DNA from: Candidatus Limnocylindrales bacterium
GTDB taxonomy: Bacteria; Moduliflexota; Moduliflexia; Moduliflexales; JAUQPW01
DNA length: 64,000 bases
Assembly: GCA_035559535.1 (NCBI GenBank)
Contig: DATMBG010000017.1
Span: 62,001-126,000 of the forward strand
Reading direction: 5' to 3'
The notes under the pieces were generated by a model. That model was not told where the DNA came from, ran no database searches, and worked only from the letters and a program-made list of their open reading frames with translations. This document shows, in pieces, positions 1 to 64,000 of the stretch (positions are counted from its first letter, which is position 1; every line of letters begins with the position of its first letter). The translations under genes and the position numbers were made by a program.

Positions 1-504
<504 letters not shown>

Positions 505-649
505 GGGATGGAGGATGCTTCTGCAGAGACAGGCGTTCCAACCACTTTCCAACAAAGGGAGAAATATAAAGAGCTTTATCGTCCTGGGATGTTACGGTTT
601 ATTTTCTTAGAAGAACATCCGTTATTTACTCAGGTGGATAGAATTTATC

Positions 650-1213
650 ATGAAACGTTGTCCATGGGCTAAAACAGAATGGTATATAGCTTATCATGAT
701 AAAGAGTGGGGTGTACCGGTGCATGATGACAGGATCTTATTTGAGTTTCTAATTTTAGAAGGTATGCAGGCTGGATTGAGTTGGGAAACTATCTTAAAAA
801 AACGTGATACCTATGGTATGGCTTTTGACCGTTTCGATCCACGTATCATAGCCGGGTACGATATCCATAAAGTCAACGAACTTCTTGCCAATCCGGGTAT
901 TGTTCGTAATCGGCTCAAGATCATGGCTGCCATTCAAAATGCTAAAGCATTCCTTGCCGTGCAGAGGGAGTTTAACAGCTTTGACGCCTATATTTGGCGA
1001 TTTGTAAACGGAAAGCCCAAACAGAATAGCTGGAAAACGCTCCAGGAGATTCCGGCCCGAACACCCGAATCTGAGGCATTAAGCAAAGATTTAATACGTC
1101 GTGGCTTCAAATTTGTCGGTTCAACCATCTGCTACGCTTTTATGCAAGCTGTGGGAATGGTCAATGATCACCTGGTAGATTGCTTTCGGTATACGGAAAT
1201 AGCGAGACTTTAA
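650..1213 (+). CDS. tag: DNA-3-methyladenine glycosylase I
   Basis: Removes 3-methyladenine from alkylated DNA in base excision repair. At 187 residues it has the normal length for Tag. The structural zinc ligands are all visible: Cys4 and His16 at the N-terminus (RCPW, AYHDKEWG) and His174 and Cys178 at the C-terminus (NDHLVDCF). The segment FEFLILEGMQAGLSWETIL contains the conserved acidic base-recognition residue (Glu37) and the Gln-Ala-Gly-Leu-Ser-Trp motif. The ATG at 650 is the only start that keeps Cys4. No strong Shine-Dalgarno sequence is seen. It is probably monocistronic, as the next gene lies about 100 bp downstream with its own strong ribosome site. Confidence 0.95.
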   Translation: MKRCPWAKTEWYIAYHDKEWGVPVHDDRILFEFLILEGMQAGLSWETILKKRDTYGMAFDRFDPRIIAGYDIHKVNELLANPGIVRNRLKIMAAIQNAKAFLAVQREFNSFDAYIWRFVNGKPKQNSWKTLQEIPARTPESEALSKDLIRRGFKFVGSTICYAFMQAVGMVNDHLVDCFRYTEIARL

Positions 1214-1315
1214 ATCCGGACAAATCTCAAATCGAGAAGACAGATACAGATTAACCTATATGATTTTTAAAATTCCTTTTAATTCCCTTTTAGTTATGGG
1301 ATCAGGAGGAGGCCT

Positions 1316-2143
1316 ATGATACTTGTAGATACCCATGCCCATATCTATTCTGAAGATACGACGCAGTATCCTCAAATTCCAGAACCCTATTTACCACCCC
1401 CCGGTCGAGGAACCCTTGAAGATTTAAGGAACGAGATGCGTACGAGTGGGGTGGATCGGGTGGTGGTTGTGCAAACCTTCACCGCTTATGGCCATGACAA
1501 TCGTTTGATTCTTGACACTGTACGGGATAACCGGTCCTGGATGACAGGGGTTGTGAACGTTGATCCCTTCGATGTTCACTCCCTGGATATTTTGGAACAG
1601 GCCCTTTCTGTGGGAGTACGGGGTAATAGGGTATCCCAGGGATGGCCCACAGACGGTTCGGTACTTGCCGGGCATCGCCGATTATGGGAAGCGGCCAGGC
1701 GATTGAAGATGGTGGTGTGTGCTTTACTTAATCCACCGAATCTTCGATCTCTGGCCAGTCTACTCAATGAATTCCCGGATGTACCGGTTGTGCTGGATCA
1801 TTGTGCAAACCTGAAAGCTTCTGACCACCCGCAGTCGGAATATCTACAAAAGGTTCTGGATTTAGCCCGATTCGAAAATTTGTATGCGAAGTTATCATTT
1901 GTCGTTATGGGATCGGAACAAGAGTTTCCTTGCCGGGATATGTTCGAGATGACACGACAGATCATCGATGCCTATACGCCGGAGCGGTGTATGTGGGGGA
2001 GTGATTTTCCAACTTCACTCTGGATTCCTAAGGTTACTTATCAACAGCACCTTGAAATCTTTCAAATTCATTTGGGATTATCTGAATCAGAAAAAGCTGC
2101 CATTTTGGGAGAGACGGCTTTGAAATTATGGTTTAAGGATTGA
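1316..2143 (+). CDS. amidohydrolase-2 family TIM-barrel metal hydrolase
   Basis: A 275-residue protein of the PF04909 type, related to 2-pyrone-4,6-dicarboxylate lactonase and similar hydrolases or decarboxylases. Metal-site residues visible are the N-terminal DTHAH motif (His7, His9), His162 in VVLDHCAN and Asp230 in MWGSDFP. It has no signal peptide, so it is cytoplasmic. The start is supported by a strong AGGAGG at about 1305-1310, six bases before the ATG. The substrate cannot be read from the sequence. There is no obvious partner gene, as the next gene begins about 300 bp away. Aromatic or lactone catabolism is only a guess. Confidence 0.85.
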   Translation: MILVDTHAHIYSEDTTQYPQIPEPYLPPPGRGTLEDLRNEMRTSGVDRVVVVQTFTAYGHDNRLILDTVRDNRSWMTGVVNVDPFDVHSLDILEQALSVGVRGNRVSQGWPTDGSVLAGHRRLWEAARRLKMVVCALLNPPNLRSLASLLNEFPDVPVVLDHCANLKASDHPQSEYLQKVLDLARFENLYAKLSFVVMGSEQEFPCRDMFEMTRQIIDAYTPERCMWGSDFPTSLWIPKVTYQQHLEIFQIHLGLSESEKAAILGETALKLWFKD

Positions 2144-2451
2144 TTTTTGCCTTGAAAATCTTCTCTCGGTCTTTGTAAATCAAACTTTGCTTTATCTGGC
2201 ATAGAAAAAAGCTTAAGCTATCGCCCCTGCCGGATAGAAATTATCTATTGGCCCCTGTTGAGATCCTTCTATTAATTTAGATTAAACAGGAACCCTCAGA
2301 GAAATCATTATTAAATCCTTTAAGATTTTCCGTTTGTCCTTTCCACGGATCATTTTGCCTTTGAGGGAAAGGATCTCTCCTAAAGGGTTGATAACCTGGG
2401 GAGAATGGGAAAAGGCACAGGGTATCCTTTCCCTTACAAGCCTTGGATTTT
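2144..2451. other. intergenic region without recognised gene
   Basis: About 300 bp between the amidohydrolase and the acyl-CoA dehydrogenase. I see no credible reading frame, RNA fold or promoter that I would defend. Confidence 0.5.
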
Positions 2452-3609
2452 ATGTATGCCTTAAATGAGCATCAAACGCGAATTGTAGAAAAAGCTAAAA
2501 AGCTTGGGCAAGAGGTGTTAGACAAATATGCCCGGGAAGTAGATGAAAAAGGGCGTTTTCCCAAAGAAAGTATTAAAGCCTTACAGGAAGCAGGTTTCAT
2601 GGGACTTATTGTACCGACTTCTTATGGGGGGTGGGGAGAAGGTCCAAAAACCTTTGCGGCGGTGGTAGATATTCTGGCTCAATATTGTGGTTCCACCGCC
2701 ATGGTTTATCTTATGCACATTTGTGGTACGGCGGCCATTCAAGCTTATCCACCTGTCCAGGGAGATCAAATTTTAAGGGACATTGTGGCCGGTCGCCATT
2801 TGACGACCCTGGCCTTTAGCGAAAAAGGGTCTCGGAGTCATTTCTGGGTCCCGGTCAGTCAGGCCCGTCAGAATGGGTCGACTCATATTGTTAGTTGTGA
2901 GAAGTCCTGGGTAACCAGTGCTTCCCAAGCCGATAGTTATATCCTATCTACCAAAGCTCCCGACGCTAAAGGGCCCATGGAATGGAATATGTACTTTGTA
3001 CCTACGACCACTCCCGGCATTAAGGTAGAAGGTCCCTGGGATGGGTTGGGATTGAGGGGTAATGATAGCGCACCGGTGACCCTTCAAAACACTTCTATTC
3101 CGGTCGATCAAAGGGTTTGTGAACCGGGTACGGGTTTTAATGCTGCTTTTCAACATGTACTTCCCTGGTTCCAGATTGGAAATGCAGCCATTTCGGTAGG
3201 CCTTGCAGAAGCAGCCCTTCAATCCAGTATCCAGCACGCAATACAAACTCGATTTCAACACCTGGAAACCAACCTGGCCAGCCTTCCCAACATACGAGCC
3301 AATCTGGCTAAAATGCGAATGGAAGTGGATGCCTGTCGGGCTCTTGTAGATAAGGTGGCGGAGAAAATGGAAAAACCGGATGCAACAACCCTTCTGGGAG
3401 TTTTGGAATGTAAGGCGGCCTGTAATGAAATGGCCTTACGGGTCACCGAATTGGCCATGCGGACCTGTGGGGGTGCGGCCTTCAGCAAGCATCTCACAGT
3501 AGAGAGAAATTTTCGGGATAGTCGGGCCGGAGCCGTCATGGCGCCTACCTCCGATATTCTTTATGATTTTATAGGAAAAGCCCTGGTTGGTATGGATCTA
3601 TTTGCATAG
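2452..3609 (+). CDS. atypical acyl-CoA dehydrogenase family flavoprotein
   Basis: About 385 residues with the three-part acyl-CoA dehydrogenase fold: N-terminal helices, central beta domain (AFSEKGSRSHFW, EKSWVTSASQADSYI) and C-terminal helices. The usual C-terminal YEGTSEIQ motif that carries the catalytic glutamate in short-chain members is replaced by MAPTSDILYDFIGKAL. The central GAGSDAA-type loop reads EKGSRSHF. It is therefore a divergent member and may be a monooxygenase-like or other FAD enzyme rather than a beta-oxidation enzyme. A TTG at 2443 in frame is also possible, but the ATG at 2452 fits family N-termini better. It is followed 38 bp later by a PhnD/SsuA-like gene, which suggests co-transcription and a shared substrate. 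Confidence 0.85.
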   Translation: MYALNEHQTRIVEKAKKLGQEVLDKYAREVDEKGRFPKESIKALQEAGFMGLIVPTSYGGWGEGPKTFAAVVDILAQYCGSTAMVYLMHICGTAAIQAYPPVQGDQILRDIVAGRHLTTLAFSEKGSRSHFWVPVSQARQNGSTHIVSCEKSWVTSASQADSYILSTKAPDAKGPMEWNMYFVPTTTPGIKVEGPWDGLGLRGNDSAPVTLQNTSIPVDQRVCEPGTGFNAAFQHVLPWFQIGNAAISVGLAEAALQSSIQHAIQTRFQHLETNLASLPNIRANLAKMRMEVDACRALVDKVAEKMEKPDATTLLGVLECKAACNEMALRVTELAMRTCGGAAFSKHLTVERNFRDSRAGAVMAPTSDILYDFIGKALVGMDLFA

Positions 3610-3647
3610 GCTGAGGTTGGAGATTTAGAGATCGAAGAAGTCTCTCA

Positions 3648-4499
3648 ATGCTCAAGCCTCCAGCTTCTCTTCCCTTTATGAGTCGTCAGAAATCTATTAT
3701 AGTAGGCGCAGTGGCCTACGACCCCAAAGTTGTAACCATCTGGGAGATTATAAAAAAATACTTCGGAGACTCCGGAGTTCCCCTAGACTATGTTTTGTAC
3801 AGTAACTATGAGAGTCTGGTGGAAGCCCTCGTCCAGCGACATATCCATATTGCCTGGAATTCTCCCTTAGCCTGGGTTCGAACCCAAATGTTAACCAAAG
3901 GTGCCTGTAAAGCCCTGGCCATGAGGGATACGGATCAAAACTTAACCTCCAAAATTTATACACGGATAGATACAGGTATTCAGACCCTGGCAGATCTAAA
4001 AGGTAAAACCCTGGCCCTTGGAGCCATAGATTCCCCTCAGGCTTCTATCCTTCCCCTCCATTATCTCAGCAAGCAGGGCATAGATATTCAAAAGGATATT
4101 AAGATCCTCCGCTTTAACTGGATGGTCGGTAAACATGGAGACCATATCGGAGGTGAAGAGGAAGCTCTGAAGGCCGTACAACGGGGAGAAGCCGATGCAG
4201 GGGCCATGCTCGATCTTAACTGGATTCGATTTGCCAATGAGGGAAAGTTGGATACCACCCGGCTTAAGATCCTTGCCTCTACAGAGCCCTTTGATCATTG
4301 CAATTTCACCGCTTTAGAAGACTTTGATCCAGAACTCGAAAAACAATGGACAGAGACCCTTTTCAAAATGGATTATAACAACCCGGAACATCGATACATG
4401 ATGGATCTGGAAGGTCTTAAAGAATGGAGACCTGCCCGAACTCACCTTTACAAAAATCTGACCGAAGCAGTTCGGGAACAGAAACTTTATGAAGATTAA
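3648..4499 (+). CDS. PhnD/SsuA/transferrin-type substrate-binding-fold protein without signal peptide
   Basis: 283 residues with the two-lobed periplasmic-binding fold of the PhnD/SsuA kind. Recognisable pieces are YSNYESLVEALVQRHIHIAWNSP near the N-terminus, TLADLKGKTLALGAIDSPQA in the middle, and RGEADAGAMLDLNW. There is no hydrophobic signal sequence: the N-terminus MLKPPASLPFMSRQ is short and the first beta strand (SIIVGAVAY) follows at once. An internal ATG at 3678 is an equally good start and would shorten the N-terminus further. The protein is probably cytoplasmic and may be an enzyme or sensor rather than a transporter component. No ABC permease or ATPase is adjacent. Co-direction with the preceding flavoprotein suggests a two-gene unit. 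Confidence 0.7.
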   Translation: MLKPPASLPFMSRQKSIIVGAVAYDPKVVTIWEIIKKYFGDSGVPLDYVLYSNYESLVEALVQRHIHIAWNSPLAWVRTQMLTKGACKALAMRDTDQNLTSKIYTRIDTGIQTLADLKGKTLALGAIDSPQASILPLHYLSKQGIDIQKDIKILRFNWMVGKHGDHIGGEEEALKAVQRGEADAGAMLDLNWIRFANEGKLDTTRLKILASTEPFDHCNFTALEDFDPELEKQWTETLFKMDYNNPEHRYMMDLEGLKEWRPARTHLYKNLTEAVREQKLYED

Positions 4500-4533
4500 C
4501 GCTTAATCCATAAAAAAAGGAGGAATGAAAAGA

Positions 4534-5667
4534 ATGAAACAATTAACTGGACTGTTTATTTATTATTTATCTGTAATTATGGTACCCCTCGTTTCCTTCC
4601 TGGTAATAACCGGTTCAAAAGCAGAGGCGAGTAACTCCACATCTGATTTAAAGCCTAAGCAGGCCTCCTTTGCCATCAAAAATGAATTTGTAATTCAGGT
4701 TCCCCCAGAAGCAAAGGTTGTGCGGGCCTGGTTTACCGTTCCTCAGGAGGATGCCTACTCAGAAATCAAAGATTTCCTTGTAGAATCGGATTATCCCGTT
4801 CAATATCATAAGGATTCCCAGGGTAACAAAGTAGGTTATTTAGAGGTTCAAGCCCCTCAGCAGAAGGAAATTGTTATTCGGGAGCGGTTTAGCTTAACCC
4901 GTACCGAAATTAGGAACAATCTTCAACCCACCGCTACCCGTCCGCTCAACGAGAAAGAGCATGTAGAACTGGCCGAATACCTTAAACCCGCTACCCATAT
5001 TATTATTAATGATCAAATAAAAGCACTTGCCAGGCAAATCGCAGGAGATGAAGAAAATCCTGTTATCATAGCCCGCAAGCTCTATGACTGGACCATCGAG
5101 AATATCGACTATTGGGTCAAAGACCCTGATAACCTTAAGGCTTCTGCCTTTGGTGATACCGAGTATTGTCTGACGACCAAAACCGGAAATTGCACGGATT
5201 TTCACTCGCTATATGCCTCCCTGGGACGATCCCTGGGTATTCCCGTCCAGTTGGTTTACGGTTCTTTACTTAAGCCCACCCTTAACGGGGTTGAAGTCGA
5301 TGGAAGCTATCACTGTTGGGTTGAATTTTACGCACCTAATTTGGGTTGGATTCCCCTCGATGCTGCTATTGCCGATATTTATGCCGGGGATATCAAACTC
5401 ACAGAAAAAAATGCGAAATTGGTGGAATTGACTACGGCTATCGGCTACCATGGCCCAGACCCCAACATAGTGAATTATTATTTTGGAAACCTGGACGAAC
5501 GGCGTGTGGTATGGTCCAAGGGTCGTGATCTTATTATGTCTCCGCCACAGGACGGTGGTCCGGTCAATGCCCTCTCTAAAATTTATGTGGAAGTGGATGG
5601 TAAAGAATACAAAGATTGGACTCGCCTTTTTACTTATCAGGAATTAAATAAAAATAGTCAAAATTAA
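4534..5667 (+). CDS. exported transglutaminase-like (cysteine peptidase fold) protein
   Basis: About 377 residues with an N-terminal hydrophobic signal segment (LFIYYLSVIMVPLVSFLVIT) and a transglutaminase core domain. Catalytic residues visible, numbered from the ATG at 4525, are Cys223 in KTGNCTDFHSLY, His263 in SYHCWVEFYA and Asp279 in GWIPLDAA. The domain is known for peptidase or amide-forming activity at the cell envelope. The Shine-Dalgarno AAAGGAGG at 4516-4523 is only one base from the ATG at 4525 but ten bases from the ATG at 4534, so the latter start is preferred. The region after residue 290 is a C-terminal tail with no motif I recognise. Confidence 0.85.
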   Translation: MKQLTGLFIYYLSVIMVPLVSFLVITGSKAEASNSTSDLKPKQASFAIKNEFVIQVPPEAKVVRAWFTVPQEDAYSEIKDFLVESDYPVQYHKDSQGNKVGYLEVQAPQQKEIVIRERFSLTRTEIRNNLQPTATRPLNEKEHVELAEYLKPATHIIINDQIKALARQIAGDEENPVIIARKLYDWTIENIDYWVKDPDNLKASAFGDTEYCLTTKTGNCTDFHSLYASLGRSLGIPVQLVYGSLLKPTLNGVEVDGSYHCWVEFYAPNLGWIPLDAAIADIYAGDIKLTEKNAKLVELTTAIGYHGPDPNIVNYYFGNLDERRVVWSKGRDLIMSPPQDGGPVNALSKIYVEVDGKEYKDWTRLFTYQELNKNSQN

Positions 5668-5802
5668 GGAGTCTTCCATCTTGACCTTTAACCCATCCAG
5701 ACTTAAGATTCTTTATCCTGGAAGCAGGTTTGGAACCTGCCCCCGGTTTATAAAACGCAAAGGAATATCATATCCTTTCCCCCCCCCCTCCCTCTCCCCT
5801 CA

Positions 5803-5871
5803 CCCCCAGTTCCCCCTCTCCGTAGGGGCGGGAGGCCTCCCGCCCCTACACAGGAGAGGGGGAACTGGGGG
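5803..5871. repeat. 69-nt composite perfect hairpin
   Basis: Outer arms of 19 bp (5803-5821 and 5853-5871, exact reverse complements, of the CCCCCAGTTCC type) enclose a perfect 28-nt palindrome at 5822-5849 with arms GTAGGGGCGGGAGG. Only three bases (5850-5852) are unpaired. It lies in the spacer before tpx. The inner palindrome is one of three family members in the window (also 19047-19074 and 30988-31015). Confidence 0.9.
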
Positions 5872-5916
5872 GGCCGGGGGGATGGAGGTGAGGGGGTATC
5901 AGCAAAGGAGGTAACA

Positions 5917-6417
5917 ATGGCTTCAGTTACTTTTAAAGGCAATCCGGTTACACTGGTTGGCAATGAAGTAAAAGTCGGTCAAACGGCTCCGGATTTTAAA
6001 GTCCAGAAAGCAGATCTGAGTGATTATACATTGAATAGCTCTTCCGGTAAAACCCGGATCATCGCATCGGTTCCCTCATTGGACACACCGGTCTGTGATA
6101 TGGAAACTAAGCGGTTCAATGAAGAAGCGGCCAAAATACCTAATGTAGAAATCGTATGTGTGAGTATGGATTTGCCCTTCGCTCAAAAACGCTGGTGTGG
6201 TGCAACGAATGTCGATAAAGTTATTACCGTCAGTGATCATCGGGAAGCCTCCTTTGGTAAGAATTATGGGGTCTTAATCAGTGGAGGGCCACTGGATCGT
6301 TTGCTGGCACGGGCTGTTTTTGTAATCGGCCCCGATAACAAGGTTAAGTATGTGGAGTACGTAAAGGATATCACCGAACAGCCTAATTATGAAGCAGTTC
6401 TGGCAGCAGCCAGGTAA
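5917..6417 (+). CDS. tpx: thiol peroxidase
   Basis: 166 residues, the normal size for Tpx, an atypical 2-Cys peroxiredoxin that reduces hydrogen peroxide and alkyl hydroperoxides with thioredoxin. The peroxidatic Cys60 sits in PSLDTPVCDMETKRF, and the resolving Cys94 in FAQKRWCGA, which is the spacing known for this family. The protein starts with the conserved VTFKGNPVTLVG segment. The start is fixed by AAAGGAGG at about 5904-5911 before the ATG at 5917. It is flanked on both sides by strong palindromes (5803-5871 and 6487-6526), so it is probably an independent transcription unit. It is cytoplasmic, although some homologues are periplasmic; no signal peptide is present here. Confidence 0.95.
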   Translation: MASVTFKGNPVTLVGNEVKVGQTAPDFKVQKADLSDYTLNSSSGKTRIIASVPSLDTPVCDMETKRFNEEAAKIPNVEIVCVSMDLPFAQKRWCGATNVDKVITVSDHREASFGKNYGVLISGGPLDRLLARAVFVIGPDNKVKYVEYVKDITEQPNYEAVLAAAR

Positions 6418-6486
6418 TCTCCCTGCTAAATTCAGTTCACACCCACATCTTCCCTTAATACCGTATAGGTATATACAGAAAATACC

Positions 6487-6526
6487 TGTTCTCTAGAAGC
6501 AAAGTGCAAGAAGCTTCTAGAGAACA
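6487..6526. repeat. 14-bp perfect inverted repeat downstream of tpx
   Basis: TGTTCTCTAGAAGC at 6487-6500 and its exact reverse complement at 6513-6526, separated by 12 bases. It begins 70 bp after the tpx stop. There is no following T-run, so it is not a classic terminator. The rest of the 6418-6721 gap shows nothing else I recognise. Confidence 0.85.
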
Positions 6527-6721
6527 TATCGATGGTAACTAAAATTCTTGATTCCTCTGGAAGGATGGTTCTTGAATCCTTTAATCCGACCCCTGCCAGG
6601 ATTATCGGTTGGGATAAAACGGTCCATCTTTCTGGAATTGTTAGATTTGTATAGAATTCCCTATTGTTTTCTTGGAGGTTTGCATTTATTTTGAACTATT
6701 CCCCTTTAAGGAAGGTCAGGC

Positions 6722-8002
6722 ATGATGAATTCAAAGGTAAAAGAATCCAGGATTCCGGATATAATTTGTGAAGCCGGAGGTTTGGATATGGAAAGTGGGC
6801 TTTCGGTTTTGCTGAGGCGGTATTTAGATGCCATGAATCCCGGAGAGATTTTGGTTATACGGTCCCAGAATCCGATGGTGGAGCACGAAATAGGTCCCTG
6901 GTGTCGCTGGACGGGGCACAGTCTGTGTGAAAGCCAGAAAATTGGATCGTATAACGAGTATTGGATTCAAAGAGGAACGGCCACCACCTTAAACGTAACC
7001 GAAAAGCCTGACTGGGATCTTCATCCGAGGCGACAGAAAAATGGAAGTATCTCCATGGAAGACTGGGGAGTGGGTCGATTGGCCTTTGTACCCGAAGAAG
7101 CCCCCCAAACCGTTGGATTTGCTCCACGAGGAGCCGTTCGAGAGGAAGGTTTTCCAGGATATGGGTTTCGGATCAACAGAAAGGAAGAGGTCTGGAGTGA
7201 AGAGATTGCTGCGTTATACGAGCATGCAGCTCAAAATCAATGGAGTGCCGTAAAGGATATTCCCTGGGGAGATCTCAAACCGCTTCCAGAACTTTTAGAG
7301 CGGGCTGTCTGTCAGTTGATGACCTTTCTGGTCGAAAATGAGTATTCGGCCCTCTACGTTCCCGGCAAGTTTATATCCCGGATTAATCCCCAATTCACCG
7401 AGGTGGTATTATTCTTAGGCACCCAACTGGCTGATGAAGCCCGTCATATTGAGGTTTTTACTAAACGTGCTCTGGCTAATGGAGGGGGATTACAATATTC
7501 GGCGACTTCTACTCAAATGTCTCTCAAAACCCTCTATGATCAGGAGGATTTCACCACGGCTTCTTTTCTTTTAAGCGTATTAGGAGAAGGTACCTTTTTA
7601 GATCTTCTCTGGTTTATTGAGACCTATGCACCTGACCCGGTGACAGCCGAGATCCTGAGACGAGCCCGCCAGGATGAAAGCCGTCATGTCCGTTTTGGAA
7701 TCACCCACCTGAAATTTTATCTCCAGCGAGATGCCACCCATTCTCAAAAGCTCTTACAAGCAGTGCAGGATCGGGCCGATTATATGAGATCCGTATCCGG
7801 TGTTAATCCCCTCGTACAGGATGCGTTGGTATTCCTGGCCGGAGGTGGAGAGAGTCCTGAGCAAATTCGAGCAGGTATGAAATATGTCCACCGGCTTTAT
7901 CAACGTATGCACAAAAACCGAATCCACAGACTTCAATCTATCGGATTACCCCTTGATCAGGCTGAGAAGATATCTTTGCTTCATACTCCCAACTTTATGT
8001 AA
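6722..8002 (+). CDS. fusion of TusA-like domain (without the active Cys) and ferritin-like diiron domain
   Basis: 426 residues. The first 85 or so resemble a TusA/SirA sulfur-carrier fold: MNPGEILVIRSQNP, then IGPWCRWTGHSL. The CPxP cysteine motif is absent, its place being taken by GLDMESG. From about residue 185 there is a ferritin-like/R2-like helical bundle with a full carboxylate-bridged diiron set: Glu205 or Glu207 in VENEYSAL, the DEARH motif at 238-242, Glu289 in GEGTF and the DESRH motif at 318-322. Such sites activate oxygen for hydroxylation, desaturation or similar chemistry. The substrate is unknown. The protein is cytoplasmic, with no signal peptide. It stands alone between palindromic spacers. 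Confidence 0.75.
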   Translation: MMNSKVKESRIPDIICEAGGLDMESGLSVLLRRYLDAMNPGEILVIRSQNPMVEHEIGPWCRWTGHSLCESQKIGSYNEYWIQRGTATTLNVTEKPDWDLHPRRQKNGSISMEDWGVGRLAFVPEEAPQTVGFAPRGAVREEGFPGYGFRINRKEEVWSEEIAALYEHAAQNQWSAVKDIPWGDLKPLPELLERAVCQLMTFLVENEYSALYVPGKFISRINPQFTEVVLFLGTQLADEARHIEVFTKRALANGGGLQYSATSTQMSLKTLYDQEDFTTASFLLSVLGEGTFLDLLWFIETYAPDPVTAEILRRARQDESRHVRFGITHLKFYLQRDATHSQKLLQAVQDRADYMRSVSGVNPLVQDALVFLAGGGESPEQIRAGMKYVHRLYQRMHKNRIHRLQSIGLPLDQAEKISLLHTPNFM

Positions 8003-8016
8003 TGAAAGAATTTGGA

Positions 8017-8131
8017 CCCTCACCCCTAACCCCTCTCCCAAGGCTTTGGGAGAGGGGGGACCAAGAGAAGAAATTTTAACATCTTATTCTCTCCTCTCCC
8101 ACGCCATGGAAGAGGGACTGGGAGTGAGGAC
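8017..8131. repeat. palindromic C/G-rich spacer repeat
   Basis: Contains an 11-bp stem CCCTCTCCCAA (8031-8041) with its complement at 8046-8056, then a second related, imperfect pair ending near 8131. Similar text (CCCCTAACCCCTCTCCC and its complement) recurs at about 19486-19525, so this is a dispersed intergenic repeat. Confidence 0.7.
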
Positions 8132-8142
8132 AAGCAATTACC

Positions 8143-9036
8143 ATGAAAAAGTCCCTGCCTATCCGGCTGGTGGATCTCGCTTTGTTATTGGTAGTAGCCA
8201 TCTGGTCTAATAGTTTTATCGTGGTCAAGATGGTTCTCCCTCAGTTTGATCCTTTCGCTTTCCTCTTTGCCCGAATCCTTCTTAACACCCTGCTGGGGAT
8301 AATAATTCTATGGATGAAGGAGCGGAATTTTCATACCTACCCAAAAGATCTTCCCTATTTTATAATTTCCGGGCTTTTTGGATTTACCTTTTATCAACTG
8401 GGTTATATTTTAGGATTAAGTCGAACAACCGCCTTTTCCTCGGCCGTACTCAATTGTACCATGCCCCTTTTCTCCCTGTTGATTTTGACCCTCTTTCGGC
8501 TGGAGCGAATCAATTTTTACCAATGGACGGGTACTTTATTAGGTTTTATCGGGGTCATATGGTTTGTCTCCGAGAAAATGGAAGGAGTTCGGTTGACAAC
8601 GGCGGGATGGGGCGATCTCCTGACCATCGGAGCTGCATTTTCTTTCTCCATCTATAGTATTTTGAACAAATCCTTGATTACCCGATATTCTTCAACTAAA
8701 ATTATGACTTATACCTTATTCTTCGGAACCGGATTTTTAGCTCCTATCTGTTTGATTCCTACCCTGAAGCAAAACTGGTTGGGAGTCTCCTTGTATGGAT
8801 GGATAGGTTTGATCTATTCGGCGATATTCCCTTCTTATGTGGCCTATTCCATCTGGAATTGGGCTATTGCCCGTCAGGGAGTCGCCCGAACTTCCCTCTT
8901 TACCTTCCTCGTTCCACCTCTCAGTGGGATACTTTCTGCCTGGTTTTTGGATGAAACCTTTAGTACAGCTAAGCTGGCCGGATTTGGACTGATCCTGGGA
9001 GGTTTAATCTTAACCCGTATTTCTTGGGACAAATAA
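8143..9036 (+). CDS. EamA/DMT-superfamily inner-membrane transporter
   Basis: 297 residues made almost entirely of hydrophobic segments, consistent with ten membrane helices in two repeated five-helix EamA halves. The first half has VDLALLLVVAIWSNSFIVVK and a proline/glycine-rich helix pattern. The second begins near TAGWGDLLTIGAAFSFSIYS and ends in AGFGLILGGLILT. Members export metabolites such as amino acids, but the substrate cannot be told from the sequence. It lies just after a palindromic repeat and stands alone. The start is ATG at 8143, with no strong Shine-Dalgarno. Confidence 0.85.
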   Translation: MKKSLPIRLVDLALLLVVAIWSNSFIVVKMVLPQFDPFAFLFARILLNTLLGIIILWMKERNFHTYPKDLPYFIISGLFGFTFYQLGYILGLSRTTAFSSAVLNCTMPLFSLLILTLFRLERINFYQWTGTLLGFIGVIWFVSEKMEGVRLTTAGWGDLLTIGAAFSFSIYSILNKSLITRYSSTKIMTYTLFFGTGFLAPICLIPTLKQNWLGVSLYGWIGLIYSAIFPSYVAYSIWNWAIARQGVARTSLFTFLVPPLSGILSAWFLDETFSTAKLAGFGLILGGLILTRISWDK

Positions 9037-9486
9037 AGGGGTGAGAAGTGGTTTAAAAGCTACGCAAAGCTAAGTAAACAAAGTACCGGGAAGCCAAAAT
9101 CAGAGTCCATAAGAAATTAACCCCCTCGGAATAGGATTATTCCGATGGAGAAGATGTTTCAGCTTTGCTTTAACTTTGGACTCCAGACTCCTGAGTCCCT
9201 ACCAAACTCTTCTGATCCTTTAAATTGCCATACAAACAATCTGAAAATAAAGCGATACTGGAGTTTCCTATGAATTTTTCTCCTTACCTGTAAATCCAAC
9301 CGATTCTTTTATTCGTATTTCCTTTAGAACCATACCAGATTCGTTTTGAAAGGAGTCATCAATGGAAGGATATGTTCTCGCATACCCTTACAAGGAGGTC
9401 GAATTTCAATATGAAAGGGATGGTATGAGAAAGCATTATAATTGAACATTGATGGGTTTCCCTAAAGTTAACCAGGAGGATTCTAT
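9037..9486. other. 450-bp spacer, one possible short reading frame
   Basis: No recognised gene, RNA or repeat apart from a possible 27-codon frame at 9362-9445. It ends with the AGGAGG ribosome site of the next gene (about 9474-9479). Confidence 0.5.
9362..9445 (+). CDS. possible 27-residue peptide
   Basis: A short frame (MEGYVLAYPYKEVEFQYERD and seven further residues) begins eight bases after AAAGGAG at about 9347-9353 and ends at TGA. It is rich in Tyr and Glu and has no hydrophobic segment. The good ribosome site is the only support, and there is no homologue I can name. It could be a leader peptide for the DUF4331 gene 41 bp downstream, or chance. Confidence 0.2.
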   Translation: MEGYVLAYPYKEVEFQYERDGMRKHYN

Positions 9487-11325
9487 ATGAAAGTAACTCG
9501 AAGAACATCTAAATTTTTTGCAGTATTTTTAATAATCTTACTTCTTATTCCCGGTGGAACGAGTCCTAAAGCCGCCAGCCATCGAGAAGCCCCTCTGATT
9601 GCAGAGGATCCTACGGCCGATAATACCGATACCTATGCCTTTGTAAGTCCAGAAGATCCTACTAAGCTGGTCATTCTTGCCAACTACATTCCCTTTGAAG
9701 CTCCGGCAGGAGGACCTAATTTTTATAACTTCTCGGATCAGGTAACTTACGATATACACATCGTAAACGATTTCAGTGATGGGGATGCTACCGAAGACCT
9801 TACCTTTCGGTTTAATTTTCAGACTGTTATCTCAAATCCGTTCACCTTTCTCTACAACTTCGGTCCGTTGACAGGGCTTAATCCTAACTCCAATCAGAAT
9901 ATTTATCAGACCTATACCATAACCGGCATTGCCGGACCAACGAATAAACCCAAAGCCCAGGTCTTATTAACTCCTTTTCCATTGACCGTTCCCCCTAATT
10001 ATGTGGGTAGCAACTCTGTACCGGATCCTGACACCACCAACTTTTTCGGGATCGGATCCATACCTTTGCCTACTCAGATTGGCGGGGGAACCATGCGTGT
10101 TTTTGCCGGTCAACGCGAAGAAGGATTCTATGCCGACCTGGGGGCCATTTTCGATCTCCTGCAACTCAGGACCGTGACCGGAGCTAATGGAGGCAGAGGA
10201 GTGGATGCTCTGGCAGGTCTCAATGTCCATACGATTGCCCTGGAGCTTCCTATTACGGCGGTGACTAAGAATCATCAGTTAATTACCGATCCCAATGATC
10301 CCAACGCCATTATCGGCGTTTATGCCTCTGCCAGTCGAAAGGTGGGTAACCAGCTTCAACAAGTTTCCCGTCTGGCAAATCCCCTGGTCAATGAAGTCAT
10401 TATTCCGGCATCCCTCAAGGATCAATGGAATACCAGTAATCCTAACAATGAGAGCCAGTTCCTTTTCTTCTATCAATTTCCTGAAGTGGCTACGCTGTTA
10501 AGCCAGTTGTTTGGTGTGAATGTACCTTCGGCACCCCGGAATGATATTGTGCAGGCCCTCTTAACCGGAGTACCCGGGTTGAACTGCCCGAATGCCTCAC
10601 CCACCTGTAGTGGTACACCCATTGCCGATTTGTTAAGATTGAATGTAGCCATACCCCCTAAAAAACCCGGGGATGCCGGATTCAGCAGATTGGGAGTGAT
10701 CGATGGAGATATCTCTGGGTTTCCCAACGGACGCCGTGTTTACGATGATGTGGTAGATATTGCCCTCCGGGTCATGGCCGGTGTCCTGGTTCCGGGTTTC
10801 AACATAGCGCCGAATAACGCTCTGAGCGATGGAGTAGACGGTAATGATAAGGTTTTCCTGAACGGCTTTCCCTTCCTACCAACACCTTATAATGGTTATA
10901 TCCAATCTGCAGGAATCCGATCGGTCTCCGAAACGGTACCTGAATTTCGCTATCTGGTCGTGCTAAACGGTGCCAACGAAGTGCCCCCGGTCTCCACAAC
11001 CGCCAGCGGTGCAGCCACGTTTAGTCAGAAGGATAATACCGTTAATTTTAAGGTTGTCCTCTCTAACATTTCAGGTGTAACGGCGGCTCATATTCACTCC
11101 GGTGCGGTAGGGGTCAATGGACCTATTCGGGTAAATTTATATACGGGACCGACCACGGGAGCCATCAACGGTACTCTGGTTGAAGGTACCTTCACCCCGG
11201 CAGATGTGAATGGAATCAGCTATAGTGATCTGATCAACGAGATGAAAAATGGAACGGCTTATGTAAATATTCACACCACGACCAATCCTAATGGCGAACT
11301 CCGGGGTCAGGTTCAACTACAATAA
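9487..11325 (+). CDS. exported DUF4331 protein with C-terminal CHRD domain
   Basis: 612 residues. A signal peptide (about 1-30, FFAVFLIILLLIPGGTSPKAA) is followed by SHREAPLIAEDPTADNTD, the signature opening of DUF4331, which continues to about residue 480. The last ~120 residues are a CHRD domain (LNGANEVPPVSTTASGAATF, AAHIHSGAVGVNGPI, NPNGELRGQVQLQ), a domain first seen in chordin. Neither domain has an enzymatic role known to me; they are found in exported, probably surface or periplasmic proteins. AGGAGG lies at about 9474-9479. It heads a run of five same-strand genes (TPR, NicO transporter, ECF sigma, anti-sigma). A 15-bp stem follows its stop and may separate it transcriptionally from them. 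Confidence 0.88.
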   Translation: MKVTRRTSKFFAVFLIILLLIPGGTSPKAASHREAPLIAEDPTADNTDTYAFVSPEDPTKLVILANYIPFEAPAGGPNFYNFSDQVTYDIHIVNDFSDGDATEDLTFRFNFQTVISNPFTFLYNFGPLTGLNPNSNQNIYQTYTITGIAGPTNKPKAQVLLTPFPLTVPPNYVGSNSVPDPDTTNFFGIGSIPLPTQIGGGTMRVFAGQREEGFYADLGAIFDLLQLRTVTGANGGRGVDALAGLNVHTIALELPITAVTKNHQLITDPNDPNAIIGVYASASRKVGNQLQQVSRLANPLVNEVIIPASLKDQWNTSNPNNESQFLFFYQFPEVATLLSQLFGVNVPSAPRNDIVQALLTGVPGLNCPNASPTCSGTPIADLLRLNVAIPPKKPGDAGFSRLGVIDGDISGFPNGRRVYDDVVDIALRVMAGVLVPGFNIAPNNALSDGVDGNDKVFLNGFPFLPTPYNGYIQSAGIRSVSETVPEFRYLVVLNGANEVPPVSTTASGAATFSQKDNTVNFKVVLSNISGVTAAHIHSGAVGVNGPIRVNLYTGPTTGAINGTLVEGTFTPADVNGISYSDLINEMKNGTAYVNIHTTTNPNGELRGQVQLQ

Positions 11326-11328
11326 TTC

Positions 11329-11363
11329 GAGGGTAGGGCGGAGTACCTCTCCGCCCTACCCTC
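11329..11363 (+). terminator. 15-bp stem-loop just after the DUF4331 gene
   Basis: GAGGGTAGGGCGGAG (11329-11343), a five-base loop, then the exact reverse complement (11349-11363), beginning four bases after the stop codon. A weak T-rich tail (GGTTTAA) follows. It could act as a terminator or an mRNA 3' stabiliser; it also resembles the dispersed palindromes of the window. Confidence 0.6.
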
Positions 11364-11426
11364 GGTTTAACCGTCATCGGTTTCAAGAAACGTCCTAGAC
11401 CATCTTCCAAACTGGCGAAATTATTT

Positions 11427-12710
11427 ATGATATCTCGAAAGAGCGTTTCAATCTTTATTCTGATTCATTTCTTACTCTTAACCGGTAGAGTAGCCCGGGT
11501 GGAATCTGAAGATGCCCTGAAGGGAAAGTCCAGGATAGATATCCAGATTCAGCTTTATCAGGAAAAAATTTCTCAAGACCCCCAACAGATCCATAACTAC
11601 TATGCATTGGCGACCAATTACATACGAAAGGCGCGTGAAACGGGGGATATTACCTACTATCTTCTGGCAGAAACAACCCTTCAAAGGGCCCTGGAAATTA
11701 AGAAAGAGGACTACGAAGCCCTCAAATACCTGGCAACGGTTTACCTGTCAAAACACCAATTCCAGGAAGCCCTGACTTTGGCCAGGAAGCTCAACGAAAT
11801 GCACCCTGAGGATTATCTCAACTACGGAACCCTGGGGGATGCCCTGGTAGAGTTGGGGGAATATGATAAAGCCGACGAGGTAATTCAAAAGATGCTAAAA
11901 CTCAAACCCGGGTTGGTTTCTTATAGTCGGGCTTCTTATCTACGTGAACTGCGAGGGGATATAGAAGGGGCCATCCAATGGATGGAGCTGGCCGTTCGTA
12001 CGGCAAATCCCAGGGAAACGGAAGCCGTTGCCTGGTGTTTAACCCAACTGGGGAATTTACACTTTAATAAAGGTGATCTTGCCAAAGCCGAGACGCAATA
12101 TATAAAAGCCCTGACTATATTTCCAAGATACCATTATGCCCTGGCCGGAAGAGGAGGTGTTGAAGCAGCTAAAAAAAATTATCCACAGGCCGTTGATTGG
12201 TATAAGCAGGCAATCCAGATCATTCCCCTCCCCGAGTTCATTACAGCCCTGGGAGATGTCTATCAAAAAATGGGAGATCCCCACGAAGCTAGAAAACAAT
12301 ACGATCTGGTGGAGTATATGGGGCTATTAAATAAAATCAACCAGGTGGTATACAATCGAGACCTGGCCCTCTTTTATGCCGACCATGACCTTAAACTCAC
12401 GGAGGCCTTAGAGCTTGCCCGAAAGGAGCTGGAGTTTCGGAAAGATAACATTTATACCCAGGATACCCTGGCCTGGGCCTGTTATAAGAACCAGCAGTTC
12501 CAGGAAGCCCTTAAAGCTTCAGCACTATCTCTTCGGCTGGGAACCCAAGATGCGCGCCTTTTTTTCCATGCCGGAATGATCTACTATAAACTGGGTGAAA
12601 AAGATAAAGCAGCGGAGTACCTGAACAAGGCCCTTACTTTAAATCCTTATTTTCACATTCTGTATGCAGAGGTGGCCGAGAAAACACTGGCAGAGATAAA
12701 GGGCCGTTGA
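11427..12710 (+). CDS. exported tetratricopeptide-repeat protein
   Basis: 427 residues. An N-terminal hydrophobic segment (VSIFILIHFLLLTG) looks like a signal peptide or anchor. It is followed by helical pairs of TPR type from about residue 35 to the end, for example YLATVYLSKHQFQEALTLA, LGDALVELGEYDKADEVIQ, LGNLHFNKGDLAKAETQYIK and FHAGMIYYKLGEKDKAAEYL. TPR arrays are protein-binding scaffolds, so it probably acts in the periplasm. It lies between the DUF4331 gene (100 bp upstream) and the NicO transporter gene (48 bp downstream), which suggests it works with them. There is no catalytic domain. Confidence 0.85.
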   Translation: MISRKSVSIFILIHFLLLTGRVARVESEDALKGKSRIDIQIQLYQEKISQDPQQIHNYYALATNYIRKARETGDITYYLLAETTLQRALEIKKEDYEALKYLATVYLSKHQFQEALTLARKLNEMHPEDYLNYGTLGDALVELGEYDKADEVIQKMLKLKPGLVSYSRASYLRELRGDIEGAIQWMELAVRTANPRETEAVAWCLTQLGNLHFNKGDLAKAETQYIKALTIFPRYHYALAGRGGVEAAKKNYPQAVDWYKQAIQIIPLPEFITALGDVYQKMGDPHEARKQYDLVEYMGLLNKINQVVYNRDLALFYADHDLKLTEALELARKELEFRKDNIYTQDTLAWACYKNQQFQEALKASALSLRLGTQDARLFFHAGMIYYKLGEKDKAAEYLNKALTLNPYFHILYAEVAEKTLAEIKGR

Positions 12711-12758
12711 GGAAGAAACAAAAACCAAGATAATTCTTACCCTGGGAGGAAAAAATAC

Positions 12759-14513
12759 ATGATGGAACAGGATAGTTTTCGTAGGGGAGAAATAAAAGGT
12801 AAAAATAACAGAAGATTGACTCCTCTAGAGGTCATGAAGAAGATCCGGAAGGTCTTCCTGTCCGTTGCCTGCTGCTTCTTATATCTTTCCAGATTAATAG
12901 GGAACCTGTCATCGCTGGCAGGGATCTTCTTAAAGTATGCTCTTCAACTTGAAAAGGTATTACCGTTAGCTTCTTACCTGTTGATAGTTGTCTCTTGTTT
13001 TCTACCTTCCCTGGCTTCTGCTCATCCCATGGGCAATTTCTCCATCAGTCATTATTCGAGAATTAAAGTTGAACCCGGGGCTATTCGGCTCCGGTATATC
13101 ATCGATATGGCAGAAATCCCGACATTCCAAGAGATTACAGAGATGGATACCGATGGGGATAAGAATCCCTCACCTTCGGAGCGTCAGAGGTACTTATCTC
13201 AGAAAGTAGAGGACTTTAAAAAAGGATTAACCTTAACACTCAACAAACAGGCTCTTGATTTGCAGGTAGAATCCACCCAGATAACTTTCCTACCTGGGGC
13301 CGGGAACCTTCCTACTTTAAAGATTTATGTAGATTATCTTGCCCCTGTGAAGGAAACCCATCTATCGAACCTGAATCAGGTTTTTTATCAAGACAATAAC
13401 TTTTCAGGAAGAGCTGGCTGGAAGGAAATTATCGTAACCGGGTCGGAGGGCATTTCTATACAAAATGCTTCGATCCCCTCTGTAGATCGAAGTAACGAGC
13501 TTTCGAATTATCCTACCGATATTCTTTCAAGCCCACCTCAGGATTTAGTGGCAAGCTTTTCATTCTCCGAAGTTCAAACCTCTAAGATTTTAAAAACTCC
13601 GGAAGTTTCAGGGAAAGAGCCAACCTCCGGGATTTCTAAAACGTCTGAAGTCTCATTCAGGAATTCTAAGAGATTTGCAGACGGATTTACAGAGCTTATC
13701 TCCAGCCGGGATTTAACTTTTCAAGCTCTCCTCATTTTATTGGCCACTGCATTTGGTTTAGGGGCCTTCCATGCTTTATCTCCAGGTCATGGCAAGACTG
13801 TTGTGGCCGCCTATCTGGTAGGTTCTAGAGGAACTACAGCTCACGCCCTATTTCTAGGAGCTGTTGTGACCCTGACCCATACCATAGGAGTCTTTATACT
13901 GGGGTTAATCACTTTGTATGCTTCCAGATACATTATCCCGGAGAAGTTATATCCCTGGCTTGGATTTTTCTCAGGATTAACAATTGTTGCCATTGGATTG
14001 ACTTTGTTTATAAAACGATATCAAAATCTCTACGGTTCCCATAGCCATACTCCTGAACACGACTTTGCACATACCCATTTTCATCCTCATCCTGCCGGGC
14101 ATTCCCATTTCCATACCCACCCTAACCCCTTTCCCACCCATCCCGATCATTCCCACGGCCACTCCCATCATACGTTTAACGGAGGTAAAGAGCAGGTATC
14201 TCTGGGAAGCCTGTTTGCTTTAGGTATTAGTGGGGGTATGGTCCCCTGTCCCTCAGCCCTCGTAGTCCTTCTGAGTGCTATCTCTCTTCATCGAATCGGA
14301 TTGGGTCTTATCCTTATCATAGCTTTCAGTGTAGGGCTGGCTTTAGTCCTTATGGGCATCGGTTTGTTGATGGTTTATGCAAAGCAATTTATGGACAGAT
14401 TTCGTGGGGAGGGAACTCTGATCCAGAGATTACCTCTACTCTCATCTATTCTTATCACGATTCTGGGATTAGGAATCGCCATTCAATCTTTGATTAGCGG
14501 CGGAGTTCTATAG
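12759..14513 (+). CDS. NicO/RcnA-type nickel-cobalt transporter with large exported N-terminal domain
   Basis: 584 residues. After a hydrophobic leader ending near residue 88 (CFLPSLASA) comes an exported domain starting HPMGNFSISHYSR. It carries an EF-hand-like acidic loop DTDGDKNPSPSE (about 130-141). From about residue 315 there are six or so membrane helices with the family motifs AFHALSPGHGKTVVAAYLVG and GISGGMVPCPSALVVLLSA. Between the two helix groups lies a very His-rich loop (about 427-470) with more than fifteen histidines, typical of metal-binding loops in RcnA/NicO proteins. Direction (uptake or efflux) cannot be told. An alternative start is the ATG at 12834 (MKKIRKVFLSV). A GGGAGGA ribosome site precedes 12759. 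Confidence 0.85.
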   Translation: MMEQDSFRRGEIKGKNNRRLTPLEVMKKIRKVFLSVACCFLYLSRLIGNLSSLAGIFLKYALQLEKVLPLASYLLIVVSCFLPSLASAHPMGNFSISHYSRIKVEPGAIRLRYIIDMAEIPTFQEITEMDTDGDKNPSPSERQRYLSQKVEDFKKGLTLTLNKQALDLQVESTQITFLPGAGNLPTLKIYVDYLAPVKETHLSNLNQVFYQDNNFSGRAGWKEIIVTGSEGISIQNASIPSVDRSNELSNYPTDILSSPPQDLVASFSFSEVQTSKILKTPEVSGKEPTSGISKTSEVSFRNSKRFADGFTELISSRDLTFQALLILLATAFGLGAFHALSPGHGKTVVAAYLVGSRGTTAHALFLGAVVTLTHTIGVFILGLITLYASRYIIPEKLYPWLGFFSGLTIVAIGLTLFIKRYQNLYGSHSHTPEHDFAHTHFHPHPAGHSHFHTHPNPFPTHPDHSHGHSHHTFNGGKEQVSLGSLFALGISGGMVPCPSALVVLLSAISLHRIGLGLILIIAFSVGLALVLMGIGLLMVYAKQFMDRFRGEGTLIQRLPLLSSILITILGLGIAIQSLISGGVL

Positions 14514-14702
14514 ATTCCATCTTGTCGTAAATTCAATTTAACTTCTAACCTGGCAAATCCCGGTCATCCTAGATATTCCTGCTTTTCTTATTGACTCCTG
14601 ACTCAAATTATGGCATATTGGTTATCAATTGGGGAAATACTTCAAACGGATAAACCCGGCTCTTTTGGATCGGATCGAGAGCTAATCTTTCTAAGTTTTG
14701 TC

Positions 14703-15269
14703 ATGGAGCAAAATTTAAGTCTCTACCTTCTTAAGAGGATAGCCGAAAAAGATCTAAACGCTTTCAGTATATTTTATGATTCCTATGCAGCCGTTATTTA
14801 TAGCTTAGCTCTTCGTATCGTTCGTAACTCTCAAGAAGCCGAGGATATCGTTCAGCAAGTATTTCTTCAAGTATGGCATAAAGCTTCTCAATATGATGCC
14901 CAACAAGGAAGTCCTCAAGCCTGGCTTATGACCATAGCTCGTAATCAGGCCATTGATAAATTCCGTCTCATGAGATCAAAGCGAGAGGTTAACTGGGAGG
15001 AGATGGAAAAGCCTGTTTCTGAGAATCCCCAATCAGCCGGTGAGCCTTTATACTCTTTGTTAGACAAGGAAAAGAGAGATCTGATATTAGAGGCCCTTCA
15101 GACTCTTTCTCCATCCCAAAGGAGTGCCATCGAGCTTGCTTACTTTGAAGGATTAAGTCACAGGGAGATTTCCGAGAAACTTAAAGAACCCTTAGGTACT
15201 ATAAAAACACGTATCAATCTCGGGTTGAAAAAACTCAGAGACATGCTACGACCTCATTTTCGTGAATGA
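14703..15269 (+). CDS. ECF-subfamily RNA polymerase sigma factor
   Basis: About 188 residues from the ATG at 14703; an in-frame ATG at 14610 would add a 31-residue tail unlike the family. Region 2 is seen in YDSYAAVIYSLALRIV and EAEDIVQQVFLQVWHKA, and the region 2.4 helix in SPQAWLMTIARNQAIDKFR. Region 4 is LSPSQRSAIELAYFEGLSHR followed by EISEKL and GTIKTRINLGLKKLRDML. Its stop codon overlaps the ATG of the next gene (ATGA at 15266-15269), the usual coupling of a sigma factor with its anti-sigma factor. The regulon is not visible, but the co-oriented envelope genes upstream are natural candidates. Confidence 0.92.
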   Translation: MEQNLSLYLLKRIAEKDLNAFSIFYDSYAAVIYSLALRIVRNSQEAEDIVQQVFLQVWHKASQYDAQQGSPQAWLMTIARNQAIDKFRLMRSKREVNWEEMEKPVSENPQSAGEPLYSLLDKEKRDLILEALQTLSPSQRSAIELAYFEGLSHREISEKLKEPLGTIKTRINLGLKKLRDMLRPHFRE

Positions 15270-16156
15270 CTTCTATGGCTCATGAAGAATTTGAAGATCT
15301 CTATGGGCTTTATGTACTGGGATCCCTTACTCCGGCAGAACAGACCCAACTGGAAACTCATCTCCATACCGGTTGTGCCACCTGCCGGGAGTCTATTCCA
15401 CAAGTCCGAGAAGTATTTGCCCTGCTCCCTTACTCACTTCCGCTGATCCCTCCACCTCCTGAAGGAAAGCAAAAGCTCCTGGAGAAAATTCAAAGGGAAG
15501 AAGGCCTACGATTTGAGGAACAGAAACCCCGACCTGGACGTACCAAAGAGGGAAAACGTCGCTTCCTGGCCCCTTTATGGACACTTGCGGTTGCCTGTCT
15601 GGTCCTATTTTTAGGAAGATATACCTTTTTGCTTTATCGGGAAGTTTCTTTGCTTAAAGAGGAACTGGTTCAGCAACAAAAAGAAACCGATTTGTGGAAA
15701 AATCAACTCACCCGACAAAAGCTCGAAGATGATCTGTTAAAAAACCAGTTGATGCAACAACAACAGGATTTAAACGCTTTAAGGGATGAACTGATAAAGT
15801 TGCGGAGTTATATGGCTATGATAACGGCTCCCTCTGTAAAGACGGTTAATCTCGTCGGATCGGCCAAAAGTCGTGAGGCCCGTGGAAAAATTTTTCTGGA
15901 TCCAATCCAACATCGAGCACTGTTTTATGCCTACCACCTTCCCTCGATTCCTCCTGGAAAAACCTACCAGCTTTGGGTAATCAAAGATAAACCTGTGAGT
16001 GCAGGGGTTTTCTCTGTGGACTCCGAAGGTAATGCTTTTCTTGAGGTATCGGGACTTCTGACCGAGGTAGAAAAAATAAAGGCCATTGCCGTAACCCTGG
16101 AACCTGCCGGCGGACTTCCCCAACCATCAGGGGATAAATACCTGGTCGGTTCCTGA
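15266..16156 (+). CDS. membrane anti-sigma factor (ZAS-like N-terminus, RskA-type C-terminal domain)
   Basis: 296 residues. The cytoplasmic N-terminus (MAHEEFEDLYGLYVLGSLT) has a zinc-binding-like HLHTGCATC motif. One membrane helix follows at about 108-125 (LWTLAVACLVLFLGRYTFLL), then a Gln/Lys-rich coiled coil (about 128-175). The C-terminal domain has the RskA/anti-sigma-K signature (TYQLWVIKDKPVSAGVFSVD, AVTLEPAGGLPQPSG). It is translationally coupled to the ECF sigma gene, so it should hold that sigma factor at the membrane and release it on an envelope signal. Its N-terminus is closely similar to that of the cupin protein at 19557-20123. Confidence 0.9.
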   Translation: MTSMAHEEFEDLYGLYVLGSLTPAEQTQLETHLHTGCATCRESIPQVREVFALLPYSLPLIPPPPEGKQKLLEKIQREEGLRFEEQKPRPGRTKEGKRRFLAPLWTLAVACLVLFLGRYTFLLYREVSLLKEELVQQQKETDLWKNQLTRQKLEDDLLKNQLMQQQQDLNALRDELIKLRSYMAMITAPSVKTVNLVGSAKSREARGKIFLDPIQHRALFYAYHLPSIPPGKTYQLWVIKDKPVSAGVFSVDSEGNAFLEVSGLLTEVEKIKAIAVTLEPAGGLPQPSGDKYLVGS

Positions 16157-16221
16157 CCGGTTAAAAGGTCGAGGGTACAAACCCGTTCCCCGGAGGAGCG
16201 TCTAAATTCATTCTTCCAAGC

Positions 16222-17022
16222 TTACTCCCAAATCGCCTTGTCAAGATTACGGCTCTTATCGAGTCCCACTAGGGTATCCCGACCCTTGATATGACGTAAA
16301 AGGGTTCGTGTTAAATTGGCTCCAGATAGGTTACACCGAGACAGGTCGGCTTCCGTTAGATCGGCTCCGGAGAGATCACTCTCGGAGAGATCGGCCTCTG
16401 TCAAATTTGCACGGGTCAGGTTAGCAAAACTCAAACGGGCTTTAGATAAATCCGCTCCTGTTAAGTCTGCTCCTGTTAGGTTAGCCCCTGCCAGGGTCAT
16501 GCGCATTAGACCCATGGGCTGGTTTTTCATGTCTGCACCCATTTTTGCATAAGACAAATTGGCATTGGTTAAATTAGCCTTTTCCAGGGTGGCAATCATA
16601 CGTACACCGGATAAGTTGGCACCGGTAAGGTCAGCATTTGTTAAAATAACTCCATACAGACTGGCTTTGCTCAAGTTAGCCTGGGAAAGATTGGCCGACT
16701 GGAGAACGGTTAAATCCATATTGGTTTCGGAGAGATTGGCGCCACTTAAATTGGTATTATAAAATTTGGTACCCCAAAGCCTGGCCCGCTTAAAATCAAT
16801 ATGGGATAAATCTAACCCAGAAAGATCCTTGTTGGAAAGATCAATGTTTCCTTCACTGACCGTTGAGAGAATGTTCAAGATCTGTTCCCGGGTAAGATCT
16901 GCCGTCCAGCCGGGTAAAGGAAGTAGAATCCCACAGGTAAGTAAAAGGGAAACAAGCCAATACTTTGAAAAATATTTCCTCCTATCGGGAAGAAGGTACA
17001 GGGGATTTTTATAGAAAATCAT
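16222..17022 (-). CDS. exported pentapeptide-repeat protein
   Basis: 266 residues. The N-terminal hydrophobic segment (YWLVSLLLTCGILLPLPGWTA) is a likely signal peptide. From about residue 58 to 250 nearly every fifth residue is Leu or Phe in A(D/N)LxX units (for example NLSQANLSKASLYGV, ADLTGADLSKARLSFANLTR), which form a right-handed quadrilateral beta helix. This is a structural scaffold and no enzymatic residues are apparent. It is convergent with the anti-sigma gene and divergent from the PLD gene, so it is its own transcription unit. Export distinguishes it from the cytoplasmic Qnr-type gyrase-protecting members. Confidence 0.9.
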   Translation of the reverse strand: MIFYKNPLYLLPDRRKYFSKYWLVSLLLTCGILLPLPGWTADLTREQILNILSTVSEGNIDLSNKDLSGLDLSHIDFKRARLWGTKFYNTNLSGANLSETNMDLTVLQSANLSQANLSKASLYGVILTNADLTGANLSGVRMIATLEKANLTNANLSYAKMGADMKNQPMGLMRMTLAGANLTGADLTGADLSKARLSFANLTRANLTEADLSESDLSGADLTEADLSRCNLSGANLTRTLLRHIKGRDTLVGLDKSRNLDKAIWE

Positions 17023-17209
17023 AAAATCCGATAAATTTTAAAATACGGAATTTTTAAAATCCATTTGACTTAAGTTAAACTATAGTGAAAATTCAAAAAC
17101 CGGTCAAGAAAATAAAACAAGGTAGTTGGGTTAAATACCTGAAAGGCGGTATAAAAATCTCAAATTTAAACCTCATTCCATTCTTTAACGATCTAGAGGA
17201 GGGAAAGGT

Positions 17210-18853
17210 ATGTCTACGGTAGTTAAGAGTCAGGGTTTTTCTGTAACTCCCCATGTCGGAGATGGTGCGGTATTGCTGGCTTTTAACTTAGAAAAAAAAT
17301 TGACGACCCATCTGGCCGGATTTACCATTCAGTGTCACCCACCGACCGGGGCCCCATATTTTTTAAAGAATCGACTTAATTTCCAAAAAGGGCTTACCAA
17401 TCGGAAGAAACTGGCCTCAACCGATTATGTCGGATCGGATCAGGCCCCTTTTCAAAAATTTCAATGGATTCACTTTCCCCCTCAAGGTCCCGGTGTGTAT
17501 CAGTACATCGTTTATGCAACTTATTTCAAGAACGGTACCCTTAAACCGGGTCCAAAGATAACGGTTACAGTGGATCTAAGACGACGGGCTTTCTCCGATT
17601 TAGAGCTGGGATTTACCCGGGCTTACATCTCGGCCCAGGCTTATGTGGAGCGTTATAAAAATAAAGATATACGGCCTTATCCAAAATCTATGGACTTTGA
17701 TACCACCCCTTATCAGGACCAGTATCAATGGCTGGGAGCCCATGCCCGAAAATTGGTTTTCCAGTTTTTAGACGAGTGCCTGCAAGATCCTCTTATCTCG
17801 GTAGATGTTTTTGCCTATGATTTTGACGAACCTGATATCATTCGGGCCCTTTGTAAAATGGGATCTCGAGTTCGGGTTTTTCAGGACGATTCAGCTCTTC
17901 ATATAGGTCCTAAAGCCTTAGAACCGAAAACGGTGGCCGCACTCAGGGCAGCGGGTGTCCGGGTAAAGTTGGGGCATTTCGACCGCTTTGCCCATAACAA
18001 AGTTATGATCCAGAAAAAGAACGGAAAGGCCACGAAAGTATTAACCGGTTCGGCTAATTTTTCAGTCCGGGGTTTTTATGTGCAGGCCAACAGTATCCTG
18101 GTTTTTAATGATCCTACCATTGCGAATCTTTATGAACAGGCCTTTGAGCAGGCCTTCACCCATCCGGATCAATTCAAATCATCTCCCATTGCCGCCCGAT
18201 GGTATAATTTGAAACGCCCTCAAAGTTTCCCATTATCCCTCAGCTTCGCGCCTCATCCTACTCCGTTTACCCTCCATAAGATTTCTAAAGCTATTGAATC
18301 CGCTCAAAGTTCTGTTCTTTTTGCAGTGATGCAAATGGGTGGGCAGGGAAAGGTCTTACGGGATCTGGAAAATCTGGGAGAACGAAAGCAGATTTTCTCC
18401 TTGGGAATCATCGAATCCACCGATCAACTCAGACTTTTTAAACCCGGTATTGGTCATGCCGAGGTTGCTTCCTTTGATTTTCTTCAAGGTAGTCTTCCAG
18501 GACCTTTCAAACCTGAATGGAGCGGAGGCGTAGGGGAAGTTATCCACCATAAGTTTATAGTTTGTGATTTCAACGACCGAAACCCAGTGGTATTTTGTGG
18601 TTCTTCTAATCTTGCTCAGGGTGGAGAAACTTCCAATGGGGATAATCTCTTAGCCATCTACAATCGGGAAATTGCTACCTGCTATGCCATTGAGGCCGTT
18701 CGCCTGTTTGATCATTATCGATTCCGTAACCTCCACGAGAAGAGTACCACCCGATTTCCACTTATTTTAAAATCGACCGATGAATGGGTAAAGCCTTATT
18801 ACGATCCTGCCAGTATTAAATTTCGTGAGCGGGAGCTTTTCAGTCGGGCTTAA
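17210..18853 (+). CDS. phospholipase D superfamily protein with two HKD motifs
   Basis: 547 residues. Two PLD catalytic motifs are visible: HNKVMIQ with GSANFS at about residues 262-285, and HHKFIV with GSSNLA at about 447-468. This is the two-lobed single-chain arrangement used by phosphodiesterases, nucleases and phosphatidyl transferases. The first ~130 residues form a separate beta-rich domain (PPTGAPYFLKNRLNFQKG, VYQYIVYATYFKNGTLKPG). No signal peptide is seen, so it is cytoplasmic or exported another way. A GAGGAGGG ribosome site lies at about 17196-17203. The substrate is unknown; no restriction or toxin partner is adjacent. Confidence 0.88.
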   Translation: MSTVVKSQGFSVTPHVGDGAVLLAFNLEKKLTTHLAGFTIQCHPPTGAPYFLKNRLNFQKGLTNRKKLASTDYVGSDQAPFQKFQWIHFPPQGPGVYQYIVYATYFKNGTLKPGPKITVTVDLRRRAFSDLELGFTRAYISAQAYVERYKNKDIRPYPKSMDFDTTPYQDQYQWLGAHARKLVFQFLDECLQDPLISVDVFAYDFDEPDIIRALCKMGSRVRVFQDDSALHIGPKALEPKTVAALRAAGVRVKLGHFDRFAHNKVMIQKKNGKATKVLTGSANFSVRGFYVQANSILVFNDPTIANLYEQAFEQAFTHPDQFKSSPIAARWYNLKRPQSFPLSLSFAPHPTPFTLHKISKAIESAQSSVLFAVMQMGGQGKVLRDLENLGERKQIFSLGIIESTDQLRLFKPGIGHAEVASFDFLQGSLPGPFKPEWSGGVGEVIHHKFIVCDFNDRNPVVFCGSSNLAQGGETSNGDNLLAIYNREIATCYAIEAVRLFDHYRFRNLHEKSTTRFPLILKSTDEWVKPYYDPASIKFRERELFSRA

Positions 18854-19046
18854 AAATTCTCAGAATCTCGATAACCCCATTTTACCTGATACGTATCGGG
18901 TCTTCCTGGAATAAGACCGGGAAACTATTACATGGTCTACTTAGTTTTGTTTAACTTTTAAGTGGCCCTCACCCCCCAACCCCCATACGCGCCAGGATAA
19001 GAGTGAGATCCCTAAGGAGGGTCTCCTTAATGTCAAACGAGACGTT

Positions 19047-19074
19047 GTACGGGCGCAAGGCCTTGCGCCCCTAC
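19047..19074. repeat. 28-nt palindrome, GTASGGGCG family
   Basis: GTACGGGCGCAAGG followed by CCTTGCGCCCCTAC; one mismatch in the outer stem. Same length and outer arms as 5822-5849 and 30988-31015, but a different, self-complementary centre. Confidence 0.85.
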
Positions 19075-19202
19075 CTTACGTTTGCAGGGGAAGGAATTTT
19101 GAAGCGAGGTTCCCTCCCCTGTGAAACCTAACCATTACCCATATTTTTTCATTTCGAGGGATTGATAGCGGGCTCAGCTAGCCTGTTGGTTGAATAGCAA
19201 AT

Positions 19203-19370
19203 ATTGTCAACCGAGACGGTTGGCCTGCCCTTTGCGTATTCGGGGTCATTGAAAGGTATGGTAGGACAAGCGTCTCGCTTGTCCTGGTCAACCGGGACGG
19301 TTGACCTACCTATATTGTCAACCGGGATGGTTAACCTACCCATATTGTCAACCGGGACGGTTGACCTACC
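19203..19370. repeat. cluster of short palindromes with GTAGG(T/A) arms
   Basis: Copies: 19205-19228 (degenerate), 19262-19285 (GTAGGACAAGCG-TCT-CGCTTGTCC), then about 19287-19310, 19317-19340 and 19347-19370, each GTCAACCG-GGA-CGGTTGAC-like followed by CTACC. The last two are exactly 30 bp apart. Related copies flank glgB. Confidence 0.85.
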
Positions 19371-19556
19371 GGACTAACCGTTTTGAGCCCCATCCCCCCA
19401 AATCAAAAAATGTGGGTAAAGATAAGCCTGTGAAACGGGGGAGAGACCGGGTGGGGGTGCCTTATCCTGGCGCCTAGGCTCTGGCCCCTCTCCCGAAGCC
19501 TCGGGAGGGGGGTTAGGGGTGAGGAAAAATCATACAGAATTTTCCCTTTTATACCT

Positions 19557-20123
19557 TTATAGAAGCTCGTCATCCTCATTGGAGATCAACAAAAAGGTGC
19601 ATTCCTCTTCGCATTGGATATCCTGATCCACGAAGCCTGGGTCGCTTATACAAAAATCCCCGGCCTTAACGGACTTTCCATTAATAAGGAGACTTCCTTT
19701 CAAAATATAGACTAACTCCGGCCCTCGATGCCGATGGGGGGGGAATACAGTTCCCGGTTGAGATTTTACCAATCGGGCACTCCGACCCCCTGCCGACCAG
19801 AGGGGTTGAATCTCCACGCCGGGTATGGGGGAAGGGAGCCACTCACACTGGGTGGAGCGAATAATATGCTGGGTCGGACGGGGTGCTCTTTCCTTTATCT
19901 CCGTCTGAATTTGTTCCATCAACTTTTGCTTCACGTGGAGAGGTACGGTTTTAGAAGGAAGGGAATACGGAAGCAGGGAAAGGATCTCTAACATTTGTTT
20001 TAAAATTTGACCACACAGAGAACATCCTGTCTGAAGGTGAGATTCTAACCTTTCCTTCTCAACTTCGTCTAAAAGGTTTAGCGCATATAGTGGACATAAT
20101 TCCTCAAAATTTTCGTGATTCAT
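19557..20123 (-). CDS. cupin-type (ChrR-like) anti-sigma factor
   Basis: 188 residues, soluble. The N-terminus (NHENFEELCPLYALNLLDEV) with the zinc-type motif HLQTGCSLC closely parallels the membrane anti-sigma factor at 15266-16156. The C-terminal half is a cupin with metal-site segment FPPHRHRGPELVYILKG and GDFCISDPGFVDQDIQCEEE. ChrR-family proteins of this plan release an ECF sigma in response to singlet oxygen or organic peroxides; that role is inference here. No sigma gene is adjacent; the nearest is at 14703. It lies 25 bp downstream of the fadN stop, so it may be transcribed with the beta-oxidation genes. Confidence 0.8.
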   Translation of the reverse strand: MNHENFEELCPLYALNLLDEVEKERLESHLQTGCSLCGQILKQMLEILSLLPYSLPSKTVPLHVKQKLMEQIQTEIKERAPRPTQHIIRSTQCEWLPSPIPGVEIQPLWSAGGRSARLVKSQPGTVFPPHRHRGPELVYILKGSLLINGKSVKAGDFCISDPGFVDQDIQCEEECTFLLISNEDDELL

Positions 20124-20148
20124 CTCCGTTAGTTTAGGTTCTTATAAG

Positions 20149-22548
20149 CTAGTTTCGCAAGGGTTTTCCGGTCCTTAGCATATGTTCCATTCGTTGTTGG
20201 GTCTTTTCATACCCACAGAGACTTACAAAGGCTTCCCGCTCCAGATCTAGAAGGTACTGCTCAGAAACCTTTTTGGGGATGAGGAGATTTCCTCCGGTCA
20301 GCACGTATGCCAGCTTCTTTGCGACCACCTCATCATGGGAGCTGATTTTTCCTGCAAGTCTAAGCCCCTTGAGGGCTACCTCCAGGGCCACCCGCCCACC
20401 TGATCCAGGCACAGAAATATCTTCCCTCGGAGTGGGTTGCCGATAACCGCTTCGGGCTATATTGAGAACCATGTGTTTGGCTTCATACAAAAGATGATCC
20501 CGGTTCATGATGATTTTATCTTCTGGCATGAGAAATCCTAACTCCTGGGCCTCTTTCGCGCTGGAAGAGACTTTGGCATAGGCGATGGTCTCAAAGGCAT
20601 GCTGGACTTTGGGTAAAGGCCCTCCCGTTTTGACAACGTGCTCGCTTCGAATAAGAAGTTCCTTTGTGCCTCCGCCGGCGGGAATAAGCCCAACTCCGAC
20701 TTCGACCTGTCCCATATAAAGCTCGGCATGGGCACAAATTCGGTCGGATCCCAGGGCGATTTCACAACCTCCTCCCAAAGTCATTCCGAAGGGAGCTGCC
20801 ACGACAGGCTTTGGAGAGTAACGAAGGAGCATAACGGCATCTTGAAAGATTTTGACCCCTTGCTCAATTCTACTCCAATCTTGATTTCGACAGGCGGCCA
20901 GGAGAAAGACCAGATTGGCACCGGCACAGAAATTAACCCCTTCATTTCCAATCACCAGCCCTTGAAAATTTTGAGAAACCTCTTCTACACTTATCCGTAT
21001 CATCTCGATGAGGTCTTCGTCGATGGTGTTAGCTTTGGTATGAAACTCCAGACAGGCAACCCCATCACCCAGATCGATAAGGCTGGCTGCCGGATTTTTT
21101 TTGATGACTTTCTGTTGCTCTTTGAGGCCTGATAAAAGAATATGTTGAGGTCTTAGAGGGATTTCCTGATAGGCCAGACCCTTCAGATCAAAATAGTATC
21201 GGGTTCCCAATTTTTGTTTATAGAAGGTCCCATCTCCTCTGGAAAGAACGGTCTTTACCGATTCCGGAACTTCACGTCCCTCTCGTTCTAGTCTTGCAAC
21301 CGTTTCCTTGACTCCTAAAGCATCCCAGGTTTCAAAAGGACCGAGCTCCCAGTTATATCCCCACCTCATAGCCCGATCGATATTTACCACATCCTCGGCG
21401 ATCTCTCCAAGTTTTTTGGCTGCATAAATCAGATTAGCACTCAGGGCTTTCCAAGCAAAGCGACCTCCCCGGTCGTCAGCCTGAACCATATATTTGATCC
21501 GGGCCCCGGGGTCGTCGATTTTTTTTGCTACTTCTATAGAAGGAATCTGTACATCCTGCTGAGGTCGATAGTCCATTTTTTCCAGATCCAGCACCAGAAA
21601 TTGAGTTTTTCCATCCCGTTCTACTTTCTTGTAAAAACCCTGTCCGGCCTTATTACCAACCCATCCCCTTTCCAACATTTTCTCAACAAAGTCCGGAAGT
21701 ATAAACAGGTCCCGGTCCTCCTCCTGGGGAAGATCTCGATAAAGGTTACGGATAACGTTGGCGGAGGTATCTAATCCTACCAGATCACTTAGCCGAAAGA
21801 GCGCCGTTTTTGGCCTCCCTATCGCTTCTCCCATGATAGCGTCTACCTCTTCGACAGTATAGCCCTCCTCTTGCATAATCTTTAGAATAGCCCCCCGGTT
21901 ATGGGCTCCGATTCGGTTGGCCACAAAACAAGGGGTATCTTTACCGAAGACGATCCCCTTACCGAGAGTCTCTTCGGCAAAGTCGGCCAGGGATTTGACC
22001 AGTTCCAGGTTTGTTTTTTCTCCTGGGATGATTTCCAGGAGTTTCATATACCGAACCGGATTAAAAAAATGGGTAATGAAGAAGCGTTCCTGAAACGCAA
22101 GGGGAAGGTCGGCTCCCATGGCTGCCAGAGAAAGTCCCGAGGTATTGGAGGTTACGAAGGCATTCTGACCTAGGTAGGGTACAATTTTGGCCAGGATTTG
22201 CTTTTTGATCTCTAAATTTTCGACAACGGCTTCTATCACCCAATCGACCTCACCCAGCCGGTCTAGATGATCCTCAAAGTTACCCGGGGTCATCAGATTA
22301 ACCAGGGTCTTTGAATAAAGAGCGGCAGGTCGGAGCTTTTGAACATTCTCGATTCCGACCTGAGAAAATCGATTCCGTACCGTGGGATGCTCCAGGGTCA
22401 GACCTTTGGACTTTTCCTCTTGGGTTAATTGGGAGGGAACGATGTCGAGAAGGTAGCTGGGAATGCCGGCATTGGCAAAATGGGCTGCAATCTGGCTTCC
22501 CATGACCCCGGCACCTAAAACTGCAACTTTATGGATGGATAAATGCAT
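20149..22548 (-). CDS. fadN: 3-hydroxyacyl-CoA dehydrogenase/enoyl-CoA hydratase fusion
   Basis: 799 residues in the FadN order: NAD-binding hydroxyacyl-CoA dehydrogenase first, then an enoyl-CoA hydratase (crotonase) domain. The Rossmann motif is GAGVMGSQIAAHFANAG at residues 11-27, and the dehydrogenase catalytic segment is FFITHFFNPVRYMKLLEIIP near 155-175. The crotonase part has NFCAGANLVFLL and a GMTLGGGCEIALGSD oxyanion segment with VGLIPAGGGTKE near 610-640. It carries out the two middle steps of fatty-acid beta-oxidation. It lies 28 bp downstream of the thiolase gene, in the same set as Bacillus fadN-fadA-fadE though in reversed transcription order. Confidence 0.93.
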   Translation of the reverse strand: MHLSIHKVAVLGAGVMGSQIAAHFANAGIPSYLLDIVPSQLTQEEKSKGLTLEHPTVRNRFSQVGIENVQKLRPAALYSKTLVNLMTPGNFEDHLDRLGEVDWVIEAVVENLEIKKQILAKIVPYLGQNAFVTSNTSGLSLAAMGADLPLAFQERFFITHFFNPVRYMKLLEIIPGEKTNLELVKSLADFAEETLGKGIVFGKDTPCFVANRIGAHNRGAILKIMQEEGYTVEEVDAIMGEAIGRPKTALFRLSDLVGLDTSANVIRNLYRDLPQEEDRDLFILPDFVEKMLERGWVGNKAGQGFYKKVERDGKTQFLVLDLEKMDYRPQQDVQIPSIEVAKKIDDPGARIKYMVQADDRGGRFAWKALSANLIYAAKKLGEIAEDVVNIDRAMRWGYNWELGPFETWDALGVKETVARLEREGREVPESVKTVLSRGDGTFYKQKLGTRYYFDLKGLAYQEIPLRPQHILLSGLKEQQKVIKKNPAASLIDLGDGVACLEFHTKANTIDEDLIEMIRISVEEVSQNFQGLVIGNEGVNFCAGANLVFLLAACRNQDWSRIEQGVKIFQDAVMLLRYSPKPVVAAPFGMTLGGGCEIALGSDRICAHAELYMGQVEVGVGLIPAGGGTKELLIRSEHVVKTGGPLPKVQHAFETIAYAKVSSSAKEAQELGFLMPEDKIIMNRDHLLYEAKHMVLNIARSGYRQPTPREDISVPGSGGRVALEVALKGLRLAGKISSHDEVVAKKLAYVLTGGNLLIPKKVSEQYLLDLEREAFVSLCGYEKTQQRMEHMLRTGKPLRN

Positions 22549-22576
22549 GATTTAAATCTCCTCCTGGCGATAGTTT

Positions 22577-23737
22577 TCAATCTTCCCGTTGGATGATCGT
22601 GGCAATTCCCTGTCCTCCTCCAATACACATGGTTTCCAATCCAAATCGGGCATCCAGATCTTGCATTTCATGGATCAGGGTTGCCATAATTCGGGCTCCG
22701 GTAGCTCCCAGAGGATGTCCCAGGGCGATCGCCCCACCCCGGGGATTTAGTTTTTTCAGATCGATCTTTAATTCTCGAATCACGGCCAGAGCTTGAGCGG
22801 CAAACGCTTCATTGAGTTCGATAATGTCCATATCTTCCAGAGTCAATCCTGCACGTTTTAAGGCCTTCTGCACGGCCGGAACAGGACCTATTCCCATAAT
22901 GGTGGGATCGACTCCGGCTACCGCCATAGCTCGAATTACTGCCAGGGGTTTAATTCCCAACTCTTGGGCTTTATCCCGGGACATGAGTACAACGGCGGCA
23001 GCCCCATCGCTGAGAGGACTGGCATTTCCGGCGGTCACCGTACCCCCCTGCTTGAAAGCAGGTTCCAGAGTGGCCAATTTGGATAGAGAAGTATCCGGGC
23101 GTGGACTTTCGTCGGTATCGAAAATCCGAAGGGTTCCATCGGAGAGAACTACCTCTACCGGGACAATCTCCCGTTTAAATTGACCGGCCTGGATGGCCCG
23201 GATAGCCTTTTGATGACTGAGAAGGGCGAATTCATCCTGCTCCTCACGGGAAATTTGATATTTTTCGGCCAGGTTCTCTGCCGTCATCCCCATGGAAATA
23301 TAGGCATCAGGATAATCCTCACCCATGAACTTTGCGTTTAAACTGGGATTAAAGCCCCGCATGGGAACATGGGACATACTTTCGATTCCCCCGGCTACGA
23401 ATACCTCCCCATTTCCGGTCATAATGGCCTGGGCGGCAAAGTTGATGGCCTGAAGGCTGGAACCGCAAAACCGATTGACCGTAGTCCCGGCAGCCGTCAT
23501 GGGTATTCTGGCTAAGAGAGAAATCAGCCGGGCTACATTAAGCCCTTGCTCTCCTTCCGGCATGGCACATCCGATAATAACATCTTCGATCTCCTCTACC
23601 TTTAAACCAGGAACCCGATGGACAGCCTCCTGAACCACTAAAGCTCCCAGATCATCGATTCTCATATTAACCAGAGATCCTTTATGGGCCTTTCCTATGG
23701 CACTTCGAACGGCGCTGACAATAACAGCTTCTTTCAT
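22577..23737 (-). CDS. fadA: acetyl-CoA acyltransferase (thiolase)
   Basis: 386 residues, normal for thiolases. The nucleophile Cys91 is in VNRFCGSSLQA, the C-terminal catalytic His is in ALGHPLGATGAR, and the second active Cys is in ETMCIGGGQG. GGIESMSHVPM is the usual internal motif. It cleaves 3-ketoacyl-CoA to acetyl-CoA and a shortened acyl-CoA in the cytoplasm. It sits between the fadE-like and fadN genes on the minus strand, 28 bp ahead of fadN. The 140-bp gap upstream is a pyrimidine-rich repeat tract. Confidence 0.94.
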   Translation of the reverse strand: MKEAVIVSAVRSAIGKAHKGSLVNMRIDDLGALVVQEAVHRVPGLKVEEIEDVIIGCAMPEGEQGLNVARLISLLARIPMTAAGTTVNRFCGSSLQAINFAAQAIMTGNGEVFVAGGIESMSHVPMRGFNPSLNAKFMGEDYPDAYISMGMTAENLAEKYQISREEQDEFALLSHQKAIRAIQAGQFKREIVPVEVVLSDGTLRIFDTDESPRPDTSLSKLATLEPAFKQGGTVTAGNASPLSDGAAAVVLMSRDKAQELGIKPLAVIRAMAVAGVDPTIMGIGPVPAVQKALKRAGLTLEDMDIIELNEAFAAQALAVIRELKIDLKKLNPRGGAIALGHPLGATGARIMATLIHEMQDLDARFGLETMCIGGGQGIATIIQRED

Positions 23738-23799
23738 AATACCAGAGAATAAAAGAATAAAGGAGGAAGGATTAATTTGAGAGGGATCTATCCTTCCCC

Positions 23800-23876
23800 T
23801 CTATTCCCCTACTCCCATACTTCCCCCTCCCCACACTTCCCTACTTTCATACCTCCATACTCCCACACTTTCCATC
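23800..23876. repeat. pyrimidine-rich CTCCCATAC repeat tract
   Basis: Irregular repeats of (A/C)CTCCCATAC and CTCCACACTTCC on the plus strand, inside the fad operon. A related purine/pyrimidine tract lies at about 30918-30983 between the Liv genes. Confidence 0.7.
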
Positions 23877-23878
23877 CT

Positions 23879-25042
23879 TTATCCCTCTAAACCTCCTTTA
23901 TAACCTAAAATATTGCGAGCTATGATAATGCGTTGAATCTCGGAGGTCCCTTCATATAGTCGGGTGACCCGAACATCCCGGTAGATTCGTTCGACGGGAA
24001 GCTCTTGAATCCACCCCATTCCTCCATGGATCTGTACTGCTCGGTCGGCAACCCGATTAACCATTTCGGTGGCATAGAGTTTTGTCATGGCCACTTCTGC
24101 CGGAATCCTCTCTCCTTTATCGTAGCGAATTGCCGTTGCGTAGACCATCATCCTGGCAGCGTAAATCTCGGTGGCACTATCGGCCAGCATCCATTGGATG
24201 GCCTGTCTTTCAGCGATGGGTTTTCCGAAGGTTACGCGACGCTTGGCATATTCCGTAGACATCTCCAGAAGTCTTTCGGCTGTGCCCACACAACTGGCTG
24301 CCAGGGTGAGACGACCATCATCTAGAGTCTTCATGGCGGTGATAAATCCCATTCCTTCCTTTCCGATTACATTCTCGGCAGGAACCTCACAATTATCGAA
24401 TATCAACTCACTGTGATAAACCCCCCGGCTTCCCATCGTTTTATGAATCTGCCCTACGGAGAATCCTGGAGTTCCTTTTTCAACCAAAAAGGCCGTAATC
24501 CCGCCGTGAGCTCTTTTCTCCTTATCTGTAACGGCCAGAACTGTAACCAGATCGGCTAAGGGGCCATTGGTAATGAAGTGTTTCCGACCGTTAATGATAT
24601 ACCTGTCTCCTTTTCGGACGGCCTGGGTAGAAATATTGGCGGCATCGGACCCGGCTCCCGGCTCACTCAGGGCAAAAGCCGTGATATATTCCCCGCTGGC
24701 GATCTTAGGAAGATACTTCCGTTTCTGTTCCTCAGTTCCATCCAGTACAATGGGTTTGGAGCCAATTCCGTTATTAACCCCACAGATGGTTTTAAAAGCT
24801 GAATGCGCCCAACCCAGCTCTTCGGCTGCAAGACAATATCCAAAGGTACCGATCCCGGATCCCCCATACTCGGTAGGAATCGTTAAACCAAAAAAGCCGA
24901 GTTCCCTCATCTTTTGAAGGGCTTCTTCAGGAATTTTTCCAGTCCGTTCCACTTCCTCTTCCAGAGGCATTAATTCTTTTCTGACAAAGGTACGAACCAT
25001 ATTTTTAAGGTCTTTAAGATCTTCGGGAATTAAAAAGTCCAT
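23879..25042 (-). CDS. fadE: acyl-CoA dehydrogenase
   Basis: About 387 residues from the ATG at 25042 (MDFLIPEDLKDLKNMVRTFV), which has AAAGGAGAG at 25046-25054 before it. A longer in-frame start at 25117 would add a 25-residue tail lacking a ribosome site. Family motifs are FALSEPGAGSDAANISTQA (FAD/substrate site), KHFITNGPLAD, GRLTLAASCVGTAERLLEM and the C-terminal YRDVRVTRLYEGTSEIQR, whose glutamate is the catalytic base in short-chain enzymes. It performs the first, FAD-dependent step of beta-oxidation and needs an electron-transfer flavoprotein not seen in this window. It is first gene of the fadE-fadA-fadN unit. Confidence 0.93.
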   Translation of the reverse strand: MDFLIPEDLKDLKNMVRTFVRKELMPLEEEVERTGKIPEEALQKMRELGFFGLTIPTEYGGSGIGTFGYCLAAEELGWAHSAFKTICGVNNGIGSKPIVLDGTEEQKRKYLPKIASGEYITAFALSEPGAGSDAANISTQAVRKGDRYIINGRKHFITNGPLADLVTVLAVTDKEKRAHGGITAFLVEKGTPGFSVGQIHKTMGSRGVYHSELIFDNCEVPAENVIGKEGMGFITAMKTLDDGRLTLAASCVGTAERLLEMSTEYAKRRVTFGKPIAERQAIQWMLADSATEIYAARMMVYATAIRYDKGERIPAEVAMTKLYATEMVNRVADRAVQIHGGMGWIQELPVERIYRDVRVTRLYEGTSEIQRIIIARNILGYKGGLEG

Positions 25043-25358
25043 AATCCTCTCCTTTAATTTTCTGACATAAACATTGACATCGACTCTAAGTTTAGAGGAA
25101 GTTTTCAGATAAGGCAAGTGGATTTTTTTATTTCAAACCCCGGGAGCAGGGATAAAAAAAGAGGCTCATCCCCGTTAAGGCAAAGTATCCGTATCGGCCC
25201 AGCAGGTATAACTTTTTTCTATTTAAACACTCCCCTCCTCGCGGCGGCTTTAAGGGTATCAGCTTTTCCCGAAAGTTCCCCCAAGAGGGGGAAAGTAGAA
25301 GGATAGATCTATTAAGATAGGGGCTCCCATTCATTCTGACCGGATCGAAAAAATTGTA
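25043..25358. other. spacer upstream of the fad operon
   Basis: Holds the fadE ribosome site at 25046-25054 and a short imperfect repeat near 25268-25290 (CCCCCAAGAGGGGG). No gene and no promoter that I would defend. Confidence 0.5.
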
Positions 25359-25877
25359 CTAGCGATTTGACTGATGAAGAGTAGAGAAGACAGGTCCTAT
25401 AATATCCGGTGTAACTATCCAGGCTAACTCCCATCTACGGCCGATTCCTGCCGATTCAGCGGAATCCCCTCGCACCAGACAGACTATTCCACCCATGCGA
25501 AACCGGACGATAATCCGGTCCGGGTTATCCACAAGCAATAAACTCACAAGACGTGACAGAAACGGTAGATGACCGACAACCATGAGGGATTGTGTTTCGA
25601 CGTCCAGTTGTTCCGCCAGCGGCCGTACATCATCGTTTGGTGCCAGCCCGGGAACGGTTCGGATCTTATCCTTCAAGAAAAGGGCTTCTGCGAAGATGAG
25701 CGCGGTTTCCTCAGCCCGACGTTTCCCACTGTGGCGAATCTCGGCGGGGTGTAGTCCGATCCGAGCAGCAAAATCGGCAACACGCCGGACTTCTTCTCTT
25801 CCTCGATCCGTTAAAGGACGTGTCGGATCCTCACTTTCGCTCTTGGCTTCACCATGTTGAATAAGATAGAGTTCCAT
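25359..25877 (-). CDS. sixA: SixA-type histidine phosphatase
   Basis: 172 residues. The phosphohistidine phosphatase motif is LIQHGEAKSESEDPTRPLTD with His8 as the phospho-acceptor. The second histidine is His103 in VVGHLPFLSRL. The long acidic stretch after RHGEA and the PLTxxG segment distinguish SixA from sugar phosphatases of the same fold. SixA removes phosphate from histidine phosphotransfer or PTS proteins. Here it lies downstream of an enolase-superfamily gene and the Liv cluster, with a 230-bp gap. Its partner kinase is not obvious; the kinases at 35-39 kb are 10 kb away. Confidence 0.85.
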   Translation of the reverse strand: MELYLIQHGEAKSESEDPTRPLTDRGREEVRRVADFAARIGLHPAEIRHSGKRRAEETALIFAEALFLKDKIRTVPGLAPNDDVRPLAEQLDVETQSLMVVGHLPFLSRLVSLLLVDNPDRIIVRFRMGGIVCLVRGDSAESAGIGRRWELAWIVTPDIIGPVFSTLHQSNR

Positions 25878-26106
25878 AGTTTTCTTTATCGAGCACCTCA
25901 GGCTCCGGAGACGTCAAAGTCGTCCAGTTTAAAACTTCCGAAGTCTGGGACTTTAGAGTTTTCATCCTTTTCTTACCAGGAGGTACCTTAAACCCCTCGG
26001 TCTTTTATCTTTATCGAGTTCTTTGATCAGGAGGGGCAGCAAAAGGCGTAGGTTGAAAGTAATCAATCCGATTCTATAAGGGTTATCGGGTTGAAACCTT
26101 TTCGGG

Positions 26107-27306
26107 TTATAAAGTCGAAGTCTGGATTGTTACGTCGGATCGCTTTACTACGTCTGGCAGCAAGGCAAGACCCAGTCCCGGGCCTTCAGGTGCATAGATA
26201 TATCCGTTTTCTATACGGGGAAGCCGGGTCACCAGCTTGGGATACCAACCATAGTAGAAGGCCCGTACGGTCTCTTGAATTAAAGCGTTAGGTGCGTTTA
26301 TGCACAGATGAACCGAAGCCACGAGGGTTACGGGACCTGTGCAGTCATGGGGAGCAAAGGGGAGGTGATGAGTTTCGGCCAGTGAAGCGATACGGCGGGC
26401 TTCTGACAGGCCACCTGCCCAGGCTACATCCAGCATGACAATGCTGGTGGCATGACGTTCTAACATCTCACGAAAAGCAAAACGGGTAGATACGGTTTCG
26501 CTGGCACAAGTTGGGATGTGGGTAGAGGCCTTAAACTGGGATAGGGCATCCAGATTGTCCATACGAATGGGATCTTCAAACCACATGGGCTCGATTTCTT
26601 CAAGGGCTTTGGCAATCCGTATCGCAGAGGGGAGATTCCAGAGGCCATGCATTTCTACCGCTATCTCCATACGACGTCCAACCGCCTTTCGTATCTTTCG
26701 GAACGGCTCTACACCCTTGTCCAGATCTTCAAGACTGATGGATTGACCGTTGGTTTTCGGAGCGAACTGATCAAAGGGCCATATCTTCATGGCACAAATT
26801 CCCTGGCTGAGCAGACTTTCGGCCAGTTCATCGGCCCGGTAGAGAAAAGCTTCAAGGTCTTCGTAGGGACCCTCTTTAGAAGATTGAAAAGAACCTACTG
26901 CCACCTGTTGTGTGGCACTGATTCCATAGCGATAACCCGCGCAGGTATTGTAAATTTGAATACGCTCCCGATAAGGCCCTCCCAGCAATTGATAAATGGG
27001 AAGCCCGGTGACCTGTCCGAAAATATCCCACAGGGCGATATCAATGGCAGAGAGTCCCCGAATTTCTGCACCCCGACTCAAAGTCGTTCTTCCACGGGCA
27101 AAGATCTCATTCCAATGTCGTTCGATATGAAGAGGGTTTTTCCCCAACAGGTAAGGGGCAACCTGGGAGTGAATAAAGGTAGCTACCGTATGGGGTCCAT
27201 AGGTGGTTTCTCCTAACCCCACGATACCCTGGTCGGTATAAAGGTGAACGAAAAGAATATGTGGAAACTCGGCCACATGGATCGTATCGATACGGGTAAT
27301 TTTCAT
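26107..27306 (-). CDS. enolase-superfamily (mandelate racemase/muconate lactonizing-type) dehydratase
   Basis: 399 residues. Metal ligands and acid/base residues visible are Glu218 and His220 in AVEMHGLWN, Glu244 in MWFEDPIRMD, Glu270 in TCASETVSTR and His320 in FAPHDCTGPVT. The His after the first metal ligand and the late His match the acid-sugar dehydratase (galactonate dehydratase-like) layout, except that the first ligand is Glu rather than Asp. The N-terminal capping domain starts MKITRIDTIHV. It should dehydrate a sugar acid to a 2-keto-3-deoxy acid; the exact sugar is unknown. It lies 81 bp downstream of the Liv transporter fusion gene, so the transporter may import its substrate. Confidence 0.88.
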   Translation of the reverse strand: MKITRIDTIHVAEFPHILFVHLYTDQGIVGLGETTYGPHTVATFIHSQVAPYLLGKNPLHIERHWNEIFARGRTTLSRGAEIRGLSAIDIALWDIFGQVTGLPIYQLLGGPYRERIQIYNTCAGYRYGISATQQVAVGSFQSSKEGPYEDLEAFLYRADELAESLLSQGICAMKIWPFDQFAPKTNGQSISLEDLDKGVEPFRKIRKAVGRRMEIAVEMHGLWNLPSAIRIAKALEEIEPMWFEDPIRMDNLDALSQFKASTHIPTCASETVSTRFAFREMLERHATSIVMLDVAWAGGLSEARRIASLAETHHLPFAPHDCTGPVTLVASVHLCINAPNALIQETVRAFYYGWYPKLVTRLPRIENGYIYAPEGPGLGLALLPDVVKRSDVTIQTSTL

Positions 27307-27387
27307 AAAATAACAGGCCGTAGAGGGTGGACGGGCAAAGTTCTTTTTTACTTATTTTTGAACTGCTCCCGGTCCACCCTCTCTCCG

Positions 27388-29973
27388 TTAAACCCCAAGG
27401 GATCGAATTCGAAGTTCTTCATTTTCCATCAACTCCCGGGTATCTCCTGTATAGATGATTTGACCGTTATTAATGATGTAAGCCCAATCAGAGAGATTCA
27501 AGGCGATATGGGCGTTTTGTTCGACCAGGAGTAGTGTGGTTTCTCCTCGAATCTGCTCTAGAATGTTGTACACATCGGTAACAATGGCCGGGGCTAATCC
27601 TTCGAAGGGCTCATCCAAAAGAAGAAGCTCTACATTTCCCATTAAAGCCCGGGCAATGGCCAGCATCTGACGCTCTCCCCCGCTTAAATGTTCCCCCCTT
27701 CGCTGTCTCAAGGTTTTCAATTTGGGAAAACTCTCGTAAACCTTTTCCAGGTTCCATCCCTCAGGGCCACGTTCTCGATAAGCAATGAGGAGATTTTGCT
27801 CTACGGTGAGATTAGGAAAAATTCGCCGTCCTTCCGGGACGATTCCAATCCCCAATCGGGCTATGGATTCAGGAGAATATCGGGTGGTTTCTATATCCTT
27901 GAAGAGGATCTGTCCACTCCTTGGAGGGTTGGTCCCCATGATGCTTTTAAGGGTTGTCGTTTTACCCGCTCCATTTCTTCCCAGGAGGCATACAACTTCC
28001 TTCTCCCGAATCTCCAGGCTTACATCATGGAGAATATGACTCTTTCCATAATAGGTATTGATGTTGTTCAGGCTGAGGAGAGGACGCCGGGATTCTCGGG
28101 GAACTTTCTCTTCTTCGGGCTTACCAGGCTCTTTGACCCTAATCTGGGTACCTCCCAAATAAGCCTGTTGGACGGCTTCATTTCGTTGAATTTCTTCAGG
28201 AGTTCCCTCTGCAAGAACCCGTCCTTGATGTAACACAGTAATCCGGTCTGAGAGGGCTAAAACCCGATCAATATCATGCTCGATGAGGAGGATGGTTAAC
28301 TTTCCGGCAAGTTCTTTGATAAACTTACTGATACGGGTTCTTTCCACAGGAGGTAGTCCGGCTAAAGGTTCATCCAGCAACAGAATATCCGGTTTGGTTC
28401 CCAGGGCAATTCCGATCTCCAATAATCGTTGATCTCCATGGGAAAGATTACTGGCTAACACTTCTTCTTTACCCTGAAGACCTACCAAAGCTACAATCCG
28501 CTCGGCCTCCTTCCACAGATCCTGGAGTTGATCGGCTCTTGAGATCATATTGAACCGATGTTTGCTGGCCGCCTGTACGGCAATGCGTATATTTTCCAGA
28601 ACCGTTAGTTGTTGAAAGATACTGATAATTTGAAAGGATCGGGAGATCCCTCGTTGGATAAACGCATAGGGAGGTAGTCCGGTTATTTCTTCCCCTTTGA
28701 GAAAAATATGGCCTTTATCTACGGGCAGGAGACCGGTTAATAAATTAAAAAAAGTCGTTTTACCTGCCCCATTAGGTCCAATAATGGAATGTAATTCCCC
28801 CTCCCGAACTGAAAAACTGACATTATCTGTGGCAGCCAGGGCCCCAAAGCGTTTTTCCAGATTTTTAACCACCAGAAGCTCAGAGGTGGAAACAGGACGC
28901 GGAGATGCAGTATCCCGAGACGCGGAGACCCGGGGACGCGAGGACGTAGAGATAATCCCCAGGTCTCCTCCCCGTGTCCCCGTATCCCCGCGTCCCCGGG
29001 TCTCCGACTCCCTGCGTCCCCATAAACCCAGGGGTAGGAATGAAAATAATTTCTTAGCGATTCCTACAAGACCTTCAGGAGAGAATAGGATAAAGAGCAT
29101 GAAAAGAGTTCCGAAGTAGACCATCCAGTTTTCTGTGTAGGTGGTCAGAAAATCCCTCAGAAAGATGAAAAACAGGGCTCCCACTGCAGGGCCAAAGAAA
29201 TTGTGCATCCCACCTACCAAAGTCATGGCTACAATCTCACCGGACATGGTCACATGAACGGTTTCGGGATAAACAAATTTTAAAAGGAAGGCATAAAGTA
29301 CCCCGGCCAATCCGGTAAAGGTTGTAGAGACAATAAAGGCAACCAGTTTATATTGTTTGGTATTGTATCCTACACAACTGGCACGCTGCTCGTTCTCCCG
29401 GATGGCTTGAAGAACCTTACCAAAGGGAGAGTGAACGATACGCCAGATGAGAAAAGTGGATATGGCAACGATGATGGCTACAAAATAGTAGTAGGTTTGA
29501 GCATTTGAGAGAGACAGGGTAAAAAAGGGTGGAAAGCCTACAGGCAGGCGAGTAATACCCCCCAACCCATTTTCCCCTCCGGTTATAGAGGTGGCCCGGT
29601 ATACGATATAAAAAAACATCTGGGTAAAAGCAAGGGTCAAAAGGGAGAAATAGACACCTCGCCGGCGCATGATGAGAAATCCAACTCCAGCTCCCAACAG
29701 GGTGGCTGTTAAAATCCCAACGATAAGGGGCAGTATCATTCCTTTAGAGAGATGAAGTTGGGTGAGGGCCGCTGCATAGGCTGCCAGACCAAAGAAAGCA
29801 CCGTGTCCAAAGGAAACAAGGCCGGTATATCCCAACAACAGATTATAGCCAAAACCCAACAGGGTAAAAATAATAATTTCGGTAGCCAGTGAGGTGGTAG
29901 AACCGAAGTATTCAACTGCAAAGGGTAATAAGAGTAGAAAAATAAAAAAGGGAATGAGAGGATTTTTTAACAA
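27388..29973 (-). CDS. LivM-LivG-LivF triple fusion: ABC permease and two ATPases in one chain
   Basis: 861 residues. Residues 1-315 are a LivM-type permease (GYTGLVSFGHGAFFGLAAY, RGVYFSLLTLAF, AIRENEQRASCVGYNT). Residues 365-610 are a LivG-type ATPase (Walker A GPNGAGKTT 399-407, signature LSHGDQRLLEI, Walker B ILLLDEPLAGL). Residues 630-861 are a LivF-type ATPase (Walker A GRNGAGKTT 665-673, LSGGERQMLAIA, LLLLDEPFEGLAP). These are normally three genes of a branched-chain amino acid or amide importer. The linker at about 319-364 is Arg/Ser/Thr/Gly-rich and is encoded by an inverted repeat (28899-29022). The frame is open throughout and both ATPases look intact. It lies directly after livH and is followed by the dehydratase gene. 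Confidence 0.92.
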   Translation of the reverse strand: MLKNPLIPFFIFLLLLPFAVEYFGSTTSLATEIIIFTLLGFGYNLLLGYTGLVSFGHGAFFGLAAYAAALTQLHLSKGMILPLIVGILTATLLGAGVGFLIMRRRGVYFSLLTLAFTQMFFYIVYRATSITGGENGLGGITRLPVGFPPFFTLSLSNAQTYYYFVAIIVAISTFLIWRIVHSPFGKVLQAIRENEQRASCVGYNTKQYKLVAFIVSTTFTGLAGVLYAFLLKFVYPETVHVTMSGEIVAMTLVGGMHNFFGPAVGALFFIFLRDFLTTYTENWMVYFGTLFMLFILFSPEGLVGIAKKLFSFLPLGLWGRRESETRGRGDTGTRGGDLGIISTSSRPRVSASRDTASPRPVSTSELLVVKNLEKRFGALAATDNVSFSVREGELHSIIGPNGAGKTTFFNLLTGLLPVDKGHIFLKGEEITGLPPYAFIQRGISRSFQIISIFQQLTVLENIRIAVQAASKHRFNMISRADQLQDLWKEAERIVALVGLQGKEEVLASNLSHGDQRLLEIGIALGTKPDILLLDEPLAGLPPVERTRISKFIKELAGKLTILLIEHDIDRVLALSDRITVLHQGRVLAEGTPEEIQRNEAVQQAYLGGTQIRVKEPGKPEEEKVPRESRRPLLSLNNINTYYGKSHILHDVSLEIREKEVVCLLGRNGAGKTTTLKSIMGTNPPRSGQILFKDIETTRYSPESIARLGIGIVPEGRRIFPNLTVEQNLLIAYRERGPEGWNLEKVYESFPKLKTLRQRRGEHLSGGERQMLAIARALMGNVELLLLDEPFEGLAPAIVTDVYNILEQIRGETTLLLVEQNAHIALNLSDWAYIINNGQIIYTGDTRELMENEELRIRSLGV
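28899..29022. repeat. inverted repeat inside the fused Liv gene
   Basis: CGGAGACCCGGGGACGCG at 28923-28940 and its exact complement at 28989-29006, embedded in further related GGGGACGCGG text. It encodes the linker between the LivM and LivG domains. Confidence 0.85.
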
Positions 29974-30044
29974 ATCTATCCAATGTCCGTGGTTTGTTGT
30001 GGGTGGCTCTTGCTAAGAGGCCATAGACAACAGACCCTGGACCG

Positions 30045-30908
30045 TTACTCAAACTTTTCCCATCGTTCTCCTAAGAGTCCATGAGGTCTTGTGAGCAGAA
30101 TGATAGCCATCAGGATATACATGGAAGCCTGGGCCCCGGGTGGCCAGAAGCGAATGCTGAGGGTGACAATCTCTCCGACCAGAAGTCCTGCTACAATAGC
30201 TCCCCAAAAACTTCCGAGACCCCCAATGGTTACAACCACAAAGGCAGCGGTGGCTATTTCGTTTCCCATGGCCGGTTGTACGCCGGCCAGGGGAGCGGAA
30301 AGAACTCCGGCCAATGCAGCCAGTGCAATTCCAAGGCCGAAAACCAGCGTAAAAATAGAATTGAGACCTATCCCCAGCATCCGTACCATCTCGGGATCTC
30401 GGGTTCCGGCACGAATGATGGTTCCATACCTGGTTTTTTCAAGAAACCACCAGAGTCCCACAATAATCGTAGCCGTGCATATGAGAGTAAACAGGCGATA
30501 TTTAGAATAGATAAACGGTCCGATGGGAATAGCTCCAAACAAAGCCTTGGGAATATCAAAAGGATAACCACTGGGACCCCAGATAATTCGGATCAATTGT
30601 TCAATGACCATAGCCAGACCGAAGGTAAACAAAAGTCCCAGGAGCGGATCTCCTGAATAAAGCCGTCTTAAAAACAGTACTTCGATCAGCATTCCCAGAA
30701 TGGCCACAATAATGGGAGAGATAATAAGAACCCCTGTAAAACCCAAAGCATGTTGGAGTTGGACAGCAAAATAGGCTCCCAAGGCGTAAAAAGCCCCATG
30801 GGCAAAGTTAATCACCCCGATCATTCCAAAAATAATGGACAATCCCAGTGCCACAATTACATATAAGGTTCCTACTACAAGACCATTGGCGATGTATTCC
30901 CACAACAT
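30045..30908 (-). CDS. livH: LivH-type branched-chain amino acid/amide ABC permease
   Basis: About 287 residues starting at the ATG at 30908 (MLWEYIANGLVVGTLYVIVA). A longer in-frame start at 31019 would translate a palindromic repeat and is unlikely. Family motifs are GLSIIFGMIGVINFAHGAFY near the N-terminus and GVLSAPLAGVQPAMGNEIA followed by VTIGGLGSFWGAIVAGLLVG in the second half. It is a membrane protein with about eight helices. It is transcribed with the upstream substrate-binding gene and the downstream LivM-LivG-LivF fusion, which together supply a complete importer. Confidence 0.92.
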   Translation of the reverse strand: MLWEYIANGLVVGTLYVIVALGLSIIFGMIGVINFAHGAFYALGAYFAVQLQHALGFTGVLIISPIIVAILGMLIEVLFLRRLYSGDPLLGLLFTFGLAMVIEQLIRIIWGPSGYPFDIPKALFGAIPIGPFIYSKYRLFTLICTATIIVGLWWFLEKTRYGTIIRAGTRDPEMVRMLGIGLNSIFTLVFGLGIALAALAGVLSAPLAGVQPAMGNEIATAAFVVVTIGGLGSFWGAIVAGLLVGEIVTLSIRFWPPGAQASMYILMAIILLTRPHGLLGERWEKFE

Positions 30909-30917
30909 AAGTAAAAA

Positions 30918-31015
30918 GTATGGGAGTATAGAGAGTGTGGGAGTGTGGGGGGTAGAACTCCCATACTCCCATGCTCCCATACCCCCAGTACGGGCGACTG
31001 GCCGGTCGCCCCTAC
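30918..31015. repeat. purine/pyrimidine tract and 28-nt palindrome between livJ-like and livH genes
   Basis: A GTATGGGAGTAT...ACTCCCATACTCCC imperfect inverted tract (about 30918-30983) followed by the palindrome GTACGGGCGACTGG-CCGGTCGCCCCTAC at 30988-31015, one of the GTASGGGCG family. Confidence 0.85.
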
Positions 31016-31030
31016 ACACCCTATGGTCTT

Positions 31031-32317
31031 TTATAGGGGTTCCAGCTTACAGCCTTCCTCTTTTTTCATCATGATGGTTTCCAGGGATTCATTCTTACCT
31101 GGGATCTCTTCGAGAACTTCAAAAATGTCCCAGGGGTCTTTCATTTGTGCCTTTGGTTTGACTTTAACCACATACAGGGGTTGCATGAGTTGGTGATCCC
31201 ACTCACGAAACTTACCCGGTCGTCCTTTATAAATTTCAAATTCGACGCCGCTTTCTAAGAATTTCACCAGGTCTTTACTTTGGGTTCCTCCCGTTTTTTC
31301 TATGGCTTGCAGGATAATCTGCATGGCCACATAATCGGACCAGGCCTGATTATCAGGGGGTTTCTCAAACTTTTTCATGAATCGAGCAGTAAATTCTTTA
31401 GCAGCAGGTACATCAATCCCATGATACCAAAGAGAGGGCCAGACCCCGGTAATGGCATCAGGACCTGCGGCCCAGAATTGGACGGTATCCATAACCCCTC
31501 CGGCCGTCTCAAAGGGCGCTCCGAACTCTTTGTATTGCTTCAGAAAAGTAGTTTGATCCACTCCGGCCAGGTTCAGAAACAGAAGATCCGGATTCACAGA
31601 TTTTAACTTGAGAATATAGGAGCTATAATCCGGGGTATTCGTAGGAATCATATCATTCCCCAGTTCGGTCCCTCCATGTTCTAGAAGAAGTTTTTTAGAC
31701 ACACGATAGAGGTCATGCCCAAAGGCATAATCGGCCGTTAGAAAATACCACCTGCTAAACTTCTGGTTCTTAATCAGCCATTGCCCGATGGTATTTACAT
31801 ACATGGTGTTGCTACCTTCTGTGGAGAAAACATATCGATGGCATTTGGTTCCCCGGATCTCATCTGAATTAGCCCCGGTATTGATAAAGGGAATCCCTGC
31901 CTCTTGAGCAACCTCACCAATCGCCAGCGTCGAAGCACTGCTGATCTCTCCTACCAGAGCAACAACTTTGTCTTTTTCAATCAACTTCCTCGCTTTTTGA
32001 ACCGCCGTACCTGGATTTACGGAGTCTTCATAAATCACTTCGATAGGCCTGCCCAGAACACCCCCCCTGGCATTAGCCTCTTCAACAGCCAGTTGGACTC
32101 CCATAACGGCATAAGCCCCGATTTGACCTAAAAATCCGGTACGAGGGGTAATGTGTCCTATTTTGATGGGTTCTGCAGCAAAGGCTTTAGAAAATAAAGG
32201 CTTTCCAAAATTTCCAATAATGGCGGCAGCCCCTAACCTTCCTGTAACCTTTAACCATTCCCGTCGCGTTAGTCCGTAAGGGTTAGAACTTTCAGGTTCT
32301 TGTTTCTCTTTTAACAT
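31031..32317 (-). CDS. Tat-exported ABC substrate-binding protein of the Liv (branched-chain/amide) type
   Basis: 428 residues. The N-terminus has a twin-arginine signal, LTRREWLKVTG at about residues 12-22, followed by a weak hydrophobic stretch and FSKAFAAEP as cleavage region. The mature part begins IKIGHITPRTGFLGQIGAYA, the opening of Leu/Ile/Val-binding type proteins, with ELAGVDQT-like and GPDAITGVWPSLWYHG segments later. Use of Tat is unusual but known for this family. It should deliver its ligand to the livH/LivM-G-F transporter. AAGGAGG-like ribosome sites precede the ATG (complement of 32320-32340). The ligand is unknown; amides, urea, aromatics or sugar acids are possible besides amino acids. 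Confidence 0.9.
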   Translation of the reverse strand: MLKEKQEPESSNPYGLTRREWLKVTGRLGAAAIIGNFGKPLFSKAFAAEPIKIGHITPRTGFLGQIGAYAVMGVQLAVEEANARGGVLGRPIEVIYEDSVNPGTAVQKARKLIEKDKVVALVGEISSASTLAIGEVAQEAGIPFINTGANSDEIRGTKCHRYVFSTEGSNTMYVNTIGQWLIKNQKFSRWYFLTADYAFGHDLYRVSKKLLLEHGGTELGNDMIPTNTPDYSSYILKLKSVNPDLLFLNLAGVDQTTFLKQYKEFGAPFETAGGVMDTVQFWAAGPDAITGVWPSLWYHGIDVPAAKEFTARFMKKFEKPPDNQAWSDYVAMQIILQAIEKTGGTQSKDLVKFLESGVEFEIYKGRPGKFREWDHQLMQPLYVVKVKPKAQMKDPWDIFEVLEEIPGKNESLETIMMKKEEGCKLEPL

Positions 32318-32572
32318 AAAATTCCTCCTTGATCCCTCCTTAGAATTAAAGGTGTAAAAGTTCTATTTTAGTGTTCAATAACTTCTAACAATTCCTGCAA
32401 AAATTTCAGGATCCTCTTCTTTGATAGGATAAAAATTTCATCCAATAGTCAAGGGAAAAGTAAATCAAGGTGAAAATTTGCCGATGTATAGACCCCCTTG
32501 CAGGAAGTTAATCTTCTGTTTCGGTCAATGAATCCGGTTGACTTTTCATTCCCTGTTCTGCCTCTTCTCCAA

Positions 32573-33826
32573 TCAGGAAGCTCCTAGGATGGGAAACACT
32601 GTATCTTTCAAATATTTAATGGATTTATCCAATGCTTTCAAGATATTATCCCGGTCTTTAGGTTTTGTTCGAATCTCGGGATCTCGCAGCGTTTTCTCTT
32701 TATATCCAACCTTTTCAAACAAAGGAAGTACCGAGGCAGGCAATTCATCCGGTAATTGAACCCCGTTCATGATGGCCCAGGCGAGGGTCCAGGCCCTTGC
32801 TACATTACTGAGATTGTATCCCCCACCCCCAAGGGCAATCCATCGAGGTGCCAGATCTTTAATCTGGCTGACGACCCTGGAAAATCCGTTGGTAGTCAAT
32901 AACATGGTTGCTAAAGGATCGTCATGGAAACTGTCAACTCCCAGTTGGGTCACCACAAAATCGGGCTTATATGCCTTTAGAAGGGGAGGGACTATCTCAG
33001 AGAAACCGTATAGATAAATTTCATCATCGGCTCTGGCGAGAAAAGGAAGATTAACCGAGTATCCCTTACCCTTACCCTCTCCGATTTCCGTTTCAAATCC
33101 GGTTCCTGGAAAGCGAAACCGTCCACTTTCGTGAAGGTCAATGGTTAAAACCTGATCCGTATCATAAAAAGCCGCCTGAACCCCATCCCCATGATGGACA
33201 TCGATATCAATATAGGCGATTCGATACCCTTGATCCATAAGCCAGGCAATGGCAACAGCCGGGTCATTTATATAACAAAATCCAGAAGCCTTATCTGGCA
33301 TGGCGTGGTGGAGTCCTCCGGCAATGTTAAAAGCCGTACTTACTTTTTTTCTTTCCACCCCCCGGGCTGCCTGTAAACTGCCTCCTGTGGTTAATAAAGA
33401 CCACTGGTAAACACCTGGAAAGACGGGATTATCTCCTGTACCCAACCCATACTTATGATAGGCCTGTTTCTCAATTCCTTTATCGGCATCCTCCAGAACA
33501 TCCAAATAATCAGGCGTATGAATCCGCTCTAACTCTTGACGGAGTGCTTTTTCAGGTGTGAGAAGTTGCGTTTCAGGAAGGTCGAGAAGGCCATAAGCCT
33601 TAATCAGTTCATAGGTCAGCTTGAGTCGATAGGGTTTTAAGGGATGCTGTCCCCCATAATCGTATTGGAGATAGGCATCGGTATAGAGAAAGGCGGTTTT
33701 CCCGTCCCCTACGGTTTCCTGAGCCCGGACTGGGAAATTTGAAACAAAAGAACCCGTGGCAAGGGCCGTTATGGTCTGACCGAGTTTGATGAGGAACTGT
33801 CTTCGGGAAAAGGAATATGGGTTCAT
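32573..33826 (-). CDS. Tat-exported histone-deacetylase-fold hydrolase (AcuC/acetylpolyamine hydrolase-like)
   Basis: About 417 residues from the ATG at 33826; an upstream TTG at 33847 would add seven residues. The N-terminus SFSRRQFLIKLGQTITALAT is a clear twin-arginine signal. The deacetylase core is complete (numbered from 33847): the charge-relay pair His180-His181 in GGLHHAM, zinc ligands Asp216 and His218 in DIDVHHGDG and Asp305 in GVDSFHDD, and Tyr344 in GGGGYN. Members hydrolyse acetyl-lysine, acetyl-polyamines or other amides. Export means its substrate is periplasmic or extracellular, unlike cytoplasmic AcuC. It is upstream of, and co-oriented with, the Liv system, 255 bp from it. 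Confidence 0.88.
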   Translation of the reverse strand: MNPYSFSRRQFLIKLGQTITALATGSFVSNFPVRAQETVGDGKTAFLYTDAYLQYDYGGQHPLKPYRLKLTYELIKAYGLLDLPETQLLTPEKALRQELERIHTPDYLDVLEDADKGIEKQAYHKYGLGTGDNPVFPGVYQWSLLTTGGSLQAARGVERKKVSTAFNIAGGLHHAMPDKASGFCYINDPAVAIAWLMDQGYRIAYIDIDVHHGDGVQAAFYDTDQVLTIDLHESGRFRFPGTGFETEIGEGKGKGYSVNLPFLARADDEIYLYGFSEIVPPLLKAYKPDFVVTQLGVDSFHDDPLATMLLTTNGFSRVVSQIKDLAPRWIALGGGGYNLSNVARAWTLAWAIMNGVQLPDELPASVLPLFEKVGYKEKTLRDPEIRTKPKDRDNILKALDKSIKYLKDTVFPILGAS

Positions 33827-34209
33827 GCTGTTTAAAAATACTTGCAAAAAGAAAATTTTTTAATAGCCAGAATTGTTCAAGACGATGCTTTTCTTTTATG
33901 TTTATTATAGTTGTACTCTTCTTTTGTGTAAAGAGCACCTTCCTAACTGGTATCTGTATCGGTACGGAAGAAAACCACCCCTCTGACCCTCCTTTGAGGG
34001 CATAGGTGCTAGGATAAGAGTGAGATCCATGAGGAACGCCCCTTCCGATCCCTGTGAAACGGGGGAGAACAGGGAGGATGTTTCTTCTTCCACCTACTAG
34101 ATTGATCCAAATACTTTAACTTACAAATACCTTGACTTAAAATTTACTTATTATTTATAATGTTTGTATTCTGTTTAATTAGAAAATAATTCTCATTGAG
34201 GTATATTGT
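33827..34209. other. spacer with repeat fragments and the NYN gene promoter
   Basis: Has AGGATAAGAGTGAGATCC at 34011-34028 and CCTGTGAAACGGGGGAGA at 34051-34068, both also found in the 18.9-19.5 kb spacer, and a promoter at 34132-34161. Confidence 0.75.
34132..34161 (+). promoter_or_regulatory. sigma-70-type promoter of the NYN gene
   Basis: TTGACT (34132-34137), an 18-bp AT-rich spacer and a perfect TATAAT (34156-34161), leaving a leader of about 40 bases before the ATG at 34210. Confidence 0.7.
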
Positions 34210-35436
34210 ATGGAAAAGATATTTTTGGCCATTTTTATAGATCTTGAAAACATTCCCAGCAGACTCAATTTAGAAGTTTTGATGAATTCCCTTATTTTGA
34301 GTGAACAATCTAATTATAATTTTGTTTTTGCTTACAAGGCAGCTTACGGGGCATTAAATTCGATTTCGTCGGAGTTAAAGACTCAATTAAGAGATTACAA
34401 CTTTTCTATGCAGGAAAAACCGCATATCGGATCCAAAAAAAATAGGGCGGATTTATTTATCAGTATTGATGCCTTTGAAACCTTGTATGTCAACAATCCT
34501 GCATTGGATCGGTATATTTTTGTAACCAGCGACTCGGATTTTACCGTAATTATGGATAAACTCCGGAAATATGGAAAAGAAGTGTGGCTGGTATGTCGGA
34601 AAGATGATGAAGAGCGGCAGATCCTGGCGAAATCCTGTGATAAAATGCTCTTTTTAGAGGATTTTTATCAGAGTGATTCCGGTGGTTTTGATGAAAAAAC
34701 GAAACGGGAGTACCTCGAGGATAATGATAGAAAAGCCCGGGAGTTATTTAAAGAGGTTCTGACCAGTATTGATTTAGAGAGACTCCCCTATAATATTTCG
34801 GTTATTAACGATAGGATGAAGCAGTTGGATAAGAGTTTCGATATCAGGTATACCAGTTATAAAAGATTTGGAGAGCTGGCCAGGTATTTTGAGAAAAAGG
34901 GTATTATCAAGGTAGATGATCAAAAATTAGGATTTCCCACTCTTATCGATATCGATTTATCTAAAATAGAACAGGAAGGTTTACCTGCCCAACATAAGAG
35001 GGATTATAGCTATAAGGATGTATTTAGAAACAGGAACATCATTATAGGGAATAACACGAGATATCAAATCATTAAAAATATGATCGAGAAAATAGATGGC
35101 AAAGTTACCCCATCAGATTTAGCAGATCTTGCTGAAATTCCTAATAGACTGTTTAAATCCTATATTAAGATAATCTTTAATTTACCCTTTATAAGGGTTT
35201 CAGATTCTAATACCTTTTCAAGTCCTATAGAGTTGGATGTGGAATTGTATAAAAAGTCAAATCTTGAAGATGAGATTAACAAATATTTAATAAGAAAATT
35301 GCAAAGTATCCTGGATACAAAGGCTATTGATACCAAAGAATTATCCAAGTGTCTGTATGGGGATGTAGAGCATGAAAGTTATCTCAATAATCTGATCATG
35401 ACCATGGAAACCCGAGACGCGAAGATCGAAACTTAG
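34210..35436 (+). CDS. NYN-domain (PIN-like) nuclease with LOTUS/OST-HTH domain
   Basis: 408 residues. Residues 1-155 are a NYN/LabA domain with the acidic metal site visible: Asp11 and Asn14 in FIDLENIP, Asp81 and Asp87 in NRADLFISIDAF, Asp108 and Asp110 in VTSDSDF. Residues about 185-250 look like an OST-HTH/LOTUS RNA-binding helical domain (NISVINDRMKQLDKSFDIRY, RFGELARYFEKKGIIKVDD). The C-terminal part has a further winged-helix-like region. NYN proteins cleave RNA; LOTUS domains bind RNA. The gene is clearly more AT-rich and Lys/Ile/Asn-rich than its neighbours and has its own strong promoter, so recent transfer is possible. A GAGG ribosome site precedes the ATG. Confidence 0.85.
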   Translation: MEKIFLAIFIDLENIPSRLNLEVLMNSLILSEQSNYNFVFAYKAAYGALNSISSELKTQLRDYNFSMQEKPHIGSKKNRADLFISIDAFETLYVNNPALDRYIFVTSDSDFTVIMDKLRKYGKEVWLVCRKDDEERQILAKSCDKMLFLEDFYQSDSGGFDEKTKREYLEDNDRKARELFKEVLTSIDLERLPYNISVINDRMKQLDKSFDIRYTSYKRFGELARYFEKKGIIKVDDQKLGFPTLIDIDLSKIEQEGLPAQHKRDYSYKDVFRNRNIIIGNNTRYQIIKNMIEKIDGKVTPSDLADLAEIPNRLFKSYIKIIFNLPFIRVSDSNTFSSPIELDVELYKKSNLEDEINKYLIRKLQSILDTKAIDTKELSKCLYGDVEHESYLNNLIMTMETRDAKIET

Positions 35437-35480
35437 GAAAAGGGTTAGCAGTTTTTAATCTCTAGTTTCCGGCCTTTTCT

Positions 35481-36656
35481 CTAGTTTTCTTCCTTTGCAA
35501 CCGGTAGTGAAAAGGTAAAGGTAGAGCCTTTCTCGTAAACGGAATCTACCCAGATATGACCCCCATGGAGTTCCACGATTTTTTTGGCAATGGCTAACCC
35601 GAGTCCCGTGCTGGTCTCACCCTGGGTCGGTTTGGTGGTGGTTCTTCCGAACTTTGTAAATAAAGTACCTAGTTCTTCGGCTCGAATCCCCTGCCCCTGG
35701 TCCTGAATACTCACTTCAATTTGGCTATCTCGATGGATAGCTTTGATTTTAATAGAACTCTCGGGATAAGAGAACTTGATGGCATTACTGATCAGATTAT
35801 CTAGAACTTCATGAATTCGTCGGGGATCCACATACACCGGGGGAAGATTCTCTGGAATTTCTGATAGGAGTTGAATTCCCTTGTTGGTGGCCAGGTATTG
35901 ATTCTTCTCCAGGTTCTCCTTCAGGAGAGAATCTAACTGTATTTTTATCCTTGTCAGCTTCAATTTTCCAGATTCAATGGCATGGATATCCAACAGGTCT
36001 TTGATGAGTTCTAAGGCCTGATAGCAAGAATCATAGATAATATCAAGATACCTCATCTCTCGCTGGCTGGCTCTCCCTGTCAGGGACTTTCGAAGAAGAT
36101 CTGCAAAATTTATGATAACCGTTAAGGAGTTACGCAAATCGTGGGCTACCATACCCAGGAGTTCATCTTTTCTTTCATTGGCCTGTTTGAGTTCCCGGGT
36201 TCTTTCTTCAACTTTTTGATCTAATTCCTTGTTAATCCGGATGAGATCTTCAATCAATTTTTTGTTTTGCCGGCTGAGTTCATAGGCTTCCAGGGCGCGT
36301 TTAAGCGTAATTCGCAATTCGTTCTCATCCCAGGGTTTGGTGATATATCGATAAACCCGGCCTGTGTTAATGGCATCGATCAAAGCCTCAATGTCGGTAA
36401 ATCCCGTAAGGATCATCCGGATGGTGTCGGGGAACTCCGGAATGGTCTTTTCAAGGAACTGGACCCCGGTCATATGGGGCATCCTCTGATCGGTGATAAT
36501 TAAGGCAATATCTTTTTCTTTCCGTAAAATGTTCAGCCCTTCGTCTCCGGATAAAGCAGTAAAAACTTCGTACTCTTTCCGAAAAGTCTCCTTAAAGGTT
36601 GTCAGATTGTGCAACTCATCGTCCACGTAAAGGATTTTATACTTTTTTTCTCCCAT
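35481..36656 (-). CDS. response regulator receiver-histidine kinase hybrid
   Basis: 391 residues. The N-terminal receiver domain has ILYVDDE (Asp12, Asp13) and phospho-acceptor Asp56 in ITDQRMPHMTG. A coiled coil (about 125-160) leads to a HisKA domain with His171 in GMVAHDLRNSLTVI. The HATPase domain has NLISNAIKFSYP, DQGQGIRAEEL and TGLGLAIAKKIVELHGGHI. There is no membrane segment, so it is cytoplasmic. The REC-HK order suits a kinase that is controlled by phosphorylation of its own receiver. It is 83 bp downstream of a membrane sensor kinase, so the pair may form a phosphorelay. No DNA-binding output regulator is adjacent. Confidence 0.92.
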   Translation of the reverse strand: MGEKKYKILYVDDELHNLTTFKETFRKEYEVFTALSGDEGLNILRKEKDIALIITDQRMPHMTGVQFLEKTIPEFPDTIRMILTGFTDIEALIDAINTGRVYRYITKPWDENELRITLKRALEAYELSRQNKKLIEDLIRINKELDQKVEERTRELKQANERKDELLGMVAHDLRNSLTVIINFADLLRKSLTGRASQREMRYLDIIYDSCYQALELIKDLLDIHAIESGKLKLTRIKIQLDSLLKENLEKNQYLATNKGIQLLSEIPENLPPVYVDPRRIHEVLDNLISNAIKFSYPESSIKIKAIHRDSQIEVSIQDQGQGIRAEELGTLFTKFGRTTTKPTQGETSTGLGLAIAKKIVELHGGHIWVDSVYEKGSTFTFSLPVAKEEN

Positions 36657-36739
36657 GCCAAAAACGAGAGGGCGAAAGAGAGAATGAAGAAATAGGAGGA
36701 AAGTAAGTACTTTCCTATTCCCCCATCCTTACCCGCGAC

Positions 36740-38848
36740 CTAACGGCTTTGTTTAATCGGTAAGGTGATAATAAATTCCGATCCCACCCCTACCTCACTC
36801 TGAACTTCTATTTTACCGTGATGTTTTTGGATAATCCCATAACTGATGGAAAGCCCTAAACCGGTTCCTTCCCCCACCTGTTTGGTGGTAAAAAACGGAT
36901 CAAATATTTTCCCCAGGATTTCCTGGGGGATTCCAGATCCAGAATCTTTAATACTGATTTTAACCTTATCCTCTACACGCCAGGTTTTTATACGAACCTG
37001 ACCGGTATTTTTAATAGCCTGAGAAGCGTTCACCAGAAGATTCATGAAGACTTGATTAATCTGCCCTGCATAGCACTCTACCGGAGGAATATCTCCGTAT
37101 TCCCGAATGACTTCAATTCGATTTTTATAAGGGTTGGAGAGTAGATTGAGGGTACTCTCTAAACCCTCATGTAAATTAACTTCCTTAAGTTCTGCCTCGT
37201 CGGGACGGGAAAAACTTCGTAAATCCCTGACAATTCGTACCGTTCTCTGAACCCCTTCTCGAATGCTTTCCAGCATATTATAAATGCCGTTTATGGCGTC
37301 TTCATATTCGATTTCTTTTTTGAAGGCCTCCACGTCTCGAACAAAGTTCTCTAGTTGATCCGGCTTTATAGAGGAAAGTTCAGAGTATTTACGAACCAGA
37401 CTGATGAGATCATCGATATTTCGGCGTAGGGGTGTTAATCCCGATGAGATAAAATTAACCGGGTTATTGATCTCATGGGCTACCCCGGCAACCAGTTGTC
37501 CCAGGGAAGCCAGTTTCTCAGACTGGACTAATTGAAGTTGAGCATTTTGGAGATCTTGATGGGCCTTTTTTAATTCCTCATAGGCTTTTTTCAACTCTTC
37601 TTCAGCCCTTGCTTTTTCAGTGTTGTCCTGAATCAAGCACAATAAGGTCTTCACCTGGCCATCTTCTCCCAGGATAGGAGTTAAAACTACGTTGAGCAAA
37701 ACTTCCTTACCGGTAAGATAAGAGGTATAGGGAATATTGAATCCCTTAAAGGGAATCCCTTTCTCTAAGGCATCCTTAAAAACATGAAGTAGTCCGGTAT
37801 CTCTAATGGTCGGTATTTCAACGACTTTCATACCCACAGCGGTTTCTGAGCCTTTAAAACCCATAATTTCAGCCCATGCCGGATTCTGACTCGTTACAAT
37901 TCCCTGATCGTTCACGGTGGAAATTCCAATGGGTGCATTCCGTATAATACTTTCGTTGAATCGGTATAATTCCTCCAACTCTCGGGTTCTTTCGGCGACT
38001 TTCTGCTCCAGGGTTCGGCTGTATTCTTCCAGTTGTTCGTAGGACTGTCTTAACCGGGAAGTCATTTGATTAAAAGCTTCGGCTAATTCACCGATTTCAT
38101 CTCTGGATTTTATGTCAACCTTCTGGGTCAGATCTCCCCCGGAAATAAGATGGACACTATGAACCAGCTTCTGAATCGGAGTGGTAATCCGCTTACTAAT
38201 TAAGCTTAAAATGATACTTCCCATAATCAAGAAAATACCGGTAATAATCCCCGCGGTTTTCCATGTGGCTTCCAGTTTATGGGAAAGACGTTCCTTAACT
38301 TCTTTGATTTGAGAATAAGAGGTTTCCAGATCAAAACCTATCCGAAGGGTTCCGAGTCGTTCCCCTTCACTTTGGATAGGAACACTCACCTCCATGATAT
38401 CCTGACCCTGTCTTTGATATTCGTAAATGGTCACATCTTTTATCTGAGAGGCTTCTATATCGACGGGCTCATTGAGAATTTGATTGACCTGATTTACATC
38501 GGTATGAACTAAAACCTGTCGGGAGTTGTCCATGATCAGGATAAACGAAATTCCAGGACTTCCTTCGGCAGCAGCACGAATGAGATCCGATAAAAAGGTC
38601 AGGTCAAACCCTGCAATGGCATTCTCAGAGGCCAGAGCCAGCGTTCTGGCAAGAGCTATACCCCGCCTTTGCAAGTTACCTTTGATAATCCGGACTCTGC
38701 TCTCCATTTCCTCCTGTAAGTTGTTCTCTTGATTTTTGATATAAATATAGCTGAGTAGAGGAATTAAAGTCAGAAATAGAGGTAGTACGGTAAGGATAAG
38801 CTTGGTTTGAATGGGAAATCGATTTGGCAATACCCGGAAGTATTTCAT
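36740..38848 (-). CDS. membrane sensor histidine kinase (sensor-HAMP-PAS-HisKA-HATPase)
   Basis: 702 residues. Membrane helix 1 is at about 17-36 ([20 protein letters not shown]), then a periplasmic Cache-like sensor domain and membrane helix 2 at about 200-220 ([19 protein letters not shown]). A HAMP domain follows ([20 protein letters not shown]), then coiled coil, a PAS domain (about 295-420, [14 protein letters not shown]), a second coiled coil and the H-box [18 protein letters not shown] with His near 456. The ATPase has [15 protein letters not shown] and [20 protein letters not shown]. It senses an unknown extracytoplasmic signal and probably passes phosphate to the REC-HK protein encoded just downstream. 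Confidence 0.92.
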
Positions 38849-39284
38849 GATCTGAACCCCTTTATACGCTGAACTCCCGTCAAAATTGACTCCTTATTAA
38901 GGTAGAAACATCATCCTATATTTTATTATCTCCGTCAACAAATTATTTAGAAATGTCTCCTCCGTGTTGGTTGGTAGCTGTAACCTTTTCCTAACCTCCT
39001 TAGGGCTTTCAAGGGAATGAATCGTTGATAGGTCCCGGGCAAAATATCCTTTCCCCTACCCCTTTCCCTGAAAATATGCCCTCCTGACCCACCTCAAAGG
39101 AGGATTTTAGTAGGGAACGATTCCCCCTAGGTTCCCTCTTGAGGGGAGCAGGAGGTACTTCTTCTTTCACTTACCAGGGGATACAGATTCTTTTAGAAAA
39201 AGTTAAAAGTTAATCGGAAAATGGGAAGAAAAATGAAATGAAGAAAGAAAAAGAGATTGCTTGAAGCCTTCTCTCTACGGGTGT
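38849..39284. other. 430-bp spacer without recognised gene
   Basis: C/T-rich sequence with short imperfect palindromes (for example CCCTCTTGAGGGG near 39141-39153). No RNA, promoter or reading frame that I would defend. Confidence 0.5.
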
Positions 39285-39755
39285 TTAATACACAAGAAAG
39301 TCTTGTTTTTCGGTTGTATGGGTTTCTCTTTCCTTGTCTTGGCAATCTGAACAAAGGCCATAGAGTTCGTGCTTGTGGGTCTGAATGATAAAACCATGTT
39401 GCCTGGCAATCTGTTCCTGAAGCTTTTCAATAGCCTCGTTTTCGAATTCAACAATCTTACGGCATTTGGTACATATGAGGTGATCGTGGTGGGCCTGGAC
39501 AAGCTCGTAACGCGTCTGTCCATCACCAAATTGCCTTTGTTGAACCAGACCGCATTCACATAACAGATTCAAGGTTCGATAGACAGTGGCAAGTCCGATC
39601 ATGGGATTTTGCTTACAGACAATTTGGTAAAGCTCTTCTGCGGTTACGTGACCCTTTACAGACAGGAAGGCTTCTAGAATAAGCTCACGCTGTTCCGTAA
39701 GCTTTAACTTGTTTTGACTGATATATTCTCGAAGGACTTGTTTTTCTCTACTCAT
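39285..39755 (-). CDS. fur: Fur-family metal-responsive repressor
   Basis: 156 residues. The N-terminal winged helix has KLTEQRELILEAF and the recognition helix PMIGLATVYRTLNLL. The metal sites are clear: His89, His90, Asp91 and His92 in AHHDHLICTKC, with paired cysteines Cys95/Cys98 and Cys135/Cys138 (LYGLCSDCQD). The HHDHLIC form and two CxxC pairs are as in Fur and PerR; I cannot separate iron, zinc or peroxide sensing. The C-terminal 20 residues extend beyond the second CxxC. It stands alone, with AT-rich DNA upstream (39760-39790), and no Fur-box consensus that I can defend nearby. Confidence 0.9.
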   Translation of the reverse strand: MSREKQVLREYISQNKLKLTEQRELILEAFLSVKGHVTAEELYQIVCKQNPMIGLATVYRTLNLLCECGLVQQRQFGDGQTRYELVQAHHDHLICTKCRKIVEFENEAIEKLQEQIARQHGFIIQTHKHELYGLCSDCQDKERETHTTEKQDFLVY

Positions 39756-40168
39756 AATCTGATATAATTAATTTAACTCAATTTTTGATTAGGAACAACC
39801 CTTCTTTTTATAGGAAACCTTAAGCCAACCGGGGTTAGTTTAAAACCTATGGAGGGGGAATCGCTTTACCGTTTTTAATGAATAAAAAGGTATCCAAATC
39901 TGAAATTGACTATGGATGAATAAAGGCGGAGGGACCCAAGGGGAAAATTTTAAGCGTTCAAGTGGGAAATTAAGGCAAATTCCCTCGAATTGAGAGGTTC
40001 GACTTTACAGGATATTCTCTTCGAGAAAAAAGGCTGAAGGCACTTTAAGCGCCTGCCTTAAAACAACGGGTACTTCCTGTTTACAGTTCATGGTGAAACT
40101 TTCCTCCTTCTATAGACCACGAAACAGGTTTTTAGACTCGGAAAAAATAAGCCTGGAGATTCCTCTTT
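39756..40168. other. 410-bp spacer without recognised gene
   Basis: AT-rich at the fur end (39760-39790). The remainder is mixed sequence with no recognisable element; a second minus-strand frame (40110-40340) overlaps the VOC fragment but resembles nothing. Confidence 0.5.
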
Positions 40169-40387
40169 TTAGCAGATCCGGCATCTCCATGCCTTGAAGG
40201 TTTCTGGATTCCTCTTTTCGGTCCTCTTTCGCCCTTCTTTCCGAATCTGTAAGAGGGTATATCCATCCGATAGCAGGGCCGTAGAATCTTCTATGTTGAC
40301 CGGATTGAAACCCATTTGGGTTATATAAAAGTTTATCCAATAATTTAAATCCTTCACGTAAAGTTCCACACGATGATTATTAGCCAT
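40169..40387 (-). pseudogene. truncated VOC/glyoxalase-fold fragment
   Basis: From the ATG at 40387 about 72 residues are readable. The first 45 (HRVELYVKDLNYWINFYITQ, then MGFNPVNIEDSTALLSDGYT) match the opening beta-alpha-beta module of the vicinal oxygen chelate superfamily. A VOC domain needs about 120 residues and the second module is missing. The tail (KEGRKRTEKRNPETFKAW) does not fit. It could be a broken gene, or a half-domain that dimerises. A longer start at 40408 is also open. Confidence 0.5.
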
Positions 40388-40565
40388 AGGTTGTTTATTC
40401 AAACCCATCCTGGGTCTTCTTCTGACGATATTGGTTTAAGAGAAGCAGAAAACATCCACTTACCAATTGGTAAGGGTTAAATAACGTTTCTTCTGAGAAT
40501 ATCCTCAGGGCTTTCTTAAGGGCTGAGTTTTTGCCTATAAGAACTCCATCCCTCATGGGGTTCAA

Positions 40566-40817
40566 TTATTTAGAGCCCTCTGGGACGGTTGTAATTGCCT
40601 TCGGAACCGGCAGTTCTTTTCCTGTAACTGCCTCTGGAGAAATCTTAGGTTTAGATTTCAAGAAGCTTTCCATTTCCCGCTGAACATATTTACCCGTCAC
40701 CAACCCAGAGTCCGCCACACTGTTCTGCCTAAAAGCTGGAGCCCGGATCAAAATCATACTTCCAACTATAGCCATGGCAATTAGACAAATATTTATCAAA
40801 ATATCTTTCATTTTCAT
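40566..40817 (-). CDS. small exported or anchored protein with one SFLKxKP motif
   Basis: 83 residues. An N-terminal hydrophobic segment (ILINICLIAMAIVGSMILI) is a signal peptide or anchor. The rest is short and Lys/Pro/Val-rich and contains VQREMESFLKSKPKISPE and KELPVPKAITTVP. These align with the second repeat of the protein encoded just upstream (VPEMGSFLKPKPVTPPE, KEFSLPQVIYQVP). The two are therefore paralogous. A GGAGAAA ribosome site lies about five bases before the start. It lies 153 bp downstream of the longer paralogue and is probably in the same sigma-54-driven unit. I recognise no known family. Confidence 0.7.
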   Translation of the reverse strand: MKMKDILINICLIAMAIVGSMILIRAPAFRQNSVADSGLVTGKYVQREMESFLKSKPKISPEAVTGKELPVPKAITTVPEGSK

Positions 40818-40970
40818 AAGCTTTCTCCTGACCGGTGAAAGTCGGAAAGAGGGCGGGGATCTCCTGAATTTCTTTTTAAAATTTCCCTCTTTTCGATCTC
40901 ACCTTTAGGATATAGGGTTTGGTAACGGTATGATATAGCCGTCGGTATAAGGACCTACTTCTTCGACTCT

Positions 40971-41417
40971 TTAACGGGTATTCAGCCAGGGCCATTTATC
41001 TGCCCCATCCTGAAAGTAAGTTGGACCCTTGGGGTTGTTTGGAACCTGATAGATCACTTGAGGCAGAGAAAATTCTTTGGTCTCTATGGTTTCGGGTGGA
41101 GTGACGGGTTTAGGTTTCAAGAAGCTTCCCATTTCCGGAACCTGTTCGCCTCCCTTTTCGCCTATTCCCAAGAACCGATCCCCTGTCATATTGGGATTTT
41201 CTCCCCTGGGGGATTGATAGATTGTACTCGGAGAAGGGGAAGGAGTTGTCGGCTTTGGTTTCAGGAAGCTTCCAAATTCCGTTACCACCTGTCCTCCCTT
41301 CTCCCCGACTCCCATAAACCGATCATCCTGTCCAAAAGCTAGGGAAGTGGTCAGGGTAATACCCACGGCCAGGAGGATTATCAGGATACTCTTTTGAAAT
41401 AAGAGATGTGTTTTCAT
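40971..41417 (-). CDS. exported protein with two 28-residue SFLKPKP repeats
   Basis: 148 residues from the ATG at 41417, which has AAGGAG at a good distance; a longer frame to 41450 lacks support. A signal peptide (QKSILIILLAVGITLTTSLAFG) is followed by repeat 1 (DRFMGVGEKGGQVVTEFGSF, then LKPKPTTP) and repeat 2 (DRFLGIGEKGGEQVPEMGSF, then LKPKPVTP). Each is followed by a Pro/Ser/Thr linker ending (T/V)IYQ(S/V)P. The C-terminus is KGPTYFQDGADKWPWLNTR. There are no cysteines and no lipobox. It has no family that I recognise. A consensus sigma-54 promoter lies about 115 bp upstream and its likely activator gene just beyond. Confidence 0.8.
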   Translation of the reverse strand: MKTHLLFQKSILIILLAVGITLTTSLAFGQDDRFMGVGEKGGQVVTEFGSFLKPKPTTPSPSPSTIYQSPRGENPNMTGDRFLGIGEKGGEQVPEMGSFLKPKPVTPPETIETKEFSLPQVIYQVPNNPKGPTYFQDGADKWPWLNTR

Positions 41418-41447
41418 GATGATCTCCTTTTGAAGAAGTAAAAGAAG

Positions 41448-41490
41448 CAAGTTTTTTTAAGACGACCCGGCGTTCTCCGGGTTTACTTGC
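41448..41490 (-). promoter_or_regulatory. structured 5' leader of the SFLKPKP operon
   Basis: Nested stems: outer GCAAGT/ACTTGC (41448-41453 with 41485-41490) and inner ACCCGG/CCGGGT (41465-41470 with 41477-41482), between the sigma-54 promoter and the ribosome site. No T-run follows on the transcribed strand, so it is not a terminator of that transcript. Confidence 0.5.
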
Positions 41491-41530
41491 CTCGGTTATA
41501 GATGCTATCGATTTGCTTACTTTTAATAAG

Positions 41531-41546
41531 AGCAATCCCCGTGCCA
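41531..41546 (-). promoter_or_regulatory. consensus sigma-54 (-24/-12) promoter
   Basis: Read on the minus strand, TGGCACGGGGATTGCT: GG at 41545-41544 and GC at 41533-41532, twelve bases apart start to start, matching TGGCACG-N4-TTGCW at every fixed base. Expected transcription start about 41520, giving a leader of about 100 bases to the ATG at 41417. Confidence 0.9.
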
Positions 41547-41620
41547 GGGCTGCAAAAAATCATCCTTTATAAGTATCTGTTTTTTAAAAGCTTATAAGAT
41601 CCCTGGAAAAATCCTTTTTC

Positions 41621-41645
41621 TTTTGTCTCTCTTTTAGAGACAAAA
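41621..41645. promoter_or_regulatory. perfect 10-bp palindrome, probable upstream activator site 1
   Basis: TTTTGTCTCT-CTTTT-AGAGACAAAA, centred about 113 bp upstream of the expected sigma-54 start site, the usual location for enhancer-binding activator sites. Confidence 0.7.
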
Positions 41646-41711
41646 ATTCAAAAGATTCTTTTAAGTATTTAAATTAAGCGAGCTTAAATAAGTAAAATTT
41701 TTTTACCATTA

Positions 41712-41728
41712 GTCTCTTTCTTAAAGAC
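41712..41728. promoter_or_regulatory. related palindrome, probable upstream activator site 2
   Basis: GTCTCT-TTCTT-AAAGAC repeats the core of site 1 (GTCTCT-N5-AGAGAC) with one half-site change. Its centre is 87 bp from that of site 1 and about 200 bp from the start site. Confidence 0.55.
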
Positions 41729-41783
41729 AGCGAAGAGAAAGGAAACAAGGGCGGGGAGAATCGAAAAAGGTATAAAATAAGGT

Positions 41784-43304
41784 TTACTTGAATTGATTTA
41801 AATCCAGCCCATTCCTCGAAAGGAGCTTATAAAGGAAGGTTCGGTTAACCCCGGCCTTTTGGGAGGCTTCCGCGATATTCCCCCGGGTTGATTGCAACAG
41901 GCGCCGCAAAAAGCTTTTTTCAATATCCCTCACAGCCAGTTGTCTGGCAGCTTCTTTGACCTCTTTGAGTTCTCTGTAGTTCTCTGGAATGGCCGGGTAG
42001 GGTCGCTTCAAAAAGCGCTGAGGTTGTTGAAGTTCCGGAGGAAGATCTTTTAACTTGATGGTTTCTCCTTTGGCTAAAACGATGGCCCTTTTAATAATGT
42101 TTTCCAATTCTCGAATATTCCCGGGATAATCGTATTCCAACAAGCGCTCTTGAGCGGCAGGTTCTATCTCCTGAATCCGTCTGCGAAACTCCTTATTAAA
42201 TTTCTTCATGAAGAAATTAATCAGTAACGGAATATCTCCTCGCCGCCCTCGCAAAGGAGGAAGTTCCAGTGTAACCACATTAAGTCGGTAATAAAGGTCC
42301 TCACGGAAGGTCCCTTCCGCAATCATCCGTTTCAAATCTTTATGGGTTGCGGCTACAACACGCACATCGACGGTCAACAATTGGTTACTTCCTACCCTTT
42401 GGATTTCTCCAAATTGGAGGGCCCGAAGGAGCTTGGTCTGAAGGTTCAGGCTCATATCCCCGATTTCATCCAGGAACAGTGTTCCATGGTTAGCCGCCTC
42501 GAACTTTCCGATTCGGGTATAGGTAGCTCCTGTGAAGGATCCCCGTTCATGTCCAAAAAGCTCAGACTCCAGTAAGCTTTCAGGGATGGCCCCACAATTG
42601 ACCGTAATAAAAGGATACTCGGATCGGGAACTACTATAATGAATGGCCCGGGCTATAAGCTCTTTTCCGGTTCCACTTTCTCCATAAACAATAACCGGAA
42701 CAGATGTTGGGGCAACCTGTTCGACCAGGTTCAGGATATTAACCAGCTTTTCATCGGTTCCTACGATACTGTTAAAAATCGAGCTTTCTTTAAGCTGCTG
42801 CCTGAGATAAATATTCTCTTCCGCCAATCGTTCTTTAATAGCCTTTATCTGATTGTAGACCTTTAAAAGTTCCAGGTGCTGCCGCTCAAAAATCTCTACG
42901 TTTCGGCGCAGTCGAAGACTTAAAAGCTTGAATATAGCCAGCATCAAAGGCGGATCATGGGCCAGAATTTCGTGGAAAGTATCGCAGGGTATTTGGAGAA
43001 GGAGGGTATCTTCCAGAGTTTGGGCCGATGCAGACCGCAATCCTCTATCCACAACGGCAATTTCACCGAGTACATCTCCACGCTCCCCAATCATCAACTC
43101 GGCATCGTGATGGTAAACCCGAACTTTACCTCGAAAAATCACATAGACGGCATCCCCGGGACTATTCTCCTCAAATACGGAGGTCTGCTCAGGAATAAAA
43201 ACTTCCTTAGCGGCCAGGGCCAATCGGAGAGACTCTTCTTCTTTTAAAGCGGTAAAGAGATCAATACCCTGTAAAAATTCTTTTTTCTCTTGAAGAGATA
43301 ACAT
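41784..43304 (-). CDS. sigma-54 enhancer-binding activator with N-terminal cyclic-nucleotide-binding domain
   Basis: 506 residues. Residues 1-130 are a CRP-type cNMP-binding domain with the phosphate-binding pattern GEIAVVDRGLRSASA (Glu81, Arg90, Ser91), so ligand binding is plausible. A coiled coil (135-175) leads to the AAA+ domain: Walker A GESGTGKE 208-215, sigma-54 contact loop GSFTGA 255-260 (usual form GAFTGA) and Walker B GTLFLDEIG 274-282. The C-terminus has a Fis-type helix-turn-helix (NIAEASQKAGVNRTFLYKLL, about 476-495). The common sensor for this class is a receiver, PAS or GAF domain, so a cNMP domain is unusual. Its own 3' flank carries the sigma-54 promoter and palindromes, so it probably activates the small exported genes downstream. 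Confidence 0.93.
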   Translation of the reverse strand: MLSLQEKKEFLQGIDLFTALKEEESLRLALAAKEVFIPEQTSVFEENSPGDAVYVIFRGKVRVYHHDAELMIGERGDVLGEIAVVDRGLRSASAQTLEDTLLLQIPCDTFHEILAHDPPLMLAIFKLLSLRLRRNVEIFERQHLELLKVYNQIKAIKERLAEENIYLRQQLKESSIFNSIVGTDEKLVNILNLVEQVAPTSVPVIVYGESGTGKELIARAIHYSSSRSEYPFITVNCGAIPESLLESELFGHERGSFTGATYTRIGKFEAANHGTLFLDEIGDMSLNLQTKLLRALQFGEIQRVGSNQLLTVDVRVVAATHKDLKRMIAEGTFREDLYYRLNVVTLELPPLRGRRGDIPLLINFFMKKFNKEFRRRIQEIEPAAQERLLEYDYPGNIRELENIIKRAIVLAKGETIKLKDLPPELQQPQRFLKRPYPAIPENYRELKEVKEAARQLAVRDIEKSFLRRLLQSTRGNIAEASQKAGVNRTFLYKLLSRNGLDLNQFK

Positions 43305-43394
43305 ATAATGTTTTATTAACAGAAGTTTTGTTCATCGTCAAGGAAAATCCTTAACAATCCCTGAAAACCTTTACCCATTTATTTACCTCCTTCT

Positions 43395-44219
43395 ATGCGG
43401 ATTTCCAGGCCATTTTCAAGTCTTTTTCTTCCCCACCGTTACCCGGGTCCGCTTTTAAAAGGACGGTTTATCCGGCGACCTCATCGTTTTGCCGCCCAGG
43501 TCCAATTGGACCGGGTGGATCTCCTATCCCGGGCCGGGGAGTTAGGTCTTAATCCTTCTCTTTTAACCGGGCTGACCCAGGAACCTGTCGTAACCCATGT
43601 ACCCGACCCCGGACGACTTCTGGAATTACTTCAACCCGGCGTAGAAGTTTATGTAAGCCTGGCCGCCTTAACCTCTTCGAAGGAATCCTTACGAAACCGG
43701 AAAACCTTCTCTACACTTCTTCTGGTCCGGTCTTCAGATCCCCCTTATCCTCTGGTTTCTCTGGATACTCCCTCTGCTAATCGCCTCGCCGAGGCCATTT
43801 TGAGACACTCCCGGTTCTCCCCTATAGGAACCTCCTGGCAGTTCAAGCGAGAATACAAAATCGGAGAAAGTCGGCTGGATTTTTACCTTCATCAAGATAA
43901 GCATGAGTTATTTTTGGAAGTTAAATCGGTCTCCCTGGTAAAAAATCAAATCGCCCTGTTTCCAGATGCTCCTACTTTGCGCGGAGTCCGGCACCTTCAT
44001 GAATTAATCGACCTCAGGCGACAGGGAAAACAGGCAGCGGTTTTATTTGTAGCCCAGAGAGACGATCTCCTCTGCATTCGCCCCAATCGGGATACCGATC
44101 CCCGATTTGCCACCGTATTGAAAGAGGCTTATCAACAAGGGGTCCAGCTTTTCGGGGTCAAATTTAAAGTCTCTTTAGAGGGTTACTTCTATCAAGGGCC
44201 TGTTCCCGTTGAAATTTAA
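43395..44219 (+). CDS. sfsA: SfsA family protein (PD-(D/E)XK-like fold)
   Basis: 274 residues. The conserved segments are VVTHVPDPGRLLELLQPG (the HCPNTG region in E. coli SfsA, here HVPDPG), SRLDFYLHQDKHELFLEVKS with the nuclease-like D...ExK residues, and FPDAPTLRGVRHLHELIDLR and AVLFVAQRDD. E. coli SfsA was named for sugar-fermentation stimulation; the biochemical role is not settled and a nuclease fold is predicted. The protein is cytoplasmic. It is divergent from the cNMP-domain activator and is followed 43 bp later by the acid-sugar kinase gene, with which it may be co-transcribed. Confidence 0.88.
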   Translation: MRISRPFSSLFLPHRYPGPLLKGRFIRRPHRFAAQVQLDRVDLLSRAGELGLNPSLLTGLTQEPVVTHVPDPGRLLELLQPGVEVYVSLAALTSSKESLRNRKTFSTLLLVRSSDPPYPLVSLDTPSANRLAEAILRHSRFSPIGTSWQFKREYKIGESRLDFYLHQDKHELFLEVKSVSLVKNQIALFPDAPTLRGVRHLHELIDLRRQGKQAAVLFVAQRDDLLCIRPNRDTDPRFATVLKEAYQQGVQLFGVKFKVSLEGYFYQGPVPVEI

Positions 44220-44262
44220 AGGGTTGACACCGGCCAGATAACACGCTAAATTAGAGTCCAAC

Positions 44263-45690
44263 ATGGACTTACAATTAAACCCTGAAAAAACCTTTGCCAT
44301 CGTTGCCGATGATCTCACCGGGGCCAATGATACAGGAATTCAGTTTTTGAAGAAAGGACTCAAAACCTTAGTGATTCTTGATCTGGAAATAGAGCCCGGG
44401 TTGATCAACGATATTCAGGTGGTGGTGTTGAATACCGATAGCCGTTTCCTGGCCCCCGAGCAGGCGTATGCCCAAACCAGGGCCATGGGTCTTGTTTTGA
44501 AAAATTTAAAGATTTCCCGAGTATATAAAAAAATAGACTCTACGCTACGGGGTCATATCGGAACCGAGATCGACGCCCTCATGGAGATTTTAAACTTTAA
44601 AGTCTGTTTTCTGACCCCGGCTTTTCCGGTTTATGGGCGAACGGTTCAAAATGGAAGTCTCTATCTTGATGGAGTTCCCATCCATAAAACGGCGATAGCT
44701 TCAGATCCTACCTTTTATATGAAAAACGCCTTTATTCCGGATTTGCTGGTCCGACAGACCCGACGGAAGGTAGAGGTAATTCCTTTAGAAACCCTTCGCC
44801 AGGGGAAAGAGACTTTACTCCCAAACGTTCATCGGCTTATCCAGGACGGTACCGAGATTTTTGTCCTGGACGCTTTAGTCCAGGATGACCTGAAAATCGC
44901 AGCTCAGACCATCGCCAGGCTCTCCATGCCCGTTTTAATTTGCGGTTCCGCAGGATTGGCTGCCGAGATTCCGGAAGCATTTCATCTGGAGGGAACAGCG
45001 GGGAAGGAAAAAAAGAACGGAAGAAGGAAAGACGAGGAAAAAGAAAGAAGCTTTTTCCTCCCTTTCTCCGATTCTCCCCCTCGATTTTCTGTAGTGGGAA
45101 TTTGTGGAAGTCTGAGCCCGGTGACCCGGGAACAGGTAGAGTATGCCGCAAGAAATTTGCAAATACCGGTTTTAGAAGCTTTATCAGATAAAATGGTGGA
45201 TGAGCAAGAAAAGACAGGGGAGATTCAAAGGCTCGTTACCCGGGCCCTTTCCTACCTTATCCAGGGTAAAGATATTTTAGTAACCACCGACAACTCCCGA
45301 AAAGAACTTCCGTCGGAGGTTTTTTTAAGGCATAGCCGTCAGGTAGCTCAGGCTTTAGGAGATCTGGCGGTGGAGCTACTTAACTCCACCCGCTGTAAAG
45401 TCCAGGAGATGGGACAAATTTCGGGTTTATTCTTAACCGGAGGAGATATTGCCTTGAGTGTGTGTCAGCATTTGGGAGCCAGGGGTATTTATCTGGTGGA
45501 GGAGGTATTACCGGGAATTCCCTCCGGCCGTTTAATCGGAGGAGATTCTGCAGGGTTAAACATTATTACGAAAGCAGGCGCTTTTGGTCATCCAGAAGCC
45601 ATAGCCCGATGCATCGAATATTTAAAAACCAGGCATCAGGATACCGGCTTCAGAGGTCAGAAGGAAAATCTTCCGAATTCTGATTCCTGA
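44263..45690 (+). CDS. four-carbon acid-sugar kinase (DUF1537/OtnK-type)
   Basis: 475 residues. The N-terminal domain starts FAIVADDLTGANDTGIQFLK, the hallmark of this family, with KKIDSTLRGHIGTEIDALM following. The C-terminal nucleotide-binding part has GLFLTGGDIALSVC and LIGGDSAGLNIITKAGAFG. Members phosphorylate D-threonate, D-erythronate, L-threonate and related acids. The next gene is a PdxA homologue; in known pathways a kinase of this family plus PdxA2 converts D-threonate through its 4-phosphate to dihydroxyacetone phosphate. An unusual Lys/Glu/Arg-rich insertion lies at about residues 246-266 (purine-rich DNA at 44998-45058). The stop is 22 bp from the pdxA start. Confidence 0.9.
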   Translation: MDLQLNPEKTFAIVADDLTGANDTGIQFLKKGLKTLVILDLEIEPGLINDIQVVVLNTDSRFLAPEQAYAQTRAMGLVLKNLKISRVYKKIDSTLRGHIGTEIDALMEILNFKVCFLTPAFPVYGRTVQNGSLYLDGVPIHKTAIASDPTFYMKNAFIPDLLVRQTRRKVEVIPLETLRQGKETLLPNVHRLIQDGTEIFVLDALVQDDLKIAAQTIARLSMPVLICGSAGLAAEIPEAFHLEGTAGKEKKNGRRKDEEKERSFFLPFSDSPPRFSVVGICGSLSPVTREQVEYAARNLQIPVLEALSDKMVDEQEKTGEIQRLVTRALSYLIQGKDILVTTDNSRKELPSEVFLRHSRQVAQALGDLAVELLNSTRCKVQEMGQISGLFLTGGDIALSVCQHLGARGIYLVEEVLPGIPSGRLIGGDSAGLNIITKAGAFGHPEAIARCIEYLKTRHQDTGFRGQKENLPNSDS

Positions 45691-45712
45691 ATCCTGGATC
45701 CTGTTTTCTATC

Positions 45713-46744
45713 ATGTCAGAGAAACCAATTATCGGAATAACCATCGGAGACGTAGCAGGGGTCGGGCCCGAAGTGACGGCTAAAGTCCTTGCCCACAAGC
45801 AGGTTTATGAGATCTGTAAGCCCCTGGTTATCGGAGATGGTAAGATCATGAAAAAGGCCTGTGAAGTCACCGGGGTTCCGTTAACCATTCATTCCCTTCA
45901 ACAACCGTCCGAAGCAAAGTTTGAGTATGGAACCATGGATGTCCTGGATCTGGATAATATAGATATGAGCCGATTCGAGTACGGAAAAGTGAGTGCCATG
46001 GCAGGTAAAGCAGCCGGAGATTACATTATAAAAGCCGTCGATCTGGCTTTAGCCAGGCAAATAGATGCCATAGTGACCTGTCCCATCAATAAAGAAGCCT
46101 TGCAAGCTGGGGGATATAAATACGATGGGCATACCGAGTTTCTGGCCGATTTGACCCATACCAAAAATTATGCCATGCTCCTGGTTAACGGTACTTTCCG
46201 GGTAGCCCATGTGTCCACCCATTGCTCCCTTCGAGAAGCCTGCGATCGGGTTAAAAAACCCAGGGTTTTAACGGTTATCCGATTACTCCACAATACCCTC
46301 CGGCAGCTTAAAATTGAATCTCCTAGAATTGGGGTTGCCGGGCTTAATCCCCATGCCGGGGAACATGGTTTATTCGGAGATGAAGAAATAAAGGAGATTA
46401 CCCCGGCCATTGAGGAAGCGAGAAAAGAAGGTATTCAGGTGGTAGGTCCCCTTCCCCCGGATACCATCTTTACCCATTTACGGGGAAGGGTCTTTGATGG
46501 GGTGGTAGCCATGTACCACGATCAGGGACATATCCCCTCCAAAGTCCTGGGATTTGTCGTGGATCCGGAGACCGGAGAATGGATCGATATGAAAGGGGTA
46601 AATGTAACCATTGGACTTCCCATCATCCGGGTTTCAGTGGAACATGGAACGGCTTATGATAAGGCCGGAAAGGGAATCGCAAACCCCAATAGTTTACGGG
46701 AAGCCATCCAGGTTGCCGTCGAACTGGCAGGAGGGACGAGGTAG
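45713..46744 (+). CDS. pdxA: 4-hydroxythreonine-4-phosphate dehydrogenase family protein (PdxA2-like)
   Basis: 343 residues. Typical motifs are IGITIGDVAGVGPEVTAKVL at the N-terminus, VTCPINKEALQAGGYKYDGH with metal-ligand His, VAGLNPHAGEHGLFGDEE and AMYHDQGHIPSKVL. PdxA acts in pyridoxal 5'-phosphate synthesis; the PdxA2 branch acts in acid-sugar breakdown. Because it is next to a DUF1537 kinase and a D-2-hydroxyacid dehydrogenase, and no other pyridoxine gene is near, the PdxA2 role (oxidative decarboxylation of a four-carbon acid-sugar phosphate to dihydroxyacetone phosphate) is more likely. Confidence 0.9.
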   Translation: MSEKPIIGITIGDVAGVGPEVTAKVLAHKQVYEICKPLVIGDGKIMKKACEVTGVPLTIHSLQQPSEAKFEYGTMDVLDLDNIDMSRFEYGKVSAMAGKAAGDYIIKAVDLALARQIDAIVTCPINKEALQAGGYKYDGHTEFLADLTHTKNYAMLLVNGTFRVAHVSTHCSLREACDRVKKPRVLTVIRLLHNTLRQLKIESPRIGVAGLNPHAGEHGLFGDEEIKEITPAIEEARKEGIQVVGPLPPDTIFTHLRGRVFDGVVAMYHDQGHIPSKVLGFVVDPETGEWIDMKGVNVTIGLPIIRVSVEHGTAYDKAGKGIANPNSLREAIQVAVELAGGTR

Positions 46745-46842
46745 AAAATACCTTTAATTTAATTTGATCCGAATAGAAAACGAAATAAAAAGAATCTGAT
46801 TACAAATAAAACCAAAACTTCAAGGTATACAAAGGGGAAAGT

Positions 46843-47817
46843 ATGAATGACTCTGGCCCTTTCAAGGTTTTGTATTTTAGTGTTACAAATCCCGAGTTGT
46901 ATGAAGTCATCCGATCTCTGGCTCCAAAGGGATTTGAAGTAATAACTCTGGACCGGGGAGATGAACCCGAACGATTAGAGAAACTCCAGGAAGCAGATTT
47001 TATTCTGGTAGCCGATTCGGCGATAACCAGGGTCCATATCCAGGCAGCCCCCCGTTTAAAGATGATTCAACATCAAGGGGTAGGCTATGAAAAAATTGAT
47101 TTAGCCGCAGCGGCGGAAGCAGGGGTCGTGGTAGGAATAACTCCGGAGGGGACAACCATACCGGTTGCCGAGCATACCATTCTCCTGATTCTGGCTCTTT
47201 ATAGAAGGCTTCCCACAGCCCATCAATCCTTGTTGGAGGGAAAATGGCTCCAATGGGGATTACGGATGCAGTCCTTTGATTTGTACGGTAAGACCTTAGG
47301 GATTGTAGGAATGGGGCGGATCGGTCGGGCTGTTGCTTTCCGTGCAAAAAATTTTGGCGTGAATATCCTTTACTACGATAAATACCTTCGATTAAACGCC
47401 GAGGAAGAGCGAGAGTTACAGGCCCGGTTTTGTTCCTTTGAAGAACTCCTATCGACTTCGGACATTGTGTCCCTTCATGTCCTCCTGAGTGAGGAAACCC
47501 ATCACCTGATGGGACGGGATCAACTTAAATTGATGAAGAAATCGGCCGTGCTCATCAACACCTGTCGAGGTCAGGTGGTGGATGAATCCGCCCTTTATGA
47601 AGCCTTAAAAAACAGGTCTATTGCCGGAGCAGCACTGGATGTTTTCTATCAAGAACCCCCGGATCCCCAGAATCCCCTGTTCAAGCTCGATAACGTCGTT
47701 CTCACCCCCCACATCGCAGCTGGAACCCTCGATGGGTTTAAAACCAAAATCCAGGCGGCCTTTGCCAACATGGTTCGATTTGTGGAAGGGAAACCTATTT
47801 TAAACCGGGTTAAGTAG
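46843..47817 (+). CDS. D-2-hydroxyacid dehydrogenase, NAD(P)-dependent
   Basis: 324 residues. The dinucleotide-binding motif is GIVGMGRIGRAVAFRAKNFG with an acidic residue soon after (YYDKY), which suggests NAD. The catalytic set is Arg in INTCRGQVVDESAL, Glu in FYQEPPDPQNPLF and His in VVLTPHIAAGT. It interconverts a 2-keto acid and a D-2-hydroxy acid in the cytoplasm. Its position 98 bp after pdxA suggests a job in the same acid-sugar route, for example oxidation of the sugar acid or reduction of a product. The start ATG is preceded by AAAGGGGAAAG. Confidence 0.9.
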   Translation: MNDSGPFKVLYFSVTNPELYEVIRSLAPKGFEVITLDRGDEPERLEKLQEADFILVADSAITRVHIQAAPRLKMIQHQGVGYEKIDLAAAAEAGVVVGITPEGTTIPVAEHTILLILALYRRLPTAHQSLLEGKWLQWGLRMQSFDLYGKTLGIVGMGRIGRAVAFRAKNFGVNILYYDKYLRLNAEEERELQARFCSFEELLSTSDIVSLHVLLSEETHHLMGRDQLKLMKKSAVLINTCRGQVVDESALYEALKNRSIAGAALDVFYQEPPDPQNPLFKLDNVVLTPHIAAGTLDGFKTKIQAAFANMVRFVEGKPILNRVK

Positions 47818-47830
47818 AAAAAATAAAAGA

Positions 47831-47908
47831 CTAAAGGGCAAAGGCGAAAGTAGGTTAAGCGTCCGCGCTTGATAGAAGGGTGTTTTTCCTTTCGCTTTTG
47901 CCCTTTAG
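47831..47908. repeat. 20-bp inverted repeat around a palindrome before glgB
   Basis: CTAAAGGGCAAAGGCGAAAG (47831-47850) and its near-exact complement (47889-47908, 19 of 20). Between the arms lies the palindrome copy 47847-47872 (TAGGTTAAGCG-TCCG-CGCTTGA). Confidence 0.85.
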
Positions 47909-47919
47909 CCTTAAAGAAT

Positions 47920-49812
47920 GTGAGTTTTCTTACAAGTCATGATATTTACCTCTTCAAACAAGGGAGCCACTTCAGACTTTATAATAAGCTGGGTTCCCAT
48001 ATCACAACCCTGGAAGGGGTCCAGGGGACCTACTTTGCTGTATGGGCTCCCAATGCCGAATATGTATCGGTGATTGGAGACTTTAACGGATGGAATCGAG
48101 AATCCCATCCCCTCAAGATAAGGGAAGATGAATCGGGTATCTGGGAAGGATTTATTGCAGGTGTTGGCCCGGGAACCCTTTACAAATACCACATCATCTC
48201 TCGATACAATCTCTACCGGGTAGATAAAGGGGATCCCTTTGCTTTTCGCTGGGAAACTCCCCCCAAAACAGCTTCCATGGTATGGGATCTCACCTATGAA
48301 TGGGCCGATAAGAATTGGATGGAAAACAGATATAAAGCGAATGCTTTGGAGGCTCCCTGGGCCATTTATGAGGTTCATTTAGGTTCATGGCGGCGGGTAC
48401 CTGAAGAAGGGAATAGATTCCTCACGTACAGGGAAATGGCTCCTTACCTGGCGGATTATGTCCGGGAAATGGGTTTTACCCATGTGGAATTTTTACCGAT
48501 TATGGAGCATCCTTTTTACGGTTCCTGGGGGTATCAAATCGTGGGCTACTTTGCACCTACCAGCCGATATGGAACCCCTCAGGATTTCATGTACCTGATT
48601 GATTATCTTCATCAACATGGCATCGGAGTCATCTTGGACTGGGTTCCTTCTCATTTTCCGTCCGATGAGCATGGATTGGTTTATTTTGACGGTACTCATC
48701 TCTACGAACATGCGGACCCCAGGAAAGGTTACCATCCGGATTGGAACAGTTACATCTTTAACCACGGTCGAAACGAAGTACGTGCCTTTTTGATCAGTAG
48801 TGCCCTTTTCTGGCTGGATAAATATCATATCGACGGTCTTCGGGTCGACGCCGTAGCCTCTATGCTCTATCTGGATTATTCTCGAAAAGAGGGGGAATGG
48901 ATACCCAATATATTTGGTGGAAGGGAAAATTTAGAAGCCATAAGCTTTCTAAAGAGATTTAATGAAATGGTCTATGGGGAATACCCCGATGTCCAGACCA
49001 TCGCCGAAGAATCCACGGCCTGGCCCATGGTTTCAAAGCCGGTTTACATCGGAGGCCTCGGCTTTGGGATGAAATGGAACATGGGATGGATGCACGATAC
49101 CCTGAAATACCTGTCCACCGATCCTATTTTCCGGAAGTATCACCATAACCAGTTAACCTTTAGTATCTGGTATGCCTTTTCGGAAAACTTTGTGCTTCCG
49201 CTCTCCCATGATGAAGTCGTTCATGGTAAAGGCTCGTTACTTGGAAAAATGCCCGGGGACGAATGGCAGCGGAATGCCAATCTCAGGCTTCTATTTGGTT
49301 ATATGTACGGTCATCCCGGAAAAAAACTCCTTTTTATGGGTGGAGAGATAGGGCAATGGCGAGAGTGGAATCACGAGGAGAGTATCGAGTGGCATGTCCT
49401 GGACTATCCTTTCCATCGAGGGGTTCAAAAGTGGGTTCGGGATTTGAACCACTTCTACCGTACTGAACCTGCCTTATATGAGTTGGATTTCCGAATGGAA
49501 GGCTTTGAGTGGATCGATTTCCATGATTGGGAGCACAGCATTATCAGTTTCCTGAGAAAAGGTAAGACCACCTCCGATTTGATTCTGGTGGTATGCAACT
49601 TCACCCCTGTTCCCCGAGAAAATTATCTGATAGGGGTTCCGCGAGGTGGTTTCTGGAAGGAAATGCTCAACAGCGATGCGGATTTTTACGGTGGGAGTGG
49701 GGTCGGAAATGCAGGCGGTGTTGAAGCAATTTCCCAAACGGTCTTTGGGAGGCCCTACGCCCTGTCGCTGACACTACCCCCTTTAGGGGTTCTCTTCTTT
49801 AAAAGCTCCTAG
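47920..49812 (+). CDS. glgB: 1,4-alpha-glucan branching enzyme (GlgB, GH13)
   Basis: About 630 residues from GTG at 47920 ([20 protein letters not shown]), matching the usual GlgB opening. A TTG at 47869 is open but falls inside an inverted repeat, so I reject it. The N-terminal carbohydrate domain has [20 protein letters not shown]. The amylase domain has [14 protein letters not shown], the nucleophile Asp in [17 protein letters not shown], the acid Glu in [13 protein letters not shown] and [15 protein letters not shown]. It makes alpha-1,6 branches in glycogen. No other glycogen gene is near. Two inverted copies of a 26-nt palindrome flank the gene (47847-47872 and 49851-49876). Confidence 0.93.
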
Positions 49813-49850
49813 TTCGCCAGTCAAGAGCCCAGGCTCAGACTTCTTTTATG

Positions 49851-49876
49851 TCAAGCATGGACGCTTAACCTACTTT
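49851..49876. repeat. inverted copy of the glgB-flanking palindrome
   Basis: The reverse complement differs from 47847-47872 at only two of 26 positions (both in the loop area). It belongs to the GTAGGT(C/T)AA(C/G)CG family of 19.2-19.4 kb. Confidence 0.85.
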
Positions 49877-50020
49877 CCTTTAATAATTTTAGGATCTCTA
49901 CCCCTCAGAGTTCATAGGGGCTAGTATAAAGCTTAGTTGGGAGCGCAACCGTCTGCTCTACCCTGCACTGCCAGAATCAGGCTTTTCTATCTTATCCCGG
50001 CATGTAGGCCCTCAAAGCCT

Positions 50021-50302
50021 CTACTTCGAATCGTTCAAGAGTCGAAGCTTTCTGGAAAGTTTAAGATATCGAACCCAGGGTTGTTCAGATAATTCTCGAA
50101 CGGCATGCGCCGAAAGGGTTCCGGTAAATATAAATTGTTCACCGGAACCGATATTTACTCCTAGTTTTTTTAAGAATGCAACTTTAGCCTTGTCGGAAGT
50201 GGGTTCTGTATGGATGAAGACGGAGAAAAGGGGCGCCTCGGGATCTTGAGCACTTTCTAACGCCGTAGCCAGGGCCGCATCTAATTTCTTATAATCTGTC
50301 AT
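50021..50302 (-). CDS. stand-alone subtilase-propeptide-like (I9-type) protein
   Basis: 93 residues with no signal peptide. The segment FSVFIHTEPTSDKAKVAFLK, then LGVNIGSGEQFIFTGTLSAH and VRELSEQPWVRYLKLSRKLR, has the beta-alpha-beta-beta-alpha-beta layout of subtilase propeptides (inhibitor I9 family). It parallels the N-terminus of the neighbouring protease (AVVFIHCEEQARLDNLAQYG, ALLPIESIGPLSDDPAVERI). Its stop-to-start distance from the protease gene is 48 bp on the same strand, so the two are likely one operon. A role as inhibitor or folding helper of that protease is inference. Confidence 0.65.
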   Translation of the reverse strand: MTDYKKLDAALATALESAQDPEAPLFSVFIHTEPTSDKAKVAFLKKLGVNIGSGEQFIFTGTLSAHAVRELSEQPWVRYLKLSRKLRLLNDSK

Positions 50303-50350
50303 AAGCTGTTTTCTCCCGGCTTTAGGCCAGGGTCTATTCCACCTCCCGGC

Positions 50351-52084
50351 TTAAAGGCCCAAGGCATCAATCAATCCGAATCCCCATTTAGGATCGAAAA
50401 TTCCTGCCGGCTGTCCCGGGATTAAACTATGGGCACGAAGCAAAGTTTTGACGTCCTGGGGACCTAGTTTAGGATCACGCTCTAAAAGTAAAGCCACAAT
50501 TCCGGCTATGAAGGGGGTTGCCATACTGGTACCTGCCATGACCAGGAAGTTCGGATTCACCATTTCCGCTCGGGAGGGTTGAGAATCCGCGGAAAGGCAA
50601 GAAACAATCATGGCTCCCGGTGCCGTCACATCAGGTTTCTGTTTTCCATTACGAAGAGGACCTTCGCTACTGAAATCCGAGATATCATCTAAAACCAGTC
50701 CCACCGTCCGAACATGACCATCGATATCCGTCCATTGGACTTTTGTGGTATACGAGGCAACCGTTATGGCACTGGCAGCTGCGCCTGGAGAACCTATTTT
50801 CATCGAGTCTTTGACACTTGCTCCGGTAAAAACCACCTCTGGGGAAATCTGATCATCCAGGGTCCATATATCTAATCGGGCATCAGTTGCCGAAATATTA
50901 CGAACCCGTAACTGCCAGATGCCTCCCTTGACCGGAAGGCCGGGTGGAGCACCCATCTCAATAAAGAAGTTATGGTCACCGTTGGCCGGATCGGGGCCTG
51001 GGGTGGCTATCCGTATCCTCGCATCTGGTAAAGGATAGGTTTTTACATAGGATCCTGAAGAAATAACTCCCTGAAAGGGGGTTACAAACTTTCCAGGGGT
51101 TCGTAGAGAAACTTCTAAGGAATTTGCCCCCGAATACCAACCGTTCAGGGCCGCCATGTGAACTGTACCCGTTGGAACCCGAAAGCGAACGGTACGTAGA
51201 GTCCCTGCAGGGATTACGCCTTGAGCGTGGATATTGTCGTTTCCTTCATTACCTGCCGCACAACACACAATGCGTCCCTCTCCAGACTCCATATCAATAA
51301 TTTGAGATAACGAGTCGCTCCCATCGTGGGCATCATAATGGCCCCCCAGACTCAAATTGACCACGGCTGCTCGCCCGAGATCATGGGCTACTCGAAAGAT
51401 ATATCGGATCCCATCGGCAATATGAGCATCCTGCAGATCCGATTTAACAATCACCAGGTCTGCTCCTGGGGCTATCCCTCCAAAAACAGGATCAAACCCG
51501 GCAGCAATTCCGGCAACATGGGTTCCATGTCCCTCTCGATCCCGAGACGCTGTAAGTTGAGCCCCGGTTAATTCAAGGCCATACCCTCCCTCTGCAACTC
51601 CCGGACCGGTTAAGGTCTGATCCCAGATACGCAGAATGCGTCCCAGAAAGGCGGGATGATTAGGGTCAATGCCGGTATCTACGATCCCGATAATTACACC
51701 TTTTCCACTCAATCGACTGTTACGTCGAAACTCTGGGATATGTACCTTACCGGGAGCCACATCCATCCGTAACCGCAAATAGTGGGATGAAATGATACGC
51801 TCTACGGCAGGATCGTCTGATAAGGGGCCTATACTCTCTATAGGCAAAAGCGCCGTCCGTATTTTACCCCTGGACTGATTAACCCGAATGCCATATTGCG
51901 CCAGGTTATCCAATCGTGCCTGCTCTTCACAATGAATAAAAACCACTGCACGGGCCGGTTTCGGACTACCTACCGACGGAATAACCCCCAGAGAACGCAT
52001 ATGCCGAATCAATCCTACCCGTCCTTCTTCCTGATAATTCTCCAGTGCCACCATTAACTGGGGAGCAATTTTTTCATGTCTCAT
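50351..52084 (-). CDS. subtilisin-like serine peptidase (S8)
   Basis: 577 residues. The catalytic triad is Asp136 in IVDTGIDPNHPAF, His186 in GHGTHVAG and Ser520 in AGTSMATPFIAG, with oxyanion Asn279 in CAAGNEGND. A long beta-rich insertion of about 150 residues lies between the Asn and the Ser (about 290-440). The first ~110 residues look like an I9-type propeptide (FIHCEEQARLDNLAQYGIRV). No signal peptide is present, so the enzyme is intracellular or exported without a Sec signal. It is followed by the stand-alone propeptide-like gene. The start is ATG at 52084 with GGGAGGGAA at about 52088-52096 upstream on the minus strand. Confidence 0.9.
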   Translation of the reverse strand: MRHEKIAPQLMVALENYQEEGRVGLIRHMRSLGVIPSVGSPKPARAVVFIHCEEQARLDNLAQYGIRVNQSRGKIRTALLPIESIGPLSDDPAVERIISSHYLRLRMDVAPGKVHIPEFRRNSRLSGKGVIIGIVDTGIDPNHPAFLGRILRIWDQTLTGPGVAEGGYGLELTGAQLTASRDREGHGTHVAGIAAGFDPVFGGIAPGADLVIVKSDLQDAHIADGIRYIFRVAHDLGRAAVVNLSLGGHYDAHDGSDSLSQIIDMESGEGRIVCCAAGNEGNDNIHAQGVIPAGTLRTVRFRVPTGTVHMAALNGWYSGANSLEVSLRTPGKFVTPFQGVISSGSYVKTYPLPDARIRIATPGPDPANGDHNFFIEMGAPPGLPVKGGIWQLRVRNISATDARLDIWTLDDQISPEVVFTGASVKDSMKIGSPGAAASAITVASYTTKVQWTDIDGHVRTVGLVLDDISDFSSEGPLRNGKQKPDVTAPGAMIVSCLSADSQPSRAEMVNPNFLVMAGTSMATPFIAGIVALLLERDPKLGPQDVKTLLRAHSLIPGQPAGIFDPKWGFGLIDALGL

Positions 52085-52779
52085 TATTTCCCTCCCTTCT
52101 CGGTTAATATGACCACAAAAGGTGAATTCTGCAATCTATTTTTCTTCCCCCTAGTAAGAAATCTCCCGCTACCCATCTTTTTTCCAGGCCAGTCCTCATC
52201 CTATTCCTTCTCTTGTGGTTGTGGGGAGGGGACGGGATGGGATAAGGATTAAAGGCGACCTGTTTCACAGGTTGCTCCTCAATTCCCCCCGTACACGGGG
52301 AGAATTCCTACGCATGCGGGGAAGGGGGGAATATAGCGGAAAGGGGAGCTTCCTTCGGAGCTTGAAAAAAATTCTGAATGACTGGATCCCGGACTTGCGT
52401 CGGGGGCTACCAACCCTTCGCCCCTGACGGGGCTTTTCAGCTTAAAAAAGGCGCGTGGGAGTGTCAGTTCCTGCCGGAGAGTAAATGGGGTGTTCAGGCT
52501 GAAAATAAGGCTTTCCCCCTTCTTAGCTTACTGCGTAGGGGGTTATCCTTATTTCATTAGCCAACATTTCCTGAAGAATGGATAGAAAACAGGCGGTTTT
52601 CTGGAAGTAAAGGAAGAGAAACAGGATAGGAATCTCTCTCAAAAAACGTGTAGAAAAATTATCTGAAGGACAGAAAAAGAGGTTAATTAATACTCCCACC
52701 CTCGCCTCCCTGGTTCTGCTCGCTTCTTCAACGTGTATTTTTCAGCCTTCTTTTATAATCTCATATCATCAATAAGCTC
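52085..52779. other. 700-bp spacer with small palindromes
   Basis: No gene recognised. It contains CCTGTTTCACAGG (52259-52271), a nested AATTC/GAATT and CCCCGT-AC-ACGGGG palindrome (52281-52306) and AAGCTCCGAAGGAAGCTCC-type repeats near 52346-52362. The rest is unexplained. Confidence 0.6.
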
Positions 52780-52986
52780 TTATTCTTCACTTTGTATTTC
52801 AGCTCCACACCAGGGACAATGGGAAATACCTACATAGGGGGCTCCAGGTTTTTCACTTTTCAAGGAAAGCTTTCCAGGTGGATAGTCCACATCCGGGGAA
52901 ACGATAAAATATTGACACTGAACGGCAAAGGCCAGTTCATCACAACATTTCTTGATACTTAATAATTCTAAAACATTTCGTCTCAT
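52780..52986 (-). CDS. small cysteine-rich protein with C-terminal CPWCG zinc-ribbon half
   Basis: 68 residues from the ATG at 52986, which is preceded by AGGAGG at 52995-53000 (about eight bases). The longer frame to 53034 passes through the ribosome site and is not used. Residues include KKCCDELAFAVQCQYFIVSP and the C-terminal SHCPWCGAEIQSEE. The CPWCG and the paired Cys near the N-terminus could form one zinc site. It is cytoplasmic and soluble. I recognise no named family. It is isolated, with more than 400 bp of non-coding DNA on both sides. Confidence 0.65.
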   Translation of the reverse strand: MRRNVLELLSIKKCCDELAFAVQCQYFIVSPDVDYPPGKLSLKSEKPGAPYVGISHCPWCGAEIQSEE

Positions 52987-53444
52987 AGCCTTAAACCTCC
53001 TGGTGGATGATTTGGTCATCAGTAAATTTAACACTTATATTCGTCAGTAATACTAAATTTAAACATAATCTTAACTATAATCTTAGTATATTCAAAATCT
53101 GTTCTCAACTTCCTATACTTTGAAAGACTTTGGGTGATCTTCCCTGTTTCTGGGCTTTCTCCCAGATCCCAGGAGCCTCCTTTCTCCTTCTGTTCCCTGT
53201 TAAAAGTGGGGCCAAAAATACCCCTTTGACAGGTAATCCGGTTGTAGGGGTATCGGGTCGGTCACCTTTAAGAAAGGTTAAGACGATCTATCCCATCAGA
53301 ACTGGTATAATCCCCCAGCATAAAGGATCCGGTGAGTTTTGCAGGGTTAAGGCAGGGTATTAAGCTTCGTGAGACGGTCTAAAAACCTCATCTAACCCCA
53401 AAACTATCCATGGAATTTTCTTTTTCTAAGAGGTCCTGGACTTT
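52987..53444. other. spacer upstream of the small Cys-rich gene
   Basis: AT-rich sequence at 53030-53100, which may hold its promoter. The rest shows no gene or repeat that I can name. Confidence 0.4.
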
Positions 53445-54614
53445 TTATTTTAATGTTTCTTTCAGAAACTCTTCAAATTTATCCAGTGCCGGTTTCAGCA
53501 GGCTTTCCTCGGCTGCAAAGCAAATTCTAACGTGTCCTTCTCCCCCTTCTCCAAAGGCTGAGCCAGGTGCAAGGCCTACTTTCTTGGTCAGAAGTAGTTT
53601 TTTGCAAAATTCCAGAGAATCTTTCATACCCTTGATTCTGGGGAAGGCATAGAAAGCTCCTTCCGGGATTATGAGATCCACTTCCTCCATAGCGGCCAGG
53701 CGTTGACAAATCAGGTCTCGATTTTTATGATAAATTTCTACACTTTGCTGAATGAACCCTTCCCCTTCACGGAGGGCTGTAATGGCCGCCCGTTGGGCGA
53801 TACTGGTCGCATGGGAGACGGTAAATTCTTGAAGCTTGGAAATTTGGGAAATAACCTTGTGGTGGCTCAGTACATACCCGACCCGCCAACCCGTCATGGA
53901 ATAGGTTTTGGAGAGGCTATTCAGAATAATAAGGTTTTCAGAAGGCTCAGATACAACCTTTGCAATGGAGGGAGCTGGCCTTTTGCCGGTAAAGACAAGA
54001 TGCTCATAGACTTCATCAAAGATCAGGGTTAAGCCATGTGTGACGGCAATCTGATAAAGTTTTTCCTTCTCCTCCAGAGTTGCCACCCAGCCTGTAGGAT
54101 TAGAAGGGCTGTTACAGACGATCAATTTGGTTTTATTATCGATGGCTTCTAAGATTCTATCAAAGTCCAAAGAATAGCGTTGGTCTAGTTGGGTGAGAGG
54201 AATTTCTATGGGGATTGCCCCTACCATTTCAATTACAGCTTTAAAATTAGGCCAGGCCGGTGAGATCAGAATGACTTTCTCGCCGGGATCAATAGCCGTA
54301 TAAACGGCCAGATGAATTCCCATCACTCCTCCCGCCGTGATGGCAATTTCGGTTTGAGGGTCATAGTGAACCTGATGCCATTCCCGAATTTTTTCCGATA
54401 AGGTCTGTCGAAGATCTAAATATCCGGCGTTGGCAGTATAAAAAACATAATCTTCATCCAGGGCTTTTTTTGCAGCTTTTTTGATAAAATCCGGGGTTCC
54501 AATATTGGATTCTCCCAGGAAGAGTCGATACACACCTTCCATTTTCGAGGATAAATCGTATATTTCCCGGATACTGGATGGAGGTACCTGAACGGCTCGT
54601 CGTGAAATTCCCAT
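53445..54614 (-). CDS. class I/II PLP-dependent aminotransferase
   Basis: 389 residues. The PLP-binding motif is LNSLSKTYSMTGWRVGYV with the Schiff-base lysine in SLSK. Also visible are LIVCNSPSNPTGWVAT, LIFDEVYEHLVFTG and the C-terminal HVRICFAAEESLLKPALDKF with the substrate-binding Arg. It belongs to fold-type I, close to aspartate/aromatic aminotransferases; the exact substrates cannot be told. The start ATG at 54614 is followed by GISRRAVQVPPSSIREIYDL. It is divergent from the MFS gene and stands alone. Confidence 0.92.
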   Translation of the reverse strand: MGISRRAVQVPPSSIREIYDLSSKMEGVYRLFLGESNIGTPDFIKKAAKKALDEDYVFYTANAGYLDLRQTLSEKIREWHQVHYDPQTEIAITAGGVMGIHLAVYTAIDPGEKVILISPAWPNFKAVIEMVGAIPIEIPLTQLDQRYSLDFDRILEAIDNKTKLIVCNSPSNPTGWVATLEEKEKLYQIAVTHGLTLIFDEVYEHLVFTGKRPAPSIAKVVSEPSENLIILNSLSKTYSMTGWRVGYVLSHHKVISQISKLQEFTVSHATSIAQRAAITALREGEGFIQQSVEIYHKNRDLICQRLAAMEEVDLIIPEGAFYAFPRIKGMKDSLEFCKKLLLTKKVGLAPGSAFGEGGEGHVRICFAAEESLLKPALDKFEEFLKETLK

Positions 54615-54740
54615 GGTAGACTTTCCTTTCCTAAAGTTCTCAAAGATCTATATTATCTATATATCTTATCAGAATTTTTCATAGTCCCTGCTTTTGATAC
54701 TCAAAAATAAAACAGGTTCCGTAGTTTTTCGGGAAAAACC

Positions 54741-54770
54741 TTGACTCTCTTCAAATAAAGGAACTATGTT
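54741..54770 (+). promoter_or_regulatory. candidate promoter of the MFS gene
   Basis: TTGACT (54741-54746), an 18-bp spacer and TATGTT (54765-54770), about 100 bp before the MFS start. Confidence 0.45.
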
Positions 54771-54874
54771 AAAGGACATTTCCAGCCTAAACAAAATCTA
54801 ATAGTCCGGATGAGATTTGTCGAGAATCTTAAGAGGCAGTTTTAGCGATAAGAGAAGGGAGGTAAAAGGTTCCC

Positions 54875-56143
54875 ATGAAAAGAAATCTTTCTTTCCAAGC
54901 AGGTAGTTCTACAAGCATTCCTCAAAAAGGTGAGTTACCCTATGCCTGGGTCATCGTAGCTTTAGCATTTTTGACTTCAGCTGTAACTATGGCGATTCGA
55001 TCCACCATTGGTCTTTTATTTAAACCTTGGGAGAATGAATTTGGTTGGGACCGGGCAGCTATGAGTTTAACGGCCTCTGTTGGCTTTCTGGCTTTTGGTT
55101 TAACCCAGCCGTTTGTAGGGCGTTGGGCGGACCGTTATGGTCCTCGTCTGGTCTACCTGGGTAGCCTTTTACTCCTCGGGTTCTCTTCGGTTGTGATGGG
55201 ATTTGTACAAAGTCTCTGGCAGGTTTATCTGGTCTTTGGAGTTGCCCTTATGATGTCGGTGGCCGGAACCACCAATGTAACCGCTGGAGTGGCGATTAAT
55301 CGCTGGGTCAGGCGAAGAAAAGCCCTGGCAATTGCCGTGGTCATGGCCGGAGCTGCGGCAGGTCAACTGGCACTCAGGCTCATCGTAGAGGTTATGCAAA
55401 GGGTCGGTTGGCGTACGACCTTTATCTGGAGTGGAATAGGGGTTCTGACCCTGCTTATTCCGGTTATGTTCTTCCTTTTCAAGGACGATCCTCCCGGACA
55501 TACAGAAGCGCAGGCAACAAAAGGGGGAGTGGATCGACTTCAATCTTTATCGGAAATTATCCAACAGAAAAACTTTGGGTGGCTTGCAGGTAGTTTTTGG
55601 ATTTGTGGGGTGACTACGGCCGGGCTTATTGATCCCCATTTGATTCCTTATGCTGAGGATCTTCATATTGATACGGTCATGGCGGCTACAGCCTTTGGAG
55701 TTCTCAGTACTTTTAATGTGCTAGGGACTCTTTTGGCGGGAGTCATCTCGGATAAATGGGGCCATAAATGGGTTCTAGGAGGGGTATACGCCGGTCGTGC
55801 TTTGACGTTAATTCTCCTTCTCCTTGTTCGAGAGCCGTGGATGCTTTTCGTTTTTGCCGTGACCTTTGGTATAGTAGATTTTGCTACTGTACCTCCCACA
55901 ACCGCACTTTCCACTTCACTTTTCGGCCGTCGATCCGGCGGTACTGTTATCGGTTTAGTTTCATTGAGTCATCAGGTAGGTTCGGCAGTGGGATCTTACG
56001 CAGGGGGTCTTATTCACGATGAAACAGGAAGTTATCGACTTTTTTTTCTGGGAGCAGCCCTCCTCTGTATTGCTGCGGCCATTATGAGCTGGGTTATTTC
56101 GGAGAAACCACGATCCATTCATAGGGAACCTTCCCTGATCTGA
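54875..56143 (+). CDS. MFS transporter, monocarboxylate/oxalate-formate-like
   Basis: 422 residues, with about twelve hydrophobic helices. Motifs are GRWADRYGPRLVYLGSLLLL (MFS motif A in the first half), NRWVRRRKALAIAVVMAGAA and GVISDKWGHKWVLGGVYAGR (motif A of the second half). The layout is that of OFA-type or bacterial monocarboxylate transporters. The substrate is not known. GGGAGGT lies before the ATG at 54875. The gene has its own candidate promoter (54741-54770). The following TetR gene has a separate promoter, so these are likely independent units. Confidence 0.85.
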   Translation: MKRNLSFQAGSSTSIPQKGELPYAWVIVALAFLTSAVTMAIRSTIGLLFKPWENEFGWDRAAMSLTASVGFLAFGLTQPFVGRWADRYGPRLVYLGSLLLLGFSSVVMGFVQSLWQVYLVFGVALMMSVAGTTNVTAGVAINRWVRRRKALAIAVVMAGAAAGQLALRLIVEVMQRVGWRTTFIWSGIGVLTLLIPVMFFLFKDDPPGHTEAQATKGGVDRLQSLSEIIQQKNFGWLAGSFWICGVTTAGLIDPHLIPYAEDLHIDTVMAATAFGVLSTFNVLGTLLAGVISDKWGHKWVLGGVYAGRALTLILLLLVREPWMLFVFAVTFGIVDFATVPPTTALSTSLFGRRSGGTVIGLVSLSHQVGSAVGSYAGGLIHDETGSYRLFFLGAALLCIAAAIMSWVISEKPRSIHREPSLI

Positions 56144-56222
56144 AAGAAAATGTTCCAGAATAAAGACCCAAGATCCTGACAGAAACTCTTCCCCCCGGGT
56201 CTGTGATCTTCTCAAAAATCCC

Positions 56223-56252
56223 TTGACAGTCTCAATAATCTTTTGTTATTCT
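56223..56252 (+). promoter_or_regulatory. promoter of the TetR-adaptor operon
   Basis: A perfect TTGACA (56223-56228), an 18-bp spacer and TATTCT (56247-56252). Confidence 0.65.
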
Positions 56253-56269
56253 ATGAACAACCATTCATA
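56252..56269. promoter_or_regulatory. probable TetR operator palindrome
   Basis: TATGAA-CAACCA-TTCATA: 6-bp complementary half-sites six bases apart, starting at the last base of the -10 element. Position suggests autorepression by the gene product encoded at 56301. Confidence 0.6.
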
Positions 56270-56300
56270 TTTTGAATATTTAATCAATGAGGAGGTTTCC

Positions 56301-56963
56301 ATGGTTTTACTCAGTCGTAAGGAAAGGGAATTTCAAGCGCGACGTGCTGAAATACTTAAAGCTGCTGAACGACTCTTTGCCACTAAGGGATTTTATGGAA
56401 CGACCATGGCTGAGATAGCCGAGGCGGCAGAATTTGGAACCGGGACTCTCTATAAATTTTTTGAAGATAAGAGGTCGCTTTATATAGCCATGTTAGAGGA
56501 AAAAGCCGAGGAGATGTTCTCTTTTGTTCGATCTGAGGTCTCCCATGAGCAGGGAAGCATTAACAAGCTTTGCAGGTTGATACAGGCTCACCTTTCCTTC
56601 TTTGAGGAGAATCGAGAGTTTTTTAAGATTTACATTCGAGATCGTTATCATTTCGAGTGGAATATGAAAGATGAGTTTGGGGAGAAGGTTCATCATAAAT
56701 ATGTTTCTTATATATCCTTTGTGGCCGAGATTATTCAAGAAGGAATTCAGAATAAAGAGCTTAAGGAAGTAGATCCCTTTGAGCTGGCTCATGCTCTGAC
56801 TGGAATGATTAATTCTTTCATTTTTCAATGGGTTCTCAAAGATACCGAAAAGGACTCCTTAACGGCTAAAAGCCGGACCATTTTAAATTTATTTTTAAAT
56901 GGTGCAGCTACTAGGCCTCGGGAGGAATATCAGAAGATATGTCAAAAGTCATCAAATTTATAA
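56301..56963 (+). CDS. TetR/AcrR-family transcriptional repressor
   Basis: 220 residues from the ATG at 56301 (MVLLSRKEREFQARRAEIL), with GAGGAGG at about 56289-56295; an upstream frame to 56223 runs through the promoter and is rejected. The HTH is at about residues 14-60: ILKAAERLFATKGFYGTTMA, EIAEAAEFGTGTLYKFFEDK. The C-terminal ligand-binding helices are divergent. Its stop overlaps the next gene by 25 bp, so it is translationally linked with the efflux-type adaptor. Regulation of that operon through the palindrome 56252-56269 is likely. Confidence 0.92.
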   Translation: MVLLSRKEREFQARRAEILKAAERLFATKGFYGTTMAEIAEAAEFGTGTLYKFFEDKRSLYIAMLEEKAEEMFSFVRSEVSHEQGSINKLCRLIQAHLSFFEENREFFKIYIRDRYHFEWNMKDEFGEKVHHKYVSYISFVAEIIQEGIQNKELKEVDPFELAHALTGMINSFIFQWVLKDTEKDSLTAKSRTILNLFLNGAATRPREEYQKICQKSSNL

Positions 56964-58321
56964 AATTTATTGCGGGTCTTCTTGCCTTAGTTTTAATCGG
57001 TGCCGGAATAGCTTCATATATGGGTTTTATAGATCCCATGAACCTGGTCAAGCGGCCTCAGGCTTCCAACGAGAAGAAGAGTCCTCCGTCAGCCCAAAAT
57101 AACCTTCCCGCCCCCCAACCCCAGCAGGTTGCCCAACAATCTCCCCAACAGCCAGCTCAACAACCTGCCAAGAGTTCAGATCCGGCTGCACCGCCCGCTG
57201 CAAAACCTTCGGGTCCTGCTCCCCAATCGATAGAGGTAGAAGTAGCGCCGGCTAAAACCCGACCCATTCAGAGAACCGTTGATTTTGTGGGGACTCTGAT
57301 TGCCTTTGAAGAAAGTACCATTAGCAGCCAGGTAGAAGGACGAGTCGAAAAGGTAACTGTGGACCTGGGGGATACGGTTAAAAAAGGGGATCTTCTGGTT
57401 AAGATCAATGATGAAGAGTTCAGACTGGATGTGAATAAGGCCCTGGCCGATTTAAAACAGACTTTAGCCAAATTAGGGATTGAGGACTCGGCCAGGGGGA
57501 ATATCGATCTTAACAAAACCGCTTTGGTAAAAAAAGCTCGAGCAGATATGGAGAATGCTGAGTTAAATTATAAGCGGTTAAGTAAGCTCCTGGAAGATCG
57601 GCTCGTTCCCCAGCAACAGGTGGATGATGCACAAACGAAATACCAGATAGCCAAAGCCACTTATGATGCGGCCCTGGAGGATGCAAGGGTTTTGGTAGCA
57701 ACCATTGATGCAAAAAAGGCAGATCTTTCCATGAAGCAAAAGAAGCTCTCGGATACCAGCGTGATCGCTCCTATTAGTGGAGAGGTCTTAAGCAAAAAAG
57801 TCTCTGTGGGAGAGTACGTGCAAGTCGGAACTCCCCTGATTACCCTGGTAGATTCCAGCCAGCTAAGGCTCCGGGGAGATATTCCGGAGCGATTCTCTAC
57901 CCAAATTAGTGAAGGTCAGGAGGTTAAGATCTCCGTGGATGCAGTTCCTAATGAGACCTTTGGAGGAAAGATAAGTCGAATCAGTCCGGCCTCCAATCCT
58001 GAAACCCGCGCCATAACCGTTGAAGCCCTTATTCCTAATCCAGACAAAAAACTAAAACCCGGGTTTTTTGCAAAGGCTTCGGTACTTACCAAGACCGATG
58101 AAAAATCGGTGACCGTTCCCCAGGAAGCTCTGATTACGTTTGCCGGAGTAACCAAGGTTTTTGTCATTGCCGATAATAAGGCTTCTGAACGGATTGTGCA
58201 GAAGGGAATAACCCTGGGTAATGAGGTAGAGATCGTTCATGGGGTCAATCCCGGAGAAGTTGTGGCCATCTCAGGACATAGTAAATTGCACGATGGAGCT
58301 CCTGTTACCGTAAAAAAGTGA
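56939..58321 (+). CDS. RND/HlyD-type periplasmic adaptor (membrane fusion protein)
   Basis: 460 residues. A membrane anchor at about 7-28 (FIKFIAGLLALVLIGAGIAS) is followed by a long Gln/Pro/Ala-rich linker (about 45-95). The core has the barrel-sandwich segments TVDFVGTLIAFEESTISSQV, VDLGDTVKKGDLLVKINDEE, an alpha-helical hairpin (about 165-260), SDTSVIAPISGEVLSKKVSV and LIPNPDKKLKPGFFAKASVL. These are the hallmarks of efflux adaptors. GGGAGGA lies at about 56920, and the ATG overlaps the TetR end by 25 bp. No inner-membrane pump or TolC gene follows in this window, which is unusual. Confidence 0.9.
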   Translation: MSKVIKFIKFIAGLLALVLIGAGIASYMGFIDPMNLVKRPQASNEKKSPPSAQNNLPAPQPQQVAQQSPQQPAQQPAKSSDPAAPPAAKPSGPAPQSIEVEVAPAKTRPIQRTVDFVGTLIAFEESTISSQVEGRVEKVTVDLGDTVKKGDLLVKINDEEFRLDVNKALADLKQTLAKLGIEDSARGNIDLNKTALVKKARADMENAELNYKRLSKLLEDRLVPQQQVDDAQTKYQIAKATYDAALEDARVLVATIDAKKADLSMKQKKLSDTSVIAPISGEVLSKKVSVGEYVQVGTPLITLVDSSQLRLRGDIPERFSTQISEGQEVKISVDAVPNETFGGKISRISPASNPETRAITVEALIPNPDKKLKPGFFAKASVLTKTDEKSVTVPQEALITFAGVTKVFVIADNKASERIVQKGITLGNEVEIVHGVNPGEVVAISGHSKLHDGAPVTVKK

Positions 58322-58677
58322 AGGAAGGTACGGGTGTATAAAGCTTTGGAAGAAATCTCTATGAAACGTCACACCCCTATCCTTTCCTCCCCTACTTTCA
58401 CCTTCTTCCCTTCCCTCTTTCCTGAAGCTTCAGAAAAGAGGGGATAAGGCGCTTGGAGGAGTAGATTTTTTTCTAACCTGACTCCCTCCTTCCCTTCTCG
58501 ATGCGGGAGGAGGGAACTCGGGGATGGCCTTCCTTCCCCACTCTCCCTTCCTTTTCTCATTCCCTCTCTCCCAACCTGGGAGAAGGGGACAGGAGGTAAG
58601 GGGAAAGGGGAATCGGAGGGATCGGGTCCAAAAAACCTGCCCTTGAGAGGGGATAAGGTGAGAGTTTATCACTGACT
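58322..58677. other. 350-bp spacer with C/T- and G/A-rich repeat text
   Basis: Holds imperfect C-rich/G-rich complementary runs (for example CTCCCTCCTTCCC with GGAGGAGGGA near 58482-58515). No gene recognised. Confidence 0.6.
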
Positions 58678-59316
58678 ATGTATATACCGGAACTGTTTGA
58701 AATAAAGGATAGGGAAGTGCTTCTGGATTTTATCCAGAAAAACAGTTTTGCCATTTTAGTCTCTCAAAAGGATGGAAAACTCCTGGCGACCCACCTGCCG
58801 CTTTTACTGGACAAAAGTATCGGGCCCCAAGGGTATCTCTACGGCCATATGGCCCGGGCTAATCCCCATTGGAAGGAAATCGACGGTGAGGTTTTGGTGA
58901 TTTTCTCCGGCCCGCATGCCTATATTTCCCCATCCTGGTATGAAGAAATAGAAGCGGTTCCCACCTGGAATTATATCGCTGTTCATGTGTATGGAAACTT
59001 TCATGTAATAAACGATGAATCGGATTTACTAAAAATCCTTCAAAATCTTATAGATTTCTACGAATCCTCTCTACCAAAACCCTGGAATATAGCCATAGCC
59101 CCTTCAGATTATATCCATAAGCTTCTGAAAGGAATCGTGGGATTTAAAATTGAGATCACACGAATAGAAGGGAAATGGAAAATCAGTCAAAATCAATCGG
59201 TAGAGCGGCGGAGAAAAGTTATAGCTGCCCTGGAAAAGTACGGCAGCGAAAATGCAATTAAGATTGCAGAACTCATGAAGGCCCGGGATAGCTCCCCAAC
59301 TCTGGAAACCTCGTAG
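58678..59316 (+). CDS. PaiB-family FMN-binding protein
   Basis: 212 residues. Characteristic pieces are MYIPELFEIKDREVLLDFIQ, DGKLLATHLPLLLDKS, GHMARANPHWKEIDGEVLVI, FSGPHAYISPSWYEE and VPTWNYIAVHVYG, as in PaiB and FMN-binding split-barrel proteins. Bacillus PaiB is described as a negative regulator of sporulation and protease genes; in other bacteria the role is uncertain. It binds a flavin or a similar ligand. It is cytoplasmic and is followed 277 bp later by an SDR gene. Confidence 0.88.
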   Translation: MYIPELFEIKDREVLLDFIQKNSFAILVSQKDGKLLATHLPLLLDKSIGPQGYLYGHMARANPHWKEIDGEVLVIFSGPHAYISPSWYEEIEAVPTWNYIAVHVYGNFHVINDESDLLKILQNLIDFYESSLPKPWNIAIAPSDYIHKLLKGIVGFKIEITRIEGKWKISQNQSVERRRKVIAALEKYGSENAIKIAELMKARDSSPTLETS

Positions 59317-59360
59317 GGGTAGTCTGCTTAACCGGCGGCTTCCTTTGACACCTTCAAGGA

Positions 59361-59379
59361 CAGGCTCCCACGGAGCCTG
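59361..59379. repeat. short palindrome CAGGCTCC-CAC-GGAGCCTG
   Basis: 8-bp stem with a three-base loop, the same stem/loop size as the GTCAACCG-GGA-CGGTTGAC palindromes at 19.3 kb. Confidence 0.7.
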
Positions 59380-59592
59380 GAAACTTTAAAAGGATTCCGT
59401 TTTGTTCCAAAACACTCTTACTCAGTTAATGTCATTGCCCCATGGGATCGCCCCCCAATCGGGCAATTCTGTAGAGATGCTTCTGCCTGTGGGGTCATAT
59501 CCCTATATGAGAAGGGTAAGAAGGGTCCGACAATACCTGATAAGAGTTGTCGGTATGTTGCTCAGACCCATAAGTCTCTGGGAGGTAAGGAC

Positions 59593-60351
59593 GTGAAAAA
59601 ACAATTGGAAGGAAAAATAGCTTTAGTAACCGGGGCAAGCTCGGGAATTGGTCGGGCTATGGCCCTGGTATTTGCTCGGGAAGGAGCAAAGGTTATTGTA
59701 GCCGATTTAAACGAAAAGGGTGGTCAGGAAACCATAGAGGAGGTTAAAGCTATAGGGAGTGAGTCTATTTTCGTCAAAACCGATGTATCCAGGGCGAGCG
59801 ACGTGGAGGCCCTGGTGAGAAAAACGATGGAAACCTATGGTCGACTGGATTGTGCCGTTAATAATGCCGGAACCGCTAACGAATGGGGACTCCTTCATGA
59901 AGCCTCAGAAGAGACCTGGGATCATGTGATCAATATTAATCTCAAAGGGGTTTGGTTAGGTATGAAGTATGAGATTCCTCCTATGCTTAAGCAGGGTGGT
60001 GGGGTTATTGTCAATATTTCTTCTATCATGGGATTGGTCGGGCATCTTAACAAACCCATCTATGCTGCCAGTAAACATGGAGTTATAGGACTTACCAAAT
60101 CCGCCGCATTACAATATGCCGGGTCCGGAATTCGAGTTAATGCCGTCTGTCCGGGCTGGATCCGTACACCCATAACAGAAAGTCGACTGAATGATCCAGA
60201 AAGCCGGGAACGAATGATTGCCACTATACCTCTCGGACGGGTGGGGTCTCCCGAAGAAGTAGCCGAAGCAGTTCTCTGGTTATGTTCAGATGCTGCTTCC
60301 TTTGTTACCGGGCATACCTTGTTGGTAGACGGTGGATTTATGGCACAATAA
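59593..60351 (+). CDS. short-chain dehydrogenase/reductase (classical SDR)
   Basis: 252 residues. The Rossmann motif TGASSGIGRAMALVFAREGA is at about 13-32, NNAGTANEW near 90, and the catalytic Ser and YxxxK in NISSIMG and PIYAASKHGVIGLTKSAA. The Asp at VADLNEKG after the second beta strand suggests NAD. The C-terminus GHTLLVDGGFMAQ is typical. The substrate is unknown. GGGAGGT at about 59580-59586 fits the start at 59593 (GTG also possible nearby). The stop is nine bases before the permease gene, so the SDR and the two ABC genes are likely one operon. Confidence 0.92.
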   Translation: MKKQLEGKIALVTGASSGIGRAMALVFAREGAKVIVADLNEKGGQETIEEVKAIGSESIFVKTDVSRASDVEALVRKTMETYGRLDCAVNNAGTANEWGLLHEASEETWDHVININLKGVWLGMKYEIPPMLKQGGGVIVNISSIMGLVGHLNKPIYAASKHGVIGLTKSAALQYAGSGIRVNAVCPGWIRTPITESRLNDPESRERMIATIPLGRVGSPEEVAEAVLWLCSDAASFVTGHTLLVDGGFMAQ

Positions 60352-60360
60352 AAGCCTTCC

Positions 60361-62109
60361 ATGAGCCTCTTCAAACCCCATATCAAATTAAAACAACTTT
60401 TCAGCATCATTGATATCTTCCTCCTGATTACACTGGCAGCCCTTGTTTACGGATTAATAGGTATCGCTTCAGAATGGCGGGAAGAGCTACACCCGGTCTT
60501 TCAAATCGATTTAAGCCCCTGGGCTCTTCCCAAGTATACCCTCTTTTCCTTGTTTCGAGGCTTTGCAGCCTATGGATTCTCCCTTCTGTTTACGCTCATA
60601 TACGGTTATATCGCCGCCTATAGTCGATGGGCAGAAGCGGTTATGATTCCTCTCCTGGATATTTTGCAAAGTATTCCGGTACTTGGCTTCTTGCCAGGGC
60701 TTGTGTTGGGACTGGTAGCTCTCTTTCCACACAGTAATATAGGACTTGAATTAGCCGCCATCTTGATGATCTTCACCGGACAGGTCTGGAATATGGCTTT
60801 TAGTTTCTATCACTCGCTTAAGTCTATTCCGACCGATTTAAGAGAAGTCTCCAGGATTTATAAACTTAGCCGGTGGGAGCGAATCTTAAAACTTGAAATT
60901 CCCTTCTCTATGATGGGATTAGTCTGGAACAGCATGATGTCGATGGCGGGTGGATGGTTTTTCCTCACGGTGAGTGAATCGTTTGTGCTGGAAAATAAGG
61001 ATTTCAGGCTTCCAGGTATCGGCTCTTACATGAGCGTTGCCATCGGTGAGGGAGATATTCCTGCCATGATGTATGCCATCACAGCCATGGCGCTTATGAT
61101 TATTGCGGTAGATCAACTTTTCTGGCGACCGATTGTGGCCTGGGCGCAAAAATTCAAGCTTGAAGAAACGGAATCCTCCGAAGTTCAGGGCTCTTTTATC
61201 CTGGATCTTTACCGGCATTCTTATCTCTTTAAACATTTTTTGTTGGGGGTTCGGCGTTTCCGATCTTTTGTTGACTTTTTGCTACCCCGGATTAAAAACA
61301 AGAAACAAAGGCGAATCGAAAACGGACAAAAGAGCCAGGACTCAAGGGTAAAAAAAAGACTTTTCGTGCTGGTTCAAGGGTTCCTCCTGGGTATCTTTCT
61401 TTTTTTGACGGTTTACGGAATCTGGAGACTCTCTTTACTGTTATCCTACCTTTCCTTCTCAGATTGGTTGAACATCGGTTTACAGACCTTTTTAACCTTT
61501 CTTCGGGTCTTCGGGGCCGTAGCCTTGGGTACTCTCTGGACCGTTCCTGTAGGGGTTAGCATTGGGCTAAACCCACGATGGTCCAGGGTCTTACAGCCTG
61601 TTATTCAGGTGATTGCTTCTTTTCCGGCACCCATGTTATTTCCGTTGGTGTTAATGGGAGTTACAGCCCTGGGAGGCAGTATTGAATACGGTGCCATCGT
61701 CCTGATGCTTTTGGGGACCCAGTGGTATATTTTATTCAACGTGATTGCCGGAGCCATGGCTATTCCTCACGATATGCGGGAAGCAGCCGCTATTTATAAA
61801 CTCCAGGGCTGGAAAAAATGGAAAGAGCTTATCTTACCGGCTATTTTCCCGAATCTGGTCACGGGATGGGTGACCGCTACAGGTGGAGCCTGGAATGCCA
61901 GTATCGTGGCAGAATATGTGCATTACAAAGGAACCACGCTGATCGCGACTGGATTGGGGTCTACCATTAGTCTTGCAACAGATCAGGGGAACTTTGCCAT
62001 GCTTGCCGCGAGCCTGTTGGCCATGTCAGCAACCGTGGTCGGGTTGAATCGATTTTTTTGGAAAAGACTTTACAAATTGGCAGAGGAGAGATATAGTCTC
62101 AATAAGTAA
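60361..62109 (+). CDS. ABC permease with two transmembrane domains in one chain (nitrate/sulfonate/bicarbonate type)
   Basis: 582 residues. Two binding-protein-dependent permease modules are present, each with the EAA-type cytoplasmic loop: REVSRIYKLSRWERILKLEI (about 161-180) and REAAAIYKLQGWKKWKELIL (about 473-492). Each has five or so helices. A charged linker (about 300-325) lies between them. Such fused permeases partner with ATPases that have a C-terminal AAA-associated domain, which is the next gene. No signal-peptide substrate-binding protein is near, so the ligand is unknown. It begins nine bases after the SDR stop. Confidence 0.9.
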   Translation: MSLFKPHIKLKQLFSIIDIFLLITLAALVYGLIGIASEWREELHPVFQIDLSPWALPKYTLFSLFRGFAAYGFSLLFTLIYGYIAAYSRWAEAVMIPLLDILQSIPVLGFLPGLVLGLVALFPHSNIGLELAAILMIFTGQVWNMAFSFYHSLKSIPTDLREVSRIYKLSRWERILKLEIPFSMMGLVWNSMMSMAGGWFFLTVSESFVLENKDFRLPGIGSYMSVAIGEGDIPAMMYAITAMALMIIAVDQLFWRPIVAWAQKFKLEETESSEVQGSFILDLYRHSYLFKHFLLGVRRFRSFVDFLLPRIKNKKQRRIENGQKSQDSRVKKRLFVLVQGFLLGIFLFLTVYGIWRLSLLLSYLSFSDWLNIGLQTFLTFLRVFGAVALGTLWTVPVGVSIGLNPRWSRVLQPVIQVIASFPAPMLFPLVLMGVTALGGSIEYGAIVLMLLGTQWYILFNVIAGAMAIPHDMREAAAIYKLQGWKKWKELILPAIFPNLVTGWVTATGGAWNASIVAEYVHYKGTTLIATGLGSTISLATDQGNFAMLAASLLAMSATVVGLNRFFWKRLYKLAEERYSLNK

Positions 62110-62177
62110 GGAGTTAATCCTCAGAGGGCCACGAAGGGTCACCAAGAGTTTTTCTTATTGTTCCTTCAGGATCCTTC

Positions 62178-63539
62178 ATGAATAAAGTGATGAGCGAAAC
62201 CTATGTCATTACAGAACTTCAAAATGTTCACAAGTCCTTTGTCCTCCCGACGGGTAAAGAAATTAAAATTTTAGAGGCTGTGAACCTGGAAGTCCATTCT
62301 GGAGAGATTCTCGCGATTCTCGGGCCTTCTGGATGCGGCAAATCAACCATCGTTCGCATTTTAACAGGACTTCTGCCACCTTCCTCGGGTCAGGTTCTCT
62401 ACCATGGAAAACCCATGACAGGCATTAATCCAGGAGTTTCCATGGTATTTCAAAGTGTTGCCCTCTTTCCCTGGTTGACGGTGTATGAAAATGTGGCTAT
62501 TGGAGCTAACAAGTCTGAGCTTCCCAAAGAAGAAAAAATACAAAGTATTCGTAGAGCCATCGATACCGTGGGTCTTGAAGGATTTGAAGAAGCTTATCCT
62601 AAGGAACTTTCTGGTGGTATGAAGCAGCGGGTTGGCATTGCCCGGGCATTGGTCGCAAACTCGGAACTACTGTGCATGGATGAACCCTTCAGTGGATTGG
62701 ATGTTCTGACGGCCGAAACGCTCCGGTCCGAAGTCCTTAACCTCTGGATTAATCATAAAACGGATCTTAAAAGCATTTTGATTGTGACCCATAATATCAG
62801 TGAAGCGGTCTTCCTGGCCCACCGTATCGTCGTGCTGGAAACTAATCCCGGTCGCGTTCGCGTGGTTCTGAACAATAACCTTCCTTTTCCCAGGAACTAT
62901 CGAGACCCTGGATTTCAAGCCATGGTAGACAAAATTCATGGGATTATTACCCATACCTATATACCCGATGAAGTTCCTGTTTTGGAGGAATTTCCTATCT
63001 CTGTAACAGCTTCTACCGAAACCAATCGTTGTTTTCAACGGATTACGCCACTCCCCTATGTTAATGTAAGTGAGGTTATCGGATTGCTGGAGGTTCTGGA
63101 TGATAAAGGCGGGGAGTTGGATATTTTCGATCTGGCCGTAGAGCTGAGGAAGGAATTCGGAAGCGTTATTGCCCTCGCTAAAGCAGCAGAAGAACTGGAT
63201 TTTGTAGATACTCCTAAACACAGAGTCATATTCACAGAGTTGGGCAGGACTTTTATAAAAAGTGATGTCAATGAACGGAAGAAAATGCTGAACGCGCAAC
63301 TACAAAAAATGCGATTATTCGAGGTTCTTTTGGATATGCTTCATAACCAAAAAGATCACGCTGTTAAAGAGGAAACCGTTCTGGAAATGTTGGCCATTCT
63401 CTTGCCTAATGAAAATCCTGAAAAACTCTTTGAAACCGTTGTGAGATGGGGTCGGTATGCAGAGTTGTTAGGATATAATGCCGACGAGAAGATTTTGTAT
63501 CTGGATACCGGTGAAGAAAGAGTTGAGAATAAAAAATAA
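62178..63539 (+). CDS. ABC transporter ATPase with C-terminal AAA-associated domain
   Basis: 453 residues. ATPase motifs are Walker [10 protein letters not shown], signature [15 protein letters not shown] and Walker [14 protein letters not shown], with His in TVTHN-type [14 protein letters not shown]. The closest types are nitrate/sulfonate/taurine importers. The extra C-terminal half (about 285-445) is the AAA-associated domain ([58 protein letters not shown]), found in these fused-permease systems and thought to be regulatory. It lies 68 bp after the permease gene. It is peripheral to the inner membrane. Confidence 0.92.
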
Positions 63540-63865
63540 CCACCGGTTAGTAGAGATTTTGTCTCCGGTTTACATTAATACCTTATACTCACGCTAAACA
63601 GGGTCATTTAACCAAAGGCACCCGTTACCATGTGCCCCTACCCTTTCCTGAAAGTCGTCCAGGAATGCTTTTATAAGAAAAAATCGATATTACTTATACC
63701 AATTCTGATTAAAGGTCCTCAAGCAGGCAGCTCCACCCCAGCCCTCCCCACAGGCGGGGAGGGCTGGGGTGGGGAGGTCCCTATCCTTTATACTACCTTT
63801 CAACACCGACTTAGTACTAAGGATATCCTCTATAGGAAAATCCACCCTGTAAGAGTCGTAAGACC
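63540..63865. other. spacer with a strong hairpin
   Basis: A 17-bp stem (63733-63749 with 63756-63772, CCACCCCAGCCCTCCCC type) lies in this 326-bp gap; it could end transcription of the ABC genes in either direction. The remainder shows nothing recognised. Confidence 0.75.
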
Positions 63866-64000
63866 ATGATCTTCTTTTTTGTTTTGATCTTAATCTGGAC
63901 TTATTCTCATCTCCTTAGAGATCTGGCCTATGGGGAAGATTTTCAGGGTAAAAGTATCCAGACTGTTGAGGTCGATTGTATTGAAGATTCTGTTTTAAAA
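63866..64000 (+). CDS. exported protein, 3' end cut by the window, possibly a POTRA/BamA-type protein
   Basis: 45 codons are present. The N-terminus (MIFFFVLILIWTYSHLLRDL) is a probable signal peptide. The following DFQGKSIQTVEVDCIEDSVL resembles the start of a POTRA repeat in BamA/Omp85 proteins (GK-I-xx-V-E-V... pattern). The evidence is short, so the family is tentative. No Shine-Dalgarno is obvious before the ATG at 63866. Confidence 0.45.
   Translation, partial: MIFFFVLILIWTYSHLLRDLAYGEDFQGKSIQTVEVDCIEDSVLK

Follow-up and report, generated by a model that had tools for sequence, protein, structure and literature searches.

The operator of the sigma-54 activator GlrR/QseF is TGTC-N10-GACA (PMC8745638; PMC4987338). 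In the PrsK/PrsR system of PEP-CTERM proteins, which also has a sigma-54 activator, a 17-nt upstream motif and a -24/-12 site precede single exported-protein genes (PMC1569441). The locus described here lies in a window of 64 kb (the whole stretch of DNA analysed) from an uncultured bacterium and brings together a GlrR-type sigma-54 activator, paired operators, a -24/-12 promoter and exported-protein genes, which we consider likely to form one circuit.

The minus strand at 41531-41546 carries TGGCACGGGGATTGCT, which is the window's only exact match to TGGCACGNNNNTTGCW (none in 100 shuffles), and the genome has one rpoN. Taking the C of GC as -12 places the predicted +1 at about 41520. Two palindromes, the predicted operators, lie upstream. 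The proximal one (41624-41642) is perfect, reads TGTCTCTAAAAGAGAGACA on the minus strand and is centred near -113, and the distal one (41711-41729) reads TGTCTTTAAGAAAGAGACT on the minus strand and is centred near -200. Their cores span 41625-41641 with no mismatch and 41712-41728 with one mismatch. Exactly two sites in the 64 kb match TGTCTCT-N5-AGAGACA at 12 or more of 14 positions, and both are these palindromes; ten Markov resamplings of the window held 0-2 such sites each, and when the local 250 bp were resampled 2000 times, two sites never occurred together. The -24/-12 site and both palindromes stand far above chance. An earlier note, which drew on this locus alone and missed the GlrR operator class, had reported a sigma-54 consensus on the minus strand, palindrome centres at -113 and -200 of the predicted start and 87 bp apart, an activator gene ending about 55 bp past the distal palindrome and small exported repeat genes downstream. 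The consensus match was borne out, recomputation of the centres gave the same values, 55 bp separate the distal palindrome from the end of the activator's stop codon (41784), and the downstream genes encode, in this order, a protein of 148 aa with two repeats and one of 83 aa with a single related copy.

Comparisons within the genus rest on two genomes, the window's own (G000, 5.6 Mb) and that of a congener (G001). The same locus in G001 has an activator that is 96% identical, both palindromes, 86 bp apart, the promoter TGGCATGGGAGTTGCT and both exported genes. The earlier note had held that parts missing from an orthologous locus would speak against it, and this comparison found every part in place. 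The GG-N10-GC of sigma-54 promoters in its TGGCAC/TTGC context is present in both species, and an intergenic alignment shows a conserved block running from about the distal palindrome through the promoter into the leader. The predicted 5' leader (41418-41520, minus strand) contains a conserved stem at 41444-41493, in which GAGGCAAGU...ACUUGCUUC enclose a nested GC-rich hairpin; the same fold is found in both species, with folding z of -2.3 and -2.4. That the leader holds a riboswitch or another known RNA was considered and rejected, Rfam giving no match up to E = 1. Operator pairs were found at four loci, all in G000 and G001 (reversed-pattern control 0-1 per genome), and the pair pattern had no match in the 38 further genomes searched. 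Two of these 38 belong to the same order and have no orthologue of the full activator either, and a contig search with the activator sequence returned AAA+/HTH relatives only and no orthologue with the cyclic-nucleotide-binding (cNMP) domain. One candidate relative (L074) was rejected, having no similarity to the cNMP domain. Single palindromes in a further genome (G002) have no near-consensus -24/-12 site within the stretches examined.

The first predicted target gene (40971-41417, minus strand) encodes an exported 148-aa protein with a signal-peptide-like N-terminus, two DRF(M/L)G(V/I)GEKGG...GSFLKPKP repeats and the C-terminus KWPWLNTR. The probable second target (40566-40817, minus strand) encodes 83 aa, with a hydrophobic segment near the N-terminus and a single related repeat. 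Neither protein matches Pfam or NCBIfam, a search of the two same-order genomes for the 83-aa protein gave nothing convincing, and any function assigned to the pair is presumptive. The C-terminus G.T.F...A.KWPWLN is common to the 148-aa protein and an otherwise different exported family of about 117/118 aa (L120 4635-4991, L180 4594-5971, L210-L217), which follows the pattern TGHIYC..PTA.GV.LEPGVCPGGDHPH...KWPWL and has no Pfam match. Matches to this family number 7 in G000 and 9 in G001, with none in six other genomes searched. The family was tried as an independent probe of the regulon; only the member at contigs C51/C180 has operator and promoter. On contig C167 of G001 (L180 6277-6387), three TGTCTC-type palindromes lie upstream of three tandem 117-aa family genes; no near-consensus -24/-12 site is found there, and the G000 counterpart is without the palindromes. 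Half-length VOC/glyoxalase-like proteins of 79 and 70 aa, clearly related, are encoded in the window (40169-40408) and in L118 (6204-6416), and their genes adjoin two of the four operator loci.

A search of G000 for GTCTCT-N5-AGAGAC with at most one mismatch gave a pair on contig C29 (87 bp apart) and a site on C51, and a wider pattern gave the C4 locus. Only paired or promoter-linked palindromes were counted as sites; single palindromes in coding DNA (C3, C37 and others) were rejected as chance, the reversed control being equally frequent at one mismatch or fewer. At C51 and, in G001, C180, operator centres lie at about -111/-202 and about -112/-203 of TGGCATTAGACTTGCT and TGGCATTAGATTTGCC, and the promoter precedes a gene of the 118-aa exported family. 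The intervening DNA at C51/C180 is unrelated to that of the window, and the matching geometry therefore does not come from recent duplication. At C29 and, in G001, C1, the two operators are separated by 87-89 bp and precede a conserved TGGTATAAGGCTTGCT by about 230-340 bp; a second sigma-54 activator comes next and, in G000, tail sheath and tube genes. At C4/C58 the operators are upstream of TGGCATGGTTATTGCT (in G001 TGGTATGGTTATTGCA), with the first gene 730 bp away; the genes encode an FHA-GAF-AAA+ activator, a sugar transferase and a Wzz-like protein. The C29 and C4 operators are more distant (about -230 to -455), and these loci have a weaker promoter or an uncertain first gene. The operator form in the genus is TGTCTCT-N4/5-AGAGACA, with an inner spacing that is mostly 11 bases, as in the window, and 10 at C51, C180, C4 and C58, where TGTC-N10-GACA is exact. 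Near-identical sites are found at enterobacterial GlrR loci (TGTCTCTAATTGGAGACA in L081, TGTCTCAAATCGGAGACA in L068), and the window palindrome is, as judged by its sequence, of the published GlrR/QseF operator class.

Two side observations concern these loci. At C29 (L118 233-5585) the sheath and tube genes follow a conserved -24/-12 site and an activator whose N-terminus resembles a degenerate receiver, possibly as a sigma-54-controlled injection or tailocin-like cluster. At C4 (L176 6110-6384, minus strand) a strong hairpin and T run (GCAGAAGG...CCTTCTGCTTTTTTTT) lie about 250 bp downstream of a -24/-12 site; the stretch between them has no convincing ORF and could possibly be a sigma-54-driven small RNA.

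The activator gene of the window (41784-43304, minus strand) encodes 506 aa with a cNMP-binding domain (PF00027, 4e-14), an AAA+ domain (PF00158, 5e-72) and a Fis-type HTH (PF02954, 1e-4). The AAA+ motifs GESGTGKE, GSFTGA and FLDEIGD supply the Walker motifs and GAFTGA-type loop of a sigma-54 enhancer-binding protein. It is not a GlrR orthologue, because the full-length protein reaches 302 bits against GlrR (NF011695), whose cut-off is 763, and has the cNMP domain in place of the N-terminal receiver. The HTH (41826-41933, minus strand) is closest to GlrR. Its recognition helix is NRTFLYKLLSR, against NRTEFYKLLSR in GlrR proteins, and the last 75 residues score 42.4 bits for GlrR (3.7e-11), the next NCBIfam family scoring 24.7 bits. 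Among the aligned proteins of the genome the NRTxxYKLL helix is found in the window activator only, and otherwise in GlrR proteins. This supports, but does not prove, binding of the palindromes by the adjacent activator.

With dozens of sigma-54 activators in the genome, the sites could be real operators bound by another GlrR-like activator, that of C29 or an unexamined one, while the cNMP activator acts elsewhere. The HTH of the C29 protein matches GlrR only, at 32 bits (the others among ten further activators of the genome score at most 29), and its gene lies behind the conserved operator pair, one of the four loci. The window activator nevertheless scores higher for GlrR and has the GlrR helix residues, where the C29 protein has RRTFQRLL. 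In both species it is the window activator that has the perfect operator, in standard geometry, directly beside it, and the C29 gene resembles a target more than a source, so that binding by another activator appears unlikely. Much less probable still is that the palindromes serve a different kind of DNA-binding protein, such as a repressor, and lie near the -24/-12 site by coincidence: palindromes without a good -24/-12 site do occur at C32 (L119) and at C167 of G001, but in both species the centres hold nearly identical positions at two -24/-12 promoters that are unrelated to each other, and the palindrome sequence fits a sigma-54 activator operator class. That the palindromes are terminators of the activator gene, as their place just behind its stop codon and their capacity to form stems might suggest, can practically be dismissed, since on the minus strand no T run follows either stem, a terminator scan omits both, and the same palindromes also precede other promoters (at C51 they stand between divergent genes).

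The cNMP-binding domain of the window activator (Pfam; 42957-43199, minus strand) has an intact phosphate-binding cassette, GEIAVVDRGLRSA, with its Gly, Glu and Arg; the Glu and Arg are those of cyclic-nucleotide receptors, and the cassette aligns with GERALLYDEPRSA of cGMP-dependent kinases in PDB. A search of the genome gave 15 matches to the class III cyclase domain (14 exceeding the family cut-off), which makes binding of cAMP or cGMP by the activator plausible. As the cyclic-nucleotide domain replaces the receiver of GlrR, cAMP or cGMP is the likely trigger.

The preferred reading, in which the window activator acts at its own neighbouring promoter, would run as follows. The GlrR-type HTH of the 41784-43304 protein would bind the TGTCTCT-N5-AGAGACA palindromes near -113 and -200, and DNA looping would carry its AAA+ ring to the sigma-54 polymerase at -24/-12. 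Transcription would thereby be opened for the exported protein of 40971-41417 and probably that of 40566-40817, with cAMP or cGMP at the cyclic-nucleotide domain as the presumed trigger. Control by this activator would extend to at least one other promoter, in front of the gene for the 118-aa exported protein (whose C-terminus is also KWPWL), and probably to the two remaining loci, that of the second activator and contractile-tail genes and that of the FHA-domain activator and exopolysaccharide genes. The protein would be a GlrR-type activator that answers to a cyclic nucleotide and serves a small surface or export regulon confined to the genus. The earlier proposal that activator, palindromes and promoter form one circuit thus gains support from the congener locus, the C51/C180 geometry and the GlrR-type HTH. 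A more tentative suggestion, to which we give somewhat less than even weight, is that a cyclic nucleotide directly gates the sigma-54 activator, a GlrR-type module joined to a cAMP/cGMP receptor, which would drive a group of small exported proteins specific to the genus (two with the KWPWL tail) and, in a cascade, two further sigma-54 activators. The parts are of known types and their combination appears new; full-text searches of one literature collection found no paper describing a cyclic-nucleotide-gated sigma-54 activator. Sequence alone was enough, in a poorly sampled bacterial lineage, to assign an activator its operator, DNA-binding class and target set, and the locus shows that the GlrR DNA-binding module can be uncoupled from two-component systems. 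Should a cyclic nucleotide prove to be the ligand, sigma-54 transcription would be under direct second-messenger control and not gated via CRP.

Among known systems, PrsR/PEP-CTERM was considered and rejected as the source of the operator: the PrsR motif ends in TTTACA and the window operator in GACA, the window activator scores 354.8 bits against PrsR (cut-off 502.6), and the genome's own PrsR-like protein is a separate one, at C36. The sensor domain and its phosphate-binding cassette are common to the window activator, Crp/Fnr-type proteins and cyclic-nucleotide kinases, whereas the output is a sigma-54 AAA+ domain in the window activator and a winged helix (Crp/Fnr-type) or a kinase in the others. 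A Desulfobulbaceae locus (L064) has the same order of gene and sites as the window, with a GlrR-type gene, then TGTCTCTTATGAGAGACA, a second site, TGGCACAAGAAATGCT (-24/-12) and a small exported protein, and its TGTC palindromes are 67 bp apart. The activators of L064 and of Desulfocapsa (L061) differ from that of the window in having a receiver domain and unrelated target proteins, and in Desulfocapsa palindromes were not found beside the promoter. With GlrR/QseF (NF011695; glmY/glmZ operators) the window activator shares HTH type and recognition helix, and its locus shares multiple TGTC-type operators upstream of a -24/-12 promoter. Unlike GlrR/QseF, it has a cNMP domain for the receiver, operators with an inner spacing of mostly 11 and no histidine-kinase or lipoprotein genes beside it, and its predicted targets are exported proteins whereas those of GlrR/QseF are small RNAs.
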